From the IMG/VR virus record IMGVR_UViG_3300020202_000002, positions 24,747 through 88,746 of that record: a stretch of DNA of 64,000 nt. One strand, 5' to 3'. How positions within the stretch are numbered: position 1 is the stretch's first letter; every line of letters starts with the position of its first letter. A program made the translations under genes and the position numbers. The stretch comes from a virus. Under the pieces are notes generated by a model, which was not told the origin of the DNA, did no database searches, and was given only the letters and a program-made list of their open reading frames with translations. This document shows positions 1-64,000 of the stretch, piece after piece.

Positions 1-27
1 CTGACCTACGACCAGAGGAATCCCTGA
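1..27 (+). CDS. 3' end of an upstream phage gene (partial)
   Basis: The first 27 bases read CTG ACC TAC ... CCC TGA in frame and end in a stop that overlaps the next start (TGATG). This is the tail of a gene cut by the window edge. By position in a head-to-tail operon it is probably a head-completion or connector gene, but eight residues do not allow identification. Confidence 0.5.
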   Translation: MTYDQRNP

Positions 28-416
28 TGCCACCGATCGAGCGTGACAGTCGGGCCTGGGAGAAGGTGGTGCTCTGGCCGGTCAAGCCAGGAGAGATGAC
101 GGAAGACGGCAAACCGGTGCTTGGTGACCCGATCGAGATCGATTGCCAGTGGCACGAGGGGCGGAGCGAATCGGGCAGCCCACAACTTGATGGGACCATC
201 GTCGTCGACGCCTGGGGTCTGGTCGATGTGCCAATCGAAATTGGCAGCGGCATCTGGCGCGGCGAGTTGACCGACTGGCACGGCACTGGACCAGCGGCTG
301 ACTCGAATCAGGCCATGCGGGTTTGTGGGTTCCGAGAAACGTGGGACTCGAAAGGTCGCGAAGCGGAGCGACGTGTCGACATGCGGAGGGCGAACGACCT
401 ATGGCCTTCAGCCTGA
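27..416 (+). CDS. head-tail junction region protein, unknown function
   Basis: A 129-residue protein whose ATG overlaps the preceding stop (TGATG). It is Trp-rich and acidic, with no signal peptide or membrane segment. It immediately precedes an HK97-gp10-like gene, the position where head-tail adaptor or closure proteins lie in siphoviruses. I do not recognise a family, so the structural role is inferred from position only. The last 16 bases overlap the next gene. Confidence 0.6.
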   Translation: MPPIERDSRAWEKVVLWPVKPGEMTEDGKPVLGDPIEIDCQWHEGRSESGSPQLDGTIVVDAWGLVDVPIEIGSGIWRGELTDWHGTGPAADSNQAMRVCGFRETWDSKGREAERRVDMRRANDLWPSA

Positions 417-769
417 AGTTCGACAGGGCGAGCGTCGAACGGCTTCGCGCCAAGCTGTTCAACGACGCCAAGAAGTACCGCGACTGTCCCGCGATCTTCG
501 TCGAGTACACGGCCCCTTATGCGATTTGGGTGCACGAGAAGACCTGGGTGCAGCATCGCATCGGGCAGGCAAAGTTCCTTGAGGCGGCGGCCAAGCGTTC
601 GCGCGAGCGCATGAAAAATGCCATCGCGGAGGACTTGAAGGCGGGCAAGAGTTTTCGGCAGGCCAACCGCAGGGCCGCGCAGATCTTGCTGTACGACAGT
701 TCCCGGCTGGTGCCAGTGGACACAGGCGAGTTGCGGCGAAGCGGACGGGTCCGGGTGGAGGAAGTCTGA
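401..769 (+). CDS. HK97 gp10-like tail-completion/neck protein
   Basis: 122 residues; ATG at 401 was chosen over longer upstream starts because it overlaps the previous gene only slightly and begins MAFSLKFD. The middle (YAIWVHEKT...) and the end (SSRLVPVDTGELRRSGRV) carry the L-V-P-V-D-T-G-x-L-R pattern characteristic of the HK97 gp10 family, which completes the head-tail interface. It sits between an adaptor-position gene and the tail-terminator/tube genes, as expected. The stop overlaps the next ATG. Confidence 0.75.
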   Translation: MAFSLKFDRASVERLRAKLFNDAKKYRDCPAIFVEYTAPYAIWVHEKTWVQHRIGQAKFLEAAAKRSRERMKNAIAEDLKAGKSFRQANRRAAQILLYDSSRLVPVDTGELRRSGRVRVEEV

Positions 770-1233
770 TGCTGCTCAAGAAGGATACAGCCCGAACACG
801 GGTGTTCAGTTTTGCGAGCGTGACCGGCACGTTGGCCGTCACTGTCTCCAAAGCTGGAGCCGCATTCGCTTCTCCGTCCGGGACCCTGACGCAGATAACC
901 GGCACCTACTACGCGCTGGCCCTGGCTGCGGGCGACACCAATACGCTCGGCGATCTCGCGTACAAGTTCACCGACAACAGCGGCACGATCTTTCCCCACG
1001 GCGACACGGTTGACGAGGTGGTGACCGGCATAGTCGGCGAAGGGGCGACCGGGGCGCTGGAAACCGGCTACAGTTCGGCGGACCTGCTGAAGCTGATATC
1101 GGCGGCAACCTTGGGTCGCGTGAGCATCAGTAACAACATCGTGACGATCCGCGACGTGAACAACACCGCTGACCGGATTGTGGCGACAGTGGACGACGAC
1201 GGGCAGCGAACATCGGTGGTGCTGACTCCATGA
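769..1233 (+). CDS. phage structural protein, beta-rich, unknown
   Basis: 154 residues starting at an ATG that overlaps the previous stop. The sequence is rich in Thr, Ser, Val and Gly with alternating beta-strand character (TYYALALAAGDTNTLGDLAY), resembling an N-terminal phage beta-sandwich/Ig-like module. No cysteine or catalytic motif is seen. Context is the head-tail/tail operon. It could be a minor tail or decoration-type protein. Confidence 0.6.
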   Translation: MLLKKDTARTRVFSFASVTGTLAVTVSKAGAAFASPSGTLTQITGTYYALALAAGDTNTLGDLAYKFTDNSGTIFPHGDTVDEVVTGIVGEGATGALETGYSSADLLKLISAATLGRVSISNNIVTIRDVNNTADRIVATVDDDGQRTSVVLTP

Positions 1234-1385
1234 TGCGCGGCAACTACTGGTATCTGGGCTACTGGAACCGCAGCTACTTCGGCGGTACGTGGCTACGCGC
1301 TGGCAGCGCGTTTGGCCCTGCACAACTGGTGTTCGGTATCGGCTATGTTCCCGGCCTGAAACTGGGGGTGGTGCGTGCCGATTGA
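1233..1385 (+). CDS. 50-residue Gly/Tyr/Trp-rich protein
   Basis: A short open frame whose ATG overlaps the preceding stop (ATGATG at 1230-1235) and whose stop overlaps the next gene, the tight coupling typical of this operon. The product begins MRGNYWYLGYWNRSYFGG and is rich in aromatic residues and glycine. No family is recognised. The translational coupling on both sides is the main reason to call it real. Confidence 0.55.
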   Translation: MRGNYWYLGYWNRSYFGGTWLRAGSAFGPAQLVFGIGYVPGLKLGVVRAD

Positions 1386-1788
1386 TTTCGTCGAATGCCG
1401 CTGGCGCGAAAACGGCTCGGCGACCGTCTACGGACTCCTCGTGTCGCGCGACGGATCCGGCGCAACCGTCGACGGGCAAGGCCGCTACCTGAAGCGAGCG
1501 GACATCTCGTCCATCACCTACGCCGTGTGGGACGACGACAACCTGACGACAGCAGTGGCGACGGGGATAGTGACCATCAGCAGCAGCGTGTTCGATACGC
1601 CCCAGACGAACAGCGACGACCCGATCTGGAAATACAGCCATGGATTCAATTTTCGCCACGACCTGGGGCCATCTAATTTTCCGACCGGGGACCACACGTA
1701 CACGGTGGAGTACAAGATCACGGGCGCAGGCGGAACAATCTCGTGGGCGAGGTTTCGCGGGGTAGCGGCAGAGGTTCTGACGGAGTGA
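1375..1788 (+). CDS. tail operon protein, unknown function
   Basis: 137 residues with a GTG start lying inside the end of the preceding small gene. Predominantly beta-strand character with many Thr/Asp/Gly residues and a central YAVWDDD segment. No signal peptide. It lies two genes before the tail-tube gene, so a minor structural role is likely but not shown by sequence. Confidence 0.6.
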   Translation: MPIDFVECRWRENGSATVYGLLVSRDGSGATVDGQGRYLKRADISSITYAVWDDDNLTTAVATGIVTISSSVFDTPQTNSDDPIWKYSHGFNFRHDLGPSNFPTGDHTYTVEYKITGAGGTISWARFRGVAAEVLTE

Positions 1789-1794
1789 TGATGA

Positions 1795-2268
1795 GTGTCC
1801 AACAGGCTTTATCACTCGCCGGCGCACATCATGCGGCCCATCGTGCAGGGCATCCAGGAGGCGCCCTTCTGGGTGGTGACAGTGTTGCGCCAGCCCGACA
1901 TGAAAGCCGGGACCAATGCCGTGACGGTGTTCAACGCGCCGGGGCTCGGGCAAGAGCATTTGATGATCGGCGAACGCATGGAGCAAAGCGGCGTGCAGGT
2001 GATGGTCAGGGCCAGCGACTACAACACGGGCTTTCGCAAGGCGGATGCCATCGCCAAGGCCCTGGACGACCAATGGCTGACCAGCGTGGTGTTGCGGAAC
2101 CAGAACGGCGAAGCCGTGATCTACCAGCTATGGAGTTTCGAGAGGACGACGAATGTGATCTGCTTGCCGGTCACCAAGATTACCGGCGGCTACGTCGACG
2201 AAAAACATGCGGATGACCAGATTCACTTCGTCGTCAACGGGCTGGCGACGTTGAGCGTGATTGACTGA
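1795..2268 (+). CDS. tail terminator / minor capsid-like protein
   Basis: 157 residues, GTG start three bases after an in-frame stop. The segment SGVQVMVRASDYNTGFRKAD followed by AIAKALDD resembles the core of phage tail-terminator and minor-capsid proteins, where an R-V-R strand is followed by an amphipathic helix. It directly precedes the tail-tube gene, where tail terminators are normally encoded. Such proteins cap the tail tube and join it to the head. The family assignment is moderate. Confidence 0.55.
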   Translation: MSNRLYHSPAHIMRPIVQGIQEAPFWVVTVLRQPDMKAGTNAVTVFNAPGLGQEHLMIGERMEQSGVQVMVRASDYNTGFRKADAIAKALDDQWLTSVVLRNQNGEAVIYQLWSFERTTNVICLPVTKITGGYVDEKHADDQIHFVVNGLATLSVID

Positions 2269-2297
2269 CCACGGAACTTTGAGAGAGGAGCCTATCC

Positions 2298-2771
2298 ATG
2301 GCCGCACCAACCCTGACCGCTCGCCAGGCCCCGGCTGGCATCAAACTGCGCGACGGCTTCGCCGCGTTCTACGCCTTCGCACTCGACCCGGACATTTCCA
2401 TCTGGGAAACCGAGGTGCAACTACCTTCCTTCGACGGTGGCGATCCCATCGACACGACGACGATGTGGAACGACGCGTGGATGACGAAGGCGCTTCAGCA
2501 ACTCGTCGACCACGGCGAGGCGTCCGGAGTCTGCGGCTACGACCCGGCCTGCCTCACGCAAATCCTGTCCATTCTGAACCGAAACGGAAGCGTGACGTGT
2601 CACCTGCCCGACACGTCGACGTACACCTTCTGGGGCGGCTTGACCAAGTTCGAGCCGGAAGCGTTCAAGAAGGGCGAATTCCCCACGGCGAACTTCACGA
2701 TTGTCGTCACCAACACCGACACGTCCGGCAACGAAGCCGGCCCCGTGCTGGTCAGCGCAGCCAATACCTAA
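2298..2771 (+). CDS. major tail tube protein
   Basis: 157 residues preceded by GAGAGAGGAG, a good ribosome site. The C-terminal half (TYTFWGGLTKFEPEAFKKGE then FTIVVTNTDTSGN) matches the pattern of tail-tube proteins: a W-x-G strand, then an acidic turn, then a final beta strand in v-T-n-t-D. Position just before the frameshifted assembly chaperone and the tape measure is the canonical place for the tube gene. It would polymerise into the tail tube. Confidence 0.7.
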   Translation: MAAPTLTARQAPAGIKLRDGFAAFYAFALDPDISIWETEVQLPSFDGGDPIDTTTMWNDAWMTKALQQLVDHGEASGVCGYDPACLTQILSILNRNGSVTCHLPDTSTYTFWGGLTKFEPEAFKKGEFPTANFTIVVTNTDTSGNEAGPVLVSAANT

Positions 2772-2842
2772 GCCCTGCGCGGTCGTGAGGCGCACGGAAC
2801 AGAGCCTCCGGCCGCAGGGCGCTTTCAACCGAGGAGAAAGGC

Positions 2843-3304
2843 ATGGAAGAACCGCTTGTTTTCACGGACGCCACGAAGTATCACGAAGAACCCGTCAAAG
2901 TCGACGGCGCGTTGTACACTTTGCGCGAAGCGTTTGGCGACGCCGCTATCAAGTTCAAGAGCGCACAGGCCCGTGCCATGCGCTTTGTCGACGGCAAGCC
3001 AACCCTGATCGAGGGAGCCGCCGAGGTCGAGCCATTGCTGGTTCACCTGTGCCTTTTCGAGTCCTATGGGGACCCCAACAATCCGCGCGAGCGCAACGTG
3101 TCCATGGCCACGATCAAGACGTGGAAAGCGCACGTCATCACTAAGATTTTCGAGCGCGCCAAGAAGATTAGCCGCCTGGACGAGACGCTTACCAGCGCCG
3201 ATGTCCGCAAGAAGATCGCCGAGTTGCAAAAGCAACTTGAAGACATGGAAAGGGCGGAAGAGGAAAAAAACTCGCCGCCTACCGAGCTGGCTGGTTCCAC
3301 CTAG
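2843..3304 (+). CDS. tail assembly chaperone, short form (gpG-like)
   Basis: 153 residues starting after a strong GAGGAGAAAGGC ribosome site. The C-terminal third is charged and helical (KKIAELQKQLEDMERAEEEK). It lies between the tail tube and tape measure genes, the invariant position of gpG/gpGT-type chaperones that keep the tape measure soluble during tail assembly. An A-AAA-AAC slippery heptamer lies ten codons before the stop and feeds a -1 frame extension. Sequence identity to known gpG is not claimed; the arrangement is the evidence. Confidence 0.75.
   Translation: MEEPLVFTDATKYHEEPVKVDGALYTLREAFGDAAIKFKSAQARAMRFVDGKPTLIEGAAEVEPLLVHLCLFESYGDPNNPRERNVSMATIKTWKAHVITKIFERAKKISRLDETLTSADVRKKIAELQKQLEDMERAEEEKNSPPTELAGST
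3265..3271 (+). promoter_or_regulatory. -1 ribosomal frameshift slippery heptamer
   Basis: The heptamer A-AAA-AAC is in the exact phase X-XXY-YYZ relative to the chaperone frame (codons GAA AAA AAC). After a one-base backward slip the ribosome reads CTC GCC GCC ... with no stop for 130 codons, through the ATG at 3334 to the stop at 3663. A strong downstream structure is not obvious, though the following 60 bases are G+C-rich. Confidence 0.75.
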
Positions 3305-3663
3305 CTCGGGAATTCGGCCTTGACCCGTTCGAGATGCAGAGAACGTGGACCAACCGGCAATACATGGAGGCCATGGCATGGCTTGTGGAGCAGCGCAACC
3401 ATCCGACCGTCGATCAGCAGTACCAGATGCAAATCGCCATGCTGGTGGACAGCATCGTACCGCGGATCTTCGGCAGGACGTATCAGGGCAAGCTGCAAGA
3501 CAAGAAGCTCGTGTGGAGAACGGAAGAGGACGACGACCCGCAATCGCTGGAAGAGCGCAAACGGGTCTTCAGCCAGATGATGCTGGCGCGCTGGAGGGCG
3601 GTGGCCGAAGGTGGCGGTAAACGAGCAAGAAGTCGGACGGATGGTCGTACGATTGCTGGGTGA
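3271..3663 (+). CDS. tail assembly chaperone, frameshift extension (gpT-like)
   Basis: The -1 frame continues from the slippery site without a stop and would add 130 residues, giving a fusion of about 273. The extension includes AGWFHLAREFGLDPFEM and then Trp/Gln-rich helices ending in a basic tail. An internal ATG at 3334 exists but lacks a clear ribosome site, so production by frameshifting is preferred. In phage lambda the equivalent GT fusion binds the tape measure. The end overlaps the tape measure start by about 50 bases. Confidence 0.7.
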   Translation, partial: LAAYRAGWFHLAREFGLDPFEMQRTWTNRQYMEAMAWLVEQRNHPTVDQQYQMQIAMLVDSIVPRIFGRTYQGKLQDKKLVWRTEEDDDPQSLEERKRVFSQMMLARWRAVAEGGGKRARSRTDGRTIAG

Positions 3664-6289
3664 CTCCAGCAGTTATGAGGCCATGATGCGCCAAGCGGCC
3701 GCCACCACACGCGCCGCCGTCGCCTCCATGGGAACCGCCATGACGGCTGGCATAACCGCTCCGTTCGCTGGCGCTGGCGTGATGGCCGTCAGCGCTGCCG
3801 CGCAGATGGAACAGGCTCAAGTCCAGTTTTCGACCATGCTGCAGTCCGAAGCCAAGGGCATGCAGATGGTCAAGGACCTCATCCAATTCGCGGCTGCCAC
3901 CCCGCTGACGACGCCGGAAGTGACGACGGCGGCTCGCACGCTGCTGCAGTTCGGCGTTGAGGGCGAAAGGGTCATCGAAACGTTGCGCATGCTCGGCGAC
4001 GCTGCCGGCGGCGACTCCCAGCGCTTCCAGTCCATGTCGCTGGCGTTCGGGCAGATGTCCGCGGCCGGCCGGCTGATGGGGCAAGACTTGCTGCAAATGA
4101 TCAATGCCGGTTTCAACCCGCTTCAGGAGATTTCACGGACAACCGGCAAGTCGATGGGGCAACTGAAAAAGGAGATGGAGGATGGCAAGATTTCGGCGGC
4201 GATGGTGACGGCAGCGTTTCGCTCGGCCACGAGTCAAGGCGGGCGATTCTTCAACATGATGGAGAAGCAGTCGCAGACGGTCACTGGCCTGTGGTCCACG
4301 ATGCGCGACAACGCCAGCCTCTTCCTGGTCACGCTGGGCGACATGATCATCAAGCAGCTTCACGTCAAGGACGCCATCAAGGCCGTATCTGCCGCCGCAG
4401 GGGACGTTGGCAACTGGCTCAAGTCGCTGAGCCCGATGGCTCAGAAAGCAATGTTGGCCGTGGCGCTGATCGCATCAACCCTGGGGCCGCTGCTGATCGT
4501 CCTTTCGGCCGTTGGCCCGGCTGTCGTCGCCGGCTTCGGCTTGTTCATGTCGACTGTCCTGCCCATCGTTGGTGTCGTCGGCGTGGCGGTCGCTGCGGTC
4601 GCTCTCTGGGTTCGCTCAGTGGGTGGCCTGGGGCCAGCGTGGGCGCTCGTAGCGGAGAAGGCAGGGGCGGCGTGGGCGTTGATTAAGGACGCGGCCATGT
4701 CGGCATGGACGTGGATCACCACCAACTTCGGCAGCATTGCTTCGTGGATTGCGCCCCTGTTTGCGGGCGCTGGAATAGAGATACTCGCCACGATCACGCT
4801 GATAATCGCGGCAGTGAAGGCAGTCGGAGCAATCTTCACGTACCTCAAGGGTGTTTTCTTCGAGAACTACGATGCCATCAAGGCAGTCAGCGATGGCTAC
4901 TTGACACTCGCTGGGCGCGTGCTGATGGCTATCGGCATCACCAAACTGTTCCTGTTCGCGGCTGGCCTCGTCATTGGGGTTCTTAAGGCTCTCGGCATCG
5001 TCCAGTTGGCCACGAACATTCTGTGGGTCGGCTGGGCTATCAGTTTGGCGACCGTCAAGGGACTCGTCGCCATAGTCACAGGCGTCATGCTGGTTGCTCA
5101 GGCGGCGACGTGGCTGTGGAACGGCGCTCTGACGGTCATGAACATACTGCTCTCGCCGGTCGCCATTCTTGGAGTGGTTGCGGCGATCGGCGTACTGGTG
5201 GCGATTCTCGCTGTCGCCGGCTCGGCGCTCTACGGGCTGTACAGCGCTGGCCAGCAGCTTATCGGCACGCTCACAGGGCTCAGTAACACCACGCTCGGCA
5301 CGCACCTGTCTTCCGTCTTCGGCGAGTGGAAGACGATCCTCACGGATGTGTTCAACCTCGCCAAGTCGGGCGACTTCTCCGGCGCGTTCGAGATGCTGAA
5401 ACTCGGCGCGGACCTGGCGATCAACCAGGTGAAGGACCTGTGGCCGCCCTTGTGGAACTTTATCAGAGATGGTTTCGGGCATTTGTGGACCATCGTCTCG
5501 ACGACGTTCATGGTGGAAATGCAGCGTGCGCTGATCAACGTCAGCAACAGGACACTTGACTTCCTGACAAGTTGGGACAAGACAGGGATGCTCACGAGTG
5601 GCCTGCGATCCGGTGTCGGCACACTGCTCAATAGTTGGAACGCCGGTCTGTCGCAAAGCGAGAACAACGTCAACCGGTCCACCTTCGCGCTGGGCCAGAT
5701 GGCAAATCAGTTTCAGGCGGTCGAATCAGCCGCAACTCAAGCCTCGCGAGCGAACGTCGAGGTGGCCAATCTCGAACGTGAGTACGCGAACTTCTTCCGC
5801 GATCGCGACGCCGCTGACGACATGAATCACTGGGTCGTCAACGCCACGGAACAGTTCGACGAGTTCGGCAATGTCGTCGCCAGTTCGGACGCAGCAAGCC
5901 AAGCCAGCCGTCTCGGCGCGCAAACCGGCGAAGCACTCGCCACCGGGGTCAAGAAGCATGCCGGCCATGCAATGGACAGTTTTCAGGCTGCAGCAGTCGG
6001 CAGTGCCGAAGCCATCGCCCGCATGAATGCCTACCGGGACACCTTCCGGCAGATGGGTTTCTCCGCGAACGCCCTGGCAGGCGGGACGACGCCAGCGACA
6101 ACTCTGGCGGGAGCGAGCACAGCCGCCAGCCCCACGACATTAGCTAACGTGGTATCGCCTCCGGGACGAACCGACAACACCCAAGAACACCTCGCTGTTC
6201 TCAAGGATATCCTGCATCAAGCCAAGCTGCAGACCGCCATCATGCAGCGCGAAACCGGTGTGATTCTGGAGGAAGTGGACCTGGAATGA
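3611..6289 (+). CDS. tail tape measure protein
   Basis: 892 residues from a GTG. Residues about 30-230 contain the tape-measure N-terminal domain pattern (MGQDLLQMINAGFNPLQEIS, then a KSMGQLKKEMEDG stretch). A long hydrophobic block at about 275-560 has several membrane-like segments, and the C-terminal quarter is helical with Gln/Ala/Ser repeats. Tape measures set tail length and are ejected with the DNA. Using the usual rule of about 0.15 nm per residue, the tail would be roughly 130 nm (inference). It is the largest gene here and overlaps both neighbours. Confidence 0.88.
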   Translation: MAVNEQEVGRMVVRLLGDSSSYEAMMRQAAATTRAAVASMGTAMTAGITAPFAGAGVMAVSAAAQMEQAQVQFSTMLQSEAKGMQMVKDLIQFAAATPLTTPEVTTAARTLLQFGVEGERVIETLRMLGDAAGGDSQRFQSMSLAFGQMSAAGRLMGQDLLQMINAGFNPLQEISRTTGKSMGQLKKEMEDGKISAAMVTAAFRSATSQGGRFFNMMEKQSQTVTGLWSTMRDNASLFLVTLGDMIIKQLHVKDAIKAVSAAAGDVGNWLKSLSPMAQKAMLAVALIASTLGPLLIVLSAVGPAVVAGFGLFMSTVLPIVGVVGVAVAAVALWVRSVGGLGPAWALVAEKAGAAWALIKDAAMSAWTWITTNFGSIASWIAPLFAGAGIEILATITLIIAAVKAVGAIFTYLKGVFFENYDAIKAVSDGYLTLAGRVLMAIGITKLFLFAAGLVIGVLKALGIVQLATNILWVGWAISLATVKGLVAIVTGVMLVAQAATWLWNGALTVMNILLSPVAILGVVAAIGVLVAILAVAGSALYGLYSAGQQLIGTLTGLSNTTLGTHLSSVFGEWKTILTDVFNLAKSGDFSGAFEMLKLGADLAINQVKDLWPPLWNFIRDGFGHLWTIVSTTFMVEMQRALINVSNRTLDFLTSWDKTGMLTSGLRSGVGTLLNSWNAGLSQSENNVNRSTFALGQMANQFQAVESAATQASRANVEVANLEREYANFFRDRDAADDMNHWVVNATEQFDEFGNVVASSDAASQASRLGAQTGEALATGVKKHAGHAMDSFQAAAVGSAEAIARMNAYRDTFRQMGFSANALAGGTTPATTLAGASTAASPTTLANVVSPPGRTDNTQEHLAVLKDILHQAKLQTAIMQRETGVILEEVDLE

Positions 6290-7692
6290 GCGGCACGTAC
6301 CGAGGACCGTTCGGCATCAGCGGCTCGATCGACGCCGAAGGCTACCGCACGTACAAGGTCAAGCACAGGGTGGAATTAGAACCGGGCGAATCCGCCCTGA
6401 CGGCGCTGCTGACTCCGGGCTTGCCGCTGCCTGGGGCTATCTTCTCTCTTGCCTCCATGGGCGTGGCGTCGTCGGAAGTCGACCCGTGGGTCTGGTGTCT
6501 CCCCGAGATGGAAGCCAGCAAACTCGGCCGTGATACCGAAACCGGCGGTATATGGGTCGTTGAACAGACGTTCTCGAACAAGCCACCCAAGCGTTGCGCC
6601 TCGTTCCAGTTCGACAATCCTCTGCTTGAGCCGCAGAAGGTATCCGGCGACTATCGCATGAACCGGGTCGAGGCCACGCACGACATTTACGGTGACCCCA
6701 TCACCAACAGCGCCCACGAGCAGATTCGCGGCCCGCAAGTCGAGTTTGACGACGGCTCGCCCACCATCAAGATCGAACAGAACGTCGCCATTCTTGATCT
6801 GCCACTACTCACGCAGATGCAGAACGCCGTGAACGCCTTTCCGATGTGGGGGCTGCCGGCGCGGACGATTAAGATATCGAAGATCTCCTGGGAGCGAAAA
6901 TTCCATGGGGCCTGCTTCGTCTACTTCACGCGCAAGTTCGAGTTCGACTGTTCCGAGAGAAAACAGCAGCGAATTAAGGGTGCTCCGGCCACGTCATCGT
7001 TCGACCGCGAGGTGGTGGACGAAGGTACGAAGGCACTCCGGGGAAAGTGGGCCTCAAACGGCACATGGGAACTGATCAACATCAATGGTCAACCACCGGA
7101 CCCGTCGAATCCATCGCACTTCGACCGCTACAAGGATAAAAACGGCGAGAACGCGAAGGTCATCCTTGACGGCCACGGCAAGCCCTACATCCCCGAAATC
7201 GAATACGTCCCCGGCAGCGGCAACTGCTCCGAATGCACGTCGACCCCCAAGTATTTCGTCGTGCGCGGCTTCACCGATTTCGAGGCGCGAAACAGCAGTG
7301 CCGTCACGACAAGCATTCGCGGGACACTGTGGAACGACGTGCAGCTGGAATACGTCAGCGGTTGTGATTGGGTGGCCACCGTCGACATGGGTAACAGCCA
7401 GACGGCTAACCTGCAAATCAGCGTCTCGGGCGACACGGCGACGCTGACGATCAGTTTCGCCGGCTACACCTTCGAGTTCGAGGGCGACTTCTCCTGCACC
7501 GGCCAATTTGCCCTGGACGACATCACGAGCGAGAGCCAGTTCTTGTTGAACGACGTGCCAGACAATTTGCCGACGACGGTGCAGATTTCCTCCCCCGGCG
7601 GCGATCCGCCCGGATCGATCAGCGTGCAGTATTACCAGGAAGCCGACTTCAGCCTGCTACGGATTCCGATGGACCTGCAGGTGCAGATTTAG
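6286..7692 (+). CDS. tail tip/baseplate-region protein
   Basis: 468 residues with ATG overlapping the tape measure stop (ATGA). Predominantly beta, with scattered Cys pairs in the C-terminal half (NCSECTSTPKYF) and a Thr/Ser-rich end. It lies immediately after the tape measure, where distal-tail or hub proteins are encoded, but I do not see motifs that identify it as either. Assigned as a tail structural protein by position and composition. Confidence 0.6.
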   Translation: MSGTYRGPFGISGSIDAEGYRTYKVKHRVELEPGESALTALLTPGLPLPGAIFSLASMGVASSEVDPWVWCLPEMEASKLGRDTETGGIWVVEQTFSNKPPKRCASFQFDNPLLEPQKVSGDYRMNRVEATHDIYGDPITNSAHEQIRGPQVEFDDGSPTIKIEQNVAILDLPLLTQMQNAVNAFPMWGLPARTIKISKISWERKFHGACFVYFTRKFEFDCSERKQQRIKGAPATSSFDREVVDEGTKALRGKWASNGTWELININGQPPDPSNPSHFDRYKDKNGENAKVILDGHGKPYIPEIEYVPGSGNCSECTSTPKYFVVRGFTDFEARNSSAVTTSIRGTLWNDVQLEYVSGCDWVATVDMGNSQTANLQISVSGDTATLTISFAGYTFEFEGDFSCTGQFALDDITSESQFLLNDVPDNLPTTVQISSPGGDPPGSISVQYYQEADFSLLRIPMDLQVQI

Positions 7693-7699
7693 GTGAGCC

Positions 7700-8125
7700 A
7701 TGGCCAATGAGATTCAGGCGCGCGTAAGCCTCTTCGTCAGTGCCGACAACGTGCGCTATCAGTCTCCGCAGCAAGCCTTCAATGTGACGATGACGGGACG
7801 CAAGGGGCCGACTCCTGCCCTCGTCGAGGCCACCACGAACGGCACCGACGTGAATCTGAGTTTGCTTGACACTCCCGGTATGTGCGAGGTCATCAACCAG
7901 GACTCGTCGAACTACATCACGCTGGGGCGCTGGGATTCGACCACCAGCACGTTCTACCCCTTCATGGAGGTCGGGCCTGGCGAAAACTACATCTGGAAGC
8001 TGCCGCGCGATATCAACGACGAATACTCCGGGACAGGTACAGGAACAGGCAGCAACACAAGCACGCTTCGCATCAAGGCTGCCAATGCGCCGTGCAGCGT
8101 ACTGCTGAACGCCTTCGAGCGCTGA
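7700..8125 (+). CDS. tail structural protein with Gly-Thr linker
   Basis: 141 residues following AGGTGAGCC. Beta-rich body (YITLGRWDSTTSTFYPF, then GPGENYIWKLPRD), then a flexible SGTGTGTGSNTS linker at about residue 113 and a short final strand. The body resembles small tail/virion proteins that place a normalised strand next to a receptor-facing module. The Gly-Thr linker recurs in the large appendage protein downstream. Confidence 0.55.
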   Translation: MANEIQARVSLFVSADNVRYQSPQQAFNVTMTGRKGPTPALVEATTNGTDVNLSLLDTPGMCEVINQDSSNYITLGRWDSTTSTFYPFMEVGPGENYIWKLPRDINDEYSGTGTGTGSNTSTLRIKAANAPCSVLLNAFER

Positions 8126-8132
8126 GGACATT

Positions 8133-8549
8133 ATGCCGCGCCTGATCGAAACCGAGGCTATCTATCTCGAAGGCGTGCAGGATGCGCAGCCCGTCGAGCA
8201 CGTCGGCATTTACCAGGTGACCAGCAGCGAACAACTATTCGGCCCGCGGCACATCGTCGTCCTGCAAACGAAGACGGCGCTGCTGGAATTGACCGGTGGC
8301 TGCTGGGTCAAGGATGCGGCAACGTTGCGGATCGCCAACAACACAGGCACGAACCTGCAGGTGCGACCAACAGCGGAAGAGCGCGCCCGTCTCGACGCAG
8401 CCGTTGTCGAGGTGTTTCTGGGTGACGAACTGCTCGGCTACGTTCGCCCTGGCCGTTCGCTGCGATATGAACCGAGTGACTTGTCCCGGCTGTCGTTGCG
8501 GTGCCAGAAGGGCGGCGCGCGCTGTGTCGTGGTCGTCTACCCACGGTGA
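8133..8549 (+). CDS. tail-region protein, unknown
   Basis: 138 residues, ATG seven bases after the previous stop. Mixed alpha/beta with a central RPTAEERARLDAAVVEVFLG segment and a C-terminal strand ending in VVVVYPR. No signal peptide, cysteine cluster or enzyme motif recognised. It lies within the contiguous tail gene block and is probably a small virion or assembly protein. Confidence 0.5.
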   Translation: MPRLIETEAIYLEGVQDAQPVEHVGIYQVTSSEQLFGPRHIVVLQTKTALLELTGGCWVKDAATLRIANNTGTNLQVRPTAEERARLDAAVVEVFLGDELLGYVRPGRSLRYEPSDLSRLSLRCQKGGARCVVVVYPR

Positions 8550-8552
8550 CCC

Positions 8553-8762
8553 ATGGGCAGGAAAAGGCGGCCCCGAAAAGTCCGGATATGGGTGCGCTGC
8601 CTGGGTCCAGGACCGGAACACACGTTTGTGACGAGCGACCCGATAGGCCACCGCATCTGCCGCGACTGCAAGAAGGCAATCGAGGCGAAGCGGATCTGTG
8701 ACCGGTACGAGCCCTACCTGCGGGCGCAGGACGTGCGGAACGGATTCTTCAAGGAAACGTGA
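8553..8762 (+). CDS. small zinc-finger-like protein
   Basis: 69 residues, very basic N-terminus. A C-x8-H ... C-x2-C arrangement is visible (CLGPGPEHTFVTSDPIGHRIC then RDC), resembling the short zinc-binding folds common in phage small proteins (C...F.S.D..G.R.C..C). The stop overlaps the next start. Role unknown; a DNA- or protein-binding accessory is plausible. Confidence 0.55.
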   Translation: MGRKRRPRKVRIWVRCLGPGPEHTFVTSDPIGHRICRDCKKAIEAKRICDRYEPYLRAQDVRNGFFKET

Positions 8763-9556
8763 TGGTGCGGGTACTCACGAGAGCGGACATCGGCAAGCTG
8801 GGGCGCTTTGTGCGCGACCAGCGAACCAGCCGCCCGCGCATGCGCCCGCGTCATCCCGAAGTGCTCGGCTCGTCGCCCGACCGCTACATTGTCGGCACCG
8901 GGGAAGGTATCACGAGCTGTCGCGGTACGGCGGATTGCCAGGTGTACCGGCTCAACGATGGGACGCTGGAGGCTGTTGACGGGCTGACGGTGCTCGTCAC
9001 GAACCCGGACGGAACGGATATTCCGGCGAGCAGCTACGCCTTGGCCGTGCGTGACAAGTTCGGGCAGTGGGTGACGAAGAAGGTGTTCGAGTGCCCGCAG
9101 TGGTATTGCGTGGAGGCACCGGAAAGTACAGGGACAGGTACGGACATCGACTGTGGCAGTCCGACTTGTTGGGTGTTCGTGCTCAGTAGCGACCTTCACA
9201 ACGGCGAGTCGTTTCCCGGCGATTTCCAGTGCGGCAGCGATCCGAATATACCTGGTATCCTCAAGTTCGTCAGCACATGTCGCTGGGGCGGTGGTGGCGT
9301 CTGCCTTCCCTGCAACCAGGTTGGCGGCAGCAATGCGAACCTCCAATACAACTTTGCGGAACTGGTTTGGGAGTTCCAAATCGACACGCTGGTGTACAGG
9401 TTCAGCGGAGAACTGTCGCGATCCACGCAAAACGTATTCACGCTATACTCGACGGGCGTCCCATATAACACGAATCCTGGCGCTTTGGTTCCTAATTTCG
9501 TAACGGTTTATGACGGCGACACCTACCTTGGCAGCAACTGGTGTTCATCTTGTTAG
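8762..9556 (+). CDS. appendage protein with module A (CQVYRL...VDGL)
   Basis: 264 residues using the ATG that overlaps the previous stop. Residues about 57-100 carry the segment DCQVYRLNDGTLEAVDGL followed by a RDKFGQWV strand, which is repeated almost exactly in the next gene. A short TGTGTD linker separates this from a Cys-rich C-terminal domain (eleven cysteines, ending WCSSC) that may be disulfide- or metal-stabilised. Likely a tail fibre or receptor-binding accessory. No enzyme motif is visible. Confidence 0.55.
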   Translation: MVRVLTRADIGKLGRFVRDQRTSRPRMRPRHPEVLGSSPDRYIVGTGEGITSCRGTADCQVYRLNDGTLEAVDGLTVLVTNPDGTDIPASSYALAVRDKFGQWVTKKVFECPQWYCVEAPESTGTGTDIDCGSPTCWVFVLSSDLHNGESFPGDFQCGSDPNIPGILKFVSTCRWGGGGVCLPCNQVGGSNANLQYNFAELVWEFQIDTLVYRFSGELSRSTQNVFTLYSTGVPYNTNPGALVPNFVTVYDGDTYLGSNWCSSC

Positions 9557-9565
9557 TGGAACACG

Positions 9566-10075
9566 ATGGCCAAAAAGATTCCCGTCCTTACTGACGACGC
9601 CGCGGCAAAACTGCAGGACGCCTACGACCAGTGGGCCAAGTCGCCACCACCGAACATCAACCGCCGAGATCCGGGTTGGGATGATCAGGACCTCCAGGCA
9701 CCCGAAGAATATCTGGCCATCACGCAGACGGCGCTCGTCGCCGCGGAAGACTGCGATACCGGGTTCGACAGTGCCGAATGCCAAGTTTACCGGCTGGTGG
9801 ACGGCGATCTGGAAGCCGTCGACGGCTTGGAGATTACCGCATGGAACCTGCTCTCGGAGGCAATCGCGTCTGGTACGCTCGTGCTCATCAGCCGCGACAA
9901 GTTCGGCTCCTGGGTCATCTCCGCAGTGTATGGCGAATGCGACACCGGAGCTGGCACTGCTACGGCTACCGCCACCAGCACCGATGACGGCTTGGACGCC
10001 GAAGGCGCGTGGTGGGCCGCGACACCTCCGAGCGGCGGTCAGTCTGGTGGGGCGTGGTGGGCGGGGACACCGTGA
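9566..10075 (+). CDS. appendage protein with modules A and C
   Basis: 169 residues. Module A appears as ECQVYRLVDGDLEAVDGL plus SRDKFGSWV, paralogous to the preceding gene. The C-terminal 45 residues are low-complexity: alternating Ala-Thr, then TSTDDGLDAEG, then tryptophan pairs in WWAATPPSGGQ and GGAWWAG (module C). Module C is repeated at the end of the next small protein. It is probably a component of a multi-protein tail appendage built by segment duplication. Confidence 0.55.
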   Translation: MAKKIPVLTDDAAAKLQDAYDQWAKSPPPNINRRDPGWDDQDLQAPEEYLAITQTALVAAEDCDTGFDSAECQVYRLVDGDLEAVDGLEITAWNLLSEAIASGTLVLISRDKFGSWVISAVYGECDTGAGTATATATSTDDGLDAEGAWWAATPPSGGQSGGAWWAGTP

Positions 10076-10299
10076 TGGAGTGTCGACGGCTGACGATAGC
10101 GGAGAAGAATGCGCTGGTTGCCGATGGGTACACCGTGCTGGGTGGCCCCTACGACTCGGAAGACCTTTGCACGGCAGCATGTGCAGCAGGCACGGCGACC
10201 TCGACGGACGATGGCCTAGACGCCGAAGGGTCCTGGTGGGCTGCAACGCCGCCATCGGGTGGACAAACGGGCGGCGCGTGGTGGGCAGGAGAGGATTGA
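10075..10299 (+). CDS. small appendage protein with modules B and C
   Basis: 74 residues; ATG at 10075 overlaps the preceding stop. The N-terminal half (MECRRLTIAEKNALVADGYT then GPYDSEDLC) matches the start of the next large protein (GPYESEDAC), here called module B. The C-terminal half is module C, a near copy of the end of the preceding protein. The gene therefore looks like a hybrid of its two neighbours. Confidence 0.55.
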   Translation: MECRRLTIAEKNALVADGYTVLGGPYDSEDLCTAACAAGTATSTDDGLDAEGSWWAATPPSGGQTGGAWWAGED

Positions 10300-10300
10300 T

Positions 10301-12112
10301 ATGGCAGAGTGCCTATTTCTGACGGATCAAGCGAAGGCCGATCTGGAATCTCTGGGCTGGACCTTCGTGGGACCTTACGAATCCGAAGACGCCTGCGTGA
10401 GCCAGAACCAGGAAACCGGCACTGGCACGTCCACTGGCACAGGGCACGTGTACGTCGACCTCACCTGTCCGGGCGAGCAACTGACCGGCGACCAGGAGGT
10501 AACGTTCGCCATCGGCGTCAGTGCCCCACACGTCACGACCCTGGAGGTGGATCTCGTCAGTACCGGCTGCTTCAGCATCACCTTCGCGACCACGACTGGG
10601 ATCTCGTGGAGCGTCGGCGCGAACGGCGGGACGATCCAGTCCTTTCAGGGCAGCGTGTCGGCTGTCGCGAATGCGCTTGCGAGTATCACGGTGGTGACGA
10701 CCACGCCATCGGCTACCGTCGACTTCACGGTCGCCGACATCGAGAACAGCAGCTACGCCTTCGACGAATGCAACGTCGTCATCACGGCGACCGACACGGG
10801 GACGGGAACTGGCACTGGCACTAGTACTGGTAGCCCGTCGTCGGGATGCGGATCGCCAACGGAGCTACCGGCACCACCATTCAGCTACGAAGACAATAAC
10901 ATCGACGCGCAGAAGTGGTACCACGTCGAATTGGACCCTGGTACGACGTATGCGCTTTCGCTCATTGCAATAGCAGGTCACGACACCGTACGGCTGGAAC
11001 TGTACACCGGCTGTGACGGCCACGGACGAGGAACAGGGTTTTTTGGCGCTGTAGACACTGAATTCTCTGGACCCAACGAGTTCAGCTGCGGGGAGATAAC
11101 TGGTATCTCCGACCTATGGATGCTGGCGGTCACTGTTGGAGCTACGTATCGCATCGACATGGATCCTGGCACTTGCGGCAGCCAGACGGGGACAGGAACT
11201 GGCACGCTCACTGGTTGTGAAGAAGCGACCTCACTCACTCTCGGTGCTATCCAAGCTGGCAGCATCACTGGCACGTCGGAGCGTGACTGGTACGTCATGA
11301 CAGGCCTGGACCCTGATACGCAGTACAGCATCAACCTGTGGACACAGGGCACACCAGCTGGCGTTCTGACAGGGGCGCTGTACACGACATGCGAGCGCAC
11401 CGGCGAAGGCTCAGGCGTGGGTGGGGTTCCCCAAATTCTGACGGCCGACAGCAGCGACTACGGCCAATGCTCGAACATCGTCGTGGGCGTGACGACGCTG
11501 TACATCGAGGTGCAGTACAACAACGCCGGCTCTGCGGATTACGAGCTGGCGGTTTACGAGGGGCTTTGCACGGATACCGGGACGGGAACAGGAACGGGGA
11601 GTGATGGGGGTGGCGCTGAGAGCCCACAGGGTCCACTGTTCCCAGGTACTGGCGCTAGCGATGCGTCGGTCGGCGTCACTGCGTGGACCAATCCTGGGAA
11701 TATATCCGCTGATGATGGAGTGTACGCGACGTGTACGTCCAATTCGCCGCAATACCTCAAAGCTACCAACTTCGGCTTCTCCATTCCCGATGGCGCGACA
11801 ATCGACGGTATCGAGGTCAAGATTCAGCTGTTCAGGACCGGACCGCGCGTGCACACCGTGAGCAACGTTCGCATGGTTAAGGCGGACGGATCGATATCGA
11901 CGACCAATCGCGCCTCCGACAACACGGTGATCAACACCACAGAAACTGAGAACACGTACGGCGGCGACTCGATCCTGTGGGGGGAGACATGGACGGCGGC
12001 GGACATCAACGACGCTGACTTCGGAGTCGTTTTCAACTCCGCGCCCGGTGGAGGCAAGGGCATTCCCACGATCAGCGTGGATTGCATCACTGTGAAAGTT
12101 TGGTTCCATTGA
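10301..12112 (+). CDS. large multidomain tail appendage/fibre protein
   Basis: 603 residues; ATG at 10301 chosen because it follows the previous stop and aligns with module B of the small upstream protein. Module B (residues 1-35) is followed by at least three beta-sandwich-like domains separated by Gly-Thr-rich linkers (TGTGTSTGTG, TGTGTGTGTSTG, TGTGTGTLTG, TGTGTGTGSDGGG). Two middle domains share a W-Y-x-M/V...D-P-x-T-x-Y-x-L/I pattern typical of secreted prepeptidase-like adhesion domains. The C-terminal domain is again beta. Likely a host-contacting fibre; the linkers could be glycosylated (inference). Confidence 0.65.
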   Translation: MAECLFLTDQAKADLESLGWTFVGPYESEDACVSQNQETGTGTSTGTGHVYVDLTCPGEQLTGDQEVTFAIGVSAPHVTTLEVDLVSTGCFSITFATTTGISWSVGANGGTIQSFQGSVSAVANALASITVVTTTPSATVDFTVADIENSSYAFDECNVVITATDTGTGTGTGTSTGSPSSGCGSPTELPAPPFSYEDNNIDAQKWYHVELDPGTTYALSLIAIAGHDTVRLELYTGCDGHGRGTGFFGAVDTEFSGPNEFSCGEITGISDLWMLAVTVGATYRIDMDPGTCGSQTGTGTGTLTGCEEATSLTLGAIQAGSITGTSERDWYVMTGLDPDTQYSINLWTQGTPAGVLTGALYTTCERTGEGSGVGGVPQILTADSSDYGQCSNIVVGVTTLYIEVQYNNAGSADYELAVYEGLCTDTGTGTGTGSDGGGAESPQGPLFPGTGASDASVGVTAWTNPGNISADDGVYATCTSNSPQYLKATNFGFSIPDGATIDGIEVKIQLFRTGPRVHTVSNVRMVKADGSISTTNRASDNTVINTTETENTYGGDSILWGETWTAADINDADFGVVFNSAPGGGKGIPTISVDCITVKVWFH

Positions 12113-12113
12113 G

Positions 12114-12749
12114 ATGGGAGTCGTCGTACCAGTCGTAGGACCGATGAGGAGCGGCACAAGCCTCGTCAGCAGCATCGTCCATGTTCTCGGCGTCTGCATG
12201 GGCGAGCGGTGGATAACCGAAGACCCAGAGTGGTGCAGGGACGGCTTCTGGTGCGATGACGAGTTCCACGAGCTATTTGTCGAGGTGCTCGGAGGATATC
12301 CCGGCCACTTCACCGTCGACACGTTCAACCGCGATGCGCTACCCAAGTTGAAGGACCAGGTAGCCAAGAGGGAGGGGACCTACGTTCGCTGGGGCGTCAA
12401 GAGTCACCTGCTGTCCTTCGTCTGGCCTCACTGGTGGCCGCTGTGCTCGCACGAGATTCGAGCTATCTTCCCGTGCAGACCGCCCGCCGAGTCGATTGCG
12501 TCACTGGCGGCTAGAACCGGACACACCGAAGAATGGGCTGCGGACTACCTGCAACCCTTCTTCGCGTCAGTGGCAGAAGCCAAGAGATTCCACGGGGAAA
12601 AGCTGTTCGTCGACTACGACACGCTCTTGGCTGACCCGGTAGCCGAGGTGGGCCGCATAGCGGAGTTCCTTGGCGTCAGCGTGACGCAGTACGCCATCGC
12701 CAGAGTCAAGCCGGAGTTGAGGCGATTCAATCAGCGCCTTCACATTTGA
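12114..12749 (+). CDS. sulfotransferase family protein
   Basis: 211 residues. The N-terminus carries a PAPS-binding P-loop (GPMRSGTSLVSS), the middle has RAIFPCRPPAESIASL, which fits the 3'-phosphate-binding R...S region, and the C-terminus has VDYDTLLADPVAEVGRIAEF, the usual end of the sulfotransferase domain. It would transfer sulfate from PAPS to a glycan or protein hydroxyl in the cytoplasm. It starts two bases after the fibre gene and opens the sugar cassette, suggesting sulfation of a virion or cell-surface glycan. Confidence 0.75.
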   Translation: MGVVVPVVGPMRSGTSLVSSIVHVLGVCMGERWITEDPEWCRDGFWCDDEFHELFVEVLGGYPGHFTVDTFNRDALPKLKDQVAKREGTYVRWGVKSHLLSFVWPHWWPLCSHEIRAIFPCRPPAESIASLAARTGHTEEWAADYLQPFFASVAEAKRFHGEKLFVDYDTLLADPVAEVGRIAEFLGVSVTQYAIARVKPELRRFNQRLHI

Positions 12750-12918
12750 CGACGATCGTGCTGCCGCCGGACGCGCGAGACACCTCGAAACCGTCGACGA
12801 TCACGACAACGTCCTTCTTGCGCGATCCGGACGCCTCCGCGATCACCATAAACGTGAAGCACGCGAAAGCGAGCAAAAGAGAGATCCACCAGGATTCGGC
12901 TTTCAGATAGGTGAGCAT
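12727..12918 (-). CDS. small single-pass membrane protein
   Basis: 63 residues on the minus strand. ATG at 12918 is chosen over an upstream ATG because GGAGG sits six bases before it. A hydrophobic segment (WWISLLLAFACFTFMVIAEA) is followed by a charged, beta-like tail. It overlaps the end of the sulfotransferase tail-to-tail by 23 bases. It is one of very few minus-strand genes in the left half. Function unknown. Confidence 0.5.
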   Translation of the reverse strand: MLTYLKAESWWISLLLAFACFTFMVIAEASGSRKKDVVVIVDGFEVSRASGGSTIVVKCEGAD

Positions 12919-13062
12919 AGATCCTCCAAGTCGGGCAAGTGTGTTCGGCATGGTGACTTCCTAAGTGAATCATTCGAACGTTTCAGACCGGCATTTGCCC
13001 GATGTGGGTTTTCTTGCGGCGCACCGAATCGCGGTCTGTGGCAGAGGCCGAGCGGCGAAAGA

Positions 13063-13395
13063 TTGATTGCATGCCTAGCAGCCGCTAGCCATAATTGGCT
13101 CATGGAATCATGGCTCGCAAATCCAGAGTGCGAATGGTATCCGCAGAAGTGGATCGGATGCCTTCGCTGTGAATGCCGCTACCCCGAGGATCTCGTTGTC
13201 TCCGAGTTGTGTGCGGTGTGCCGATATATTGCCTTGAAACACTCTGGATATCGATTTGGGGCCAATGACAACCGTCTACTTGCCGAGGCTGCGGACATGA
13301 TGCGTCACTATCGCGACAACTCTCCTAACAACAAAGCCGTTCGACTCGCCGAAATACTCGCCGACATGGAGGAAGCCTTCCGCGTAATCAACTGA
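13063..13395 (+). CDS. Cys-rich small protein
   Basis: Up to 110 residues; a second in-frame ATG at 13102 is possible and neither has a strong ribosome site. A cluster CLRCECRYPEDLVVSELCAVC gives two C-x2-C pairs consistent with zinc binding, followed by a helical tail. Base composition here is more A+T-rich than in the neighbours, suggesting separate acquisition. No family recognised. Confidence 0.45.
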   Translation: MIACLAAASHNWLMESWLANPECEWYPQKWIGCLRCECRYPEDLVVSELCAVCRYIALKHSGYRFGANDNRLLAEAADMMRHYRDNSPNNKAVRLAEILADMEEAFRVIN

Positions 13396-13498
13396 TGTGC
13401 GTTTGTGTCGTTTGGTGTGGTGGCCATCGCATTTCGACAAATTCGAAAAATCGTCCCTGACGCCAGCTGCACGCGCCCGATAGGATAGAGTCAGCGTC

Positions 13499-13515
13499 GC
13501 AGAATGGATTTCTGC
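13499..13515 (+). promoter_or_regulatory. start-proximal hairpin before glycosyltransferase
   Basis: GCAGAA and TTCTGC form a perfect 6-bp stem with a 5-base loop ending two bases before the ATG at 13518. No Shine-Dalgarno sequence is seen elsewhere, so initiation may be affected by this hairpin. Confidence 0.35.
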
Positions 13516-13517
13516 AA

Positions 13518-14288
13518 ATGAAGTGGTCCTACGGCATCACCACCGTCCCGACACGACGGCTGGACCTCTTGCCGCGCACGCTCGCCTCTCTCGCCGCCGC
13601 AGGGTTCGATAGACCACGCCTCTTCGTCGATGGTGGACTTCCCGGAAGCCAGCTCTACCGCGATCTCGGATTGCCGACCACCATCCGGGACCGCATCTCA
13701 CGTGAAGTCAACGACCGCCCAAACACCACGGCCTATGGTCATCCGTTCGGCAACTGGATGCTGGGGCTGCTCGAACTGTACGTCCGCGAGCCGCACGCCG
13801 ATCGCTACGCGATGTTCCAGGACGATATTGTCGCCTGCCGCAATCTGCGGTCATTCCTTGAGGCGTCCCCGTATCCGGACCGCGCCTATCTGAACCTGTA
13901 CACGGTCCACTTTAACTACCGATTTTGCCCCAAGGATTCCCAGAAGTTGCCCCAGCGCGGCTGGTTCGTCACCTCGCAGCGCGGCCTGGGGGCAGTGGCA
14001 ACCGTGTTCAGCCGAGATGCGTTGCTGGCGCTCTTCTCGAACGACCACATGGTCCGCCGGCCGATCGACAAGGGCCGCGGGCACAAGGCGGTCGACGGGG
14101 GAATCGTCGAGTCGATGAAGAAGGCGGGCTGGCGCGAATACTGCCATCACCCAAGCCTCGTGCAGCACATCGGCGACAAGAGCGCCATCGGCAACAACCT
14201 GAAGAACGACGACCCGGACAAGCACCACGCGACCTCGCCGACGTTTCCTGGCGAGAGCCACGATGCCCTGGAATTCCTCAGGGGGTGA
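13518..14288 (+). CDS. glycosyltransferase (GT-A-like), copy 1
   Basis: 256 residues. The start KWSYGITTVPTRRLDLLPRT then LASLAAAGF...LFVDGG is a GT-A-type nucleotide-sugar binding N-terminus, and RYAMFQDDIVACR supplies a D-D metal-binding motif. The C-terminal part ends HPSLVQHIGDKSAIGNN, a sequence shared with the second copy at 14549. It probably transfers a hexose onto a growing glycan or a protein. Donor and acceptor are not predictable. Confidence 0.7.
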   Translation: MKWSYGITTVPTRRLDLLPRTLASLAAAGFDRPRLFVDGGLPGSQLYRDLGLPTTIRDRISREVNDRPNTTAYGHPFGNWMLGLLELYVREPHADRYAMFQDDIVACRNLRSFLEASPYPDRAYLNLYTVHFNYRFCPKDSQKLPQRGWFVTSQRGLGAVATVFSRDALLALFSNDHMVRRPIDKGRGHKAVDGGIVESMKKAGWREYCHHPSLVQHIGDKSAIGNNLKNDDPDKHHATSPTFPGESHDALEFLRG

Positions 14289-14291
14289 GCC

Positions 14292-14552
14292 ATGGCGTGG
14301 AAGTGGGGCGACAAACTGAAGTCGGCATTCGAGCTGGTGGGCATCACCGAGGATCGCGCCGCGAAGTTTCTGGGCGAGCATTGCAACTGCCCGAAGCGCC
14401 GAGAGGCTCTGAACGCCTTCAGCGACTGGGCCGAACGACTGGCAAGCCGCCTGATGGGCGCGAAAGAGGAGCACGAAAAGGAAATCGTCAAGGATCAGGG
14501 CTTGCAGGAGCTGGAAGTCCTGATGGACCGACCACCGAGGAGCAACAAATGA
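14292..14552 (+). CDS. small phage protein between glycosyltransferases
   Basis: 86 residues with a GITEDRAAKFLGEHCNCPKR core: a helix, then C-x-C before a basic segment. Helical and charged elsewhere. Similar short proteins with a G-I-T-x-x-R...C-x-C pattern are common hypotheticals in phages. The stop overlaps the next start by four bases. No catalytic function is evident. Confidence 0.55.
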   Translation: MAWKWGDKLKSAFELVGITEDRAAKFLGEHCNCPKRREALNAFSDWAERLASRLMGAKEEHEKEIVKDQGLQELEVLMDRPPRSNK

Positions 14553-15235
14553 AGTGGGCCTACGGTGTGACCACTGTGCCCGAGCGTCGCAAGGATCTTC
14601 TGCCGCGAACGCTGGCCAGCCTTGAGAAAGCAGGATTTCCGGCCCCGCGGTTGTTTGTTGACGGGGCCACGTCTGGCGTCGAGTGGTCCGGACTGTTCGG
14701 TCTGGAAATCACGTTTCGCCACCCGAGGATGCACGCCTTCGGCAACTGGTTGCTCAGCCTACAGGAGCTTCTCATCCGCGAGCCGGCAGCAGATCGCTAC
14801 GCCATGTTCCAGGACGATCTTGAGGCGTGCCGGGGGCTGAGGAGTTATCTGGAAAAGACCAGCATGGAAGGGCCGGTGTACCTGAACTGCTTCACGACGG
14901 CAGCAAGCGCCAACGGCGACGGCTGGCATCCATCCAAGCGTCCGGGAACCGGAGCTGTCGCCCTGGTGTTCAATCGTGAGACGGTAACGACTCTCCTTCA
15001 GCAGTCCTGGCTGCACGGTCAGCCGCTCGATGGCATCCGCCGCAAGGCTTACATCGACGACTGCGTGAGGCGCTGCCTGCAACCGCTGTTCTACGTCGAA
15101 ATGGTGCACGGCCCGAGCCTGGTGCAGCACACCGGTGCTTTGTGCTCCACAGTCGGCAGCAGTATGCAGCTGGTAGCGGATGGATGGAGCGAGAACGTGT
15201 TGGACGGCGCTGGCGCTTTGGTAGGACAAACATAG
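14549..15235 (+). CDS. glycosyltransferase (GT-A-like), copy 2
   Basis: 228 residues. Paralogue of the gene at 13518: the N-terminus KWAYGVTTVPERRKDLLPRT, the metal motif RYAMFQDDLEACRGLRSYLE and the C-terminal HGPSLVQHTGALCSTVGSS align with it. It lacks about 25 residues present in copy 1. The duplication around a small intervening gene suggests two linkages of the same type or divergent specificities. Confidence 0.7.
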   Translation: MKWAYGVTTVPERRKDLLPRTLASLEKAGFPAPRLFVDGATSGVEWSGLFGLEITFRHPRMHAFGNWLLSLQELLIREPAADRYAMFQDDLEACRGLRSYLEKTSMEGPVYLNCFTTAASANGDGWHPSKRPGTGAVALVFNRETVTTLLQQSWLHGQPLDGIRRKAYIDDCVRRCLQPLFYVEMVHGPSLVQHTGALCSTVGSSMQLVADGWSENVLDGAGALVGQT

Positions 15236-15260
15236 GGGGCCGGAACGCAAGGAGTCGCGG

Positions 15261-16058
15261 ATGAGGCTTGGGGTTGTTGGTGGGGGCGTAGTCGGCCACG
15301 CTATGGCGCGGGCGTTCATGGAGCATTCCGAAGGTGGCACTCGTGTCTACGACGTGGTGCCGGAGCGATGCACGCACTCACTTGAAGATGTTCTTTCCTG
15401 CGACCTGATCTTCGTCTGTCTGCCGACACCGGCGAATGAAGACGGGTCGTGCAAGACTTCGTTTGTCGAACAATTCTTTCGGGACGTTGGCACGTCCGCT
15501 TTCGCCGATCGCAACTTTGTGCTGCGGTCCACGGTGCCGGTCGGCACAACCAAGAAGCTGGGCGAACGCTACGGCGTCAAGAATCTGGTGCACTCGCCTG
15601 AGTTTCTGACGGCGCGATGTTCGGTGGCCGATGCGCAGGTACCGGCGCGGAACATCGTGGGCATACCGCACCCCAGCGCGGCAACCAGCCTTCTCGCAGA
15701 GTTGTACAAGCGGCGCTTCCCAGGCATTCCCGTCCACATCACGACGAGCGACGAGAGCGAGGCCGTGAAGCTCATGCAAAACAGCTTTTTCCTTACGAAA
15801 ATCGCCATTTTCAACGAGTTCTACCAGTTTGCCCAGGCGCGAGGGATGAACTGGTCTCGCGTACTGGCTGGGCTACTCAGCGACGGGCGGATTGCGCACG
15901 CCCACACTCAGGTTCCTGGTGTGGACGGCTTATTTGGCGCGGGCGGAGCCTGTTTGCCAAAGGACATCGCGAACCTCGTGCACTGCATGGGTGACGAAGC
16001 TGTCGTCATCCGCGCGGCGATGGAGAGGAATAAGCGGGACAGGGAGAGGGTGGCATGA
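15261..16058 (+). CDS. UDP-glucose/GDP-mannose dehydrogenase-like protein, short
   Basis: 265 residues. A Rossmann start (GVVGGGVVGHAMA), CDLIFVCLPTPANEDGS, then FVLRSTVPVGTT and the catalytic cysteine motif GAGGACLPKDI identify the nucleotide-sugar dehydrogenase family, which oxidises a sugar C6 alcohol to a uronate using NAD. Family members usually have about 390-450 residues. This one ends soon after the catalytic cysteine and lacks the C-terminal UDP-binding domain, so it is either a compact form or has altered activity. Confidence 0.75.
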   Translation: MRLGVVGGGVVGHAMARAFMEHSEGGTRVYDVVPERCTHSLEDVLSCDLIFVCLPTPANEDGSCKTSFVEQFFRDVGTSAFADRNFVLRSTVPVGTTKKLGERYGVKNLVHSPEFLTARCSVADAQVPARNIVGIPHPSAATSLLAELYKRRFPGIPVHITTSDESEAVKLMQNSFFLTKIAIFNEFYQFAQARGMNWSRVLAGLLSDGRIAHAHTQVPGVDGLFGAGGACLPKDIANLVHCMGDEAVVIRAAMERNKRDRERVA

Positions 16059-16234
16059 CGCTTGAAAATCGCATCGACGACATCCCATACGGTGGTGGCT
16101 GGTGGAAGTCGGCAGGTCGTGACATGTTCCTTGAACTTGCTCGCGAGATGATGCGCAAAGGTCTGACAGAGGAGGATGCCATTGGCATCCTCACATCGGC
16201 TTACTGCACAGTGGCAGCGGAGTTTGGCAATTGA
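16055..16234 (+). CDS. 59-residue helical protein
   Basis: Short frame with ATG overlapping the dehydrogenase stop and TGA overlapping the TTG start of the next gene (ATTGA). The product contains a Gly-Gly-Gly-Trp-Trp segment and a MMRKGLTEEDAIGILTSAYC helix. The coupling on both sides is the main support. No family recognised. Confidence 0.5.
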   Translation: MTLENRIDDIPYGGGWWKSAGRDMFLELAREMMRKGLTEEDAIGILTSAYCTVAAEFGN

Positions 16235-17502
16235 ACATCATCACCCACACAACCTGCCGCTGCTGCGGCTCCGAGAACATGACGCCCCTGTTTTCGCTGG
16301 GCGAGCATTTCGTGTCGGATTTCGTGGACCGCGAGCACATCTACGACGGTACCGAGTGCCCGATCGATCTGGAACAATGCCGCGATTGCACGCTGGTGCA
16401 GATGAAGCACACCGCGCCCCAGGAGTTGCTCTACAGCGGCCACTACTGGTACGTGTCGGGCCGGACGCAAACCATGCGAGATGCCCTGCGCGACGTTGCC
16501 GCAGCAGCCGAGCGCGTGGCCAACCTCAAGGCTGGTGACGTGGTGCTCGACATCGGCTCCAACGACGGAACGTTTCTGCGATCCTACGAAGTTTCCGGAC
16601 TGATCAAGGTAGGCGTTGAACCGGCCAAGAACCTCGCTGAAGAAGGGGCGAAGGGCGTCGGCTACTTCTTCCAGGAGTTCTGGCCTCTGTCCGAGAGGAC
16701 GCTGGAGAACATGCGTCTGGGCGGCGTCGATCTCTCCGGGGAGCGGAAGGCCAAGGTCATCACGGCGCTGGGGATGCTTTACGATGCCGAGGACCCGAAT
16801 GCCTTCGTCGCTGGTGTTGCCAGGTGCCTAGCGAAAGACGGGGTCTTCATCGCGCAACTGATGTGCGCCAAGAACATGCTGGCCGTGGCTGACGTTGGCA
16901 ACCTGTGCCACGAGCACCTGCTTTTCTTTTCATTGAGATCCCTCGAATCTCTCTTCGCCAAGCACGGGCTGGAAATCTTCGACATCGAGACGAATGCGGT
17001 CAACGGCGAAAGCTACCGTCTGTACGTTCGGCACAAGGATTCATGGATCGGCGCATCGCCAGAAGCGTCCAACAGGTGGATAGACGCTTTCAACGCCGAG
17101 GCCAGCATTGGACTGAACGGTCCGGACGCGATGATGTTCTTCTACCGGCGCGCGTGCGAGAACCGACAAGCCGTCGTGGACTGCGTGCGCTCGGCTGTAG
17201 CGGACGGAAAGACCGTGGCAGTGCTTGGCGCGAGCACCAAAGGTAACACTTTGTTGCAGTGGTGGAGCTTCGATTCGTCCGTCATCTCGTTCGCAGCGGA
17301 GCGCTCGCCGGAGAAGCACGGCAAGTTCACGATCGGCACAGGCATCCCCATCGTCAGCGAAGAGGAGTTTCGGCGACGGCAGCCGGATTTCGCTTTGATA
17401 CTCCCATACGCTTTTGAGGCAGAGATTCGCGAGCGCGAGCGCGAATGGCACGAGCGGGGAGGCAGGTTTATCTTACCCCTACCAGAAGTGAGGATCACAT
17501 GA
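16231..17502 (+). CDS. sugar C-methyltransferase
   Basis: 423 residues from a TTG. The N-terminal zinc domain is visible (CRCCGS ... CRDCTLVQ), then the SAM-binding motif VVLDIGSNDGTFLRSY, a NLCHEHLLFFSLRSLESL catalytic region and a C-terminal Rossmann part (VAVLGASTKGNTLLQW). This three-part layout is that of NDP-4-keto-sugar C-methyltransferases (NovU/TylC3 type). Together with the GDP-mannose dehydratase downstream it could make a branched deoxysugar (inference). Confidence 0.8.
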   Translation: MNIITHTTCRCCGSENMTPLFSLGEHFVSDFVDREHIYDGTECPIDLEQCRDCTLVQMKHTAPQELLYSGHYWYVSGRTQTMRDALRDVAAAAERVANLKAGDVVLDIGSNDGTFLRSYEVSGLIKVGVEPAKNLAEEGAKGVGYFFQEFWPLSERTLENMRLGGVDLSGERKAKVITALGMLYDAEDPNAFVAGVARCLAKDGVFIAQLMCAKNMLAVADVGNLCHEHLLFFSLRSLESLFAKHGLEIFDIETNAVNGESYRLYVRHKDSWIGASPEASNRWIDAFNAEASIGLNGPDAMMFFYRRACENRQAVVDCVRSAVADGKTVAVLGASTKGNTLLQWWSFDSSVISFAAERSPEKHGKFTIGTGIPIVSEEEFRRRQPDFALILPYAFEAEIREREREWHERGGRFILPLPEVRIT

Positions 17503-17657
17503 TGAGAACCGTGTGCGCGGCGTTTGCCGGTGTCCTACTAGCTAGCCTTTTCGGGTGGCCTAGTGTGCTCGTTCTCATCGTGTTCGTGCTGTGGGATATG
17601 CACAACGAGCTCTCCGCCACTGCGAAACCGACGCGACGGGAGCCGTTGCGTGACTGA
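17499..17657 (+). CDS. small membrane protein
   Basis: 52 residues; ATG overlaps the methyltransferase stop and follows GTGAGGA. Nearly the whole N-terminal two thirds is hydrophobic ([14 protein letters not shown], then [10 protein letters not shown]), giving one or two membrane segments and a basic tail. Might be a small anchor or membrane protein. No family is recognised. Confidence 0.5.
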
Positions 17658-17838
17658 CGCCAGCAACTACGCCTTGGCGCTTAGCAAGGCTCAGCGAGCC
17701 GTCAAACGCTTGTCCAACTTCAAGCCACCAGTTCGCAGGGGCCGGTCGTTGCGAATGATGCAGCGAATCGGGCGTAACGATCCGTGCCCCTGCGGCAGTG
17801 GGGTGAAGTTCAAGCGGTGCCACGGAGCAAGGGAATGA
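17650..17838 (+). CDS. SEC-C zinc motif protein
   Basis: 62 residues, GTG start overlapping the previous gene. The C-terminal [19 protein letters not shown] is the SEC-C motif (C-x-C...C-H) found at the end of SecA and in many small proteins, where it binds zinc and mediates protein contacts. The N-terminal half is basic and helical. Function in the cassette unknown. Stop overlaps the next ATG. Confidence 0.7.
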
Positions 17839-18827
17839 CGCAACGTGCGCTAATAACCGGATGCGGTGGCCAGGACGGATCGTTCCTGTGTGACCTACTG
17901 TTGGAACGCGGCTATGAGGTCCACGGCATCGTCCGCCGTTCGTCCCTGGACAACCTCGCCCGCATCGCCCACTGCCGCGACAAGATCATCCTGCACCAAG
18001 GCGACGTGACGGACGCCAGCTGCCTCGAAGGCATCATTGCTGACGTATCCCCGCATGAGGTCTACCACGAAGCGGACCAGGACTCCGTAGGCTGGTCGCA
18101 CGTCACCCCCGCGTACCAGGTCGAGGTCACCGTCAAGGCCACGGTGCATCTGCTCGAAGCCTGCCGCGTTCAGTGCCGCGAGGCGAGAATCTTCCTGCCA
18201 TGCTCAGCCATGATGTTCGGCGACCCGGCATTTACCGACCTCACGGGCATGCAAGACGAGCAATCGCCGTTGAACCCGCAGAGCCCGTACGGCGTGGCGA
18301 AATGCCACGTCTTTTACATGGGGCGCATGTATCGCCAGCGGCACGACATGTTCGTGGCCAACGGGATCCTGTTCAACCACGACAGCGAGCGTCGTTCCGA
18401 GCACTACCTTCTGCACAAGATCTGCCGCGGCGTGAAACGCATCGCCGCCGGCCAGCAGCACACACTCGCTCTGGGCAACCTCGACGGCCGCGTGGACGTG
18501 GGCTATGCCCGCGATTACATGGAAGCTGCCATCGCCATGTTGCAGTTCAAGAAGCCCGACGACTTCGTGATCGCCACGGCGCAGGCGCATTCGGTGGAGG
18601 ACATGGTGCACTTCGCCTTCCAGCGGGCGGGCATGAAGATCGGGCCGCGCGATCTGAGCAACTACATCACCGTGGATCCGCAGTTTTACTACCAGGCAAG
18701 GGGCATTCTGCGAGGCAATCCGGAGAAGGCGTGGAACTGCCTCAACTGGCGGGCGACAACGCACATCAAGGACCTCATCGGCATCATCATGGACGGCGAG
18801 AGGGCGGAAGGGGGCAAGGCAGCATGA
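17835..18827 (+). CDS. gmd: GDP-mannose 4,6-dehydratase-like protein
   Basis: 330 residues. Nucleotide-binding [20 protein letters not shown], then [15 protein letters not shown], catalytic [11 protein letters not shown] and SPYGVAK (Y-x3-K) fit the extended SDR family and specifically the Gmd branch, which converts GDP-mannose to GDP-4-keto-6-deoxymannose. Canonical Gmd has A-A-Q-S where this has E-A-D-Q-D-S, so the substrate could differ. It is the gateway for the aminotransferase and C-methyltransferase also encoded here. Confidence 0.72.
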
Positions 18828-19102
18828 GTGTTACCCACATCGCGGGGCGACCCGTTGCTCTCCGCGGGCATCTGAACCGTGTCATCCAGCGGTGCGCCCT
18901 GTGCGGAGCGATGATGGACGACCGCAGCATCGGACTGATGATCGTGAAGGCGGGGCATGCGGGCCTGACGCCGTACCCCGAGGGCCACCTGATCCGGTTC
19001 AAGACGGAAGAGGGGCCGACCGTTCGCAGCGACCTGGGGCCGATCAATCAGCGGAACGAGTTGCCGGCCGACTTCTGCCTGAGGGATGTGGACAAGCAAT
19101 GA
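18824..19102 (+). CDS. small phage protein with Cys pair
   Basis: 92 residues overlapping the dehydratase by four bases. A RCALCGAMMDD segment gives one C-x2-C pair. The remainder is beta-like with GLTPYPEGHLIRFKTEEGPT. Similar short hypotheticals occur in phages, but I cannot name a family. Confidence 0.5.
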   Translation: MSVTHIAGRPVALRGHLNRVIQRCALCGAMMDDRSIGLMIVKAGHAGLTPYPEGHLIRFKTEEGPTVRSDLGPINQRNELPADFCLRDVDKQ

Positions 19103-19890
19103 GAGCACTATCGTGTCCGAAGATTATAGTTGATGGTCGCCAAGCAGAAGACTTGAGAGGCCGCGTATTCAACAGATTGACAGTGGAATCGCTGGGAGAA
19201 AGAGACCGACAGGGCAGGCTGCAATGGAAGTCTCGTTGTACGTGCGGCAATGTTGTCGTTTGTCGCCGTGATCATCTTACGTCAGGAAACACGCAAAGCT
19301 GCGGGTGTTTGCAGTACGAAATGTTTGTTAGGCGTATCACCACTCATGGTATGTCTGGAGGCAGGCGCGGCAGGATTCCCGAATACATAGTCTGGAACAA
19401 CATGCACCAGCGTTGCTTCAATCCGGACAACCCGCGATGGCCACACTACGGTGGCCGCGGCATCTCTGTGTGCGATCGTTGGCAATCATTCTCGGCGTTC
19501 TTGGCTGACATGGGGCGAAGACCTGGCAAGGAGTATCAAATAGAACGCAAGGATAATAACTCTGGATATTCGCCAGACAACTGCATTTGGGCAACATCGC
19601 ACAAGCAAACCAGAAACACGCGGCGAAATCTGTTTCTCTCATTTGCTGGCAGAACAATGTGCTTGACGGATTGGGCTAGCGAAATGTCATTGAGACCTGG
19701 ATGCATACGCAAGCGACTTGCTCTAGGCTGGCCCATTGGTGACGCTTTGACATTGCCAGCCAAGCAAGCCGGTCCCCACTGGGAGCAATCGAAACTCAAG
19801 ATTGGTGCAGCACATCGTGGTCGACAGTTAACCATTCGCCACCGAGCAAAACTTCGAGCCTCATGGTTAAGACGTAAAGGAGGCCAGTAA
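19099..19890 (+). CDS. HNH-type homing endonuclease (freestanding)
   Basis: 263 residues. An N-terminal zinc-like segment (CTCGNVVVCRRDHLTSGNTQ then SCGC) is followed by the family block VWNNMHQRC, YGGRGISVCDRW, FLADMG and KDNNSGYSPDNCIWAT with final Q-x-x-N-x-R. This arrangement is that of phage HNH homing nucleases and is repeated at 54551. It lies between a nucleotide-sugar gene and a glycosyltransferase and is more A+T-rich than both, consistent with insertion as a selfish element. Confidence 0.7.
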   Translation: MRALSCPKIIVDGRQAEDLRGRVFNRLTVESLGERDRQGRLQWKSRCTCGNVVVCRRDHLTSGNTQSCGCLQYEMFVRRITTHGMSGGRRGRIPEYIVWNNMHQRCFNPDNPRWPHYGGRGISVCDRWQSFSAFLADMGRRPGKEYQIERKDNNSGYSPDNCIWATSHKQTRNTRRNLFLSFAGRTMCLTDWASEMSLRPGCIRKRLALGWPIGDALTLPAKQAGPHWEQSKLKIGAAHRGRQLTIRHRAKLRASWLRRKGGQ

Positions 19891-20933
19891 TGCTTCGCGT
19901 GGGGTCCGTGTCATACGCCTGCGAGCAAGGTTTAGGGCGTCTCATGAAGTCGTTCTACGCCGCTGGCATCGTCGACGATGTGATGGTCTACCGCCACACG
20001 AGTCCGAGCCGACCTACCCTCATGTCTTGGTATCCGCCAAGCACATTGGAGCTGGTTAACCGCCCGTTCAACGGTCCGACGGTCGACGCCTTCCTGAAGA
20101 CAGTGGACGTGATGCTGTTCTGGGAGACGCCGTTCGACTGGGGCTTCATGGACTACTGCCGGGCTCGCGGTGTGCGCACGGCTCTTGTGCCCATGAGCGA
20201 GTGGACCCCCCGGCGCCCACCCGCATGGTTCGATATCGTCATCAGCCCCAGCCTGGAGGACCACGACTACTTCAAGGACGGTCGGTTTGCCGGCTTCACG
20301 TTCCGCGAATGCTTCCTACCGATACCCGTTGACCCGTCGACCTGGCGTCAGCGAACCGTGGCGAAGAGGTTTCTGCACAATGCCGGCCACCTGGGACACG
20401 GAGAGCACAAGGGTACGCGGCAGCTGCTTGAAGCCATGAAGCACGTCAAGAGCGACCTGACGCTGACGGTTCGTGGTCAGCACGACAGCGGGCTACAGAA
20501 CGTGCTGCGTCAGGTGTTCGGTGGCAACGGCACGCATCCGAAGGTCGAGGTCGTGGCGCGAGAGATCCCGTACGAGGAGTTGTTCACCGAGCACGACGTG
20601 TACGTGGCCCCGGAGAAGTGGAATCCGATTAGCCTACCGTTGCAAGAGGCGCGCGCTGCAGGAATGCTGGTGCTGACCACCGATCGGTATCCGATGAATA
20701 CATGGCTGCCCAAGGAAGGCTTGATACCTGCCGAGACGATTCGAAGGGGCTGCGTGAGCCGGAATTACCTGGAAGTGTGCGAGGCAGTCGTGCGTCCTGA
20801 GGCGATCGCCGCCAAGATGGACGCCTGCTACGGCACCGATATCACCGCCTATTCGCAATCGGGCAAGGCGTGGGCCGAAGAACATTCGTGGGCGAACATG
20901 GCCCCGAAGTGGAGAGCATCACTGGAACTATGA
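19890..20933 (+). CDS. glycosyltransferase (GT-B, group 1-like)
   Basis: 347 residues. N-terminal domain starts GSVSYACEQGLGRLMKSF. The C-terminal domain has HNAGHLGHGEHKGTRQLLEA, LTLTVRGQHDSG and the donor-site block VYVAPEKWNPISLPLQEA followed by GMLVLTTD, matching the E-x7-E and G-x-P-V/L-x-T pattern of GT4. It would transfer a sugar from a nucleotide donor in the cytoplasm. Donor unknown. Confidence 0.75.
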   Translation: MLRVGSVSYACEQGLGRLMKSFYAAGIVDDVMVYRHTSPSRPTLMSWYPPSTLELVNRPFNGPTVDAFLKTVDVMLFWETPFDWGFMDYCRARGVRTALVPMSEWTPRRPPAWFDIVISPSLEDHDYFKDGRFAGFTFRECFLPIPVDPSTWRQRTVAKRFLHNAGHLGHGEHKGTRQLLEAMKHVKSDLTLTVRGQHDSGLQNVLRQVFGGNGTHPKVEVVAREIPYEELFTEHDVYVAPEKWNPISLPLQEARAAGMLVLTTDRYPMNTWLPKEGLIPAETIRRGCVSRNYLEVCEAVVRPEAIAAKMDACYGTDITAYSQSGKAWAEEHSWANMAPKWRASLEL

Positions 20934-21298
20934 CCATGGAGCGTGCGATGAGCAAGGAACTAGATCTTCTCGCGTCAGGACCTCAGGGAGACTACCAGCA
21001 ATGGTTCGACAGTCTCGCAAAGGCCCATCTTGAAGATCATCCGCCGAGAACCAGAGCGGAAGAGGCCAGCGAAACATACGCAAAGGTGCTTCGCTACATC
21101 GCCTCTCTCCCGTGGTACAGGTGCCTGAGAATACCGTCCATCGTGGACCTAGTGATTCGACGACGGGAGATATTCGACAAGGCTTCCAAGAAGGGGTCAG
21201 GATCTTACTTGGCGTACCTCGAGCTGGCGGCGAAGGGCTACGACAAGTGTCGGTTGACAAAGGAAGAAGCCGACGCCCTGAAGGGGTGTCTGTCATGA
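20930..21298 (+). CDS. unknown protein in sugar cassette
   Basis: 122 residues beginning at ATG 20930 (overlapping the previous stop); starts at 20936 or 20948 are equally possible. Helical and charged with a YIASLPWYRCLRIPS segment in the middle. No signal peptide, no cysteine cluster. No family recognised. Confidence 0.45.
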   Translation: MTMERAMSKELDLLASGPQGDYQQWFDSLAKAHLEDHPPRTRAEEASETYAKVLRYIASLPWYRCLRIPSIVDLVIRRREIFDKASKKGSGSYLAYLELAAKGYDKCRLTKEEADALKGCLS

Positions 21299-21567
21299 CA
21301 CCAACAGAAGTCCACGTTCGCAGCACCATGTACACGGCCATCCTGGGATACGTCGCATCGCTCTGTCACGGCGTCAACGCCGCAGTTTATTGGAAGTTTG
21401 GACAAGACGGTGCACTTGCAGGCATATGGCTCGCTGGCTGCATTGCCTGGGGGCCGTCCGCAATCATCAATACGTCGTCCTGGCGTTTCCAGCAAAAATG
21501 GAGAAACGATGACTACATGGCGCAAGTGGCGTCGAAAGTCAACCACATCAAGGTGCATCGGCAATGA
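21295..21567 (+). CDS. two-segment membrane protein
   Basis: 90 residues coupled to both neighbours by ATGA overlaps. Two hydrophobic stretches are visible (MYTAILGYVASLCHGVNAA and ALAGIWLAGCIAWGPSAII), then a basic C-terminus. Size and layout resemble a small membrane protein. A holin cannot be excluded, but no lysin is nearby. Confidence 0.45.
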   Translation: MTPTEVHVRSTMYTAILGYVASLCHGVNAAVYWKFGQDGALAGIWLAGCIAWGPSAIINTSSWRFQQKWRNDDYMAQVASKVNHIKVHRQ

Positions 21568-22316
21568 AACCCCTCACCGTCTCCGAACAACTTCGCCTGA
21601 TGACCAGCTGGCTCAAGGAGGGCCGTCCGTTCTTCCACACGCGCTACAACGACGGTGAAGCAACCGCCATGTTCGGGCTGAAGGGCGAGAACGACGTGAA
21701 CACGGACGGGCACCGGTACTTCCGTGACATGGGGAGACGGCTAACGCAGACGTATCATCGCGTCTGCTGCGCCTCCGCTTGGAAGGACAATATCATTGTC
21801 GGCTCATGGTGGCCGGAGGATCCTACTCATGAAGCCGCCGAACTACTGCAAGCTGTGGACGCGGCCATATATGTTCGTTGGTGCCACAGCGACCTCTGGT
21901 TCGACGAGCAGGCCGAAGCGATAGGGGAGTGCGCTGGCGAGGAGTTGATGGAGTTCTTGGGCGCTTTGCTGACGCGTCCGCTCGTAGTCGTCGGTTGCGA
22001 AGCGTTGTTCGGCCACGCGGAGCACGTGCCAACTGAGGCTGACAATGCGTGGGACGAACACAACACGATAATCAGAGAGGCTATGCAGGCCGCTAACGGC
22101 ACCTACAACAACGTATTCTTGTGGGCCTGCGGTTTCACTGGCAAAGTAGCGTCCGAAGCGGTATGGAACGCTTACCCGAACACGACCCACATCGACGTTG
22201 GGGCGTTGCTCTCAGCGCTGGCGGGCAACCCGATCCGCGACTGGATGAAGAAACCCAACGGCACGCACTGGCGTTATCTGCAAGACGTGGTGGTGCCGAA
22301 ACTGAGGAGCGTGTAA
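21564..22316 (+). CDS. GT-D-type glycosyltransferase-like protein, copy 1
   Basis: 250 residues. The start FFHTRYNDGEATAMFG matches the R-x-G/N-D-G-E signature of DUF1792/GT-D fold enzymes. The C-terminal part has NVFLWACGFTGKVASEAVW and HIDVGALLSAL, where this fold usually has a V-x-x-A-C-G...D-x-G segment. A similar protein is encoded at 22963. Probably transfers a hexose within a glycan. The acceptor is unknown. Confidence 0.6.
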   Translation: MKPLTVSEQLRLMTSWLKEGRPFFHTRYNDGEATAMFGLKGENDVNTDGHRYFRDMGRRLTQTYHRVCCASAWKDNIIVGSWWPEDPTHEAAELLQAVDAAIYVRWCHSDLWFDEQAEAIGECAGEELMEFLGALLTRPLVVVGCEALFGHAEHVPTEADNAWDEHNTIIREAMQAANGTYNNVFLWACGFTGKVASEAVWNAYPNTTHIDVGALLSALAGNPIRDWMKKPNGTHWRYLQDVVVPKLRSV

Positions 22317-22675
22317 TGACTATTGTAAGAATCAGCGATGATCTAAAACTCGAAAACACCATAGTGTCGGTAAAAGGTGTCGAGAGCACCAGAAAGGAGA
22401 TTTGCAAAGGTTCTGGTAGTCGGCAGTTACGATATGATGTGTGGCGAGTTTACGGACCTACGATATCGACGGGATGGTTCATTTTCAAATCTTACATAAT
22501 TCATGCGTTGGCTGAAGTCCACATGCATCCAACCGACAAGGAAATCTGGTGCTACGGACGACAACACATTCCTTTATGCCAAAAACTGGCCGAGGCATTA
22601 CGAGACTACGGGGACTTTCAGGTTGTGCTTGTCACAGAAGACGAGCATAAGTGGACGCCAGCAATGCGAGACTGA
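22316..22675 (+). CDS. unknown protein, A+T-rich
   Basis: 119 residues, ATG overlapping the TAA of the previous gene. Codon use is noticeably more A+T-rich than the glycosyltransferases on either side. Soluble, mixed alpha/beta, with HMHPTDKEIWCYGRQH in the C-terminal half. No family recognised. It may be a late arrival in the cassette. Confidence 0.45.
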   Translation: MTIVRISDDLKLENTIVSVKGVESTRKEICKGSGSRQLRYDVWRVYGPTISTGWFIFKSYIIHALAEVHMHPTDKEIWCYGRQHIPLCQKLAEALRDYGDFQVVLVTEDEHKWTPAMRD

Positions 22676-22708
22676 AACATCGTTTTCCGAAACTGAGGAG
22701 TATGTGAC

Positions 22709-22954
22709 ATGAAACTATGGAACATGTGGTCGGCGTTCTTTGTTGTCATGTTCGTCCCGATGATGCTATGCGCGTTATTTGTGGCTGGGTGCTCCAACAA
22801 CAGAGTAACTGATCAAGACTTCGTCGGCGCAGACACCGAGGTTAAGCTAATCTCAGAGTTTGACGGCGTTAAGTTGTATCGCGTCAAACAGACTAAACCA
22901 TACGTGCACTTTTGGTACATCGTGAAAACGGAAAACGGCGTGGCGCTACGATAG
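22709..22954 (+). CDS. small lipoprotein
   Basis: 81 residues following GAGGAG. A signal peptide with a long hydrophobic run ends in the lipobox LFVAGC, so the mature lipid-anchored protein begins at Cys28. The rest (EFDGVKLYRVK ... VHFWYIVKTENG) resembles small phage lipoproteins with a D-G-x-K-L-Y-R-V/F strand. Such proteins often act in superinfection exclusion or as morons. That role is inference. Confidence 0.6.
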   Translation: MKLWNMWSAFFVVMFVPMMLCALFVAGCSNNRVTDQDFVGADTEVKLISEFDGVKLYRVKQTKPYVHFWYIVKTENGVALR

Positions 22955-22962
22955 AGAAACAC

Positions 22963-23688
22963 ATGATTCACCGCGAAGGCCTATCGTTCTATCTCGACAA
23001 GCTCCGCTCCGGCGAGCCGTTCAGCTCATATCTCTGGGGCGACGGCGAGTTCGCAGTTGCCGCGCGCCAGCGTACTGGCCGCACGATGCAGAACGGCGAG
23101 GTGGTCACCATCCAGCTGGAAGACGAGCTACGCGCCGCCCTGGCCATCGACGAGCCCAACGTCCTGCACGCCACGGACCCATTCCTTGCCGAGCCGTGGA
23201 CGTACGCCGGCAACGACAAGCATTCGGTCAACAGCATCGCCGCCATGGTGCCACCGCATCGCGACTGGTACGACGGAACGATCTGGGACACGGCGTCAAG
23301 GGAGGGGACGCTGGGGCCGCTACTGAAGGTGCTCAACGAACGAAAAGTTGTTTTTATCGGGAACAATGCACTCTTGAAAGCGCGGCCATTCGAGTACGGC
23401 GTATGGATCCGCGTGCCAGACACTAACGCTTGTTCACATAACTTTGAGCCGCCATTCAAGTGGGACTGCTTTCAAAACGACTTGGTGTTTGTTGCTTGCA
23501 TGGGAATCAGCGCCATCCCAACTCTTGCCAGGATACGCAGGTTGCGCCCAGGCTGTACCTTCCTCGACCTCGGCTCCACCTTCGACGTGTTCGCCAAGAT
23601 CGGGGCTGAACGCGGCTGGAGGCAGGAATTGTACCGGGACGAACAGCGCTGGCAGGAACTGATCGCCAAGCACCGGGAGGGCGCATGA
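22963..23688 (+). CDS. GT-D-type glycosyltransferase-like protein, copy 2
   Basis: 241 residues; ATG at 22963 chosen because it follows the upstream stop closely. SYLWGDGEFAVAAR gives the G-D-G-E signature, KVVFIGNNALLKAR and LVFVACMGISAIPTLARI supply the second half, and CTFLDLGSTFDVFAKI the final D-x-G-S motif of DUF1792/GT-D proteins. Paralogous in layout to 21564. The stop overlaps the next gene. Confidence 0.6.
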   Translation: MIHREGLSFYLDKLRSGEPFSSYLWGDGEFAVAARQRTGRTMQNGEVVTIQLEDELRAALAIDEPNVLHATDPFLAEPWTYAGNDKHSVNSIAAMVPPHRDWYDGTIWDTASREGTLGPLLKVLNERKVVFIGNNALLKARPFEYGVWIRVPDTNACSHNFEPPFKWDCFQNDLVFVACMGISAIPTLARIRRLRPGCTFLDLGSTFDVFAKIGAERGWRQELYRDEQRWQELIAKHREGA

Positions 23689-23894
23689 TCGACTTTCTAA
23701 CCAAGAGCGATGCCGACAAGCTGTACGCACCAAGTAAAGCGTGGATTGGCGATTTCGTGTGCATCTATGCGCCACTGTTAGTCGTTCTGTTTGCAAGTAT
23801 CGCTAAGCTTGAAAAGAGCGTCCAAGACATCGAAGAGCGTATCGAGAAACTGTCAGCGGAGGTGGCTAAGTCGCCACAAAGGGAGGGCAAGTGA
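23685..23894 (+). CDS. small membrane/coiled-coil protein
   Basis: 69 residues. One membrane segment (FVCIYAPLLVVLFASIA) followed by a heptad-like coiled coil (KSVQDIEERIEKLSAEVAKS). The layout resembles small phage membrane or spanin-like proteins, but there is no lipobox. Function unknown. Confidence 0.5.
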   Translation: MIDFLTKSDADKLYAPSKAWIGDFVCIYAPLLVVLFASIAKLEKSVQDIEERIEKLSAEVAKSPQREGK

Positions 23895-24586
23895 TGCCCA
23901 TGGTTCGTATGCTCGACGGCAGCACGATGGACACCATGGATCCTGTTTTCGACCCGAACAACGCGGATCCGTCGCAGTTCGACCCGTCTCCTGAAGATCC
24001 GCTGGGCGTGCTGGCACCGTTCCTGACGCATTCGCCGAAGTGGGTCATTATGGCCGGCCTGGGTGATGTGGACGAAATCGGCCCGGCGCGAAAACGGTGG
24101 CCGCGGGCAAGGTATCTGGGCATCGAGCCGGACCCGCGAGCGATCACCTGGCAGCGCGAGCGCAGCTGGCCACCGGAGCAGCCCATCGTCTGCGCGGCTC
24201 TGTCCGGCAAGATAGGCACAGCGACCATCCGCATGGACTCGATTTGCTGCCCAAGCATGCACCCGGAAAACATCGCTGCCGCGCCGCCGGAGCAGTTGCA
24301 GACGGTGACCACGACGACACTGGACACATTGGACCGCGAATATGGTCCGTTCGTTCGCGCCATTCTCTGGCTCGACTGCGAAGGCTGGGACTACACGGCA
24401 CTCTTGGGAGCAAAGAACCTGCTCGCGTCCGGGCGCGTCGACATGGTGAACGTGGAGATCTGGTATCGCCAACCAGAGACGAACGAGAAGATGCGACGGC
24501 TGCTGGCTGACGCTGGGTATGTGCGGGTGTTGACGTGGTTCCGCCAGTGGTGGGGGTGCAACGAAGCGTATCGGAGGGTGCCGTGA
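23894..24586 (+). CDS. FkbM-family methyltransferase
   Basis: About 230 residues, ATG overlapping the previous stop. After an N-terminal ARYLGIEPDPRAITW SAM-site segment, the block TLDTLDREYG, LWLDCEGWDYTALLGA and VDMVNVEIW is the FkbM signature (T-L-D...D-x-E-G...E). These enzymes O-methylate sugars or peptides. In a glycan cassette the likely substrate is a sugar hydroxyl. Confidence 0.78.
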   Translation: MPMVRMLDGSTMDTMDPVFDPNNADPSQFDPSPEDPLGVLAPFLTHSPKWVIMAGLGDVDEIGPARKRWPRARYLGIEPDPRAITWQRERSWPPEQPIVCAALSGKIGTATIRMDSICCPSMHPENIAAAPPEQLQTVTTTTLDTLDREYGPFVRAILWLDCEGWDYTALLGAKNLLASGRVDMVNVEIWYRQPETNEKMRRLLADAGYVRVLTWFRQWWGCNEAYRRVP

Positions 24587-25056
24587 TGGACCGGTGGACA
24601 GTCGGGTTCTGGCACGAACGAATTCGCGCTGCCATGCAAGGCGGCAAGGGACTGCGCGAGGCGATCAGCGATTGCGGATCGGATGTCAACTACTGGAAGC
24701 GCATTGACGGACAGGCACAGGCGATTCTTGCGGAACACGTCCAGCCCGGAGACAAGGTTCTCGATGTCGGCTGCGGCCTGGGCGACTTGTCGGCGCTGTT
24801 GCCTCCTGACGTGGTGTATGTGGGCGTGGATTTTGTCCCTGAGTTCGTGGCCGAGGCCGAGCGGAGATTCCCGAGCAGAGAGTTTGTTGGCGGCGACCTT
24901 CACGACTTGAGCAGGTTTGCTGACCGCTCGTTTGACTGGGTCATCGCCAGAGGAGGCACCAGCGAAGTCAACCCCGAGATGCGACGGGTGGCTTGTGGAG
25001 CAGTCCTGATGTCGTTTTCGGATCCGGTGCAAGCTGATGTGGCCAGGTGGGGGTGA
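24586..25056 (+). CDS. SAM-dependent methyltransferase, short copy
   Basis: 156 residues. Begins TVGFWHERIRAAMQGGKGLR and continues DKVLDVGCGLGDLSALLP and VVYVGVDFVPEFVAEAERRF, the class I SAM motifs I and II. Paralogous to the longer protein at 27133, which shares the N-terminal F-W-x-x-R-I-R-A-A and central G-C-G-x-G-D-L. The C-terminus is shorter here. Substrate unknown. Confidence 0.68.
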   Translation: MDRWTVGFWHERIRAAMQGGKGLREAISDCGSDVNYWKRIDGQAQAILAEHVQPGDKVLDVGCGLGDLSALLPPDVVYVGVDFVPEFVAEAERRFPSREFVGGDLHDLSRFADRSFDWVIARGGTSEVNPEMRRVACGAVLMSFSDPVQADVARWG

Positions 25057-25059
25057 CGG

Positions 25060-25710
25060 ATGCTGAACGGAATCAAAAAAGCCGCCGCCTTCTTCTGCCA
25101 CCAGGACGACGAAATGGTGGCGGCTGGCACGCTTCATCGCCTTGCCAGCGCCGGCTGCGAGGTGCATGTCGTATCGTTCTCGCCATGCGCCACGATTAAT
25201 GACCGCATGGGAACCGAAGTATCGTCTCGTCTTGTTCTGCCGGAATGGCACCTATCGATGGACCTGATCGGCGTAGGGCAGGAGCAACGGCACTTTCTCA
25301 ACTACACGCCAAGCGTGAGCATTGCTGATCGTCGTCAGGACGTGGCCAACTATGTATTCGACTTCTGCGAGCGCGAGCGGCCGGACGTGGCGTTCGTCTT
25401 GTCGCCAGAGGATGAAAACACGGCGCATGCAGTGGTCGGCGTCGAGTGTGAGCGGGTCATGCGCGGCCGCGTTCCCATGGTGGTTCGGTGTAACTTCGCG
25501 TGGAACTATTCCATCGGCAGGCCGAACCTGTTCGTGGCGCTCTCGGACAAGGACCTGGACATCAAGCGGCGCGTGATCAATGCCTACCAATCGCAGAAAT
25601 TTAGGTACGACTACGGTGCCATGTTGATGGCGTACTGCATCGGCGATGGCAAGAGCGTCAAGGTCGCGGCGGCGGAGCGTTTCGAGATCATCAGGAGCGT
25701 CGTTACATGA
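25060..25710 (+). CDS. PIG-L/LmbE-family deacetylase
   Basis: 216 residues. The zinc-binding signature FFCHQDDEMVAAGTLHRLA (normally H-P-D-D-E, here H-Q-D-D-E) and the later SPEDENTAHAVVGVECERV (D-x-N-x-x-H) identify this family, which removes N-acetyl groups from amino sugars. With an aminotransferase and acyltransferases nearby, it may tailor an amino-sugar residue. Confidence 0.75.
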   Translation: MLNGIKKAAAFFCHQDDEMVAAGTLHRLASAGCEVHVVSFSPCATINDRMGTEVSSRLVLPEWHLSMDLIGVGQEQRHFLNYTPSVSIADRRQDVANYVFDFCERERPDVAFVLSPEDENTAHAVVGVECERVMRGRVPMVVRCNFAWNYSIGRPNLFVALSDKDLDIKRRVINAYQSQKFRYDYGAMLMAYCIGDGKSVKVAAAERFEIIRSVVT

Positions 25711-26366
25711 GCCACATCGTCATTGCCGGCGCATCCGGGGCCATCGGCACGGCTCTCGTTCGGAAGTATCTGGACGAAGGGCATGTGGTGACGGCACTGA
25801 TCAATAGAAGCTACCTTGAATTCGGACACAAGCATTTGCACGAGAGGCTTATCAACACTGACGAGATTGACGTGCCCCAAAAGGTAGACGCTCTGATAAC
25901 GCTGACTGCCGACACGAGGAACAAGAAACTTGGCAAGATGGACATCAACGAGTGGGAATCGGTGCTACGCTCGACTCTGACATCACCGTTTCAGTGCATA
26001 AACGCGCTGGCGTCAACGTTGGTAACCGGCGCGTCCATTGTCGTCGTCGGTTCTATTGTCGGCAGCCTTGGGGGGTACGGCTGCGCGAACTACGCCGCGG
26101 CCAAGGCCGGACTCGTGGGCCTTGTCCGCGCGGCTGCAAACGAGCTGGCCGGCCGCAAGATCCGCGTGAACCTGCTTGAGTTGGGCTACGTCAACGCCGG
26201 CATGGGCGAGCGTCTGTCGGACGACATCAAGGCCAAGGTGACCGAGACGATTCCGCTGAAGCGGTTTGCTGAGGTTGACGAGGTGTTGCACGCGATCGAG
26301 TTCTTGAGGACGGCCACGTACATGACTGGCAACACGCTAACTGTAGCAGGAGGGCTAAGGGCATGA
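25707..26366 (+). CDS. short-chain dehydrogenase/reductase
   Basis: 219 residues. Cofactor motif GASGAIGTALV (G-x3-G-x-G), IVVVGSIVGSLGG with the catalytic Ser, NYAAAKAGLVGLVRAAANEL with Y-x3-K, and a C-terminal TGNTLTVAGG are classical SDR features. It would reduce or oxidise a keto/hydroxyl group, plausibly a 4-keto sugar or a fatty-acyl unit in the glycan pathway. Coupled by ATGA overlaps to both neighbours. Confidence 0.82.
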   Translation: MSHIVIAGASGAIGTALVRKYLDEGHVVTALINRSYLEFGHKHLHERLINTDEIDVPQKVDALITLTADTRNKKLGKMDINEWESVLRSTLTSPFQCINALASTLVTGASIVVVGSIVGSLGGYGCANYAAAKAGLVGLVRAAANELAGRKIRVNLLELGYVNAGMGERLSDDIKAKVTETIPLKRFAEVDEVLHAIEFLRTATYMTGNTLTVAGGLRA

Positions 26367-26794
26367 AGGTATATGTAGCAACCGAGGGATCGTATGCGGA
26401 TTATCACATCAGCGCCATCTTCTCTTCGCGGGAGAAGGCGGAAGAGTACATGGGCAACATGCCCGACCGGTTCAACGAGATCGAAGAGTATGAGCTGGAC
26501 TCTGAGCCGCCGCGAGTGTTCGGTCAACAGTGGGTTGCGGCATTGAAACTGGATGGGAGCGTTGATGCGCACTACACGCATATGTATATCACGGACGTTC
26601 CGGTTGAACACAGACAAGGCGAGCGGGGCTGGGGTGAGACGAAGGATTATGGGTTTATGAAGGCTGACCGGTTTAACTATGCGTGGTTCAGCGGACGTTC
26701 GTTCGTCAGCGCTGAGCACGCCCACAAGCTTGCCGTCGAGCAGCGACAGAAAGCCCTGGTGGAGCATCCGGAATGGTTCGAGGGTGTCAAGTAG
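26363..26794 (+). CDS. small conserved phage/bacterial protein (MKVYV...YADYHI type)
   Basis: 143 residues. The opening MKVYVATEGSYADYHISAIF then SSREKAEEYM is a recurrent signature of short hypotheticals in phages and bacteria (KVYV-x2-G-x-Y-S-D-Y-x-I...F-S-x-x-E-x-A-x-x-Y). No enzyme activity is established that I know of. It overlaps the SDR stop. Confidence 0.55.
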   Translation: MKVYVATEGSYADYHISAIFSSREKAEEYMGNMPDRFNEIEEYELDSEPPRVFGQQWVAALKLDGSVDAHYTHMYITDVPVEHRQGERGWGETKDYGFMKADRFNYAWFSGRSFVSAEHAHKLAVEQRQKALVEHPEWFEGVK

Positions 26795-26830
26795 ATGACC
26801 TCCCCCACCACCTTAGGTAAAGGAGCAGCC

Positions 26831-27136
26831 ATGAATAAAAAACCGACAACTAAGCCTCTGAATGTCACCATAAAAGGCAAGACGTTCAAGATGTCGGCTG
26901 TGAAGAATGTTTACAACACAACCAGGGACTGGTGGGAATGCGCACCGTTCTCGGTGACGCGGTGGTTAGACACGCGAAAGTCCGGCTTACCGCCATGGGA
27001 AATAACCATGTCCGGACCCTGGTACGGCGACAGCGATCCGCAAGGCATGGGAGCTACATTGGAAGAGGCTGTCTCAAACTTTGAAGATGCCATCGACCGT
27101 TGGGTCAGCTATTTGCAGACATTAGGCCAGAAATGA
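26831..27136 (+). CDS. unknown protein
   Basis: 101 residues; ATG 26831 is chosen because AAAGGAG sits about eight bases upstream, unlike an earlier in-frame start. Mixed alpha/beta, with a WYGDSDPQGMGATLEEAVSN segment leading into a C-terminal helix (DAIDRWVSYLQ). Slightly A+T-rich. No family recognised. Confidence 0.5.
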   Translation: MNKKPTTKPLNVTIKGKTFKMSAVKNVYNTTRDWWECAPFSVTRWLDTRKSGLPPWEITMSGPWYGDSDPQGMGATLEEAVSNFEDAIDRWVSYLQTLGQK

Positions 27137-27714
27137 ACAGCCCAGCCACCGTCGAATTCTGGCTAGACCGCATCCGCGCGGCCGTCGCTGAAGACCGCCA
27201 CGACCCCGTACGTGCCGCGCTGGGCTACGCTGGTGCTGCCGAGACGCTGCGCAACGTCAAGAACAGCATTCGCATCCTGGACCGCTACGTTCGCCATGGG
27301 GACCGCGTTCTCGAAATCGGCTGCGGCTGCGGTGACCTGTATCCGCTCATGCCAGAAGGCGTGGACTACTGGGGCATCGATCTTGTGCCGGACTTCATCG
27401 AGGAAGCGAGGAAAGCCTACGTCGAGCCACGATCGCTGCACATGCGCGACTCGTGCCGGTTCGACGTAATCGACATCGTGAAGGACCACTGGGACTTTCG
27501 CGACAACCTGAACAGCCACAATTGGGACGTGGTTGTCGGCAAGATGGTGGAGGCAACCATCGGCGGGTCAGTCGGCAAAGATACGTGGCACGAGGTCATG
27601 ACGACGCTAGTCTGCGTCGGCAGAAAGGTGATCTTGTGGTCCAGCCATCACACGGTTCCCAGCGTGTTCGTCGCGGCCGGCGGCAAGCCGATTCAGACGC
27701 AGGAGGCGAAATGA
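27133..27714 (+). CDS. SAM-dependent methyltransferase, long copy
   Basis: 193 residues, ATG overlapping the previous stop. VEFWLDRIRAAVAEDRHD is followed by DRVLEIGCGCGDLYPLMP, WGIDLVPDFIEEARKAY and a late VIDIVKDHWDFRD region: a complete class I methyltransferase fold. Paralogue of 24586. The two share the start and the G-C-G-x-G-D-L-x-x-L-x-P core. Probable sugar or small-molecule O-methyltransferase. Confidence 0.7.
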   Translation: MNSPATVEFWLDRIRAAVAEDRHDPVRAALGYAGAAETLRNVKNSIRILDRYVRHGDRVLEIGCGCGDLYPLMPEGVDYWGIDLVPDFIEEARKAYVEPRSLHMRDSCRFDVIDIVKDHWDFRDNLNSHNWDVVVGKMVEATIGGSVGKDTWHEVMTTLVCVGRKVILWSSHHTVPSVFVAAGGKPIQTQEAK

Positions 27715-28595
27715 CGACGGAGCATTATCCCGGCATGGCCATCTCGCCCGGCAGCGTTCGCACCGTCTACCGCCCGCAGGTTCGCTCGGGCAAGTTCCAC
27801 GCCGGCAAGGATTGCACCATCGGCGAGAACGTGGTGGTCGACGTGGCGGAAGAGTGCGTCATCGGGGACCGCTGCGTCATTCCGGACAACGCCTACCTGT
27901 GCGGGCGGCGAATCGAAATAGGCAACGATTTTTTCGGCTACACCCACTGGAACCGTCGTCTCGAAGTCGGTCTGGGGCGGCGCGACGACGAGTTTGCCAT
28001 TCTCAAGGTCGGCTCACGATGTACGTTCCATGACAACCGAATCGACCTGGCCCGCGAAGTGACCATCGGCGATGACGTTGGGCTGTCGCCCGAAGTGACT
28101 CTGTATACGCATTTTTATTGGCTCTCGGAATTGGAAGGGTTTCCGGTTGGCTATGCCCCAATCGAGGTTAAGTCCGGGGCCATCATCGGCTATAGGTCAA
28201 CTTTGCTGCCAGGCTGCGTTGTGGGCATGAAGTGCGTCGTGGGTGCAGGCAGTATTGTCAAAGGGCACCTTGCCGACGAAACAGTCAACGCTGGAAACCC
28301 GGCACAATACATTCGGCACATCGACACTCCGGACCTTGGCTGGCAGAAAGCCACGATGATGAGGATTCTCGACGAATATAAAGCCTCGTGCGAATATAGG
28401 AAATGCGGCCACCATGTGCAGATGGACGAATGGCCGATCGTCAAGTCCGGTGCGGCGTCGTTCGATGTTAAGGCATGCAAGATCGTGAGCGGTCACGAAA
28501 ACGACCTTACGGATGATCTTCGCGACTGGCTGTTTCGGCATGGAATTAGGATATACACACAACGACCTTTTCGGAAACTATCAAAGGTGTCATGA
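27711..28595 (+). CDS. left-handed beta-helix acyltransferase (hexapeptide repeat)
   Basis: 294 residues. Repeated I-G-x-x-x hexapeptides are visible (CTIGENVVVDVAEECVIGDR, then CVIPDNAYLCGRRIEIGND, VTIGDDVGLSPEVTLYTH, SGAIIGYRSTLLPGCVVG, CVVGAGSIVKG) and a closing NAGNPAQYI, the WbbJ/LacA-type end. These enzymes O- or N-acetylate sugars as trimers. A non-repeat C-terminal domain of about 80 residues is extra. Likely decorates the cassette's glycan. Confidence 0.8.
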   Translation: MTTEHYPGMAISPGSVRTVYRPQVRSGKFHAGKDCTIGENVVVDVAEECVIGDRCVIPDNAYLCGRRIEIGNDFFGYTHWNRRLEVGLGRRDDEFAILKVGSRCTFHDNRIDLAREVTIGDDVGLSPEVTLYTHFYWLSELEGFPVGYAPIEVKSGAIIGYRSTLLPGCVVGMKCVVGAGSIVKGHLADETVNAGNPAQYIRHIDTPDLGWQKATMMRILDEYKASCEYRKCGHHVQMDEWPIVKSGAASFDVKACKIVSGHENDLTDDLRDWLFRHGIRIYTQRPFRKLSKVS

Positions 28596-29344
28596 TGGTA
28601 GCTTTTAAGGAAGCAAATGGATTCCCCGGATATCGTGTCGGTGACGATGGCAGCGTGTGGACGTGCTGGAAAACTAATGGCCAAAAACCATCTGTGATGT
28701 CGAATGCATGGAAGCGAATGCGTCCTGGTCATCTCAAGAACGGATACCTGCAAGTGGCGCTTTCCAGAGGCGGCAAGAGGTTTCAAAAGAAGGTCCACCA
28801 TCTTGTTTTGGAGGCGTTCGTCGGCGTTCGCGCCCATGGGCAGGAAACGCGGCACAAGAATGGCATCCCAAGCGACAATCGATTGGACAATTTGTGCTGG
28901 GGCACGCATTCCGAAAACTACCAGGATCGTGTTCGACATGGCACCGACAATAGAGGCGACAGAAACGGTCCATCTATACTGACGGACGATGATGTGAAGG
29001 ACATCGTGGCGCTTCTTAGAACCACAGACCAATCTCAAGAACAAATAGCCAAGACGTTTGGTGTGACGCAAGGAACCATCGCTCATATCAACAATGGCAG
29101 AAGTTGGGGCCATCTCACCGGAGCGTCTCGCGGGCCACTCGTGAGTCGACGGAGGCCTCTTGGCACTGGAGTCGTGGCAAAAATGCTGGGCGTCGGTTCC
29201 ACCGCAGTGCAACGGTGGATGGACACGGGAATACTTCAGTCATGGCGTGTCAACTCTCATCGGAGAACGTCGCTAGATCACGTTCGGGCGTTTGCCAAAC
29301 AGCGAGGCATCGTGATCCAGGAGGGCGCGTTGTGCCGCGTGTGA
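28592..29344 (+). CDS. NUMOD4/HNH homing endonuclease with HTH tail
   Basis: 250 residues. NUMOD4-like start (PGYRVGDDGSVWTCWKTNG), HNH core (GYLQVALSRGGKRFQ, KVHHLVLEAFVG, RHKNGIPSDNRLDNLCWGT), then a first helix-turn-helix (QEQIAKTFGVTQGTIAHINN) and a C-terminal MerR/excisionase-like module (VAKMLGVGSTAVQRWMDTG). Freestanding homing endonuclease inserted in the sugar cassette. The second HTH module is unusual and may aid site recognition. Confidence 0.78.
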   Translation: MMVAFKEANGFPGYRVGDDGSVWTCWKTNGQKPSVMSNAWKRMRPGHLKNGYLQVALSRGGKRFQKKVHHLVLEAFVGVRAHGQETRHKNGIPSDNRLDNLCWGTHSENYQDRVRHGTDNRGDRNGPSILTDDDVKDIVALLRTTDQSQEQIAKTFGVTQGTIAHINNGRSWGHLTGASRGPLVSRRRPLGTGVVAKMLGVGSTAVQRWMDTGILQSWRVNSHRRTSLDHVRAFAKQRGIVIQEGALCRV

Positions 29345-30204
29345 TGCTAGCTACGCTCTGTCTAAACGAGATGGAGTTTTTGCGTGTTTTGGTCGAACAA
29401 CATCGCGACTGGCCGGGCCTTAGCCGCTGGATCTTCGTAGAAGCCTGCGACGGCGCGTACGGGAGCGCCAACCCCGACATGGTGACCAACGCTGGCCTAT
29501 CGGTCGACGGTACGTCGGAGTTCCTCGCCGACCTCGCTGCGAAAGACTCGCGCGTGACCTACATCCCGTACGGTTACAGCCACAGCTTCGCGTTTCCCGG
29601 CGAACCGGAGAAGGGTAAGTGCGGGGCGCGGCAGGCGTATCTTGACGTGGCGGAAACCATCCGGCCGGATTACGTCATCAGCATCGACGCCGACGAATTT
29701 TACACTCGCGACCACCAGCACCGCATCATCGAGGTGATGGATGCCCACCGGGACTACGATTCGTTCATCTTCAACCGCCGCGAGATTTGGCGACCGCCGC
29801 TATGCTCCGAAATGGCCCTGTTCAGCTACGAGGTCGTGGGTGGCTTCTGGTCGATCCCATGCTGTCACTGGTGGCGCTGGCAGCCTGGCATGCACCATCG
29901 CACCTGCCACAACACCCCGCACACGGCAGACGGCAAGCCGATGAACGACCGCATCTTCGACGCGCGCGAGCATCCGGGCATGCCCGAGATGATCCACATG
30001 GGATTCGCGGCGTCTGCGCGAACCAGGCTGGCGAAGAATAACTACTACGCCCAGCGCGGAGAGTCTGCGGATCCCAAACGACGCTGGTACGTGGAGAGCC
30101 GCGCGGCGTGGGCACGCTGGCACGCGGGGAAGACGCTGCCGCGGGATGCGAAGGTTTTGCCGTTTGTGGGCGATATCCCGGAATGTTTTAGAGGAATCGC
30201 CTGA
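29344..30204 (+). CDS. glycosyltransferase (GT-A, group 2-like)
   Basis: 286 residues. MLATLCLNEMEFLRVLVEQH at the N-terminus and VISIDADEFYTRDHQ with D-x-D-E in the middle fit a GT2/GT92-type catalytic domain. A HWWRWQPGMHHRTCHNTP region lies after it. It lacks membrane segments. It starts on an ATG overlapping the homing endonuclease stop. Confidence 0.7.
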   Translation: MLATLCLNEMEFLRVLVEQHRDWPGLSRWIFVEACDGAYGSANPDMVTNAGLSVDGTSEFLADLAAKDSRVTYIPYGYSHSFAFPGEPEKGKCGARQAYLDVAETIRPDYVISIDADEFYTRDHQHRIIEVMDAHRDYDSFIFNRREIWRPPLCSEMALFSYEVVGGFWSIPCCHWWRWQPGMHHRTCHNTPHTADGKPMNDRIFDAREHPGMPEMIHMGFAASARTRLAKNNYYAQRGESADPKRRWYVESRAAWARWHAGKTLPRDAKVLPFVGDIPECFRGIA

Positions 30205-30237
30205 TTCCAGAGTGTTGTCTGGCAAGGGAGATAGCAC

Positions 30238-30618
30238 ATGGCCAAGTTGCTTCTGATGTTTGGGTTCTGCGCCACGATGGTCGTAATGTGGAGGCATAGA
30301 GAATACAAGGACGAGTTTTACACAACGGAGTTGTCCCACAAGGTTGTGTCTCTTATGAAACAGCCTGGGTGGAAGCTCGACGGAGACATTTGCCGCAACG
30401 CCTCCATTGGAATGTCGGTCGTGGCATCGCCAACTCGATTCTGGAATTTCGAACAAGGAACGCTTTACGCCGTAACCGTAACTGTCGACGGCCAGGCGGA
30501 GATCAACCTTGTCGACGGCAGAGCTGCCGACAGCAGAGCCATTCTCAAAGAGTACAAACGCTTGGTTCGCGAACTGCAGCAGGACGCTATCAACAAACTC
30601 CACGGCGAGCCAGAATGA
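30238..30618 (+). CDS. exported or membrane-anchored small protein
   Basis: 126 residues after AAGGGAGATAGCAC. A short hydrophobic N-terminus (AKLLLMFGFCATMVVMW) is followed by a soluble part with GTLYAVTVTVDGQAEINLV. It could be a signal anchor. No family recognised. It overlaps the next gene by four bases. Confidence 0.5.
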   Translation: MAKLLLMFGFCATMVVMWRHREYKDEFYTTELSHKVVSLMKQPGWKLDGDICRNASIGMSVVASPTRFWNFEQGTLYAVTVTVDGQAEINLVDGRAADSRAILKEYKRLVRELQQDAINKLHGEPE

Positions 30619-31529
30619 GAGTTTTCTTCCCCCGCTACCTGATCGAATCCCACCGCGAGCCGTGGCAATCGGCCAAGCTGGTCTGCGAACTGGCCAAGCT
30701 CGACGTGCATTGCCTGCTCGAAATGGACCGCTCGATCGACGTGGTGTTCTGCGGGGGCATCTCCGTCGTCGAAGATGCAGCCAACGGGTTCAAGAAGGAT
30801 CCCTACGGACGACTGGTTCCCGGATATCGCGATTTCCCCAAGGTGCCGGTAGTGCACTACTGCTGGGACCTGTACCCGTGGGTGGTGACAAACAAGGACT
30901 ACCCCGACCATCGGCGCTGGGTCCACTACATGCGGGAACTGCGGCGGGCCAAAGAGGTCTGGGTGCCGACCACGCCGGTAGTGAAGCGCGTCGAGCAGTT
31001 CCTGAAGCGTGACGCGCACGTGGTCAAGTGCCCGGTGCCGTTCTGGGATCCTGACGAGCCAGCCCGAGACGGCGGTTACGTTGTCGACGTGATGAGGCGA
31101 TACCCGAAAGAACCGAATGTGGGCCTGGTGACCAAGGTGTGCGCCGAACTGGGCATACCGCACGCCGAGACGGGGGCCTCGCTTTCCTGGGACGACTACC
31201 GCCGCACGATCGCCAACGCGAGGCTGCTGGTGTCGTCGTACTACGAGGCGTCAACGGGGAGCCTGGCGCTGCTCGAAGGCTACCGGCTGGGGAAACCGGT
31301 GCTGCTGTCGGATTCGCCATGGCATGGGGGGCGGGACTTGTTCGGGGACCGGGCGACGTATTTCCGGTGGGATGACGAGCAGGAGTTCGCCGCGACGCTC
31401 AACATCGTGTACCAGGCTGGCGTCACAGCGCCCGAGGACTCTGCCTACTGGGCTGAAGCAACCTACGGCGAGACGGCTTTCGCGCACCGGATGGCGGAGA
31501 GGCTGCGGGAGGTGGTAGGTGGACGGTGA
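30615..31529 (+). CDS. glycosyltransferase (GT-B, group 1-like)
   Basis: 304 residues. MRVFFPRYLIESHREPWQSA start, VVHYCWDLYPW, WVPTTPVVKRVEQFL, and the donor-site block SSYYEASTGSLALLEGYRLG followed by KPVLLSDSPWHGG (E-x7-E and G-x-P-V). It belongs to the same general fold as 19890 and 32161. Acts in the cytoplasm on a nucleotide-sugar donor. Confidence 0.75.
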   Translation: MRVFFPRYLIESHREPWQSAKLVCELAKLDVHCLLEMDRSIDVVFCGGISVVEDAANGFKKDPYGRLVPGYRDFPKVPVVHYCWDLYPWVVTNKDYPDHRRWVHYMRELRRAKEVWVPTTPVVKRVEQFLKRDAHVVKCPVPFWDPDEPARDGGYVVDVMRRYPKEPNVGLVTKVCAELGIPHAETGASLSWDDYRRTIANARLLVSSYYEASTGSLALLEGYRLGKPVLLSDSPWHGGRDLFGDRATYFRWDDEQEFAATLNIVYQAGVTAPEDSAYWAEATYGETAFAHRMAERLREVVGGR

Positions 31530-32010
31530 GGAAGTTCCTCTGATTGGCTGCAAAAGGCATGGAGGATTCTGGCTGAAGTTCGCGCCAGCGGTCAAGATCA
31601 ATGGCAACTGGCAATGCTCGCTGTGCCCGGAAGTCCTCTTTACCAAGGTCGAACCTTATGAGGGCTGCGACTTCATCAATGATGTGCGCGGCTACATCGT
31701 CTGGCGGCGCGGCACTGGCGACAACACCGAGCTGCTGCACATCAAGACGACGGAACACGGCAAAGGTTACGGCCGGCAACTGGTGTACGGGATGCTCGAC
31801 AAGCTGCGCGAGCGTCCCCCTTACCACTCTGTCTACGGCTTCACGCGCGTCAGCAACACGGAGGCCCAGGCGTTCTACGGGGCACTGGGGTTCAGTTTGC
31901 AGGAGATTCAAGGCGTCTACGCCGACGGCCGGGCCGTGCTGTTCTGGGCGGCGTACAAGGACCTGCTGGCGAAGCGAGAGGAATGGGAGAATGAGCAGCG
32001 ACGATCTTGA
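31519..32010 (+). CDS. GNAT acetyltransferase
   Basis: 163 residues from a GTG inside the end of the preceding gene. After a short Cys-containing N-terminus, LLHIKTTEHGKGYGRQLVYG is the acetyl-CoA motif A (R/Q-x2-G-x-G/A) and VSNTEAQAFYGALGFSLQEI is motif B with the N-x-x-A-x-x-F-Y-x-x-x-G-F pattern. It could N-acetylate the amino sugar made by the aminotransferase at 34198 (inference). Confidence 0.8.
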   Translation: MDGEEVPLIGCKRHGGFWLKFAPAVKINGNWQCSLCPEVLFTKVEPYEGCDFINDVRGYIVWRRGTGDNTELLHIKTTEHGKGYGRQLVYGMLDKLRERPPYHSVYGFTRVSNTEAQAFYGALGFSLQEIQGVYADGRAVLFWAAYKDLLAKREEWENEQRRS

Positions 32011-32164
32011 GCCAGGTGACATCGTTGCCCTTCGCTCTGGCGGTCCGGACATGACCGTCATGGAGATTTACCAGGATGGCACGGTTCGCTGTTTCTGGAT
32101 GAACGATGAAGGCGAAACGGACCACGATGTGTTTGCCGTGGCGTGCTTGGAGAAAAGCGAATGA
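31991..32164 (+). CDS. YodC-like small protein (DUF2158 type)
   Basis: 57 residues. DLEPGDIVALRSGGPDMTVM then EIYQDGTVRCFWMNDEG matches the short DUF2158/YodC family (G-D-x-V-x-L-K-S-G-G-P-x-M-T-V). Function unknown in any organism that I know of. Overlaps the acetyltransferase end and the next ATG. Confidence 0.7.
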   Translation: MSSDDLEPGDIVALRSGGPDMTVMEIYQDGTVRCFWMNDEGETDHDVFAVACLEKSE

Positions 32165-33078
32165 CACCTCTCCGCATCGTCTACATTGGGCGCCATGGGC
32201 AGGTCGGCTCAAGTAACGACGACGAGGGCGCTGTCGCCTACGCCCTTCGGCAGCTGGGGCACGAGGTCGTCTGCGTTCCAGAGCAGCCCGCCCGCAAGGT
32301 GTTCGACGGGCCACCAGCAGACCTATGCCTGTTCAACAAATGGTCCGACTGGGAGGCGATACGGCAGATTCAGTGCCCCAAGGTCTTCTGGTACTGGGAC
32401 CTCGTGGACTACCCGAAAGACCCCTCGCTCGCCCGGCGCTGCGCCCAGCGTCGTTCCTGGATGCAACAGGCCACAGCGATCGCAGACCTTGGCTTCTGCA
32501 CTGATGGCGACTGGGTTGCCAAGGACACGACCGGCAAGCTGCACTGGCTCATGCAGGGCTTCGATGAGCGGCTGCAACCTGCGGAGCGGACCACGGAGGA
32601 CATTGATATCCTGCTGCCGTGCAGCGTCATCAAGTGCGGCGAGGGCAGGGCACGCTTCGTGGCGGCGATGAAGGAACGCTGGGGGCCGAGGGTGCACCAT
32701 GTCGAGGGCGGGGTGCACGGCAAAAGACTGGCCGAACTGGTGGCGCGGAGCAAGGTGGTGGTTTGTCCGGATGAGCCACATGGGGCGCGATACTGGAGCA
32801 ACAGACTGTATTTGATGTCTGGCCTTGGTGGCGTGATTGTGCATCCGTTATGTGTCGGGTTTTGGCCTATGTCGCCCGATGCACTCTTCGCCGTGCAAGG
32901 TGTCTCCTACTACATTCCTGGCAGCAATATTCGCGACGACATCGCGCACCTGCTTGAGTATCACGACGCTCGCATTGAAGGTGGGCAAATCGCCAGAAAA
33001 GACGTGCTGGCTCACCACCTTTACCGCCATCGCTGCGAGCAACTGATTCAGACAGTCCGGGACAGGCTCAAGATTTGA
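32161..33078 (+). CDS. glycosyltransferase-like protein (GT-B)
   Basis: 305 residues. IVYIGRHGQVGSSNDDEGAV then YALRQLGHEVVCVPEQ gives the N-terminal domain; the C-terminal domain has VHHVEGGVHGKRLAELVARS, KVVVCPDEPHGARYWSNRLY and FAVQGVSYYIPGSN, resembling CgeB-like group 1 glycosyltransferases. Adjacent to a sugar epimerase. Confidence 0.65.
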   Translation: MTPLRIVYIGRHGQVGSSNDDEGAVAYALRQLGHEVVCVPEQPARKVFDGPPADLCLFNKWSDWEAIRQIQCPKVFWYWDLVDYPKDPSLARRCAQRRSWMQQATAIADLGFCTDGDWVAKDTTGKLHWLMQGFDERLQPAERTTEDIDILLPCSVIKCGEGRARFVAAMKERWGPRVHHVEGGVHGKRLAELVARSKVVVCPDEPHGARYWSNRLYLMSGLGGVIVHPLCVGFWPMSPDALFAVQGVSYYIPGSNIRDDIAHLLEYHDARIEGGQIARKDVLAHHLYRHRCEQLIQTVRDRLKI

Positions 33079-33089
33079 GGAGGATACGG

Positions 33090-34220
33090 ATGAGGACGAT
33101 TCAGGGAGCGGCGTGCTGCATCGTGGGTGGTGCTGGATTTTTAGGCAGCCATGTTGTCAACCATTTGGTGAACGACAGGTCCTGCAAAGTTCTCGTCATC
33201 GACAACCTGGTGGCCGGTCGGCGTGAATTCGTGCACCCCAAGGCAACGTTCAAGCACGCCGACATCACCGCGAGCGAGGAGTACCTTCGTCAGTTGTTCG
33301 AGCAGCACAAGATCAAGTATGTCCTGAACTACGCCGCTTGGCCGTACGTCGTTGATTCATTCTCGCGGCCGCTGCACGTTTTCAACGTGAATGCGACCGG
33401 AGCGCTCAAGATCATCAACGCAGCGCAGGCGGCCGGGTGCAAGGGCATCCTCCAGATCAGCAGTGCGGAGATCTACGGTGATGCTGGACAAGTTCGCCAC
33501 GCCACTATGCGTGGCAACCCGTTGGACCCTGACTCGTGCGAAATCGTTGGATATAAGTACGAAGGCATCAAGATAGGCGAGACATCTCGCGTTGCGCCCC
33601 ACAGCAGCTACGGCGCAGCCAAAGCCGCCATTGATGCCATGGTCCAAGTTCGCTGGCGAGAAGCGAAGACGCCCTGCATTGCGCTCCGCCAGTTTAACGC
33701 AGTGGGGGAGCGCGAGACGCACGAGTACGTGGTGCCAGAGATAATCCGGCAACTCGATAAGCAGCGTCGACTCATAAGGTACACAAGTGCGCGCGCTGGC
33801 AAAAACAGATTCGCAACGCCAGAGAACGCCACCGTCAACCTTGGCAATGACAGTCTTCGTGACTTCATTTACGCCGGCGACCAGGCCCGCATGGCGGTCG
33901 AACTGCTCGAAAAGGGCCAGTTCGGCGAGGTCTACAACCTGGGAAGCGAAACCGGCATCAAGATCTACGACCTCGCGAAACTTATCGGCAAACTGATGGG
34001 CTTCGAGAACGTGACGGTTGAGAAGGATCCCTCCCGCGTGCGACCCTGGGAAATCTGGCATCTCCAGAGCGACAACAGCAAGATTCACAGCGTCATCGAC
34101 GCGCGGCCGCAGGTGGACCTTGAGGAAGCGCTGCGCCGGACGATCGCGTGGTATGAGAGCAACGGCCGACGATGGCCATGGGAAGCAAGGAGCGCGGATG
34201 GAATCCTATCAGCGTCTTGA
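33090..34220 (+). CDS. NAD-dependent sugar epimerase/dehydratase
   Basis: 376 residues; ATG 33090 is chosen because GAGGAGG lies about eight bases upstream. Cofactor motif CCIVGGAGFLGSHVVNHLV, active-site ISSAEIYGD and SSYGAAKAAIDAM (Y-x3-K) define the extended SDR family. EVYNLGSETGIKIYDLA supports the nucleotide-sugar epimerase branch. It could epimerise or dehydrate the cassette's nucleotide sugar. Confidence 0.82.
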   Translation: MRTIQGAACCIVGGAGFLGSHVVNHLVNDRSCKVLVIDNLVAGRREFVHPKATFKHADITASEEYLRQLFEQHKIKYVLNYAAWPYVVDSFSRPLHVFNVNATGALKIINAAQAAGCKGILQISSAEIYGDAGQVRHATMRGNPLDPDSCEIVGYKYEGIKIGETSRVAPHSSYGAAKAAIDAMVQVRWREAKTPCIALRQFNAVGERETHEYVVPEIIRQLDKQRRLIRYTSARAGKNRFATPENATVNLGNDSLRDFIYAGDQARMAVELLEKGQFGEVYNLGSETGIKIYDLAKLIGKLMGFENVTVEKDPSRVRPWEIWHLQSDNSKIHSVIDARPQVDLEEALRRTIAWYESNGRRWPWEARSADGILSAS

Positions 34221-35247
34221 GCGCGCTTTCGCCGAGTGGAACAACCTCGATCCAGTCGGCATGGTCGCCTGCAGCTCGGGTTCGAGCGCGCTCCACCTCG
34301 CCCTCGAATCACTCCGCCTGCCCAACGGCTGCGAAGTCCTGACGAGCGACTTCAATATGATCGCCGTGCCGCGCGCCTGCACTCTGGCCGGTCTGACTCC
34401 GGTGCTCGTTGATTGCACTGACGATTTGCTGATAAGCACGGAATTGATGGTACAAGCCCTCACCGAGGGAGGGTCCAACTGGGATCGCGACATCCGCAGC
34501 ACTGGATTCGGGCTCCCTCGCAAGCAGGCCATTGGGGCAATCGTGCTTGTCCATATTTATGGTCGACGGTACGAATGGCAGCGACTCACGTCCGAGTTGC
34601 CGTTTTACGGGCCACGCATCATCGAAGACCTCGCCGAAGCCCACGGCGTGCGCCCGCACCCGGAAACCGACGCGGCCTGTTGGTCGTTCTTCAAAAACAA
34701 GATCATCGCCGGACATGAAGGCGGGGCCGTCTGGTTCAAGAACCACGAGCACGCCGCGCTCGCCCGCCAGCTCCGCTGCCTGGGTTTCACGGACAAGCAC
34801 GATTTCATGCATGTTCCAAGAGGGCACAACTACCGCATGTCGAACGCCCACGCCGAACTGATCCTGGATTCGCTGGCCAAGGTCGACGAAAACGTGGCCC
34901 GACGGCGCGAAGCCGAAAGCTGGTACGACGCGGAGTGCCCGGACCAGTGGAAGATGCCCGCCCGTACGTCGCCTTGGGTGTACGACCTCAGAATCCCCGG
35001 CATGACAGCCGAGCAGCAGGACCACGCCGTTCGGCTCTTGCAAGAGCACGGCATCCAGGCGAGGCACGCCTTTCGGCCCATGTCTTGGCAGGAAGAGTAC
35101 CGCAACGGCCGATTGGTGCGCGGCCCAGAGCACGTTGCCGCACGCATGGGGCGCGAGGTGATCTACCTGCCGCTGATGGGGGTTATCGAGGAAGACGCGA
35201 AATTGGCTTTCCAGATATTGCGTGGGTTGCTCGGTTCACTAGAATAA
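34198..35247 (+). CDS. DegT/DnrJ/EryC1/StrS-type sugar aminotransferase
   Basis: 349 residues. SSGSSALHLALESLRLPNGC, a central IIEDLAEAHGV (E-D-x-A-E/Q-A-x-G) and the PLP-lysine region SFFKNKIIAGHEGGAVW are diagnostic of PLP-dependent sugar aminotransferases. A GDP-4-keto-6-deoxymannose from the Gmd-like enzyme would make a perosamine-type sugar (pathway inference). ATG 34198 overlaps the epimerase end. Confidence 0.85.
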   Translation: MESYQRLERAFAEWNNLDPVGMVACSSGSSALHLALESLRLPNGCEVLTSDFNMIAVPRACTLAGLTPVLVDCTDDLLISTELMVQALTEGGSNWDRDIRSTGFGLPRKQAIGAIVLVHIYGRRYEWQRLTSELPFYGPRIIEDLAEAHGVRPHPETDAACWSFFKNKIIAGHEGGAVWFKNHEHAALARQLRCLGFTDKHDFMHVPRGHNYRMSNAHAELILDSLAKVDENVARRREAESWYDAECPDQWKMPARTSPWVYDLRIPGMTAEQQDHAVRLLQEHGIQARHAFRPMSWQEEYRNGRLVRGPEHVAARMGREVIYLPLMGVIEEDAKLAFQILRGLLGSLE

Positions 35248-35745
35248 CGGTGAAGAAGCCGTGCCATCTGGGCCGTAAGCTCTACGTGCAGGATGGCTGG
35301 TTTCGGCAAGACACTCCGAATTGGGCCAGCCGCAGTTAGCACGAGCCCTGCCGCTGACCAGCACCTTGTCTTCCCATTTCTTCGTGGGCCTCTGCCCGAC
35401 GGTGGAGGTTCCATTCGCGCAGCTAGTTACGAGCCAAAAGGCAAACGCTTTACAGCCGTGGTTCTTTTCATGCGTTTCCTGCCCGGCTCGCTACGTCAGC
35501 GCCCAAACGCGCGCTGAGGGTTCACGAGGGAAACGGCCTCGCCAGCCGTCGATTTGCCGGAAGCGAACGCATTTGAATCTCGGGCAACGTCCCACCGTGA
35601 CGACCCGGCCTCACGAATGCTTCCGGACCGGCCATGCTCGCCATGGTTTGAACTGCGCGGAGAACTGCGAAAGCGAGTGCCCTTTTCGGCTTAGCCCATT
35701 CTTTTGGCTGAGGTGAGGGTAGACGGGGGCGGTGCGCCTTAGGCG
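35248..35745 (+). other. 498-bp stretch without a confident gene
   Basis: Separates the + sugar cassette from a minus-strand operon. A 29-codon GTG frame at 35250 (KKPCHLGRKLYVQDGWF) and a Cys-containing frame at 35321-35716 are open, but neither has a ribosome site or a recognisable fold. It may be the decayed remains of a zinc-ribbon gene and the convergent end of two transcription units. I see no clear terminator hairpin. Confidence 0.4.
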
Positions 35746-36039
35746 TCATGGTACGATCTCGACGCCAAGACGTGCCAGATCGGCCTCGTCAGCTTCGCCG
35801 TGCCAGTCAATTTCCCAGCCGTCTAGACCGGACGGCTTGAATCCCCAGCCAAGAACGTGACAGATGCGCTCGACATTGGGCCTCGTACCGCACCCGTAGC
35901 CGATGTCCTGGCCGGTCAGAGCGAAGAACAACCCACGGATCCGGCCTTCACGGTGTGCGATCTGTGCCTCAGTCGGTCCGACCTTGGTCAGAAGGAGTGA
36001 GGCGAGATGGGTTTTCAGAATGCTCGCTGGGGGTGTCAT
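35746..36039 (-). CDS. unknown protein, last gene of minus-strand operon
   Basis: 97 residues, ATG overlapping the stop of the upstream minus gene. Contains an ALTGQDIGYGCGTRPNVERI segment and ends with DEADLARLGVEIVP. No family recognised. It belongs to a three-gene minus operon headed by a ribbon-helix-helix protein, so a lysogeny-maintenance or immunity role is possible. Confidence 0.55.
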   Translation of the reverse strand: MTPPASILKTHLASLLLTKVGPTEAQIAHREGRIRGLFFALTGQDIGYGCGTRPNVERICHVLGWGFKPSGLDGWEIDWHGEADEADLARLGVEIVP

Positions 36040-36311
36040 CGGCTGTCCTCGTTGTTGACGACGTGCTCGACCAATTCCAGGACTTCCCCGTCAGCCGTGA
36101 TGGTCTTGTCGAATCCGATCGACAAATCGTAGGTGCCACTCGGCTCGAAAACACACGCTGATCGGTTTACGTTGAGGCCGCACCATACGTGCCCTGGGGA
36201 AACGCATTTTTGGTTGACGGCAGTAACGATGCCAAGCTCGCCACTGGCGCGGTGGCGAACCTTGTCGCCGGTCGTAAACGTGGCGCTCGTGGTGCGTTCG
36301 GGTTCGGTCAT
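36036..36311 (-). CDS. unknown protein, middle gene of minus-strand operon
   Basis: 91 residues coupled by four-base overlaps on both sides. FTTGDKVRHRASGELGIVTA resembles the start of small KOW/DUF2158-like barrels (G-D-x-V-x-x-x-x-S-G-E-x-G-x-V), followed by an SGTYDLSIGFDK strand region. Probably a small beta-barrel. Function unknown. Confidence 0.6.
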   Translation of the reverse strand: MTEPERTTSATFTTGDKVRHRASGELGIVTAVNQKCVSPGHVWCGLNVNRSACVFEPSGTYDLSIGFDKTITADGEVLELVEHVVNNEDSR

Positions 36312-36499
36312 GTCTTTTTCCTCTTCGGATCGTCTTGCTCGGCCGCTTTCTCAAGCATGAGCCTGGCGTATTCCGACACGCTTGACGCGCCAGCTGCGAG
36401 CGAGGCCCGCGTAAGGCTATCAAGCCATTCCAGCGACGGAATGCGGATCTCAAGTCTCAGATACTTCTTCTTCTTGCCCGGCTTTCGCGATGCTGGCAT
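36308..36499 (-). CDS. ribbon-helix-helix DNA-binding protein
   Basis: 63 residues; ATG at 36499 preceded by GGAGGAAC. A basic arm (SRKPGKKKK) leads into YLRLEIRIPSLEWLDSL and SSVSEYARLMLEKAAEQ, a beta strand followed by two helices as in CopG/Arc/MetJ regulators that bind DNA as dimers. First gene of its operon, reading away from a divergent promoter pair with matching operator-like repeats, so it probably represses itself and the + promoter. Confidence 0.7.
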   Translation of the reverse strand: MPASRKPGKKKKYLRLEIRIPSLEWLDSLTRASLAAGASSVSEYARLMLEKAAEQDDPKRKKT

Positions 36500-36514
36500 A
36501 GTTCCTCCACACGA

Positions 36515-36543
36515 ATTGTAGCCGCAAGTGCTTGTACGGACAA
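36515..36543 (-). promoter_or_regulatory. promoter of minus-strand RHH operon
   Basis: On the minus strand: -35 TTGTCC, 17-base spacer, -10 TACAAT (plus coordinates 36543-36538 and 36520-36515). The -35 box lies inside the inverted repeat CTTGTACGGACAAG, so binding there would block it. Confidence 0.55.
36532..36543. promoter_or_regulatory. operator-like repeat O1 (TTGTACGGACAA)
   Basis: Near-palindrome with half-sites TTGTACG and its complement. The same 7-base half-site recurs 53 bases away at 36585, about five helical turns, suggesting cooperative binding by the ribbon-helix-helix protein. Confidence 0.5.
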
Positions 36544-36578
36544 GAGAAAATATTTCTGGGAAAACCACCGCTTTTCTA

Positions 36579-36607
36579 TTGACTTTGTACGTACACCATG
36601 CGATACT
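36579..36607 (+). promoter_or_regulatory. divergent + promoter
   Basis: TTGACT, 17-base spacer, GATACT, matching sigma-70 spacing. The spacer contains operator-like repeat O2, so occupancy would block polymerase. It drives the small membrane-protein gene at 36650 and downstream genes. Confidence 0.55.
36585..36596. promoter_or_regulatory. operator-like repeat O2 (TTGTACGTACAC)
   Basis: Contains a perfect palindrome TGTACGTACA between the -35 and -10 boxes of the + promoter. It shares TTGTACG with O1. Confidence 0.5.
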
Positions 36608-36649
36608 AGAAGCATGAAGAACAACGAACACAACAACGGAGCGACGAAC

Positions 36650-36769
36650 ATGACCAGCACGACGATTCGCGAGCAGATCGAAAACGGGACGTTCATCGCG
36701 GTCGACCTGATCTACCGCGTGGTCTGTGCGGTGGTCGTGATCAGCTTCGTGTGCTGGATTCTTGGCTAA
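36650..36769 (+). CDS. 39-residue membrane peptide
   Basis: ATG 36650 is preferred over an in-frame ATG at 36614 because ACGGAG lies eight bases before it. After a polar start (TSTTIREQIENGTF) a single membrane segment follows (VVCAVVVISFVCWILG). First gene after the + promoter. Short hydrophobic peptides in this position can be phage lysis-control or exclusion peptides, but nothing here proves that. Confidence 0.5.
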   Translation: MTSTTIREQIENGTFIAVDLIYRVVCAVVVISFVCWILG

Positions 36770-36841
36770 CGAGAAAATGTTGGGCTCGGCGCGACTGGTA
36801 CTCGCCCGAGCCCTGGTCCCAACTGGTAAGGAGTCAGGACA

Positions 36842-37297
36842 ATGACCATGTTATCGACGATCCCGGTGGACGTGAAGGACCTGGTGGCCGTGGCGATGAC
36901 GAAGAAGCTCGACACCGAACCGCTGCCCGCGGGAGAATACACGATTCAGGGCGTGGCTCTGGTGAAAGTGGACGTTACGATCAAGAAGGCCCCAGCGACC
37001 ACCTACCGGCCGACGTGTCACCTGCCGCTGAAGGCCGTTCTGGCGGTTGCTCTCCGCAAGGCCGGCGTCCAGGCGGGGAACATCGCTGCGGTGATCGCGG
37101 AGGCAGCACAGGAAGCCCTGGCGCTCGGCGAGAAGGTTGGCGAGGAGCTGGAGGCGACCGAAGCGGCCATCAAGCAGGTCGAGGCGATGCTGGACAAGTT
37201 GCCGCCGCAGAAGCGGGAAGGGGCTACGCGGGTCGAGGGCAGCGTGCAGGTGGTCGGGATGGTCGATGCGGACAGCGATGTGCGGCAGGTGGCGTGA
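36842..37297 (+). CDS. unknown protein, early + operon
   Basis: 151 residues after AAGGAGTCAGGACA. Starts MLSTIPVDVKDLVAVAMTKK, contains GEYTIQGVALVKVDVTIKKA and a long helical region, and ends in a beta segment GSVQVVGMVDADSD. No cysteine or signal peptide. Similar-sized proteins are common early phage hypotheticals. Function not recognised. Confidence 0.55.
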   Translation: MTMLSTIPVDVKDLVAVAMTKKLDTEPLPAGEYTIQGVALVKVDVTIKKAPATTYRPTCHLPLKAVLAVALRKAGVQAGNIAAVIAEAAQEALALGEKVGEELEATEAAIKQVEAMLDKLPPQKREGATRVEGSVQVVGMVDADSDVRQVA

Positions 37298-37379
37298 TGA
37301 GCCGTCGCAGAATGACGCTTGACGCGGAATAGCTAGTGCGTGGCCGGCGCGTTACAAAATCTCTTTGGAGGGTAGGACA

Positions 37380-37589
37380 ATGGCAAAGCGGAGAACATGG
37401 CGGGTGAGCGGAACAAGGCGAGGCGAGCGCGTTACTGTTGACGTTGAGGCGACGGACTGCAATGAAGCCACCAAACTCGGCAGCCACGCTCCGCATATGC
37501 TGGTCATCGACGAGGTTGTACTGCTGACCAGCGGGCACACCGAAACATTCTTCGGCCTCACGATACCTGCAGAGCAAGCTGACGTTTAG
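37380..37589 (+). CDS. small protein, early operon
   Basis: 69 residues following GGAGGGTAGGACA. Basic start (AKRRTWRVSGTRRGERVTVD), then a mostly beta body. Preceded by the motif GGCCGGCGCGTTAC, which recurs before the next small genes. No family recognised. Confidence 0.5.
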   Translation: MAKRRTWRVSGTRRGERVTVDVEATDCNEATKLGSHAPHMLVIDEVVLLTSGHTETFFGLTIPAEQADV

Positions 37590-37604
37590 GCGAAACGCTT
37601 TTAT

Positions 37605-37668
37605 GGCCAGCGCGTTACACTGGCCGAACCCGACCCGCCTCGGGTGTTGTAGGCGGGAGGACGCTTTT
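37605..37668 (+). promoter_or_regulatory. tandem leader hairpins before 37683 gene
   Basis: GGCCAG/CTGGCC (37605-37625) and CCCGCCT/AGGCGGG (37634-37657) form two stems; the second is followed by a T-tract at 37664-37668, so it may act as a terminator or attenuator. An SD-like GGAG follows before the ATG at 37683. Confidence 0.45.
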
Positions 37669-37682
37669 TCGGAGATAGGACC

Positions 37683-37874
37683 ATGGCTCAAGACATCATC
37701 ATCAAAGCTCGTGCGAAGGCTTTCAGCGGCGAGAACATCCGCCAGCACAAATTTGCCGTGGCCAGCGACGGGACCGTCCGCGTGTGGGATTCGATCGCGG
37801 GCCATTACACGACCTGCCACTCGATGACGCCTGCCACGCAACGGCGCATCCGCAAATTGGCATCGGCCAAGTGA
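37683..37874 (+). CDS. small phage protein (VRVWDSIAGHYTTCHSMT type)
   Basis: 63 residues. VASDGTVRVWDSIAGHYTTC then HSMTPATQRRIRKLA matches a recurrent phage small-protein pattern in which a W-D...G-H-Y-T-x-C-H-x-L/M strand is followed by a basic helix. Function unknown. Confidence 0.6.
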   Translation: MAQDIIIKARAKAFSGENIRQHKFAVASDGTVRVWDSIAGHYTTCHSMTPATQRRIRKLASAK

Positions 37875-37974
37875 TACTTGCCGACTGATCTCCGAAGTTC
37901 CGCGCCACCGGCCCCGTCCAGGAGCGGGCCAGCGCAAGCAGCTCGGCGGGGGCGTCCTTTGGAGGGCCAGCACA

Positions 37975-38169
37975 ATGGCACAGCAATTTCAGGCTGGCGA
38001 CGTGGTGAAGTGCCTGGACGACAACAACCATGCGTGGTTTCTCAAGGTTGGCAAGCTATTCACCGTCGAATCGACGCAACTCGACTCGCACGGCAATCTG
38101 CGGCTCAATCTCGTGGGCATGGCGCGAGCGTGGGAAGCTGAGAGATTCGTGCTTGTGCGCGAGGCGTGA
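37975..38169 (+). CDS. small barrel-like phage protein
   Basis: 64 residues after TTTGGAGGGCC. FQAGDVVKCLDDNNHAWFLK then GKLFTVES suggests a small SH3-like barrel (G-D-x-V-x-C-x-D...L-x-x-G-K-x-Y/F-x-V). Function unknown. Its leader again contains GGCCAGCGC. Confidence 0.55.
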   Translation: MAQQFQAGDVVKCLDDNNHAWFLKVGKLFTVESTQLDSHGNLRLNLVGMARAWEAERFVLVREA

Positions 38170-38173
38170 TACG

Positions 38174-38188
38174 GGCCAGCGTATGGCC
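38174..38188 (+). promoter_or_regulatory. leader hairpin before 38229 gene
   Basis: GGCCA/TGGCC stem with a GCGTA loop, followed by GAGGGGGAGGA and then the ATG at 38229. It shares GGCCAGCG with the leaders upstream. Confidence 0.35.
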
Positions 38189-38228
38189 TGGGGGTTTCTC
38201 TAGCGAGCGAGGGGGAGGACAGTGAACC

Positions 38229-38477
38229 ATGGACACGTTTATCGACCCAGACAAGGTCCCGAAGATGCCTACGATGGACGAGTTGCTTGAGACGGCTCGC
38301 AAAGGCCGCGAACTGGCCGATCATCACCGGATGGAGATGGCTCGCGCGTTGCTGATGGGCGGCATCCAGTTGATCCCGAGCGACTTGCTCAATGACAACC
38401 AATTTATGGTGTCGACAGCCATCTACGAAGCGGCGAAGAAACTGCCGTCCGCGCATGTGGCACACAAAACTGCATAG
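38229..38477 (+). CDS. small helical protein before attP
   Basis: 82 residues. Starts MDTFIDPDKVPKMPTMDELL and is mainly helical and charged, ending AKKLPSAHVAHKTA. No motif recognised. Last + gene before the attachment region. Confidence 0.5.
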   Translation: MDTFIDPDKVPKMPTMDELLETARKGRELADHHRMEMARALLMGGIQLIPSDLLNDNQFMVSTAIYEAAKKLPSAHVAHKTA

Positions 38478-38577
38478 CTCTTCGTTGCGCCCGGTCTGCG
38501 CCGTACCGGGAAGTAAGCACACGGCCCGCGCGCCGCTCCGAAAAGTGTGGCGCATCACCATCGGCAGTCACTCCTGA

Positions 38578-38805
38578 ACATTTCCCCCGCATTTCTCCCG
38601 ACATTTCAAATTCGACGTAAGTCATTACCCCCGACAGGACTCGAACCTGTGACCGACGGTTTAGAAAACCGATTCGGCACGCGACAAACGTTCAGAGCGC
38701 ACAAGTGAGCACTTCATTTTACCCATGTTTTTTGGGGTGAATGCGCTTGCCAAGCATCCGCTCGCGCGGCATTATCAACCAAAACATTTCCCCGCGCATT
38801 TCCCC
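38578..38805. other. attP: attP-like attachment region with arm-type repeats
   Basis: The region carries a tRNA-derived core (38626-38672) flanked by similar arm-like repeats: ACATTTCCCCCGCATTT at 38578, ACATTTC at 38601 and ACATTTCCCCGCGCATTT at 38784. The integrase gene starts 12 bases later. Core plus outlying repeated arm sites next to a tyrosine integrase is the standard attP layout. Because phage genes lie on both sides, this appears to be an unoccupied attP rather than a prophage end. Confidence 0.7.
38626..38672 (-). tRNA. 3' half of tRNA-Arg(UCU) (attP core, not a full tRNA)
   Basis: On the minus strand the sequence reads anticodon loop TTTCTAA (anticodon TCT) with a 4-bp stem, a short variable region, a perfect T-arm ACAGG-TTCGAGT-CCTGT and acceptor CGGGGGT plus discriminator A. 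No D-arm or 5' acceptor strand precedes it. Temperate phages commonly carry such a 3' tRNA copy to restore the gene upon integration. Confidence 0.75.
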
Positions 38806-38816
38806 GGTGAAGCAGG

Positions 38817-40007
38817 ATGTCGAACCGACTCGCGTTCACGCAATCGAATATCGCAGCAATCAAACCGCCCGAAACTGGGCGCGCGTTCGCCTACGACGCG
38901 AAGACGCCTGGACTGGCGCTCGTCACGACCAGTGGTGGCGTCAAGAGCTTCTACTTCATCCGGTGGGTTCAGGGGCGATCGCTCAAGCTCTTTCTCGGCC
39001 ACTTCCCAGCCATGACGATCTCGGCCGCACGCAAAACCGCCACATCCATGCTCGACCAGGCGAACCGCGGGCAGGTTCCGAAGAAGATCGGGGCCGGCCA
39101 GCTGACGCTCGGCCAGCTGTGGGCCACGTTCGAGAAACACTGGATGCCCTACCTCCGCGAACGCACGCGCAAGACCGACACCGACCGCTACAACGCCTGC
39201 CTGAAGTCCTTGGAAAGAAAGAGGCTGAGCGCTATCACTCGTGAGCATGTGGTCACGTTGCATTTGAAGCTCGGGGAGGCCCGCGGCCATGTCATGGCGA
39301 ACCGGGCCATCCAGCTGCTGCGCCGGCTGTTCAATTACGCCATCGTGGACCTGAAACAACGGACGCTCGACAACCCGGCCCGAGGCATCCGACTTTTCTC
39401 GGAGGAGAAACGCGAGCGATTCCTTTTGGCCAAGGAGATGCCAGCCTGGTTCGCCGCGCTGGAGGCCGAGCCCGAGCATATGCGCGATTTCTTCCTGCTC
39501 TGCCTGTACACCGGGGCCAGAAAAACGAACGTCCAGCAGATGCGATGGTCTCACCTCGATCTGGGCGAGCGAATCTGGACGATCCCCAAGGAGGAGTTCA
39601 AGACGGGCAAGGCGAAGGTTGTCGTCCTGTCCGCGCCGGCCGTGGAAATCCTGCTGCGCCGGCAAGCGTCAGCTGCAAGTGACTTCGTTTTTCCGAGCCG
39701 CAGCGCCAGCGGACACCTAGTGGAGCCGAAGAAATCCTGGGCGGCGGTGTGTAAGAGAGCAGGTATAGGCAATCTACGCATTCACGACCTTCGGCGCTCT
39801 CTGGGAAGTTGGCAGGCGAGTCTTGGCGCTTCACTGCCAATCATCGGCAAGAGCTTGGGGCATGATTCCCCGGCATCGACCGCCATCTACGCTCGCCTTG
39901 AGCTTGATCCCGTCAGGGCTTCCGTAGAGGCCGCGACAGCGGCGATGCTGGCGCACCGGACGCCGAAGCAAATCGAGGACAAAACGGATCGGGAAAGACC
40001 AGCATGA
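38817..40007 (+). CDS. int: tyrosine-recombinase integrase
   Basis: 396 residues. An N-terminal arm-binding domain (GVKSFYFIRWVQGRSLKLFL then GHFPAMTISAAR, P4-like), a core-binding domain, and the catalytic domain with R (YTGARKTNVQQMRW), K (KTGKAKVVVLS), H-x-x-R (IHDLRRSLGSW), LGH and the nucleophile Y (STAIYARL). Catalyses site-specific insertion at the tRNA-Arg attB and, with an excisionase, excision. Adjacent to attP. Confidence 0.92.
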   Translation: MSNRLAFTQSNIAAIKPPETGRAFAYDAKTPGLALVTTSGGVKSFYFIRWVQGRSLKLFLGHFPAMTISAARKTATSMLDQANRGQVPKKIGAGQLTLGQLWATFEKHWMPYLRERTRKTDTDRYNACLKSLERKRLSAITREHVVTLHLKLGEARGHVMANRAIQLLRRLFNYAIVDLKQRTLDNPARGIRLFSEEKRERFLLAKEMPAWFAALEAEPEHMRDFFLLCLYTGARKTNVQQMRWSHLDLGERIWTIPKEEFKTGKAKVVVLSAPAVEILLRRQASAASDFVFPSRSASGHLVEPKKSWAAVCKRAGIGNLRIHDLRRSLGSWQASLGASLPIIGKSLGHDSPASTAIYARLELDPVRASVEAATAAMLAHRTPKQIEDKTDRERPA

Positions 40008-40398
40008 ATTCTCATGTCTGACGAGAACAAGAATTTTCACGAAATCAAGCCCAATTCCTATATCTTTTAGATTAAGATTCGGTTATGATCAGCCCTACCC
40101 GGATGCACGGCCGCGTCGGGATCGCTCCCTCACTTTTCCGTCAACCTTGACGCTGCCAACCTAGAAAACCTCTAGCCCGTTCGGTACATTTGTACAGGTA
40201 TTCGCGCGGCCCCAGCTGCGCTCCCGCCATGTCGGTTTGTTGAGGATGCCAGTCCGCTAGAAAGAAGTGATGTCCTGATTCGCGACGAAAAAACGATTGC
40301 AAAAGTGAGCACATTTCGCGGCGCAATGATTGCGCGCAGCCATGGCTTCCGGGACGCTCAGAGAGGGGCTGCCGGCAAGCAAGGAACGGCACGGCACC
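40008..40398. other. intergenic region between integrase and regulator
   Basis: About 390 bases with no convincing gene. It is A+T-rich around 40030-40090 (CACGAAATC near 40036, then AATTCC and TATATCTTTTAGATTAAG), where a promoter could lie, but no -35/-10 pair with proper spacing stands out. A minus-strand 83-codon frame here lacks coding character. Confidence 0.4.
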
Positions 40399-40836
40399 AT
40401 GGAACCGCTTCTCGACAAACTGTTCGATAATTTACGAGAGGTCCTTGCCCTGAACCACCCTGGATTTCAAGGTGAAGAAATCATTGTTCTCGGACGAGGT
40501 GTGCGCCGACGTGTGCGATGGTCCATACCGGACTGTATGCCGAAGCCCCAGCGAGCCTCGTCGCCGGAGTGCACGCACTCTCCCGATTTTCGGACGGTAA
40601 AGTTCCGCGGCAAACAATACATCTTCACTCAGACTCAGGCCGCTGTCGTCGCCAAGCTGTTCGAAGCGTGGGAAGACGGATTGCCAGGCGTCAGCCAGGT
40701 CGAACTCCTGCAGGCGGCTGGATCCGAAAGCAAGCGACTGCGCGACGTGTTCCGGGACAGTGAAGGCGAGATGCATCCAGCCGTTGATGTGATGATCGTG
40801 AGCGCCGGCAAGGGCATCTATACGATCGCCGATTGA
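40399..40836 (+). CDS. winged-helix-like regulator (planctomycete-type)
   Basis: 145 residues from ATG 40399; earlier in-frame starts (TTG 40330, ATG 40342) lack ribosome sites. The block YIFTQTQAAVVAKLFEAWED then GLPGVSQVELLQAAGSESKR LRDVF and a final IVSAGKGIYTIAD resembles a family I recall from planctomycetes (F-T-x-T-Q-A-x-V-V...L-W-E-A-W...R-L-R-D-x-F), probably DNA-binding. It may control the lysogenic state. Confidence 0.55.
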   Translation: MEPLLDKLFDNLREVLALNHPGFQGEEIIVLGRGVRRRVRWSIPDCMPKPQRASSPECTHSPDFRTVKFRGKQYIFTQTQAAVVAKLFEAWEDGLPGVSQVELLQAAGSESKRLRDVFRDSEGEMHPAVDVMIVSAGKGIYTIAD

Positions 40837-40855
40837 GAAGTTATTCTGAGTTGCG

Positions 40856-40879
40856 CACGAAATTCGACGCAATTTCGTG
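40856..40879. promoter_or_regulatory. perfect 9-bp inverted repeat
   Basis: CACGAAATT, six-base spacer, AATTTCGTG. It lies 20 bases after the regulator stop, without a T-tract, so an operator is as likely as a terminator. A similar half-site CACGAAAT occurs near 40036. Confidence 0.45.
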
Positions 40880-40936
40880 AAAACCCCCACTTCTACCCCC
40901 ACGTTTACCCCAGCTCGGTTAGGTACCCTTCACCTT

Positions 40937-40993
40937 CCTCGCTTAGCGAGGTGTTTCCAAGGTGACAGGAGCCAAGGACGGCTCCTCTTCTTT
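40937..40993. terminator. paired terminator hairpins between convergent genes
   Basis: CCTCGC-TTA-GCGAGG (40937-40951) and GGAGCC-AAGGAC-GGCTCC followed by TCTTCTTT (40968-40993). The second has the stem plus T-rich end of a rho-independent terminator for + transcription, located between the + regulator and the convergent minus cargo gene. Confidence 0.65.
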
Positions 40994-41012
40994 CCGGGTA
41001 CTGACGATGGGA

Positions 41013-42065
41013 TCAGCGACCAACAAGCTCGTGAATTCTGTACGTCCGCCATCCCGTTCGGAGTGTGACGGCTTTGAATCTCCACGTCTCTCCGTCGCCC
41101 AAGTTGGTGACGTTGGTGAGCACCTCATCTACCAAAGCCCCGTTTTCGTCGTACAGCTTGAAAGTGATTTGCGCGTAGCGGACAGTCTTGCCGCGTCGGT
41201 TCACGACCAAGCCAGTGATCTCGCCAGTAAACTGGCGGGTGGTGGCCTTGACGCTCTTCTTCAGAAGCACCAATCCATCGACCTCGTATTCTTCCTCAGC
41301 CCGGCGCGCCGCCTCGGCACGCTCCCTTTCTTCTGCGATGTCCTCCGGCAGTCGTACCGGTTCGACCTGCGCCGGTGGGGCCGGCAACGCCAGCTTGGGC
41401 TCGATCGGCTGGACCGGACGATCGGGAACAGGCGGAACCTCTCTTGGCGTCACCGTTTTCCCGGCAAGCAGTGCCTTCGCGTCGGCGGCCGCTTTCGTGT
41501 CGGGATACTTGGAAATGATCGTCTGGTACTGCGTCCGGGCGATTTCGAGCACGAATTTGCTGGCCCCAGGCTTCGTTCGTGCGGATCGCAACGCCTTGGC
41601 CGCGTCGTGCTCCGCTTTCGCGTCGTCGTATTCGTCCTTCGCCTTCCTGTAGCTCTTCATCGCAGCACTGTAGGTAGTGACTTTCGCCCTGTGCTCGGTT
41701 TCCAGCCTGAACACTTCGGCGTCGTAGGCTTCCTTGTTCGCCTTGTTCGTGGCGTCGGCGTCGGCCCTTGCCTTCGCTCGGCGTTCCTCTCTCGTCGGTT
41801 CTCGCGGATCCGGGACACTTGGTGCTGGCCGTTCTTGGCGTGCGACCGGGACAGGCTTCCGTTCGGGCGTGGGCGGAGGGGTGACCTTCTTCTCCGCGAC
41901 CACCGGTTGGGGCGCCGGGGCAGGCTGATTGGGCTTCATCAAGCCAGGCATCAGCAAGCATCCGCCGCAGCCGCAACAGGCTACGACGAACATGACGCCG
42001 CCTGCCAGGATGCCGGCTGCGACCTTCACGGCTGGGGACGGACTGGTGTTGTTGAGCTTGCCCAT
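41013..42065 (-). CDS. membrane-anchored FxLYD-domain protein (cargo/moron)
   Basis: 350 residues, reading from 42065. A membrane segment with Cys/Gly (AAGILAGGVMFVVACCGCG) is followed by a Pro-rich spacer, a long Ala/Lys/Glu coiled coil and a C-terminal FxLYD domain (ITGLVVNRRGKTVRYAQITF then KLYDENGALVDEV and GETWRFKAVTL). FxLYD domains are common in extracytoplasmic bacterial proteins. Location beside int/attP and opposite strand fit a lysogenic-conversion gene that alters the host envelope. Confidence 0.68.
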   Translation of the reverse strand: MGKLNNTSPSPAVKVAAGILAGGVMFVVACCGCGGCLLMPGLMKPNQPAPAPQPVVAEKKVTPPPTPERKPVPVARQERPAPSVPDPREPTREERRAKARADADATNKANKEAYDAEVFRLETEHRAKVTTYSAAMKSYRKAKDEYDDAKAEHDAAKALRSARTKPGASKFVLEIARTQYQTIISKYPDTKAAADAKALLAGKTVTPREVPPVPDRPVQPIEPKLALPAPPAQVEPVRLPEDIAEERERAEAARRAEEEYEVDGLVLLKKSVKATTRQFTGEITGLVVNRRGKTVRYAQITFKLYDENGALVDEVLTNVTNLGDGETWRFKAVTLRTGWRTYRIHELVGR

Positions 42066-42110
42066 GGCGCACCCGAAGAATTGGTGGCTTGTGATAGGCA
42101 AGCAGACGGA

Positions 42111-42320
42111 CTAGCTGGACCCAGGCCACGGATAGTTGTTCTCCTTCGCGTACAGACGCAACGCGCGAAGAACGATCGTGGTGATGGTTCTGTCTTCTTT
42201 CTCGGCAAGATCGTCCAGAGCTTGGCCGACTTCCTTGGGAAGACGGATGGTCTTTTTCGGGTTCAGGTGGCGATCCTTCTTCGGCTCACTCTGAGGCTGC
42301 TGCTTTGCCATAAAAGGCAT
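42111..42320 (-). CDS. second ribbon-helix-helix regulator
   Basis: 69 residues from ATG 42320 (ATG 42311 also possible). Basic arm, then KKTIRLPKEVGQALDDLAEK and TITTIVLRALRLYAKEN, a clear strand-helix-helix fold of CopG/Arc type. Transcribed divergently from the early + operon over a 100-bp control region with perfect -35 TTGACA on its own side and ACGGCCACA operator-like repeats. Confidence 0.7.
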   Translation of the reverse strand: MPFMAKQQPQSEPKKDRHLNPKKTIRLPKEVGQALDDLAEKEDRTITTIVLRALRLYAKENNYPWPGSS

Positions 42321-42365
42321 TATCGTGTCCCGTTTTCGTAACGCAACGCCAATTGCCGAGTTGCG

Positions 42366-42374
42366 ACGGCCACA
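42366..42374. promoter_or_regulatory. operator-like repeat (ACGGCCACA), site 2
   Basis: Nine bases identical to the right half of the palindrome at 42433-42446. It lies just downstream of the minus -10 box, where a bound repressor would block the start of the RHH gene. Confidence 0.45.
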
Positions 42375-42380
42375 AGGCAT

Positions 42381-42409
42381 ATCGTAGGCACGTGTGACAT
42401 ATTTGTCAA
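42381..42409 (-). promoter_or_regulatory. promoter of second RHH gene
   Basis: Minus strand: consensus -35 TTGACA, 17-base spacer, -10 TACGAT. The -35 overlaps the inverted repeat TGACA-TATT-TGTCA. Confidence 0.6.
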
Positions 42410-42426
42410 ATTTTTAGCGATTTGTG

Positions 42427-42455
42427 TTGACTTGTGGACGGCCACACGTTAATAT
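42427..42455 (+). promoter_or_regulatory. early + promoter
   Basis: TTGACT, 17-base spacer, TAATAT. The whole spacer is occupied by the palindrome TGTGG-ACGG-CCACA (42433-42446), a natural repressor site. It drives the early operon starting at 42534. Confidence 0.6.
42433..42446. promoter_or_regulatory. operator palindrome in early promoter
   Basis: TGTGG-ACGG-CCACA, 5-bp arms and a 4-base centre, positioned between -35 and -10. It shares ACGGCCACA with 42366. Confidence 0.5.
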
Positions 42456-42533
42456 CAGTACATCAACGCCCAATTGCAGCCCCGAGTCCTCAGGCGGTCT
42501 GAGGGCCGGGGCATTCGAAAACGAGACACCGCC

Positions 42534-42860
42534 ATGTCCGCCATCCCTCAAGAAGTCCTGATCGACGCCGAAGGGGAATACCCCGACGAACTGGAGCCAG
42601 TCATCGAGGCCCTGTGGAAGGCCGCGAACGATCAGGTCGACATGGAAAGTCGCGAATTCGAGGGATACGAGGGCACGACTGACGCCGCGTGGGTCATCGT
42701 TCAGAACGAAGTCACCCTGAACGTGACCGCCTTCCCGGCGCTGCCGCAAAAGGTGTACGTCCATGTCGGTCGTCCCGGAGTGTACCTGACGCTGGCCAAA
42801 ATCGTCAGCCACGGCGCGAAGCGGATCGCAACCTACTCGGCGAGCATGTGGAGAGACTGA
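42534..42860 (+). CDS. unknown protein, first gene of early operon
   Basis: 108 residues; ATG 42534 is chosen because it follows the structured leader CCCCG...CTCAG...CTGAG...CGGGG. Acidic N-terminus (QEVLIDAEGEYPDELEPVIE), then a beta-rich half. No motif recognised. Its start codon is the first after the early promoter. Confidence 0.55.
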   Translation: MSAIPQEVLIDAEGEYPDELEPVIEALWKAANDQVDMESREFEGYEGTTDAAWVIVQNEVTLNVTAFPALPQKVYVHVGRPGVYLTLAKIVSHGAKRIATYSASMWRD

Positions 42861-43249
42861 TGCTTCCCATTCATTCACCGGCCTGGCACGAAGACATGCA
42901 GGCGAAACTTGACCTTGCTGGCGAGATGCACCGCATCGGCATGATCGCGAACGACCGCGAACGCGACATGTTCTTTGCGGCGCCGTGGCGATGGACGCCG
43001 GAATGGGAACGCTTTCGCCGCGGGCTGCCGCTGGATGGCAGCAAGGACAAGGACAACGAATTGCCAGCTTACATGACCCCGGTCGAAGCGTCTGCGTACT
43101 TGCGGATCCCAAAGGGGTCTCTCGACAACATGCGTTACGTTGGCGACGGTCCGGCGTACGTGAAGATCGGCAAGTCGGTGTACTACCGCAAGACCGATTG
43201 CGATGCGTTCATGGCAGACAACCTCGTGAACCTCGTGAACGTGGGATGA
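42860..43249 (+). CDS. excisionase-like MerR/HTH_17 protein
   Basis: 129 residues overlapping the previous stop. The C-terminal 55 residues contain MTPVEASAYLRIPKGSLDNM and YVKIGKSVYYRKTDCDAFM, a helix-turn-helix followed by a wing as in AlpA/Xis-type proteins. The N-terminal half has DRERDMFFAAPWRWTPEWER. It may direct integrase toward excision or act as a transcription regulator. Confidence 0.7.
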   Translation: MLPIHSPAWHEDMQAKLDLAGEMHRIGMIANDRERDMFFAAPWRWTPEWERFRRGLPLDGSKDKDNELPAYMTPVEASAYLRIPKGSLDNMRYVGDGPAYVKIGKSVYYRKTDCDAFMADNLVNLVNVG

Positions 43250-43256
43250 GGATTCC

Positions 43257-43484
43257 ATGCGTTGCTCCATCTGCTCGAACGCAGCGTCCGTCGAATGCGT
43301 CGACTGCCACCGGCTGGCGTGTCGAGAGTGCCGGTCTGTGTGGGACGTGTGCGATCGGTGCTCGTCGCGGCGGCAGAAGATCGACGATTCGCGTCGGGAA
43401 CGGGAAGCGAAACGGAAACCTGTTTTGAAGGAAAGCGGAGTGAACCCATGCGTCTTGACTTATCCAACGGCCTGGTCCAGATGA
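43257..43484 (+). CDS. B-box-like zinc-finger protein
   Basis: 75 residues. Eight cysteines in C-x2-C pairs (CSICSNAASVECVDCHRLAC then RECRSVWDVCDRC), resembling a cross-brace B-box/FYVE-like zinc fold, then a basic tail. The last 37 bases overlap the next gene's start. Role unknown; possibly protein-protein interaction. Confidence 0.6.
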   Translation: MRCSICSNAASVECVDCHRLACRECRSVWDVCDRCSSRRQKIDDSRREREAKRKPVLKESGVNPCVLTYPTAWSR

Positions 43485-43786
43485 TCGCCGAGAACCCGGC
43501 TGACGGTCTGTCGCTAGGCTGCCTCGCGAACATGCTGCGGCTGCAGCCAGACGTGACGAGCCGCGATGTTCGTTTGGTTCTAGCGACGGTGCCAGCAGCG
43601 AACGGATCGCTGACGTGGCGGAAGGAGCGCCCCAACGCTCCTGGTTTCTGGATGGCTCGATACCCATCAGGCACGATGGACGGATGGGACTATCCGCGAG
43701 AGAGGATCCCTGAGTATGCCGACGTTCTCTGGGCCGGGCCGGTCGTAGTCGAAGACGAAATCAAGATCACGGTTCCAAAGGAGTAA
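43448..43786 (+). CDS. unknown early protein
   Basis: 112 residues; ATG 43448 follows GCGGAG. The N-terminal half (LVQMIAENPADGLSLGCLAN, then SRDVRLVLATVP) looks like a winged-helix domain, and the C-terminal half is strand-rich with W-x-R. No named family. It overlaps the zinc-finger gene. Confidence 0.5.
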   Translation: MRLDLSNGLVQMIAENPADGLSLGCLANMLRLQPDVTSRDVRLVLATVPAANGSLTWRKERPNAPGFWMARYPSGTMDGWDYPRERIPEYADVLWAGPVVVEDEIKITVPKE

Positions 43787-43789
43787 GCC

Positions 43790-44128
43790 ATGGTCGCTCA
43801 AGGTCGCTCTGTTCGTATCTGCCATTGCTGCGGCAGTCCTGTTCAGGACGCCTTGTCGCACGAAGCCGCGGTCGTGCTGGGAGAACTGCGTGGGCTGATG
43901 TCGGAGATTCGCCAGCAGATCGAGCCGCAACCCGAGGCGACGACCATCATCGATAACGTTCGCAAGCTGTCGGCACGACTTCGCGCCGCTGCTGATTCGA
44001 TGGCGGTCAGCCGTGACATCATGTCCGACAACCCGGACGATCTGATTTCCGACTGGATCGCATCGAATCGGTCGCTGGCCGAGCAGTTGTTGGCGGTAAC
44101 GGTCGAGACGAAGACGTTGGTGTTTTGA
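43790..44128 (+). CDS. unknown early protein with Cys pair
   Basis: 112 residues after AAAGGAGTAAGCC. RICHCCGSPVQDALSHEAAV provides one zinc-like C-x-C-C cluster, followed by a long helical region. Terminated by a strong hairpin at 44143. Confidence 0.5.
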   Translation: MVAQGRSVRICHCCGSPVQDALSHEAAVVLGELRGLMSEIRQQIEPQPEATTIIDNVRKLSARLRAAADSMAVSRDIMSDNPDDLISDWIASNRSLAEQLLAVTVETKTLVF

Positions 44129-44142
44129 AACCCGGTGCACGG

Positions 44143-44199
44143 CCTGCCCCCGATCGGCAGGAGTCCGAGGCTCGGATGCGACGGGGGCAGGTTCTTTTT
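44143..44199 (+). terminator. strong rho-independent terminator
   Basis: A 10-bp outer stem CCTGCCCCCG/CGGGGGCAGG enclosing an inner TCCGAG/CTCGGA hairpin, followed directly by TTCTTTTT. It ends the first early transcription unit, so the 44.4-47 kb locus probably has its own promoter or depends on read-through. Confidence 0.75.
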
Positions 44200-44430
44200 C
44201 ACGAGAGCAACAGGATGGCCGGTAGCGGTATTAGCGGGCGAGTCTCGCGCCCATTCAGTGGCGAGTTAGTCTCGCTGGATGGCGTGGCAACAGACTGCGG
44301 TAACGACGTAAATAAGCACACCGGACCGGCAGGTTCGGGTGTCCCTCGTCGTCCAGTCGCCACGCACGAAGGCGATGCACTCTCGCTTAAGGCCACGCCC
44401 TCAGGGGCAAAACACGCGGGAGATGTGTCG
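44200..44430. other. non-coding stretch before the Cas12-like locus
   Basis: About 230 bases without a convincing gene, although a + frame is open through it. Several short inverted repeats (GGCGAGTCTCGC near 44235, GGCGAGTTAGTCTCGC near 44262) and TTAGTCTCGC resemble the complement of the array's GAGAC end. A small RNA here is possible but not demonstrated. Confidence 0.35.
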
Positions 44431-44685
44431 ATGGCCTCCCGCAACCATCACCGACCGCGCCGGCCATCCTATTGCTCTCGACGGAAGCGTGGTGCGAGGA
44501 AGTTTTCTCTTCCATGCCTTTACTGTGACAAGCCAGTGTCCATGAATGCTGGCCGTTTCATCGAGTTGTTCGACGCCGACAAGCGTCCGGTATGCAGAAG
44601 GTGCCTACCTTACAGTTTCTATTTGGAGGCTTTTCATGACAGCAACAGCAGCAAAAGTGGCGAAGTTGAAAGACCTGGCTGGTAA
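44431..44685 (+). CDS. small zinc-finger protein upstream of array locus
   Basis: 84 residues from ATG 44431 with GGGAG upstream. Arg-rich start (NHHRPRRPSYCSRRKRGARK), then CLYCDKPVSMNAGRFIEL FDADKRPVCRRC, a two-pair zinc site. The final 50 bases overlap the next gene. Possibly part of the array locus; function unknown. Confidence 0.5.
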   Translation: MASRNHHRPRRPSYCSRRKRGARKFSLPCLYCDKPVSMNAGRFIELFDADKRPVCRRCLPYSFYLEAFHDSNSSKSGEVERPGW

Positions 44686-45178
44686 GGCCGGCCAGTCGAT
44701 CTACGAGAGACTCGGCATCGTGCAGGAAGTTCTCGCCGACAAGGAATACGTCGCGGCCCACTACGGAGACGAGTCCAAGGCATTGGAAACTCTCGAAGCC
44801 GATGTGTTCGGCGACTTGTGCGGCTCGCGGTCCCTGACGGAACTTCTGGAAGTTCGCAAAGCGTTTCCCAGCGCCGAGCAGTGGAAGCAGCACAAGTGGA
44901 ACCTTTCGCGGCTACTGGCCGAGTGGGACGAACGCCGTCTTGCTGCTCGCGACGAGAGCGAGAAGCCGGAACGAAAGTCGCCCGTATCTCGCAAGGAACA
45001 CGAGACGGTCTTGCAGAAGCTTGCCGAGACGGAGCACGTCGCCGAGCGAAACGCCAAGACGGTCGACGAGCTGCGCGAGAAGCTTCGTCAGGTCGAGCAC
45101 GAGAACATCGCATTGCGGGCCAAGGTGGAGGAACTTGAGAGGCTGCTACAGGGCAGTTTGTCGCGAGCGGCAAGGTGA
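44636..45178 (+). CDS. coiled-coil protein upstream of array
   Basis: 180 residues; ATG 44636 is chosen for the GGAGG seven bases upstream. N-terminal helices (KLKDLAGKAGQSIYERLGIV), a middle WKQHKWNLSRLLAEWDERRL segment, and a C-terminal heptad coiled coil (TVDELREKLRQVEHENIAL then AKVEELERLL). No known Cas accessory is recognised. It ends 15 bases before the hairpin at 45193. Confidence 0.6.
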   Translation: MTATAAKVAKLKDLAGKAGQSIYERLGIVQEVLADKEYVAAHYGDESKALETLEADVFGDLCGSRSLTELLEVRKAFPSAEQWKQHKWNLSRLLAEWDERRLAARDESEKPERKSPVSRKEHETVLQKLAETEHVAERNAKTVDELREKLRQVEHENIALRAKVEELERLLQGSLSRAAR

Positions 45179-45192
45179 TGGACCAAACCCAG

Positions 45193-45230
45193 GTAGTCGC
45201 TCGCGTTTCGCAAGAGACGTGAGCGACTAC
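45193..45230 (+). promoter_or_regulatory. long inverted repeat before the array
   Basis: Perfect 10-bp arms GTAGTCGCTC/GAGCGACTAC with an inner GTTTC...GAGAC pairing (one G-U). No T-tract follows, so it may be a leader or processing structure rather than a terminator. GGTCTCAC at 45248 is complementary to the GTGAGAC end of the repeats. Confidence 0.5.
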
Positions 45231-45342
45231 GATTGTGACTCGCACTGGTCTCACAGCTATCGGAAACGGTGATGAAAACGCTGGGCTCTCGCGACGTGAC
45301 GACAAAACGTGGATGGCAATGCGGTGGCGACAGGTGGCCGTA

Positions 45343-45667
45343 GCAGAAGGTTGAGATCAGCAGGTGATGGTGAGACGCTAAGGCGATTCTGACGACCTCG
45401 CAATTCCTTGAGTAGCAGAAGGTTGAAAGCAGAAGGTGATGGTGAGACTAGGACAAGCACGCAAACCTACAGGGAAGGCAACGGTGCAGAAGGTTGGGAT
45501 CAAAAGGTGATGGTGAGACGGTCATGAACAAGGCTCTCGAAGCGACAGGCGCGTTGGGTGCAGAAGGTTTGATCGAAGTGGTGATGGCGAGGCTCGGGCC
45601 GACAGTTTGCAGGACAGTCAGGCGGTTGGTATCGCAGAAGGCTTAGTGAAAAGGTGAGAGCATGGGA
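45343..45667 (+). CRISPR. CRISPR-like array, left part (5 repeats, 4 spacers)
   Basis: 34-bp repeats start at 45343, 45415, 45486, 45560 and 45634. The conserved blocks are GCAGAAGG at the 5' end and AAGGTGATGGTGAGAC at the 3' end, with a variable 10-base middle. Spacers are 38, 37, 40 and 40 bases and unrelated to one another. The first three repeats are well conserved; the fourth and fifth are degenerate, and the fifth contains the start codon of the Cas12-like gene. The repeats lack self-complementarity, unlike many CRISPRs, so the assignment is tentative. Confidence 0.6.
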
Positions 45668-47047
45668 CAACCTGAAACGACAAAGTGTGTCCTGAAGCTG
45701 CGCCTTGGTGCCAGCCTGACTGGTCCGACCAAGCGGATGGCACGCGACCTACACCAAGCGTCCCTTCTGTACAACCAGTGCCGAAATGCTATCGTGCGGG
45801 CCTGGGAACGCAGTGCGGAAGACAACCCAAGCGAAACGTTCGCGATGTTCGTATGCCGTTGTGGTGCTGCCGAAAGGCGAGCCTCTCGCAAGGCCGCTGG
45901 AGAATCCAAGGTCCGCGAGCACTGTACTTGCGAAGACAACCCGTGTGAGGTGGCCAGACAAGCGTGCCCATTGCTGGCTGCCAAGATCACCACGTCTTGC
46001 GCCACGCAGGAAGTGTCGGCCAAACTGCGGTCCAAGCTCCCCTGGAACCGACCGAACAAGGCACACCGTTACATATGGCAGGGCATACTCGCCAACCAGG
46101 TTGCGCGGCCATGCTATCGCGGCTCGGAACTGCCGGTGCCTTGCCAGGACGCCAAGCTTTCGCTCACGGATAGCGGATACACGCTCAGTTTCCCGGTGTG
46201 GTCCTTGGCATCCGGTCGGCAGCACCGTAATTTCCTGTGCCGCATCCCGACGAAGCGGCTCACTCGCGGCTACAAAAGAATCCTTTTCAACATCGTCAAG
46301 GGCGAGTGGAATCTGTGCGATTCTCGCTTGCAGTTCCACGAACCCAGATCGCGGCAAAAGAAGGGTTTCTGGGCCATCCACCTTGTCTACGATCGCAAGC
46401 AGGATCCGATCGCCGGATTGGACAGCAAGCAGGTCGCCAGGCTTACTCTCCAGCCCAAGGACGCCAAGAAGCCTTTCGATGTCAGCACGGATGGTGTTTT
46501 CAAGCCATGGCTGCTGGGTGACGTGGATGTGTATCTCGGCTTCCTGTCTCGTTTGGAGACTCGCCGATTGGAGATGCGCCTACGTCACAAGGAGAAGGGG
46601 TCGGGGCGGCGTGGCCATGGGCGAGGTCGAACCGAAAAGGCGATTCGTCCGGCGACTCGCAAGGCGCGCAACATCGCTCGTCTGTTCCAGTGGCGCATCG
46701 TCGCGCAACTCGTGCGGTTCTGCGAGCGGTACGGATGTGGCGTCGTTGAGTTTAGCGAGCCGAAACAAGGGCAGAAGAATGCCAGCTGGTTTGCAGTGCC
46801 TGGTCGGCCGTGGACATGGGCGGACTTTATGAGCCGGCTGAAGCACAAGCTGTGGGTGAACGGCATCGATCTACGCGAGAGCGAAGGTGGTGAACAGAAA
46901 CAGGCACGTCGCTCGCGTGGCCCAAAGGTTAATGGTGGCACTGGTAACGGCAAGATGCCACACAATGGAGGCGAAGTGGCGAACGGAAAGAATGGGGTCG
47001 CTCGCAAGACGGGGCGAAAAGCTGGACGGGGACGCGACGAAAAGTAA
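45662..47047 (+). CDS. Cas12/TnpB-like protein, predicted nuclease-dead and C-terminally truncated
   Basis: 461 residues. Layout follows Cas12/TnpB: an N-terminal strand-helix start (CVLKLRLGASLTGPTKRMAR), a Cys-rich insert at about 65-102, and a basic RuvC bridge region (SGRRGHGRGRTEKAIRP, about 314-330) followed by ARNIARLFQWRIVAQLVRFC and CGVVEFSEP. Where RuvC-I should read G-V-D-L-G there is ARLTLQ (Thr262 at the Asp position). Where RuvC-II should have E-D-L there is S-E-P (Ser365). The protein then ends in a Gly/Lys/Arg-rich tail, with no C-x2-C zinc ribbon and no RuvC-III Asp. It may bind RNA and DNA without cutting, like Cas12m or TldR proteins. The family call rests on motif layout only. 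Confidence 0.65.
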   Translation: MGQPETTKCVLKLRLGASLTGPTKRMARDLHQASLLYNQCRNAIVRAWERSAEDNPSETFAMFVCRCGAAERRASRKAAGESKVREHCTCEDNPCEVARQACPLLAAKITTSCATQEVSAKLRSKLPWNRPNKAHRYIWQGILANQVARPCYRGSELPVPCQDAKLSLTDSGYTLSFPVWSLASGRQHRNFLCRIPTKRLTRGYKRILFNIVKGEWNLCDSRLQFHEPRSRQKKGFWAIHLVYDRKQDPIAGLDSKQVARLTLQPKDAKKPFDVSTDGVFKPWLLGDVDVYLGFLSRLETRRLEMRLRHKEKGSGRRGHGRGRTEKAIRPATRKARNIARLFQWRIVAQLVRFCERYGCGVVEFSEPKQGQKNASWFAVPGRPWTWADFMSRLKHKLWVNGIDLRESEGGEQKQARRSRGPKVNGGTGNGKMPHNGGEVANGKNGVARKTGRKAGRGRDEK

Positions 47048-47055
47048 TGGCAGGT

Positions 47056-47238
47056 GCAGAAGGTTGGAAGCAGAAGGTGATGGTGAGACGAACACGTCGA
47101 ACACGGTCACGTACTTCTCCGAGGATGGTGCAGAAGGTGTCGAGTCAAAGGTGATGGTGAGACGGCCTGATTGCGCAGCCAAGTAAATGAACGCAGAGGC
47201 GGGTTCAGAAGGTTTCGAGTCAAAGGTGATGGTGAGAC
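47056..47238 (+). CRISPR. CRISPR-like array, right part (3 repeats, 2 spacers)
   Basis: Repeats at 47056, 47130 and 47205 (34 bp, same strand as the left part) separated by 40- and 41-base unique segments. All three keep the AAGGTGATGGTGAGAC end exactly; the third has T for the first G. The gene thus sits inside one array or between two. No cas1 or cas2 is visible in the window. Confidence 0.6.
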
Positions 47239-47242
47239 GTGT

Positions 47243-47329
47243 ATGAGCAACGACAAACGAACCTGGCTATCCACGTTGGCCAGAGTGGCCAGCGCCTTGC
47301 GATGGATAGCGAAACTGTTCGTGTGGTGA
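47243..47329 (+). CDS. 28-residue amphipathic peptide (candidate)
   Basis: An ATG four bases after the last repeat opens a 28-codon frame encoding a basic, tryptophan-containing helix (WLSTLARVASALRWIAKLF). The repeat's GGTGAG could act as its ribosome site. No independent evidence of expression. Confidence 0.25.
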   Translation: MSNDKRTWLSTLARVASALRWIAKLFVW

Positions 47330-47351
47330 AGCCGGAAATGGAGGTCCCAAC

Positions 47352-47558
47352 ATGCTGGTTCTGGCGCGTCGAATCGAGGAAGAGTTGATCATCAACAACA
47401 ACATCACTGTGAAGGTGATCGAGTTGGGCCGAGGCCAGGTCAAGCTGGGCATAACCTGCGACCGCAACATTCCGGTTTATCGCAGGGAACTGGTCAAGAC
47501 GCAGGACCAGGTGAAGACGCTCTGGGGAACGGTTCCCGTTGGAGACGCCGATGCCTGA
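47352..47558 (+). CDS. csrA: CsrA-family translational regulator
   Basis: 68 residues. MLVLARRIEEELIINNNITV, KVIELGRGQVKLGITC and NIPVYRREL are the CsrA core, with Arg44-equivalent in the V-Y-R-R-E-L segment. CsrA dimers bind A-N-GGA in mRNA leaders and block or stabilise messages. Its own leader has AATGGAGGT, an A-N-GGA motif overlapping the ribosome site, so autoregulation is likely. A phage-borne CsrA may redirect host carbon, motility or phage gene expression. Confidence 0.88.
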   Translation: MLVLARRIEEELIINNNITVKVIELGRGQVKLGITCDRNIPVYRRELVKTQDQVKTLWGTVPVGDADA

Positions 47559-47862
47559 CCTAAGCCGCCTAACTGAACGTCAGAAGGCCATCTACGAGTT
47601 CGTGCGCGGCATCATCATCAAGCGCGGCTACGGACCAACGGTGCGCGAAATCGGCGATGCGTTCGACATCAGCTCGCCAAACGGAGTCAGCGTTCATCTT
47701 CGATCGCTCCAGAAGAAGGGTTTGATTCATCGCAACAAGGGCGAGGCCCGCGCCATAACGATCGTCGGCATGGAACTGAGCGCCGCGCCGCCGTGCCGGT
47801 GCCCCAGGTGCGGCCACGTTATCGGAGAGCCGGTGGAGATGGCGGAGGTGTCCGGTGTCTGA
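47551..47862 (+). CDS. LexA-like DNA-binding domain without protease
   Basis: 103 residues; ATG 47551 overlaps the csrA end. LTERQKAIYEFVRGIIIKRG, YGPTVREIGDAFDISSPNGV and VHLRSLQKKGLIHRNKGEAR are the LexA winged-helix domain. Instead of the S24 autoprotease there is a short zinc-ribbon-like end (CRCPRCGHVIG). Such a truncated protein could bind SOS boxes but not self-cleave. Confidence 0.8.
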   Translation: MPDLSRLTERQKAIYEFVRGIIIKRGYGPTVREIGDAFDISSPNGVSVHLRSLQKKGLIHRNKGEARAITIVGMELSAAPPCRCPRCGHVIGEPVEMAEVSGV

Positions 47863-48193
47863 CCTGCAACGAAATCTGTTCGGCAACGACCCAGACCTGA
47901 CGCCGACGGTGTTCGCGCAGCGGCACAGCCGGACCAGCGTCGAAGCTGGCGAGAAGATCAAGCCGGTGCTGAACTTCCTGGAGCGGAAGGTGCTGGAATT
48001 CTTCCAGGCAAAGGGAGATGCCGGCGCGACCGACGAAGAGGCCCAGGAAGGCACCGGTCTGGGAGGTAGCACAGAAAGACCGCGGCGGACCTCGCTGGTT
48101 GAGCACGGTTTACTCAGGGACAGCGGACGAACGAGGAGAACTCGGAGCGGAAGGCAGGCGGTGGTGTGGATCTACATCGCTCAGGAGGAATGA
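47855..48193 (+). CDS. winged-helix DNA-binding protein
   Basis: 112 residues from GTG overlapping the previous stop. VLEFFQAKGDAGATDEEAQE then RPRRTSLVEHGLLRDSGRTR and RTRSGRQAVVW match phage winged-helix proteins with G-A-T-D-E-E...R-P-R-R-x-x-L...G. Probably an early regulator or recombination accessory. Confidence 0.65.
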   Translation: MSDLQRNLFGNDPDLTPTVFAQRHSRTSVEAGEKIKPVLNFLERKVLEFFQAKGDAGATDEEAQEGTGLGGSTERPRRTSLVEHGLLRDSGRTRRTRSGRQAVVWIYIAQEE

Positions 48194-48462
48194 CCATGAG
48201 CAGGAACGGCCAACGAACCCCGGAACAGATATTCGGCATCAAGCCGGAGCACGCGGCTGAACTGCTGGAGAAACTGACGCCGCGCGAGAAGGAAGTTGCG
48301 GCACTGATGGCGGCCGGCTGGACGAACTCGACGATCGCAGCGCGGCTCGACATCAGCAAGAAAACGCTCGACATCCACAGGGGCAAGGTGAAGCGCGGCC
48401 TTGGCTGTCCGATCAACGGCATCGGTCGCATCGTATTCGCGAGCATGTTTGCGCAGGAGTGA
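48190..48462 (+). CDS. LuxR/GerE-type helix-turn-helix protein
   Basis: 90 residues; ATG 48190 follows CAGGAGG. LTPREKEVAALMAAGWTNST then IAARLDISKKTLDIHRGKV is the GerE/LuxR C-terminal DNA-binding domain with no sensing domain. Likely a transcription regulator of phage genes, or an anti-/co-activator. Confidence 0.8.
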   Translation: MTMSRNGQRTPEQIFGIKPEHAAELLEKLTPREKEVAALMAAGWTNSTIAARLDISKKTLDIHRGKVKRGLGCPINGIGRIVFASMFAQE

Positions 48463-48473
48463 GTGAAGCAATC

Positions 48474-48617
48474 CCGGCGCCTACCGGTCTGTCTCCATCG
48501 GCAGGAGGGGGGAAGCAGCGGACGCCGGCTCTCCGCGTGGAAACCGGCAACCTAGTTGTTACCCCGCCATGTCAGCCGGGGTGGTCCCGGCGACATTGGC
48601 GGGAGGGACTGATTGTC
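48474..48617 (+). promoter_or_regulatory. structured leader before the PD-(D/E)XK gene
   Basis: 145 bases of non-coding RNA with two mutually exclusive foldings: ACCCCG/CGGGGT (48561-48582), or CCGCCATGTC pairing with GACATTGGCGG (48564-48602). The alternative stems and the later GGGAGGGACTG resemble an attenuation or translational switch. No riboswitch class recognised. Confidence 0.45.
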
Positions 48618-49760
48618 ATGACGACCGTGCGTTGTAGCCGTTTGCCTCTGGTCGCTCAATGCGCCGCGTCCGTCGTGGCTCCGCAAATGTCGTTTGCCGA
48701 CGGTGGTCCAGATGCCGACCTGGGAACCGCCGTGCATGAGGCGATGGCGCACCACATCAACGGACGATCGGTCGATTTCGATGACCTGGCCGAACGCTAT
48801 CGCGTCGACGCCGACGAACTGTCGTTTCTCGTGTGGCGCGGCAAGGAAGCCTGGCGGCAGGTCGAGCACGAATTTCCCAATCCGGTTACCGAGGAATCCA
48901 TCAAGGCTGTGTTTCCTCCTGGGGCGTTCAGCGACGACCTCCTCGTCATCACTGGCCATCCGGACGTGTATGCGATCACCGACGACGGCAAGGCGCGAGT
49001 GCTTGACTTCAAGAGCGGAAGATCGGATGAGTCGGCAGAGGACCAGGTGCTCGGCTACAGCATCGGCATCATGGACGAATACCAATCCGTGCAGGAGGTC
49101 TGGGTGGGAGTGGCTCGTCTTCGCGACGAGATCATCGACGGCGTGACATGGACCCGCGACCAGGTGATGCGCCGGTGGCAGAAGATGGGTGACCACATCC
49201 GGCGTGGAGCGTACCACCCAGGCCGCTGGTGCGGACATTGCCCACGCAACCACGAATGCGACCACGCGAAGACCATGGTTGTCCGCTACATCGACGTGCT
49301 CCGTCATGCCAACGGAGAACTGACGACGGCTGGCGTAGCGGCACTATACGACGCTCGCAAGGTGCTGTCCCCTCTGCTTGACGCCGCGAACGACATGATT
49401 CATGCCGAGGTCGAAAAGGCCGGCGGAACGCTTCCTCTGGGCGACGGCCGGGAACTTGTGCTCGAACAATGCCAGAAGACGGCGATTGATTTTGGTGCTG
49501 GTGCGGATGTGTTACGCGCCGTCCTGGGCGACAAGCTGCCCGAGGTAATCACCGTGTCGAAGACGAAGGTCGAAGCGATCGTGAAGGCCAATGCAGGCCC
49601 AAGGCAAAAGAAAGCCGCGGTCAACGACCTTCTCGAAAAGTTGTCCGAAGTGGGTGCACTGAGTAGTCACCCGTACCAACGATTGGAGGCAAGACGTGGT
49701 TCAGCAAGCAACGCAGCAATCGAGGATTCCGCATCAGCAGACGTATCCGGAGCCGGGTGA
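48618..49760 (+). CDS. PD-(D/E)XK nuclease (DUF2800/Cas4-like)
   Basis: 380 residues from ATG 48618. GTAVHEAMAHHINGRSVDFD, then TGHPDVYAITDDGKARVLDF with KSGRSDESAEDQ (D...D-x-K) gives the nuclease core, and WCGHCPRNHECDHAK a four-Cys region that can hold an Fe-S cluster or zinc. In phages such nucleases are paired with single-strand annealing proteins for recombination. The neighbour at 49696 fits that. Confidence 0.75.
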   Translation: MTTVRCSRLPLVAQCAASVVAPQMSFADGGPDADLGTAVHEAMAHHINGRSVDFDDLAERYRVDADELSFLVWRGKEAWRQVEHEFPNPVTEESIKAVFPPGAFSDDLLVITGHPDVYAITDDGKARVLDFKSGRSDESAEDQVLGYSIGIMDEYQSVQEVWVGVARLRDEIIDGVTWTRDQVMRRWQKMGDHIRRGAYHPGRWCGHCPRNHECDHAKTMVVRYIDVLRHANGELTTAGVAALYDARKVLSPLLDAANDMIHAEVEKAGGTLPLGDGRELVLEQCQKTAIDFGAGADVLRAVLGDKLPEVITVSKTKVEAIVKANAGPRQKKAAVNDLLEKLSEVGALSSHPYQRLEARRGSASNAAIEDSASADVSGAG

Positions 49761-50970
49761 CGAGCTGCTCGACCAGGTGCTGTCGAACACCGAGCAGGCC
49801 ATGGTGAGTCAGGACGCCTTGTCCCAGATCACCCGCGCCGAGATCGACACGCAGGTGGCGACGGCGCGCAAGCACGGTCGAAGCATCAGGGAGTTTCTTC
49901 GCAAGGCCAAGGAGATGGCCACGCTTGACGAAGAGATCGCCGCCAGCTGCATGTACTGCCTGCCGCGCGGCGGCAAAAAGATCGAAGGTCCGTCCGCACG
50001 CCTTGCCGAAATCGTAGCCGTCGCCTGGACGAATCTTCGCTCTGGCGCCCGCGTTATCAGTATGGACAAGTCGTTTCTCACCGCGCAGGGGTTCGCCCAC
50101 GACCTCGAATCGAACGTGGCCACGACCATCGAGGTTCAGCGCCGCATCACGGACAGCAAGGGCCGGCGCTACAACGACGACATGATTGTGGTGACCGGCA
50201 ATGCGGCCAGCTCGATTGCCCTTCGCAACGCGGTTTTCAAGATCGTGCCGAAAGCTTATTGGAGCCAGGTGTACGCAGCGGCTCGCGCCACGGCGATCGG
50301 CGATGCGAAGACCCTGGTGTCCCGCCGCCAGGCCGCAGTGGACTACTTCGCCAAGATGGGCGTCAGCCTGCAGCAGATTCTTGACGTGCTGGGCCGCAGG
50401 GGTCTGGATGACGTGACTCTGGACGACATCGCCATCCTTGCTGGCATCAAGACGGCCATCAAGGATGGTGACACCACCATCGAAAACGCCTTCACTCCGA
50501 AGCAGGACGCCGAACAAAAGGCAGGCCTTCCCAACGGGCGGCAGAGCATCAGGCCAAACGGCAACGGCTCGAAGAGTGAGGACATGAGCGAACCGGCCAG
50601 CGTCCCGAAGAAGAAGCACCGCCCCGCCGACCGCGACGCCTTCGTCGACGAACTGATGAAGGAAGTCAAGGCCAGCACGGATGACGACGTGCGCGAGGCA
50701 CTTCTGAACGAGGCGCGTGCTGCGGAACAACTGATTGGCCCCGAAAACCTGGACCTGATCACGGAGACGATCGCCGCGATGCGGACGCCTGCGAAGAAGG
50801 AGCAGGATCCGGAACAACTCGTCGACAGGCTCAAGAACGCCATTCGCGCGACCAAAGACACGAAGAAACTCGCCGAGCTGCGCGAGGAGACGCAGAGCTA
50901 CGGTCAACTCATCGACGCCAAGACGATGGAGTACCTGCTGAGCCTCATCGACGCGCGGCTGAAGAAATGA
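49696..50970 (+). CDS. candidate single-strand annealing/recombination protein
   Basis: 424 residues from GTG, overlapping the nuclease gene by 65 bases. A conserved core (EEIAASCMYCLPRGGKKIEG, PSARLAEIVAVAWTNLRSG, VTGNAASSIALRNAVFKIVP, YAAARATAIGDAKTLVSRR) resembles a family of phage proteins I associate with recombination functions. A basic linker and helical C-terminus follow. Function inferred mainly from the adjacent exonuclease-like gene. Confidence 0.5.
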   Translation: MVQQATQQSRIPHQQTYPEPGDELLDQVLSNTEQAMVSQDALSQITRAEIDTQVATARKHGRSIREFLRKAKEMATLDEEIAASCMYCLPRGGKKIEGPSARLAEIVAVAWTNLRSGARVISMDKSFLTAQGFAHDLESNVATTIEVQRRITDSKGRRYNDDMIVVTGNAASSIALRNAVFKIVPKAYWSQVYAAARATAIGDAKTLVSRRQAAVDYFAKMGVSLQQILDVLGRRGLDDVTLDDIAILAGIKTAIKDGDTTIENAFTPKQDAEQKAGLPNGRQSIRPNGNGSKSEDMSEPASVPKKKHRPADRDAFVDELMKEVKASTDDDVREALLNEARAAEQLIGPENLDLITETIAAMRTPAKKEQDPEQLVDRLKNAIRATKDTKKLAELREETQSYGQLIDAKTMEYLLSLIDARLKK

Positions 50971-51117
50971 CGATACGCCACCTGCCCTGAAGCGACGCGG
51001 GGACGGGTGGCGTTTGGCTGGCCATCGACAAGGGCCTGCGACGTGGAGGATCGAGGGAGTAACGACCCATGGTAAAGAGCTTTCCTCCTCGGCCGCCTTC
51101 GGTGAAGAGGCGGCAAC

Positions 51118-51268
51118 GCTACCTGGGCGGGCACGGTGACCCGCTCCTATCAAGGTGGACCCCGGCTCAATAGAGCCCTGGGCAATGCCCATGAAGGCCA
51201 CGAGCGGCAACGCCGCGGCAACCGCCAGCGATTGACAGGGGGAGCCGGTTCGACTCCGGCAGGTAGCA
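51118..51268 (+). ncRNA. tRNA-like structured RNA (151 nt, expanded anticodon domain)
   Basis: A 5' acceptor GCTACCT (51118-51124) pairs with AGGTAGC (51261-51267), there is a perfect T-arm GCCGG-TTCGACT-CCGGC (51244-51260), and a D-arm-like GCGGG...CCCGC with GG in the loop. The part corresponding to the anticodon arm is about 100 bases with several GC hairpins. Too long for a plain tRNA and no tag-coding frame as in tmRNA. Either an unusual phage tRNA-like RNA or an intron-bearing tRNA. Confidence 0.5.
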
Positions 51269-51271
51269 CTT

Positions 51272-51355
51272 ATGACCAAACCTGCGCATCCCGAACGCGA
51301 AGCCGAACGCGAGAGCGATGACGACGACTGGGCGCCGGAAGAAGCGGGAATGTGA
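51272..51355 (+). CDS. 27-residue acidic peptide (candidate)
   Basis: An ATG four bases after the tRNA-like 3' end opens 27 codons encoding a highly charged peptide (PEREAERESDDDDWAPEE). No ribosome site of note. Weak support. Confidence 0.25.
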   Translation: MTKPAHPEREAERESDDDDWAPEEAGM

Positions 51356-51518
51356 CCACCGAAAGGCCAGCTTCGGCCTTAGCGTGCCTCCATCCAGGGC
51401 CGCAGAGCCGAGAAGCCGTGAGTCTCGCGGGAAAGAATCTCGACCGGAGCAACAGCAGGCCATGCTCTCCCCAACCACTGGCGGCCTGCAATACACGAAG
51501 TTGATTGGGGGCCAATGA
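51318..51518 (+). CDS. small basic protein (weak)
   Basis: 66 codons with stop overlapping the next ATG. Arg/Lys-rich (TGRRKKRECDHRKASF). An internal GGCC-AGCTTC-GGCC hairpin lies at 51375. Coding potential is uncertain. Confidence 0.3.
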   Translation: MTTTGRRKKRECDHRKASFGLSVPPSRAAEPRSRESRGKESRPEQQQAMLSPTTGGLQYTKLIGGQ

Positions 51519-51763
51519 TGAAGTACCTCATAGACGTGAAGCAGTGCGATATCAGTCATGGTGTGCCCAGATTGATGGGCTCCTGTCCGGTAGCTTTGGG
51601 CATAAAAAGGGCACTACGTTCCAAGCACGTTAGGGTGATCAGTACATTCATAACTGTCGACGGCAAGAGAGGCAGATCGCCAAAGAAGGTAGAGAACTTC
51701 GTTTATGACTTCGACAGCTATAAGCCCGTCAAGCCTTTCTCCTTCACGGTGGACATGAAATAG
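51515..51763 (+). CDS. small conserved phage protein
   Basis: 82 residues; ATG ATG start at 51515/51518. GVPRLMGSCPVALGIKRALR resembles a recurrent phage small-protein pattern (C-P-V-A-L-A-I-x-R-A), followed by strands with FITVDGKRG. Function unknown. A+T content is slightly higher than in its neighbours. Confidence 0.55.
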   Translation: MMKYLIDVKQCDISHGVPRLMGSCPVALGIKRALRSKHVRVISTFITVDGKRGRSPKKVENFVYDFDSYKPVKPFSFTVDMK

Positions 51764-51765
51764 CC

Positions 51766-52041
51766 ATGCGAATCATCACGTGCCCATACTGCAGCCGCCG
51801 ATTGAAAAGGTTCTTTCTGCACAACTCTCCGGCGCGCGTGCCAGAGCACCTGGAACGAGGTGGCTATCGCCAGTGCCGTGGAAGCGGACAGGTGTGCTCC
51901 GAGGACGAACGGTGCCGCAATACGTGGGCACTGAAGTCATTCAAGCGTCTGTGGGACAAGGTGCCAGGTGAACAACGAATCACGTTTCTGAAGTGGGCGG
52001 AAAAGAGCGAAAGGATAAAGAGCAGTGGCATGAAACCGTGA
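51766..52041 (+). CDS. zinc-finger-like small protein
   Basis: 91 residues. CPYCSRRLKRFFLHNSPARV and QCRGSGQVCSEDERCRNTW provide C-x2-C and further cysteines, then a basic helical end (RITFLKWAEKSERIK). Possibly a DNA-binding accessory of replication. Not identified. Confidence 0.5.
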   Translation: MRIITCPYCSRRLKRFFLHNSPARVPEHLERGGYRQCRGSGQVCSEDERCRNTWALKSFKRLWDKVPGEQRITFLKWAEKSERIKSSGMKP

Positions 52042-52081
52042 CGGGATGAGAAATACGCCGGCTCAAGGTGGGCCGGCAGTC

Positions 52082-52933
52082 ATGATGGCGAACGCGCAAG
52101 GACACCCCAGCGCAATGGAATTTCCCTCGTTTCCCCTGTATCCGAAAGACTTTCTTTCTGACAAGAACGTGGTCCTTATGACCACGGAAGAGATTGGTGC
52201 GTACTTCCTCCTGCTGTGTTACTCCTGGCAGAGTGTGCCACCCGGTTCCTTGCCTTTTGACGATACGGTGCTCGCCCGCATTAGCCGGCTCTCACCCGAT
52301 CGTTGGAACGCTTGTCGCCCGGCGCTGCTTGCCTGCTTCTCGGAGTCCAAAGACGGGACGATGCTCTACCAGAAACGCTTGCAGAAAGAGTACCGGAAAC
52401 TGACGGAGAAACGAAGCCGCAGATCGGAGGCAGGCCAAAAGGCCGCCGAAGAACGTTGGGACCAAGACTGGGAACAAGAGCGCGCAAAGCTCGAATGCGA
52501 ACGCATTCGATTGTTATGCGATTCGCATGCGATTAAATGCGATTCTGGCTCTGGAAATGGATTAAAGGGCTCTTCCAAGGAAGGGGGTTTGGGGGAAGGA
52601 AATCCTGCGCTCCGAGATTTTCTCAATTCGCCAGCTGGGCTTGCGCAGGAGTTCTGTTTCTACCAGAAGCCGCACGGCAGGGACAACGAGCGCAAGGTAT
52701 TGGACGCCATCGAAGAGCTTGTGCGCGAAGGTGTGCCGATCGAGCGAATCGCCAGCGAAATCCGCAATCGCAAGAGCAGGCGTCTGTATTTCTGGCAGAT
52801 TGAGAAGCAGCTTGACCATGAGCGTGATAAGCGCCTGGAGAGCAAGGGACCTAGCGAATCAGACGCCGCAAAGTCTGCGGACGAAAAGATAGCCGAACTC
52901 AGGAAACGTGTACCCGAAAGGACATCGAAATGA
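52082..52933 (+). CDS. DUF1376-domain replication protein
   Basis: About 283 residues from ATG 52082 (52046 and 52115 also in frame). FPLYPKDFLSDKNVVLMTTE EIGAYFLLLCYSW and GSLPFDDTVLARISRLSPDRW then RRSEAGQKAAEERW are the DUF1376 pattern found in phage replication-initiation proteins next to DnaB. The C-terminal half (LVREGVPIERIASEIRNRKS) could contact the helicase. Overlaps the helicase gene. Confidence 0.72.
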   Translation: MMANAQGHPSAMEFPSFPLYPKDFLSDKNVVLMTTEEIGAYFLLLCYSWQSVPPGSLPFDDTVLARISRLSPDRWNACRPALLACFSESKDGTMLYQKRLQKEYRKLTEKRSRRSEAGQKAAEERWDQDWEQERAKLECERIRLLCDSHAIKCDSGSGNGLKGSSKEGGLGEGNPALRDFLNSPAGLAQEFCFYQKPHGRDNERKVLDAIEELVREGVPIERIASEIRNRKSRRLYFWQIEKQLDHERDKRLESKGPSESDAAKSADEKIAELRKRVPERTSK

Positions 52934-54327
52934 GCGACCACCGGCACATCGAGGAGCGCCTTCCACCTAACAGCCGAATTGCCGAAAAGGCGGTTCTTGG
53001 CTGCGTCCTGCGTGACAAGTCGGTCTTGAACGACCTTACTCTGATCCTCCGAAGCGACGATTTCTACCTGGGTGCCCATCAGAAGATCTGGTCTGCGTTC
53101 ATCGCTCTTGACCGTGATGGGAGTCCGATCGACATGGCAAGCTTGGCAGACCGCCTGAAGGCCGACGCCATCGTCGAAGAGATCGGCGGCTACTCGTACA
53201 TTCTTGAACTTTGGGAAGACGCTCCGACGACAAGCGCGGCCGAGTACCACGCCAACATCGTCAAGCACATGGCCATTCGTCGCGAGATCATCCACGCCGC
53301 GAAAGCCATGGTGAAGAACGCTTTCACGCCTGGCGAGGATGCCAGCGGCGTCATTGAGGATGCCGAGCGCCGCCTGTTTGATATTTCTCAGCGGCGTTAC
53401 TCGGCAAACAACATCATCGACATGCCCAAGGCCGTTGACGCTGCATTGGAGATCCTCGACCGCCGCTCAGGCCGGCACCCTGGGGGCGAGATCGAGGAGT
53501 GCATCGAAACCGGGTGGATCGATCTCGACCGTCTACTCGTCGGATTCCAGAAGTCCGAGCTAGTCGTGGTAGCCGCTCGCCCTGGCATGTGCAAGACGCT
53601 GTTCGCGCTGCGAGTCATCTGCCACGCAGCGAACGAAGGTCGGGCCGTGTTCTTCGCCAGCCTTGAACAGCGCAATACCGAGCTGGTCCACCGAATGTTG
53701 GCGCGTGACGCACAAGTCGATAGCCACCACATCCGCCGCGGCGACCTGAACGACGACGAGTCGAAAAGGATCCTTGACACAGCCGACGAACTGCGAACGA
53801 AGAGGATCTTCTTCGACGACTGCGGAACCCAATCAGCAGCTCGCATCGTATCCAACGCTCGGCGCTTACACGCGAAGCACGGACTCGACCTTGTAGTCGT
53901 CGACTACCTGCAAATCATGGAACCTGAGGACCACCGCGACATGGAGACGCGCCAGGTGGGCAAGAACGCCTGGCGTATGGCCCAACTCGCCAAAGAACTG
54001 AATGTGCCGGTTCTGCTTCTCTGCCAACTGAATCGCGACCTTGAGAAGCGTGCCGACGCGCGCCCGAAGCTGGCGGACCTTCGTGGGTCCGGCAACATCG
54101 AAGAGCACGCCTACACGGTGCTTCTTCTGCACAAGCCGGAACCGGTGAGTGAGCTGCGCGAGAACGACATCCTCGAAGTGATCGTCGCCAAACAGAAGAA
54201 CGGCCAGAAGGCGGACGTGCCGTTACTCCATCGCAAGCGATACATGGACATCGTGAACTACCAGCCGGAGTCGGATTTCCGCAGCCACGAACGGAAAGCA
54301 CGCAATGGCTACTCGACCACCAACTAG
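52930..54327 (+). CDS. dnaB: DnaB-like replicative helicase (altered Walker A)
   Basis: 465 residues. DnaB N-terminal domain (AEKAVLGCVLRDKSVLNDLT), linker, then RecA-fold: Walker A ARPGMCKTLFALRV, FASLEQRNTELVHRML, Walker B LDLVVVDYLQIME, and VLLLCQLNRDLEKR with DLRGSGNIEEHAYTVLLL. Everything is typical except that the Gly before the Walker Lys is Cys (GMCKT instead of GMGKT). 5'-3' helicase loaded at the phage origin, probably by the upstream protein. Confidence 0.9.
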   Translation: MSDHRHIEERLPPNSRIAEKAVLGCVLRDKSVLNDLTLILRSDDFYLGAHQKIWSAFIALDRDGSPIDMASLADRLKADAIVEEIGGYSYILELWEDAPTTSAAEYHANIVKHMAIRREIIHAAKAMVKNAFTPGEDASGVIEDAERRLFDISQRRYSANNIIDMPKAVDAALEILDRRSGRHPGGEIEECIETGWIDLDRLLVGFQKSELVVVAARPGMCKTLFALRVICHAANEGRAVFFASLEQRNTELVHRMLARDAQVDSHHIRRGDLNDDESKRILDTADELRTKRIFFDDCGTQSAARIVSNARRLHAKHGLDLVVVDYLQIMEPEDHRDMETRQVGKNAWRMAQLAKELNVPVLLLCQLNRDLEKRADARPKLADLRGSGNIEEHAYTVLLLHKPEPVSELRENDILEVIVAKQKNGQKADVPLLHRKRYMDIVNYQPESDFRSHERKARNGYSTTN

Positions 54328-54550
54328 CGCCGCCCTGGGAATCGACTACCTCGAACTGGTCAACCAGGTGCGTGGGCTGAGCTACCGTGTCCAGCGTGAC
54401 GCGGGAATGTTCTACGTGCTCTTGGACGGCAAGCACGAGGCCAGCGGTCCGAATCTGCACGAGGCGGCGCAGAGAGCAGTGAAGATCGCGGAGGAGAACG
54501 GTGATCCACGAGAACAAGGCGCTCCTGAAGGCTATGAGCGGAGACACTAA
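54305..54550 (+). CDS. small protein after helicase
   Basis: 81 residues overlapping the helicase end by 23 bases. YLELVNQVRGLSYRVQRDAG then FYVLLDGKHEASGPNLHEAA: a compact alpha/beta protein with a strand-helix end. No family recognised. Possibly a replication accessory by position. Confidence 0.5.
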   Translation: MATRPPTSAALGIDYLELVNQVRGLSYRVQRDAGMFYVLLDGKHEASGPNLHEAAQRAVKIAEENGDPREQGAPEGYERRH

Positions 54551-55153
54551 ATGAACCTGACACACGGACACGCGCGGCATTTCAGGCACACGAAGGCGTA
54601 TTCTTCGTGGCACCAGATGAAGGCCCGTTGCCAGAACAGCAACAACCCAGGATTCGCCGAATACGGTGGTCGCGGTATTACCGTATGCGAGCGGTGGCAG
54701 ACATTCGAGAACTTCTACGCCGACATGGGAGAGCCACCACCGGGATGCACCCTGGATCGATACCCAGACATGAATGGGAACTACGAACCGAGCAACTGCC
54801 GATGGGCAACCGTCAAGGAGCAGAACAACAACACGCGAGGTAACAAGCGGCTCACATTTCGAGGTGAAACGAAGACTCTAGCGGAATGGGCCGATCGTCT
54901 CGGTATCAAGTCGAACACAATCCTCTACCGATTGCGTCGAGGCGTATCTGTCGAGGATGCACTGTCGGCCCAAGTCAACAAAAAGGTCAAGTTTCGCCCT
55001 GCCCGAACGCATTGCCCGCACGGCCACCCTTACGACGAAGAAAACACCTTCCGTCAAAGAGATGGCAGTAGGGGGTGCCGGGAATGCAGTCGGGTGTCGA
55101 GTCGCGAATACCAAAGACGCAAAGCGAGGGCGAAACGTGATCTATCGGTGTGA
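54551..55153 (+). CDS. HNH-type homing endonuclease, copy 2
   Basis: 200 residues. AYSSWHQMKARCQNSNNP, YGGRGITVCERW, NFYADMGEPPPGCTLDR, NGNYEPSNCRWATVKEQNN: the same nuclease block as the gene at 19099, then a helix-turn-helix (TLAEWADRLGIKSNTILYRL) and a C-terminal zinc module (CPHGHPYDEENT...CREC). Freestanding homing nuclease or former intron resident. Confidence 0.72.
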   Translation: MNLTHGHARHFRHTKAYSSWHQMKARCQNSNNPGFAEYGGRGITVCERWQTFENFYADMGEPPPGCTLDRYPDMNGNYEPSNCRWATVKEQNNNTRGNKRLTFRGETKTLAEWADRLGIKSNTILYRLRRGVSVEDALSAQVNKKVKFRPARTHCPHGHPYDEENTFRQRDGSRGCRECSRVSSREYQRRKARAKRDLSV

Positions 55154-55568
55154 AGCCACCTTGGTTTTGTTTCGCGGGTCTGGAAATTGCGCCTTCTGCA
55201 AGAAGGCCGTGTCCAGGAGGGAGCCGCACCACGTCAAGCGTCGTGGCATGGGATCTTCCGGTCGTCTTGACTTGAGCATCAACATTATTCCGCTCTGCGC
55301 CGTCTTCACAGGCGGGGAGAACTGCCATCACAACGCGGAGCACGGTTTACCACCGAGCGACGAGGACTGCTTCACCATCATCGCCAAGAGAGAGGGAACC
55401 AACGTCCACGCGATAGAGGAAGTCTTGGCGCTGATACTTCGCATGGATGGCAAGCAATCGTGGCCGTTCGAGAGATTGGAAGCGGTTGTCGAGGAGCTGA
55501 GGGAGCCTGGCTCGCGGGAGTTAGCTGGCAGGGTGTTTCTGGAGATGGGGCTGGATTGGCGCGGTTAG
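55137..55568 (+). CDS. HNH nuclease
   Basis: 143 residues from GTG 55137. CAFCKKAVSRREPHHVKRRG then DLSINIIPLCAVFTGGENCHH is an HNH fold with C-x2-C zinc site, H-H and N-x-x-P-L-C...H-H. In phages this kind of small HNH protein serves in recombination or packaging. It ends with MGLDWR, shared with the tail of the following methyltransferase remnant. Confidence 0.7.
   Translation: MIYRCEATLVLFRGSGNCAFCKKAVSRREPHHVKRRGMGSSGRLDLSINIIPLCAVFTGGENCHHNAEHGLPPSDEDCFTIIAKREGTNVHAIEEVLALILRMDGKQSWPFERLEAVVEELREPGSRELAGRVFLEMGLDWRG
55542..55559. repeat. 18-bp direct repeat, copy 1
   Basis: GAGATGGGGCTGGATTGG at the end of the HNH gene. An identical copy is at 56134, just after the truncated methyltransferase. 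The two bracket that gene. Confidence 0.7.
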
Positions 55569-55581
55569 CGATGGAGAGGGT

Positions 55582-56118
55582 ATGAAGCCGTACTACGAGC
55601 ACGACGGGATTAGCATTTTCCATGGGGATTGCAGGGAAGTGTTGCCGACGCTGGGCCACACCATTGCTGATTTAGTGCTTACTGATCCGCCCTACGGCAT
55701 CGGCTACGTGACCTCCAGGAGGTCACGTAGCCACAAGCTCACAAAACCTATCGCAAACGACGAGTCATTGGGGGTCGTAGCGGCAGCGTGGCCAATGATC
55801 TTGATGGCGTTGAAGGAGAATCGTCACTGGTATGCCTTCGCGTCGCCACGAATGATTGCTGACGCTCAAGATGTGTTCGGTGGCAAGCACGTACTCGCCT
55901 GGGATAAAGGCGATGCTGGCACGGTTGGTGACCTTGAATGCGGATTTGGGGAAGCGTGGGAAGCAATCTTTTATGGCATGAAGGGGAGACGGCCGCTGAA
56001 CGGAAAGAGGCCAAGAACAGTCATCAGACATGATTGGTCATCAACTCGTGACCCAGTTCATCCGACTGTCAAACCTGTGCCGTTGCTCGCGAAGCTGATT
56101 GGAATGTCGACCGCATGA
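55582..56118 (+). CDS. DNA methyltransferase (DPPY type), C-terminally truncated
   Basis: 178 residues. ISIFHGDCREVLPTLGHTIA, VLTDPPYGIGY (motif IV) and VHPTVKPVPLLAKLI are typical of beta-class N6-adenine/N4-cytosine methyltransferases. Soon after this motif, where D-P-F-x-G-S-G (SAM site) should follow, the protein ends with GMSTA. Without that site it should be inactive. It looks like a broken gene whose end was replaced through the 18-bp direct repeat. Confidence 0.7.
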   Translation: MKPYYEHDGISIFHGDCREVLPTLGHTIADLVLTDPPYGIGYVTSRRSRSHKLTKPIANDESLGVVAAAWPMILMALKENRHWYAFASPRMIADAQDVFGGKHVLAWDKGDAGTVGDLECGFGEAWEAIFYGMKGRRPLNGKRPRTVIRHDWSSTRDPVHPTVKPVPLLAKLIGMSTA

Positions 56119-56133
56119 GCGATGTGCGGCCGA

Positions 56134-56151
56134 GAGATGGGGCTGGATTGG
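56134..56151. repeat. 18-bp direct repeat, copy 2
   Basis: Identical to 55542-55559. It lies between the truncated and intact methyltransferases. Confidence 0.7.
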
Positions 56152-56173
56152 AGAGCGAAAGAGTAAGGAAGCG

Positions 56174-57526
56174 ATGACGACGAGAATCCTACATGGTGAT
56201 GTGCTTGACGTGTTGCCCTCGCTCGAATCGGGCAGCGTCGACGTGGTAGTGACCTCGCCGCCTTATTGGAATCTTCGCTCTTATCTGCCAGCGGACCATC
56301 CGCTGAAATCATTGGAGCTTGGACTCGAAACTACGCCCAAGAAATATGTCGAGAACATGGTTCGCGTGTTCCGCCTGGTGCGAACCGTATTGGCGAATCA
56401 CGGAACGTGCTGGCTGAACATCGGTGACACGTACAGCGCTACTGGGAAGTCTGGCGGGCACAGTGGCAACCTGAACGCTCACTCTGCAGCTGGTGGTATG
56501 GACGAAATCCGTTCCCGCCGCGGCGGACACTGGATTCCGGCACCCGACGGTATCGGGGCTGGCAACCTGTGCCTGATCCCTCAGAGGTTGGCGATCGCCT
56601 TGCAAGACGACGGGTGGATAGTGCGCAGCGTAGTTATCTGGCACAAGCCCGCGCCGATGCCGACAAGCGTATTCGGTTGGCATTGGGCCAGATGCCGCGT
56701 TCAGTCTGAGGCCTCCGCTCGCGCCCGTGACAAGAAAGGCGAACCAACCGGCCAGAAGCCGCATGGTGACAGGAACGGCAAGGCATTCGCATCGACAGCC
56801 ACGTGGCTCGACTGCCCAGGCTGCAAGAAGTGCGAACCCCACGGCGGCTATCGCCTTCGCCGAGGTTCCTGGCGTCCCACGTCCAGCTGGGAACCGGTCC
56901 TCATGCTGGCAAAGTCGGCCGACTACTTCTGCGACGGCGAAGCGGTGAAGCAGGCGTCGGCCGAAGCGACCATCAGCCGTGATCATTACACGCGCATCAT
57001 TGACGACCCCGACGAGCAATTCGCTGTGAAGCACGACCACGAAACCGTCTGCGATGGGGCGAACCTGCGCGATGTGTGGACCATCGGTAGCGAGCCGCTG
57101 AAGGAGAAGCACTACGCAGCGTTCCCGTCGGAACTGGTCTACCGGTGTCTGAGGGCAGGCACCAGCGCACGGGGCTACTGTCCGACCTGCGGTAAGCCGT
57201 GGGTCAGAGTCCTCGAGAAGACGCAGCGGCCACATCCGAATCCTGGATCACCTCAGCGCCCCGAGGTGAACTTCAAGGGCGGTGGCCAGGCCAACGGCGC
57301 CTGCAACCTAGCCCCGGAAACGAAGACACTTGACTGGTGGCCAACGTGCTCATGTACGCCAGCGGAACCAAGGCCGGCGAAGGTACTTGATCCTTTCTCT
57401 GGCAGTGGCCGCACCGGCATCCAGGCAACTCGCCTCGGCTGCGATTTTATCGGGGTCGAGTTGAACGAAGTCTATGTCGAGATGAGCGAACGGAAGCTGC
57501 GAGAGGAGAACCCTCTCTTCTCATGA
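56174..57526 (+). CDS. DNA N4/N6 methyltransferase (SPPY type)
   Basis: 450 residues. ILHGDVLDVLPSLESGSVDV, VTSPPYWNLRSY (motif IV), a central Cys-rich insert (CPGCKKC, CPTCGKPW) and KVLDPFSGSGRTGIQATRLG (motif I) in beta-class order. S-P-P-Y favours N4-cytosine, though N6-adenine enzymes with this motif exist. It would methylate the phage DNA to evade restriction. Confidence 0.85.
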   Translation: MTTRILHGDVLDVLPSLESGSVDVVVTSPPYWNLRSYLPADHPLKSLELGLETTPKKYVENMVRVFRLVRTVLANHGTCWLNIGDTYSATGKSGGHSGNLNAHSAAGGMDEIRSRRGGHWIPAPDGIGAGNLCLIPQRLAIALQDDGWIVRSVVIWHKPAPMPTSVFGWHWARCRVQSEASARARDKKGEPTGQKPHGDRNGKAFASTATWLDCPGCKKCEPHGGYRLRRGSWRPTSSWEPVLMLAKSADYFCDGEAVKQASAEATISRDHYTRIIDDPDEQFAVKHDHETVCDGANLRDVWTIGSEPLKEKHYAAFPSELVYRCLRAGTSARGYCPTCGKPWVRVLEKTQRPHPNPGSPQRPEVNFKGGGQANGACNLAPETKTLDWWPTCSCTPAEPRPAKVLDPFSGSGRTGIQATRLGCDFIGVELNEVYVEMSERKLREENPLFS

Positions 57527-57536
57527 GAAAACCAAT

Positions 57537-57572
57537 GCCCCAGGACTGGCCCAGGTCGGCGGCTCCTGGGGC
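57537..57572 (+). terminator. 9-bp hairpin after methyltransferase
   Basis: GCCCCAGGA/TCCTGGGGC with an 18-base loop, 10 bases after the stop. No T-tract, so it may be a processing or leader hairpin rather than a true terminator. Confidence 0.45.
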
Positions 57573-57635
57573 GGGTGATGCGGGAAGTGGGGCTTTGGAA
57601 GAAGCGGGCGACCCAGGGATGAAAAGGAGATCAGT

Positions 57636-58151
57636 ATGAGCGAGCATACGATTCAGCAGTTGCGCAAGGAAGTGGGCATGTTGCAGCAGTCGTGCGACGA
57701 ACACATTCGCATCCGCAACGAAATGGGCGACCGCATCGCAGACCAGGAACGCGAACTACAGGCCCGCCGAGAAATCCTCGACACGATCATGGCTAGTTGC
57801 GGCGACACCGGGAAATCGTGGCTAGCATGCGCTGACTGGCGACAGCGAGCGCGCGATTTCGCGAACGACCGCGAGCAGCATCAATTCCGCAAGTCAGCAT
57901 GGACTCTGAATCGCGGCCACGGGATCACGTTGTACGCCAAGAACGGCTTCTTCGTGGCCTACTACGACGATGCGGCGGAAGTGTGGAAGCATGCCGACGA
58001 CGACAAGCCAATGTATCACGTCATGTCGGACAGCGACCGGCCACATCGGGCCGTTATCCATCCGTTGTTCCTCGTGCCGTGGCTGGAGCACTTCACCGAG
58101 ATATTCCTGCCTGTTGAGGTTTGTGGCTGGGGCGTTCTTGTCGATGAGTAA
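57636..58151 (+). CDS. unknown coiled-coil protein
   Basis: 171 residues after AAAGGAGATCAGT. N-terminal coiled coil (QQLRKEVGMLQQSCDEHIRI, DQERELQARREILDTI), then a globular half with tryptophans (TLYAKNGFFVAYYDDAAEVW). No family recognised. Confidence 0.55.
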   Translation: MSEHTIQQLRKEVGMLQQSCDEHIRIRNEMGDRIADQERELQARREILDTIMASCGDTGKSWLACADWRQRARDFANDREQHQFRKSAWTLNRGHGITLYAKNGFFVAYYDDAAEVWKHADDDKPMYHVMSDSDRPHRAVIHPLFLVPWLEHFTEIFLPVEVCGWGVLVDE

Positions 58152-58169
58152 CCGCCTGACGGCACTTTA

Positions 58170-58187
58170 GGCCGTCCGGGGGCGGCC
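58170..58187 (+). promoter_or_regulatory. leader hairpin before C5 methyltransferase
   Basis: GGCCG/CGGCC stem around TCCGGGGG, then GGATGAGGTAGG and the ATG at 58208. Similar GGCCG...CGGCC leaders precede other early genes. Confidence 0.35.
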
Positions 58188-58207
58188 CAAGGATGAGGTA
58201 GGAACCG

Positions 58208-58945
58208 ATGCGGCCACGATTACTGGATCTCTTTTGCGGCGCAGGCGGCGCGGCCATGGGCTACTACAGGGCCGGATTCGAGGTGGTCGGCGTCGATGTG
58301 AAGCCGCAGCCGCGCTACCCGTTCGAGTTCGTCCAACAAGAGGCGCTGTGGATCATGGATGTGTTGCTCGGCAAGGGAAGTCTGTGCCCGAGCGAGACGA
58401 GCCGTTACTGGCTCAAGGACTTCGCGGCCATTCACGCGAGCCCGCCGTGTCAGTCCTATACGACCCTCAAGGCGCTGCACAAGGATCGCAGTTATCCCGA
58501 CCTTGTGGCCCGCGTTCGTGAGACGCTGCAAGTGAGCGGCTTGCCGTGGATCATCGAAAACGTCGTCGGCGCTCCGTTGGTGAGGCCGACCCTTCTCTGT
58601 GGCTCTTACTTCAACCTCGGCGTTCGTCGTCATCGCCATTTCGAGACGAGCTACAGGCCGCGCACGGTGCCCTGGTGCCGTCATTCGCAGCAGCCGCATC
58701 CAATCGACGTAAGTGGGACCGGATCGTTTCAGCATTCGCCGCGACGGAAACCGACCGGCGGACTAGGCCGCAAGCCGCGAGATCTCGCAGAAGCAAGGGC
58801 AGCTATGGGCATCGACTGGATGGAGCGGAAGGAACTGGCGCAGGCGATCCCGCCCGCTTACACGGAATATTTGGGCAGGCAACTGCTCGCGGCTCTCGCC
58901 GAGGCCCCAACCGCCCCCGGAGGCCGCCAGGAAGCAAGGACATGA
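58208..58945 (+). CDS. DNA cytosine-C5 methyltransferase
   Basis: 245 residues. LLDLFCGAGGAAMGYYRAGF (motif I), FAAIHASPPCQSYTTLKAL with the catalytic Cys (motif IV), PWIIENVVGAPL (motif VI, E-N-V) and AIPPAYTEYLGRQLL (motif X). Compact form of the Dcm family. Target recognition region is short, so the site cannot be predicted. Confidence 0.88.
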   Translation: MRPRLLDLFCGAGGAAMGYYRAGFEVVGVDVKPQPRYPFEFVQQEALWIMDVLLGKGSLCPSETSRYWLKDFAAIHASPPCQSYTTLKALHKDRSYPDLVARVRETLQVSGLPWIIENVVGAPLVRPTLLCGSYFNLGVRRHRHFETSYRPRTVPWCRHSQQPHPIDVSGTGSFQHSPRRKPTGGLGRKPRDLAEARAAMGIDWMERKELAQAIPPAYTEYLGRQLLAALAEAPTAPGGRQEART

Positions 58946-59787
58946 GCGAGATAACCGCATTGGCTGGATGGTTGGGGAGTAACCGGATGCTGGCCAGTCA
59001 CGTAGGCGAGGCGCTGCAAGGCTGCTACTGGGTCGGTATCCCGTTCGCCGGCAGCATGTCCGAGGTGCCGCACATCAAGGCCAGCAGCATTCTCGTCAAT
59101 GACCTGCACCGGCACATCATCAACCTGGCCCGCGTCGCTCGCGATAACGATCTGCGGGCAAAACTCATTCGTCAGGCGCGGCGAAACTCTTTCCACCCAG
59201 ATGAGCTGGCTGCCGCACAGGTGTTTTGCAAGGCGAACCAACCAGCTACTACGCCGGACCTCGCAGCGGCCGAGAGGTATTTCGTCTGCTGCTGGATGGG
59301 ACGCGCCAGCAAAGCCGGCACCGACGACGAGTTCAACGGCCGCACGTCAACCAGGTGGAGCGCATCGGGCGGCAGCTCGGTCACCCGCTATTTCACGGCC
59401 CTGCGATCGCTGGCTCTGTTCGCGAAGTCGCTACGCCGCTGCGCCTTCGAGACGATGGACGCTTTCGACTTCCTCGACCGCTGCGAGGACTTGCCCAAGA
59501 ACGGCATTTACTGCGACCCGCCTTTTCCTGTCGCCGGACGCCGCTATCTGCACAACGCCGGCCAGACCGAGGCCGAGGAAACAGCGTGGCATACGCGCTT
59601 GCGGGATGCGCTCGCTCGCTTCGAGCACACGCGCATCGTGTGCCGGTTCTACGACCACCCGCTCATTCGCAAGCTGTACGGGGCAGGCTGGGAATGGCGA
59701 GCGCTCGAAGGCGGCAAGAAGCAAACGAACAGTGATGCGCCCGAGGTGTTGGTGATGCGCAACATGCCCCAGCGAGGTCTGTTCTGA
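58942..59787 (+). CDS. DNA adenine-N6 methyltransferase (D12 class)
   Basis: 281 residues. GWLGSNRMLASHVGEAL near the start, VGIPFAGSMSEVPHIK (motif I region), and GIYCDPPFPVAGRRYLH with D-P-P-F are the Dam/D12 pattern. It overlaps the C5 enzyme by four bases (ATGA). Forms part of a multi-methyltransferase protection set. Confidence 0.8.
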   Translation: MSEITALAGWLGSNRMLASHVGEALQGCYWVGIPFAGSMSEVPHIKASSILVNDLHRHIINLARVARDNDLRAKLIRQARRNSFHPDELAAAQVFCKANQPATTPDLAAAERYFVCCWMGRASKAGTDDEFNGRTSTRWSASGGSSVTRYFTALRSLALFAKSLRRCAFETMDAFDFLDRCEDLPKNGIYCDPPFPVAGRRYLHNAGQTEAEETAWHTRLRDALARFEHTRIVCRFYDHPLIRKLYGAGWEWRALEGGKKQTNSDAPEVLVMRNMPQRGLF

Positions 59788-59834
59788 TGACCCCGGAGGC
59801 CGCCCGTGACGGCCCAAGGAGAGAGTAAGAACCC

Positions 59835-60104
59835 ATGAGCGACGAAATCCTCGAAATCCGCATGCAGTCGAACATGATTGACTGCTACATCTGCGGCGAA
59901 CCAGACGCATACAAGTGGGGCGTGCCGATTTTCAACGGCGACATTGTTAGCAACGACTTTCCCGATGAGTTGTGGAATGGAAACGGAGGCGGCGTTTCGG
60001 TCTGCCGCGCCTGCTATGAGAAGCACGAACGCGGCGAGATACCGACGTTCGACCGTTATTACCTGCACCTGGCCGGCAAGTTCATCGACGGAGCTGGAAT
60101 CTAA
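59835..60104 (+). CDS. small zinc-binding protein
   Basis: 89 residues. CYICGEPDAYKWGVPI...VCRACYEKHERGE supplies two C-x2-C pairs. Acidic start. Common early phage type; function unknown. Confidence 0.55.
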   Translation: MSDEILEIRMQSNMIDCYICGEPDAYKWGVPIFNGDIVSNDFPDELWNGNGGGVSVCRACYEKHERGEIPTFDRYYLHLAGKFIDGAGI

Positions 60105-60138
60105 GGCCCCCCAGAGAACCCATGAGCGAGGTAGGACG

Positions 60139-60537
60139 ATGAACGAACTGAAGCTTCGCAAGCGAATCGAACGGCGCACCCGTGTGCTGTGGTGGGGCCA
60201 ACCGCGATACATAACGCCACGTTTGGTCGCACGGACGTTCGGCGACGGCAAGCAGTGGATCGGTCTTGCACCGATCATGTATCGACCCAACCACTTCATC
60301 GTCCGAATCGACTCCGCATGGAGCTTGAGTAACTGGGACACGAGCGGAGCGGTGCTCCTCATCGATCACATTGACGAGATTTACGACGCCATCGAGGAAG
60401 AGTTTTACGAATGGCCATGGGCAAGATACTACGGCCTCAGCGGTGACGAGAAGAGAATCGGTTTCGCCGATGGCTCGGTGTGGTGGGGAATCGAACATCC
60501 CCGCCGCACGACCCCACAGAGCGAGGTAGGACGATGA
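60139..60537 (+). CDS. unknown early protein
   Basis: 132 residues; ATG after GAGCGAGGTAGGACG. Basic start (NELKLRKRIERRTRVLWWG), then mixed alpha/beta with IDHIDEIYDAIEEEFYEWPW. No family recognised. The same 15-base leader precedes the next gene. Confidence 0.5.
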   Translation: MNELKLRKRIERRTRVLWWGQPRYITPRLVARTFGDGKQWIGLAPIMYRPNHFIVRIDSAWSLSNWDTSGAVLLIDHIDEIYDAIEEEFYEWPWARYYGLSGDEKRIGFADGSVWWGIEHPRRTTPQSEVGR

Positions 60538-60800
60538 GCGTAGGCTACAGAAGCGCATGGGACGATCCGAACGTCACAGCGGCATTGAAACAGCGAGACG
60601 CAGGCCACATCTGCCTGATCTGCTGTTATCGGTGCGGCAACTACGGCTACTACAACGAAGGCTCGCACTTCACTTGCTCGGTGGAAGGCTGCGGCTGGTC
60701 CTGCTCTGGCGATGAGTTGGACGGCATCATCGACGCTGGCGACGTGATCACGTTGGACGACTACACGGACGCGCAGGTCAACGGCGAGGACTATCCGTGA
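60534..60800 (+). CDS. small Cys-rich protein
   Basis: 88 residues, ATG overlapping the previous stop and using a copy of the GAGCGAGGTAGGACG leader. CLICCYRCGNYGYYNEGSHF then CSVEGCGWSC is a zinc-ribbon arrangement. Acidic tail. Function unknown. Confidence 0.55.
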   Translation: MSVGYRSAWDDPNVTAALKQRDAGHICLICCYRCGNYGYYNEGSHFTCSVEGCGWSCSGDELDGIIDAGDVITLDDYTDAQVNGEDYP

Positions 60801-60937
60801 CCCCCAAGGCCGCCAAGCCCCGCCGCACGACCACAACCCGCCGCTGGCTGCGCTCGCCGGCGCCGTTGGCGATCCGCATTGGCCGCTGGTCCTGCAAGGA
60901 GACGGTCGATGTGTTCGAGGGGAAAGAAGGGGCGTGA
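60797..60937 (+). CDS. 46-residue basic protein
   Basis: GTG start overlapping the previous stop. Arg/Thr-rich start (KPRRTTTTRRWLRS) then VFEGKEG at the end. Supported mainly by coupling and by filling the gap between two small genes. Confidence 0.35.
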   Translation: MTPKAAKPRRTTTTRRWLRSPAPLAIRIGRWSCKETVDVFEGKEGA

Positions 60938-60967
60938 ACCGGGGGCTGGGACAGCGAGGGGGAAATA

Positions 60968-61153
60968 ATGAAGTGGCAGCACCGAAAAGAATGCACGGAA
61001 ACCGAGTGTTTCTGCGCCGATCCAGAGCAGTCCGACCCGATATGCGATTGCGGCGCGCCGGGATGGGCTTGCCAGTGCGATCGGGACGAAGACCGCAGAG
61101 ACATAGACCGTGAGACGGCGCAGCGGCTCGGACTGGAGTGGGAAAAGCTGTGA
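60968..61153 (+). CDS. small Cys-rich protein
   Basis: 61 residues after GAGGGGGAAATA. Seven cysteines in CTETECFCADPEQSDPICDC then CQCDRDEDR; could bind metal. Acidic C-terminus. Function unknown. Confidence 0.5.
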   Translation: MKWQHRKECTETECFCADPEQSDPICDCGAPGWACQCDRDEDRRDIDRETAQRLGLEWEKL

Positions 61154-61188
61154 ACCATAACGCGGCTGGGGCCGCAGGAGCGTGAACC

Positions 61189-61506
61189 GTGAGTGACGTG
61201 AAGCACGAGTGGCGGCGCGAAGGTGCCACCATTTACCAGTTGCAAAACTGGACGACGGAGAAGGGCCGCGAGATCGTTATCAATAGGTGGCTCGCACATC
61301 TAATTCCTGGACGGGGCACGACGCCGAAAGAGGTCGAGAAGGTGGCCACGCTGATGCAGGCTGCCCAAGACATGCTCGCGGCTCTGAAACGTGGGCTCTC
61401 TGCGCTTGAGGTGGCTGTGGAAGCTGGAGGCGGCAACCCCGAGACGCACGAGTGCTGTTGTCAAATGAGGCAAGCCATCGCCAAGGCGGAAGGACGGCAA
61501 TCATGA
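61189..61506 (+). CDS. unknown early protein
   Basis: 105 residues from GTG. Helical centre (VEKVATLMQAAQDMLAALKR) with a late ECCCQMRQAIAKAE segment. Overlaps the next ATG. No family recognised. Confidence 0.5.
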   Translation: MSDVKHEWRREGATIYQLQNWTTEKGREIVINRWLAHLIPGRGTTPKEVEKVATLMQAAQDMLAALKRGLSALEVAVEAGGGNPETHECCCQMRQAIAKAEGRQS

Positions 61507-61961
61507 CACCGGAGCAACTGAAAGACCTGGCGGCGGCACCGTGGGAAGCAAAGACCGTCAACCTTGATGGCCATGTGGTAGACGGGGAGAGACTGTCGGG
61601 CATCCGTCACATGCTGCTGAGAAAGTGCTGCGATGAGCAAGGGCGACGAGTAACCGAAATGCTCGCTACGGTGCGAGATGCTGTTACCAACGAGTTTATC
61701 GCTCTGGCGAGAAATGCGTTTGACGTGATGCAACGGCGCGGGTGGAGCGTCAAGCTCATCAACGGCAGTTGGACTCCGTGCGAGTCGACGCCAGCGGAGT
61801 ATCAGTTTTGGCAGAAGCCGCAATTCTTGAAAAGCATCTGCTGTGATGTTCGCGGCTGGCCCGACCCATTCACTGCCCTTGTCGAAGCCGATCGCTGGTA
61901 TTCCGAGCACGTTGAGCCCAGCGAGAGCCACCGGGGCGACGAGACGAAAGCGAAGGAATGA
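61503..61961 (+). CDS. unknown early protein
   Basis: 152 residues, ATGA overlap upstream. MTPEQLKDLAAAPWEAKTVN start, then a mixed fold and charged end (SESHRGDETKAKE). No family recognised. Confidence 0.5.
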   Translation: MTPEQLKDLAAAPWEAKTVNLDGHVVDGERLSGIRHMLLRKCCDEQGRRVTEMLATVRDAVTNEFIALARNAFDVMQRRGWSVKLINGSWTPCESTPAEYQFWQKPQFLKSICCDVRGWPDPFTALVEADRWYSEHVEPSESHRGDETKAKE

Positions 61962-62341
61962 GCATGATCCGCGTCGACAAAGCGACAGCCGCGAAGATCG
62001 CCGCCCAGCTCGGAGAGGCGGTGCCGAAGCGAAAGCACAAATATGGAGCGCGCCGAACAACAATCGACGGCACCGTGTTCGCTTCGGCACGCGAGGCGAA
62101 CCGCTACGGCGAGCTGAAGCTGCTCGAAAAGGCGGGGCAGATCAGGTGCTTGCGGCGGCAGGTGGAGTACGAGCTTCACGCCTTCGGAGGAAAGGTGGTC
62201 GGCAAGTATGTGGCAGACGCCGTTTACCTCGAAGGTGGCAGAGAGATCGTGGAAGACACGAAAGGCGTAAGGACAGAAGTCTACCGCTGGAAGAAGAGGC
62301 ACATGCTGGCGGAATACGGAATCAGGATTCGAGAAACGTGA
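61958..62341 (+). CDS. DUF1064 phage nuclease-like protein
   Basis: 127 residues. KYGARRTTIDGTVFASAREA, GELKLLEKAGQIRCLRRQVE, YVADAVYLEGGREIVEDTKG: the D...E-D-x-K core of the DUF1064 family, a PD-(D/E)XK-like phage protein thought to act in recombination or resolution. Located among late-early genes as in other phages. Confidence 0.8.
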   Translation: MSMIRVDKATAAKIAAQLGEAVPKRKHKYGARRTTIDGTVFASAREANRYGELKLLEKAGQIRCLRRQVEYELHAFGGKVVGKYVADAVYLEGGREIVEDTKGVRTEVYRWKKRHMLAEYGIRIRET

Positions 62342-62360
62342 CCACCGAAAAGGATGAAAC

Positions 62361-63401
62361 ATGGGCGCTGAAACCAAGATCGAGTGGACTCACCACACTT
62401 TTAACCACGTTCGCGGCTGTACGAAGGTCAGCCCAGGTTGTGCGCATTGCTATGCCGAAACCATGTCAGGCCGCAACCCCGGCACTCTCGGTGTATGGGG
62501 GCCGCAAGGCAAGCGCGTCGTTGCTGCGGAATCGTATTGGCGTCTGCCGGTGAAGTGGAACAAAGCTGCGGCGAAGGCGGGTGAGCGGCATCGCGTGTTC
62601 TGCGCGTCTCTGGCGGATGTGTTTGAAGACTGGAACGGGTCGGTGCATGACGCGCAGGGCGACGTGAAGACGTGCCATGTCAGCGGCATACCGATCGACC
62701 TGGATGCCGTGCGCCGGCGTCTGTTCGACCTCATCGACGCCACGCCGAACCTTGACTGGCTGCTGCTGACGAAGCGGCCGGAGAACATCCGAGGCATGTG
62801 GCCGCAGAATGGAATGGGAGAACACGTCAGAACCCATCCGAGCGGCTTCGTCGTGCGGAACAACGTCTGGCTCGGCGTGAGCGTCGAGGATCAGCAGCGG
62901 GCCGAAGAACGCATTGAGCACCTGCTGAAGACGCCGGCAGTGGTGCGGTTCTTGTCGATCGAGCCGCTATTGGGGCCGGTGGACCTGTCTGAGTGGATGT
63001 ACACACTTCGCGTAGAGCACAACGGCGACGGCGACACCCAAGAGGTTCCGTGCAGACCGGACATCCATTGGGTAATCGTTGGCGGTGAGAGTGGCCACGG
63101 CTGCCGTCCGTGTCGTCCAGGATGGATACGCTCACTCGTCAAGCAATGCCAAGCCGCGAATGTTCCGGTGTTTGTCAAGCAGCTCGGCGGCAACGTCGTC
63201 ACGCGGAACGACATGGTTTCCGAATGGCTGGACGAGTGCCACGCCGAGATGGACGTTGAGCACGACATTCACGGATTCCGCGAGGACTACCAAGGGGCGG
63301 ATTGCCGGGTGCGGCTGAGAGACAAGAAGGGCGGCGACATGGCGGAATTCCCGCCGGACCTCAGAATCAGGGAGTATCCAGAAGCGAGGAGTACCCGATG
63401 A
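62361..63401 (+). CDS. DUF5131 (phage Gp37/Gp68) radical-SAM-like protein
   Basis: 346 residues. KIEWTHHTFNHVRGCTKVSP GCAHCYAETMSGR gives the family start with a C-x2-C pair (radical-SAM-like, C...C-x2-C). Later blocks: WLLLTKRPENIRGMWP, WLGVSVEDQQRAEERI, FLSIEPLLGPVDLSEW and VIVGGESGHGCRPCRPGWIR. Common in phages; biochemical role not known to me. Confidence 0.85.
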   Translation: MGAETKIEWTHHTFNHVRGCTKVSPGCAHCYAETMSGRNPGTLGVWGPQGKRVVAAESYWRLPVKWNKAAAKAGERHRVFCASLADVFEDWNGSVHDAQGDVKTCHVSGIPIDLDAVRRRLFDLIDATPNLDWLLLTKRPENIRGMWPQNGMGEHVRTHPSGFVVRNNVWLGVSVEDQQRAEERIEHLLKTPAVVRFLSIEPLLGPVDLSEWMYTLRVEHNGDGDTQEVPCRPDIHWVIVGGESGHGCRPCRPGWIRSLVKQCQAANVPVFVKQLGGNVVTRNDMVSEWLDECHAEMDVEHDIHGFREDYQGADCRVRLRDKKGGDMAEFPPDLRIREYPEARSTR

Positions 63402-64000
63402 CACCGACACAACCAGAGTACAAGGATGTCGAACGGCTACTGAAAGAACTGGACGACCCCAACTCGGAGGCGTCAAAGCTGTTCGAGAAGCTTCGGGAGA
63501 AGTGGGACAAAGAGACGAAGCCGTTGCGAGACGCCATTGCGCAATCGGAGGGCAGAATGGTGGACGGTGCCGCACGGACGCCAAGCCCGGAGGAGAGGAT
63601 CGCCGCAGCCTACGAGGACATGAAGCAGGCTTTTCTCCATCGCAAGGCTGGTGATTCACCATTCTCGACGGCCAAGTTTTTCATCCAAGCTGTCCGTGCC
63701 GCCGAGGCTGACGCACGCCAGCAAGAGGCGAGACAGTGGGCCGCACTGATTGAATCGTTCAGGGGCAAGGGGCGAACCGGATCATGCTGCTTCAGTCATT
63801 GGCAAGATCACCTCTCACGGCAATGGGTTTTCTCACGCGATTGTGGAGAAGTGGCGAACGAAGCCCCAAGGAGACTGACGATGACACCGACACAACCAGA
63901 ACGGAAGCCGAGCCCGGAGGAGAACCGACGCGTCTCTGAAATATGCGTAGCCCTCTTCGGCCATCGCTACATGGACGATGAAGAATGGGGCAATGAGAAG
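63398..64000 (+). CDS. open frame running off the window end; possible fused duplicate genes
   Basis: From ATG 63398 the frame stays open to the window edge (at least 201 codons). It begins MTPTQPEYKDVERLLKELDD. At 63881 a second ATG with AAGGAG upstream restarts with MTPTQPERKPSPEE in the same frame. A natural stop (TGA at 63874) lies in another frame. This suggests two tandem related genes, the first joined to the second by a small frame change. Confidence 0.5.
   Translation, partial: MTPTQPEYKDVERLLKELDDPNSEASKLFEKLREKWDKETKPLRDAIAQSEGRMVDGAARTPSPEERIAAAYEDMKQAFLHRKAGDSPFSTAKFFIQAVRAAEADARQQEARQWAALIESFRGKGRTGSCCFSHWQDHLSRQWVFSRDCGEVANEAPRRLTMTPTQPERKPSPEENRRVSEICVALFGHRYMDDEEWGNEK

What the first reader, a model, noticed from the sequence alone, without database searches (positions are those of the whole stretch)
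45343..47238. Nuclease-dead Cas12/TnpB-like gene inside a phage CRISPR-like array
Seen: eight 34-bp repeats in one orientation, spaced by 37-41 bp unrelated sequences, five before and three after a 461-codon gene on the same strand. Known: Cas12 effectors work with such arrays, and Cas12m and TldR proteins bind DNA without cutting. Inference: a phage-borne RNA-guided DNA-binding repressor without cas1/cas2, which may silence host, prophage or rival phage genes. The combination of an effector embedded in its array, loss of catalytic residues and a temperate phage setting is, to my knowledge, not a standard described subtype.
Basis: partly seen in the sequence, partly recalled or inferred. Interest (0 to 1): 0.92.

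Follow-up and report, generated by a model that had tools for sequence, protein, structure and literature searches.

The report
Nuclease-dead Cas12f within phage CRISPR array
A virus of an unidentified bacterium carries a CRISPR protein of the small Cas12f family that has lost its DNA-cutting residues, placed inside a short CRISPR array with no spacer-acquiring gene (no Cas1 found), so it probably switches genes off by guided binding rather than destroying DNA.

Summary
Seven clear repeats plus one degenerate repeat (45343-47239), all on the + strand and spaced 71-75 bp, flank a 461-codon gene with the predicted layout. The protein belongs to the Cas12f (type V-F) family by profile (PADLOC 1.6e-11 and 9.1e-11), by PDB sequence (AsCas12f1, 1.8e-7), by predicted fold (AsCas12f 1.1e-16; nuclease-dead dCas12f 1.3e-14) and by tree (outside TnpB, 100/100). 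It is nuclease-dead: RuvC-I Asp is Thr262, RuvC-II Glu is Ser365 in the ungapped alignment, and RuvC-III with the zinc ribbon is replaced by a basic tail. Three intact phage Cas12f loci with the same order (array before gene) were found, two of them with a degenerate last repeat just before the gene. One of their repeats ends 9/12 identical to this one. Repeat ends are conserved (6/175 departures) while the middle 10 nt drift (25/70): a fixed array kept for function. No Cas1 was found. A tracrRNA is only a weak candidate. Spacers match nothing searched, so the silencing role is inferred. I call it a new variant of a known kind: a phage-borne dead V-F system with a non-adaptive array. No close relative was found.

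The parts
45193..45230 (+). 17-bp perfect (G-U allowed) hairpin with GCAA loop in the leader; candidate tracrRNA element
   Evidence: longest such hairpin in the window; z -3.4 to -4.0; overlaps AGGTAGTC (45191-45198), an 8-mer of the V-F1 tracrRNA core
45248..45254 (+). GTCTCAC, candidate anti-repeat complementary to GTGAGAC of the repeat
   Evidence: 7-nt complement, as good in 11% of random 164-nt stretches: weak
45343..45377 (+). repeat 1
45378..45414 (+). spacer 1
   Evidence: unique sequence between repeats
45415..45449 (+). repeat 2
45450..45485 (+). spacer 2
45486..45520 (+). repeat 3
45521..45559 (+). spacer 3
45560..45594 (+). repeat 4 (the most diverged full copy)
45595..45633 (+). 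spacer 4
45634..45661 (+). degenerate repeat 5, doubling as the ribosome-binding region of the effector gene
   Evidence: degenerate terminal repeats before cas12f also in L006 and L057
45662..47047 (+). nuclease-dead Cas12f effector gene, 461 codons
   Evidence: PADLOC Cas12u3 1.6e-11, Cas12f 9.1e-11; PDB phmmer 1.8e-7; Foldseek AsCas12f 1.1e-16, dCas12f 1.3e-14; tree
46445..46447 (+). codon 262 (Thr) at the place of the RuvC-I catalytic Asp
   Evidence: Asp invariant in the intact Cas12f rows of A7
46754..46756 (+). codon 365 (Ser) at the place of the RuvC-II catalytic Glu
   Evidence: Glu invariant in the intact Cas12f rows of A7; one alignment shifts it by a residue onto Glu366
46877..47044 (+). 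basic low-complexity C-terminal tail (residues 406-461) in place of RuvC-III, zinc ribbon and TNB
   Evidence: pLDDT about 30
47056..47090 (+). repeat 6, starting within 10 nt of the stop codon
47091..47129 (+). spacer 5 (named S5 and S6)
47130..47164 (+). repeat 7
47165..47204 (+). spacer 6 (named S6 and S7)
47205..47239 (+). repeat 8

Best explanation
The locus is a type V-F (Cas12f)-derived CRISPR system on a temperate phage that has been turned into a fixed, multi-guide DNA-binding regulator. Shown: a Cas12f-family protein with RuvC-I Asp and RuvC-II Glu replaced and RuvC-III/zinc ribbon lost; a same-strand array of about 33-39-nt spacers around the gene; no Cas1 in the record; conserved repeat ends with drifting middles. 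Inferred: array and gene are transcribed together on the + strand; the repeat ends are the handles that the protein (with or without a tracrRNA) holds; each crRNA directs it to a matching site in the host, a prophage or a rival phage; bound there without cutting, it blocks transcription. The guides are inherited as a set, not acquired.
For: Family: sequence; fold; all top PDB hits Cas12f; dCas12f-gRNA 9n9c TM 0.65 by target length; tree: separate from nine TnpBs 100/100; next to phage Cas12f L057 at 88/66. Inactivation. Columns invariant in intact Cas12f are kept at 10 of 18 in the N-terminal/WED part but 1 of 11 in RuvC-I plus RuvC-II, so the nucleic-acid-binding half is held while the catalytic motifs are lost. 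Array. Kinship with V-F1 loci: three intact phage loci have array before gene (L004, L006, L057), two of them with a degenerate last repeat just before the gene (L006, L057), and one repeat ends TATGGTGTGAAG against GATGGTGAGACG here, 9 of 12, reached by 0.1% of window 12-mers. Selection: the ORF is open despite only about 20-25% identity to the nearest relatives, and repeat drift is confined to the middle. No Cas1. No intrinsic terminator between 44900 and 47700. Temperate setting: tyrosine integrase 38817-40007, LexA-type DNA-binding domain 47539. Dead V-C and V-M effectors block transcription (PMC12669027), and dead TnpB (TldR) does so from prophages (PMC13418256).
Against: No spacer matches the phage itself, 50,697 phage records, 72,556 plasmids or, for two spacers with third codon positions left free, IMG/VR. 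The V-F1 tracrRNA core is not found in the record, and leader-repeat pairing is no better than with shuffled repeats. The protein branch is very long (4.57) and no relative shares the dead state, so conservation of function cannot be measured. A decaying remnant is not excluded.
Confidence: 0.66

Rival explanations
1. Decaying remnant: an active phage V-F system lost its nuclease and is eroding; the diverged repeats and the degenerate fifth repeat are decay, and nothing is made or bound.
For: Very long branch; no spacer targets; no recognisable V-F1 tracrRNA; repeats non-uniform.
Against: The ORF is open over 461 codons with codon-position GC bias in its first two thirds, and the WED part is better conserved than the catalytic motifs. 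Decay would spread over the whole repeat, but departures cluster in the middle ten columns (0 of 20,000 permutations).
Confidence: 0.15
2. Guided activator or recruiter: the dead Cas12f brings another protein (a sigma factor, the nearby HTH proteins or an unknown partner) to the target instead of acting as a roadblock, as dCas12f does with an ECF sigma factor.
For: The fold match to dCas12f-gRNA is among the best (TM 0.65 by target length) and dCas12f ends at the same point of the fold (9n9c, 365 aa, match to 362). The phage encodes a sigma-70-like protein (record 10863-11069) and a GerE/sigma-r4-like HTH at 48166. The basic tail could be a docking part.
Against: No ECF sigma gene is adjacent; the sigma-like gene lies about 59 kb away among structural genes. 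Sequence is closer to active AsCas12f (1.8e-7) than to dCas12f (0.3).
Confidence: 0.1
3. The repeats are not CRISPR: they are protein-binding or replication (iteron-like) sites that happen to surround a Cas12f-family gene; the protein would then use another RNA, or none.
For: Spacing of 71-75 bp is near seven helical turns; repeats are variable inside; no spacer has a target.
Against: Single orientation, unrelated spacers of CRISPR length, a 3' end like V-F1 repeats, array-before-gene order as in L004, L006 and L057, and the degenerate terminal repeat in the same place as in L006 and L057.
Confidence: 0.07

Closest known systems
Active type V-F1 (Cas12f1) CRISPR systems on phages (here L004, L006, L007, L010, L057; AsCas12f1; V-F subtypes in huge phages, PMC7162821)
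   Same: Same protein family and fold, compact array beside the gene, similar repeat 3' end, most phage systems lack Cas1/Cas2
   Different: RuvC intact and repeats near-identical in the active systems; a clear tracrRNA core (TCGAGAAGTG...CACTCGATAAGGTAG) that is missing here; here the array lies on both sides of the gene
dCas12f with ECF sigma factor (PDB 9n9c/9n9m; sigma partnership from own knowledge)
   Same: Nuclease-dead Cas12f, truncated at the same point of the fold, best TM-score by target length among the full-length matches
   Different: Much weaker sequence match (E 0.3), no adjacent sigma gene, has a multi-spacer array and a basic tail
TldR, dead TnpB repressors in prophages (PMC13418256)
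   Same: Dead RuvC, temperate phage setting, proposed guided repression; a chromosomal TldR clade also sits beside csrA, as this gene does
   Different: TldR descends from TnpB and uses a single guide; this protein groups with Cas12f and has an array of several guides
Cas12m (subtype V-M) and Cas12c (V-C)
   Same: Naturally non-cleaving Cas12 effectors that block transcription at crRNA-directed sites (PMC12669027, PMC11656645)
   Different: Different Cas12 branches; fold match to Cas12m2 far weaker (1e-6 against 1e-16)
Phage variant II-C2 Cas9 with inactivated RuvC (PMC12669027)
   Same: Phage-borne CRISPR effector with a disabled nuclease domain
   Different: Cas9 family; keeps HNH; proposed anti-CRISPR

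Membership tests
type V-F CRISPR-Cas (Cas12f) | effector matches Cas12f profiles and sequences | tested here: met
   PADLOC Cas12u3 1.6e-11, Cas12f 9.1e-11; AsCas12f1 1.8e-7
type V-F CRISPR-Cas (Cas12f) | Cas12f fold | tested here: met
   Foldseek top hits all Cas12f, best 1.1e-16, model pLDDT 62.5
type V-F CRISPR-Cas (Cas12f) | branches with Cas12f, not TnpB | tested here: met
   nine TnpBs on the other side of a 100/100 branch; long-branch warning
type V-F CRISPR-Cas (Cas12f) | intact RuvC Asp-Glu-Asp and C-terminal zinc ribbon (active V-F) | tested here: not met
   Thr262, Ser365, C-terminus replaced
type V-F CRISPR-Cas (Cas12f) | CRISPR array beside the gene | tested here: met
   eight repeats around the gene, ends conserved, middles variable
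type V-F CRISPR-Cas (Cas12f) | tracrRNA with anti-repeat | tested here: inconclusive
   V-F1 model finds none but also misses L004; leader has hairpin, AGGTAGTC and GTCTCAC
dCas12f-sigma RNA-guided transcription | dead Cas12f truncated before RuvC-III | tested here: met
dCas12f-sigma RNA-guided transcription | adjacent ECF sigma gene | tested here: not met
   only Sigma70_r2 match lies about 59 kb away
TldR | TnpB descent with a single adjacent guide | tested here: not met
   groups with Cas12f; array of several spacers
V-M (Cas12m) | Cas12m as closest fold | tested here: not met
   Cas12m2 ranks 31st, 1.0e-6
all RNA-guided binders | crRNA binding and guided DNA binding | not testable with these tools
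   needs RNA sequencing and binding assays

The most novel reading that the evidence does not exclude
A phage-borne, non-adaptive V-F derivative in which a dead Cas12f sits within its own array and uses a hereditary set of at least six guides, each repeat unit evolving as an individual regulatory RNA, to control several host or rival genes at once without cutting.
Probability: 0.45. Interest if true: 0.85.

Novelty: new variant of a known kind. Interest (0 to 1): 0.72.

Why it matters
It would show that phages have turned an active mini-CRISPR system into a several-guide gene switch, independently of TldR and of dCas12f-sigma. Because the array is fixed, the guides would name the host functions the phage needs to silence, which makes a question about lysogeny directly testable. 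It would also offer a small, naturally non-cutting Cas12f.

Tried and rejected
Close relatives: none in IMG/VR with single-protein or degenerate patterns, phages or plasmids, or 396 genomes of the phylum of an Acidobacteriaceae hit. The genome scan returned only glycerol kinases sharing FNIVKGEW by chance. The exact repeat pattern in IMG/VR: none. Spacer targets: none above chance. A V-F1 tracrRNA covariance model: no match in the record. Leader-repeat co-folding: not better than shuffles. A conserved small hairpin in the variable repeat middle: not supported. Repeats as CsrA decoys: rejected, GGA occurs in only two of seven copies. CsrA as a dedicated partner: doubtful, because a phage without Cas12f (L034) also has csrA upstream of the same replication-region gene. 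Phages related through the phrog_3657 gene carry no homologue.

Full report
Observation. The array is real. Seven repeats of the form GCAGAAGGT-N10-AGGTGATGGTGAGACG lie at 45343-45594 (four) and 47056-47239 (three), one orientation, spaced 71-75 bp, with unrelated spacers of about 33-39 nt. A degenerate fifth copy at 45634 abuts the start codon of the 461-codon gene 45662-47047 and supplies its ribosome-binding stretch; repeat 6 starts within 10 nt of the stop codon. The motif is not repeated elsewhere in the 88,746-base virus record.

The repeats are not uniform. In the seven full copies the 5' nine and 3' sixteen columns show 6 departures in 175 cells, the central ten 25 in 70; no shuffle in 20,000 gave so concentrated a variable block. 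An array that still acquires spacers copies its repeats faithfully. Here the copies have aged apart but only where change is tolerated, which I read as a fixed array kept for function (inference).

The protein. Pfam finds nothing, NCBIfam only a weak TnpB match below its cut-off. PADLOC gives Cas12u3 and Cas12f at 1.6e-11 and 9.1e-11, and the PDB gives AsCas12f1 at 1.8e-7. A model from nine aligned sequences (mean pLDDT 62.5) matches Cas12f structures first: AsCas12f 1.1e-16 (TM 0.61 by target), dCas12f-gRNA 1.3e-14 (TM 0.65), against about 1e-7 for TnpB and 1e-6 for Cas12m. In a maximum-likelihood tree nine TnpBs fall on the other side of a 100/100 branch; the protein sits next to the intact phage Cas12f L057 (88/66) on a very long branch, so its exact place is unsure.

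Inactivation. The RuvC-I Asp is Thr262 and the RuvC-II Glu is Ser365 in the ungapped alignments; one alignment instead places Glu366 one residue off. The region with the RuvC-III Asp and zinc ribbon is absent, replaced by about 55 basic, disordered residues. Of columns invariant in the intact relatives, 10 of 18 are kept in the N-terminal/WED part, 1 of 11 in RuvC-I and RuvC-II. The known dead dCas12f (9n9c, 365 aa) ends at the same point of the fold.

Relatives and anatomy. No close homologue was found. IMG/VR holds intact phage Cas12f systems. L004, L006 and L057 have the array before the gene, and in L006 and L057 a degenerate last repeat stands directly before the gene; L007 and L010 have the array after it. 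The L006 repeat ends TATGGTGTGAAG, this one GATGGTGAGACG: 9 of 12, a score reached by 0.1% of window 12-mers. This array extends to both sides of the gene, which none of those shows.

tracrRNA. Intact loci share a core that a covariance model finds in four of them, but not in this record; those four are the sequences it was built from, and it also misses L004, so absence is not proof. The leader has the longest hairpin of the window (45193-45230, z -3.4 to -4.0), overlapping AGGTAGTC at 45191, an 8-mer of the V-F1 core (7% of random stretches hold any core 8-mer), and GTCTCAC complementary to the repeat end (11% of stretches do as well). Co-folding gives no support. I treat it as a candidate only.

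Setting. A tyrosine integrase (38817), LexA-type DNA-binding domain (47539), DnaB helicase and tail tape measure mark a temperate tailed phage. No Cas1. csrA starts 113 nt after the last repeat; chromosomal TldRs are also linked to csrA (PMC13418256), but here csrA may simply be a phage gene, as in L034. A sigma-70-like protein is encoded about 59 kb away. The host is unknown.

Mechanism. Best reading: array and gene are co-transcribed (no terminator found), crRNAs are made, and the dead Cas12f binds matching DNA and blocks transcription, as shown for V-C and V-M (PMC12669027) and TldR (PMC13418256). The guides' targets are unknown: nothing matched in the phage itself, public phages or plasmids, and two spacers searched with free third positions in IMG/VR gave nothing. 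Rivals are decay, a recruiter role, and non-CRISPR repeats.

Novelty. Phage V-F systems are known (PMC7162821), inactivated Cas12 arose many times (PMC12669027), and dead Cas12f is known structurally. A phage-borne dead Cas12f inside a fixed, internally drifting array was not found in the literature searched. I rate it a new variant of a known kind.

Noticed in passing
window 47352-47558: csrA (Pfam 1.1e-16) starts 113 nt after the last repeat. CsrA-linked dead TnpBs (TldR) are known on chromosomes, but phage L034 has csrA near the same replication gene without any Cas protein.
   Followed up: partly
record G000 10863-11069 (locus L065, outside the window): A sigma-70-like protein with regions 2 and 4 (Sigma70_r2, 2.2e-7), about 59 kb from the effector; huge phages with their own sigma-70 and a spacer against the host's are known (PMC7162821).
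   Followed up: partly
window 48166-48459: Small GerE/LuxR-type HTH protein with sigma region 4 similarity, 0.9 kb after the array; a possible partner.
   Followed up: no
window 45172-45181: AAGGTGATGG, identical to ten bases of the repeat core, at the end of the upstream ORF; perhaps an eroded earlier repeat.
   Followed up: no
window 44636-45178: 180-aa protein of unknown family with a coiled-coil-like C-terminus, directly upstream of the leader and on the same strand; may share the transcript.
   Followed up: partly
window 38626-38691 (-): Borderline tRNA-like match (Rfam 29.5 bits, cut-off 29) next to the integrase gene; possible attachment site.
   Followed up: no
L057 4033-5969: Intact phage Cas12f1 system (IMGVR_UViG_3300033752_000161) with tracrRNA, seven repeats and gene in one block; nearest relative found and a useful active comparator.
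   Followed up: partly
BFVD A0A1P8DIN8: A viral protein of 467 residues, unnamed in the tables, is by far the best viral fold match (2.0e-14); its sequence and catalytic state were not examined.
   Followed up: no
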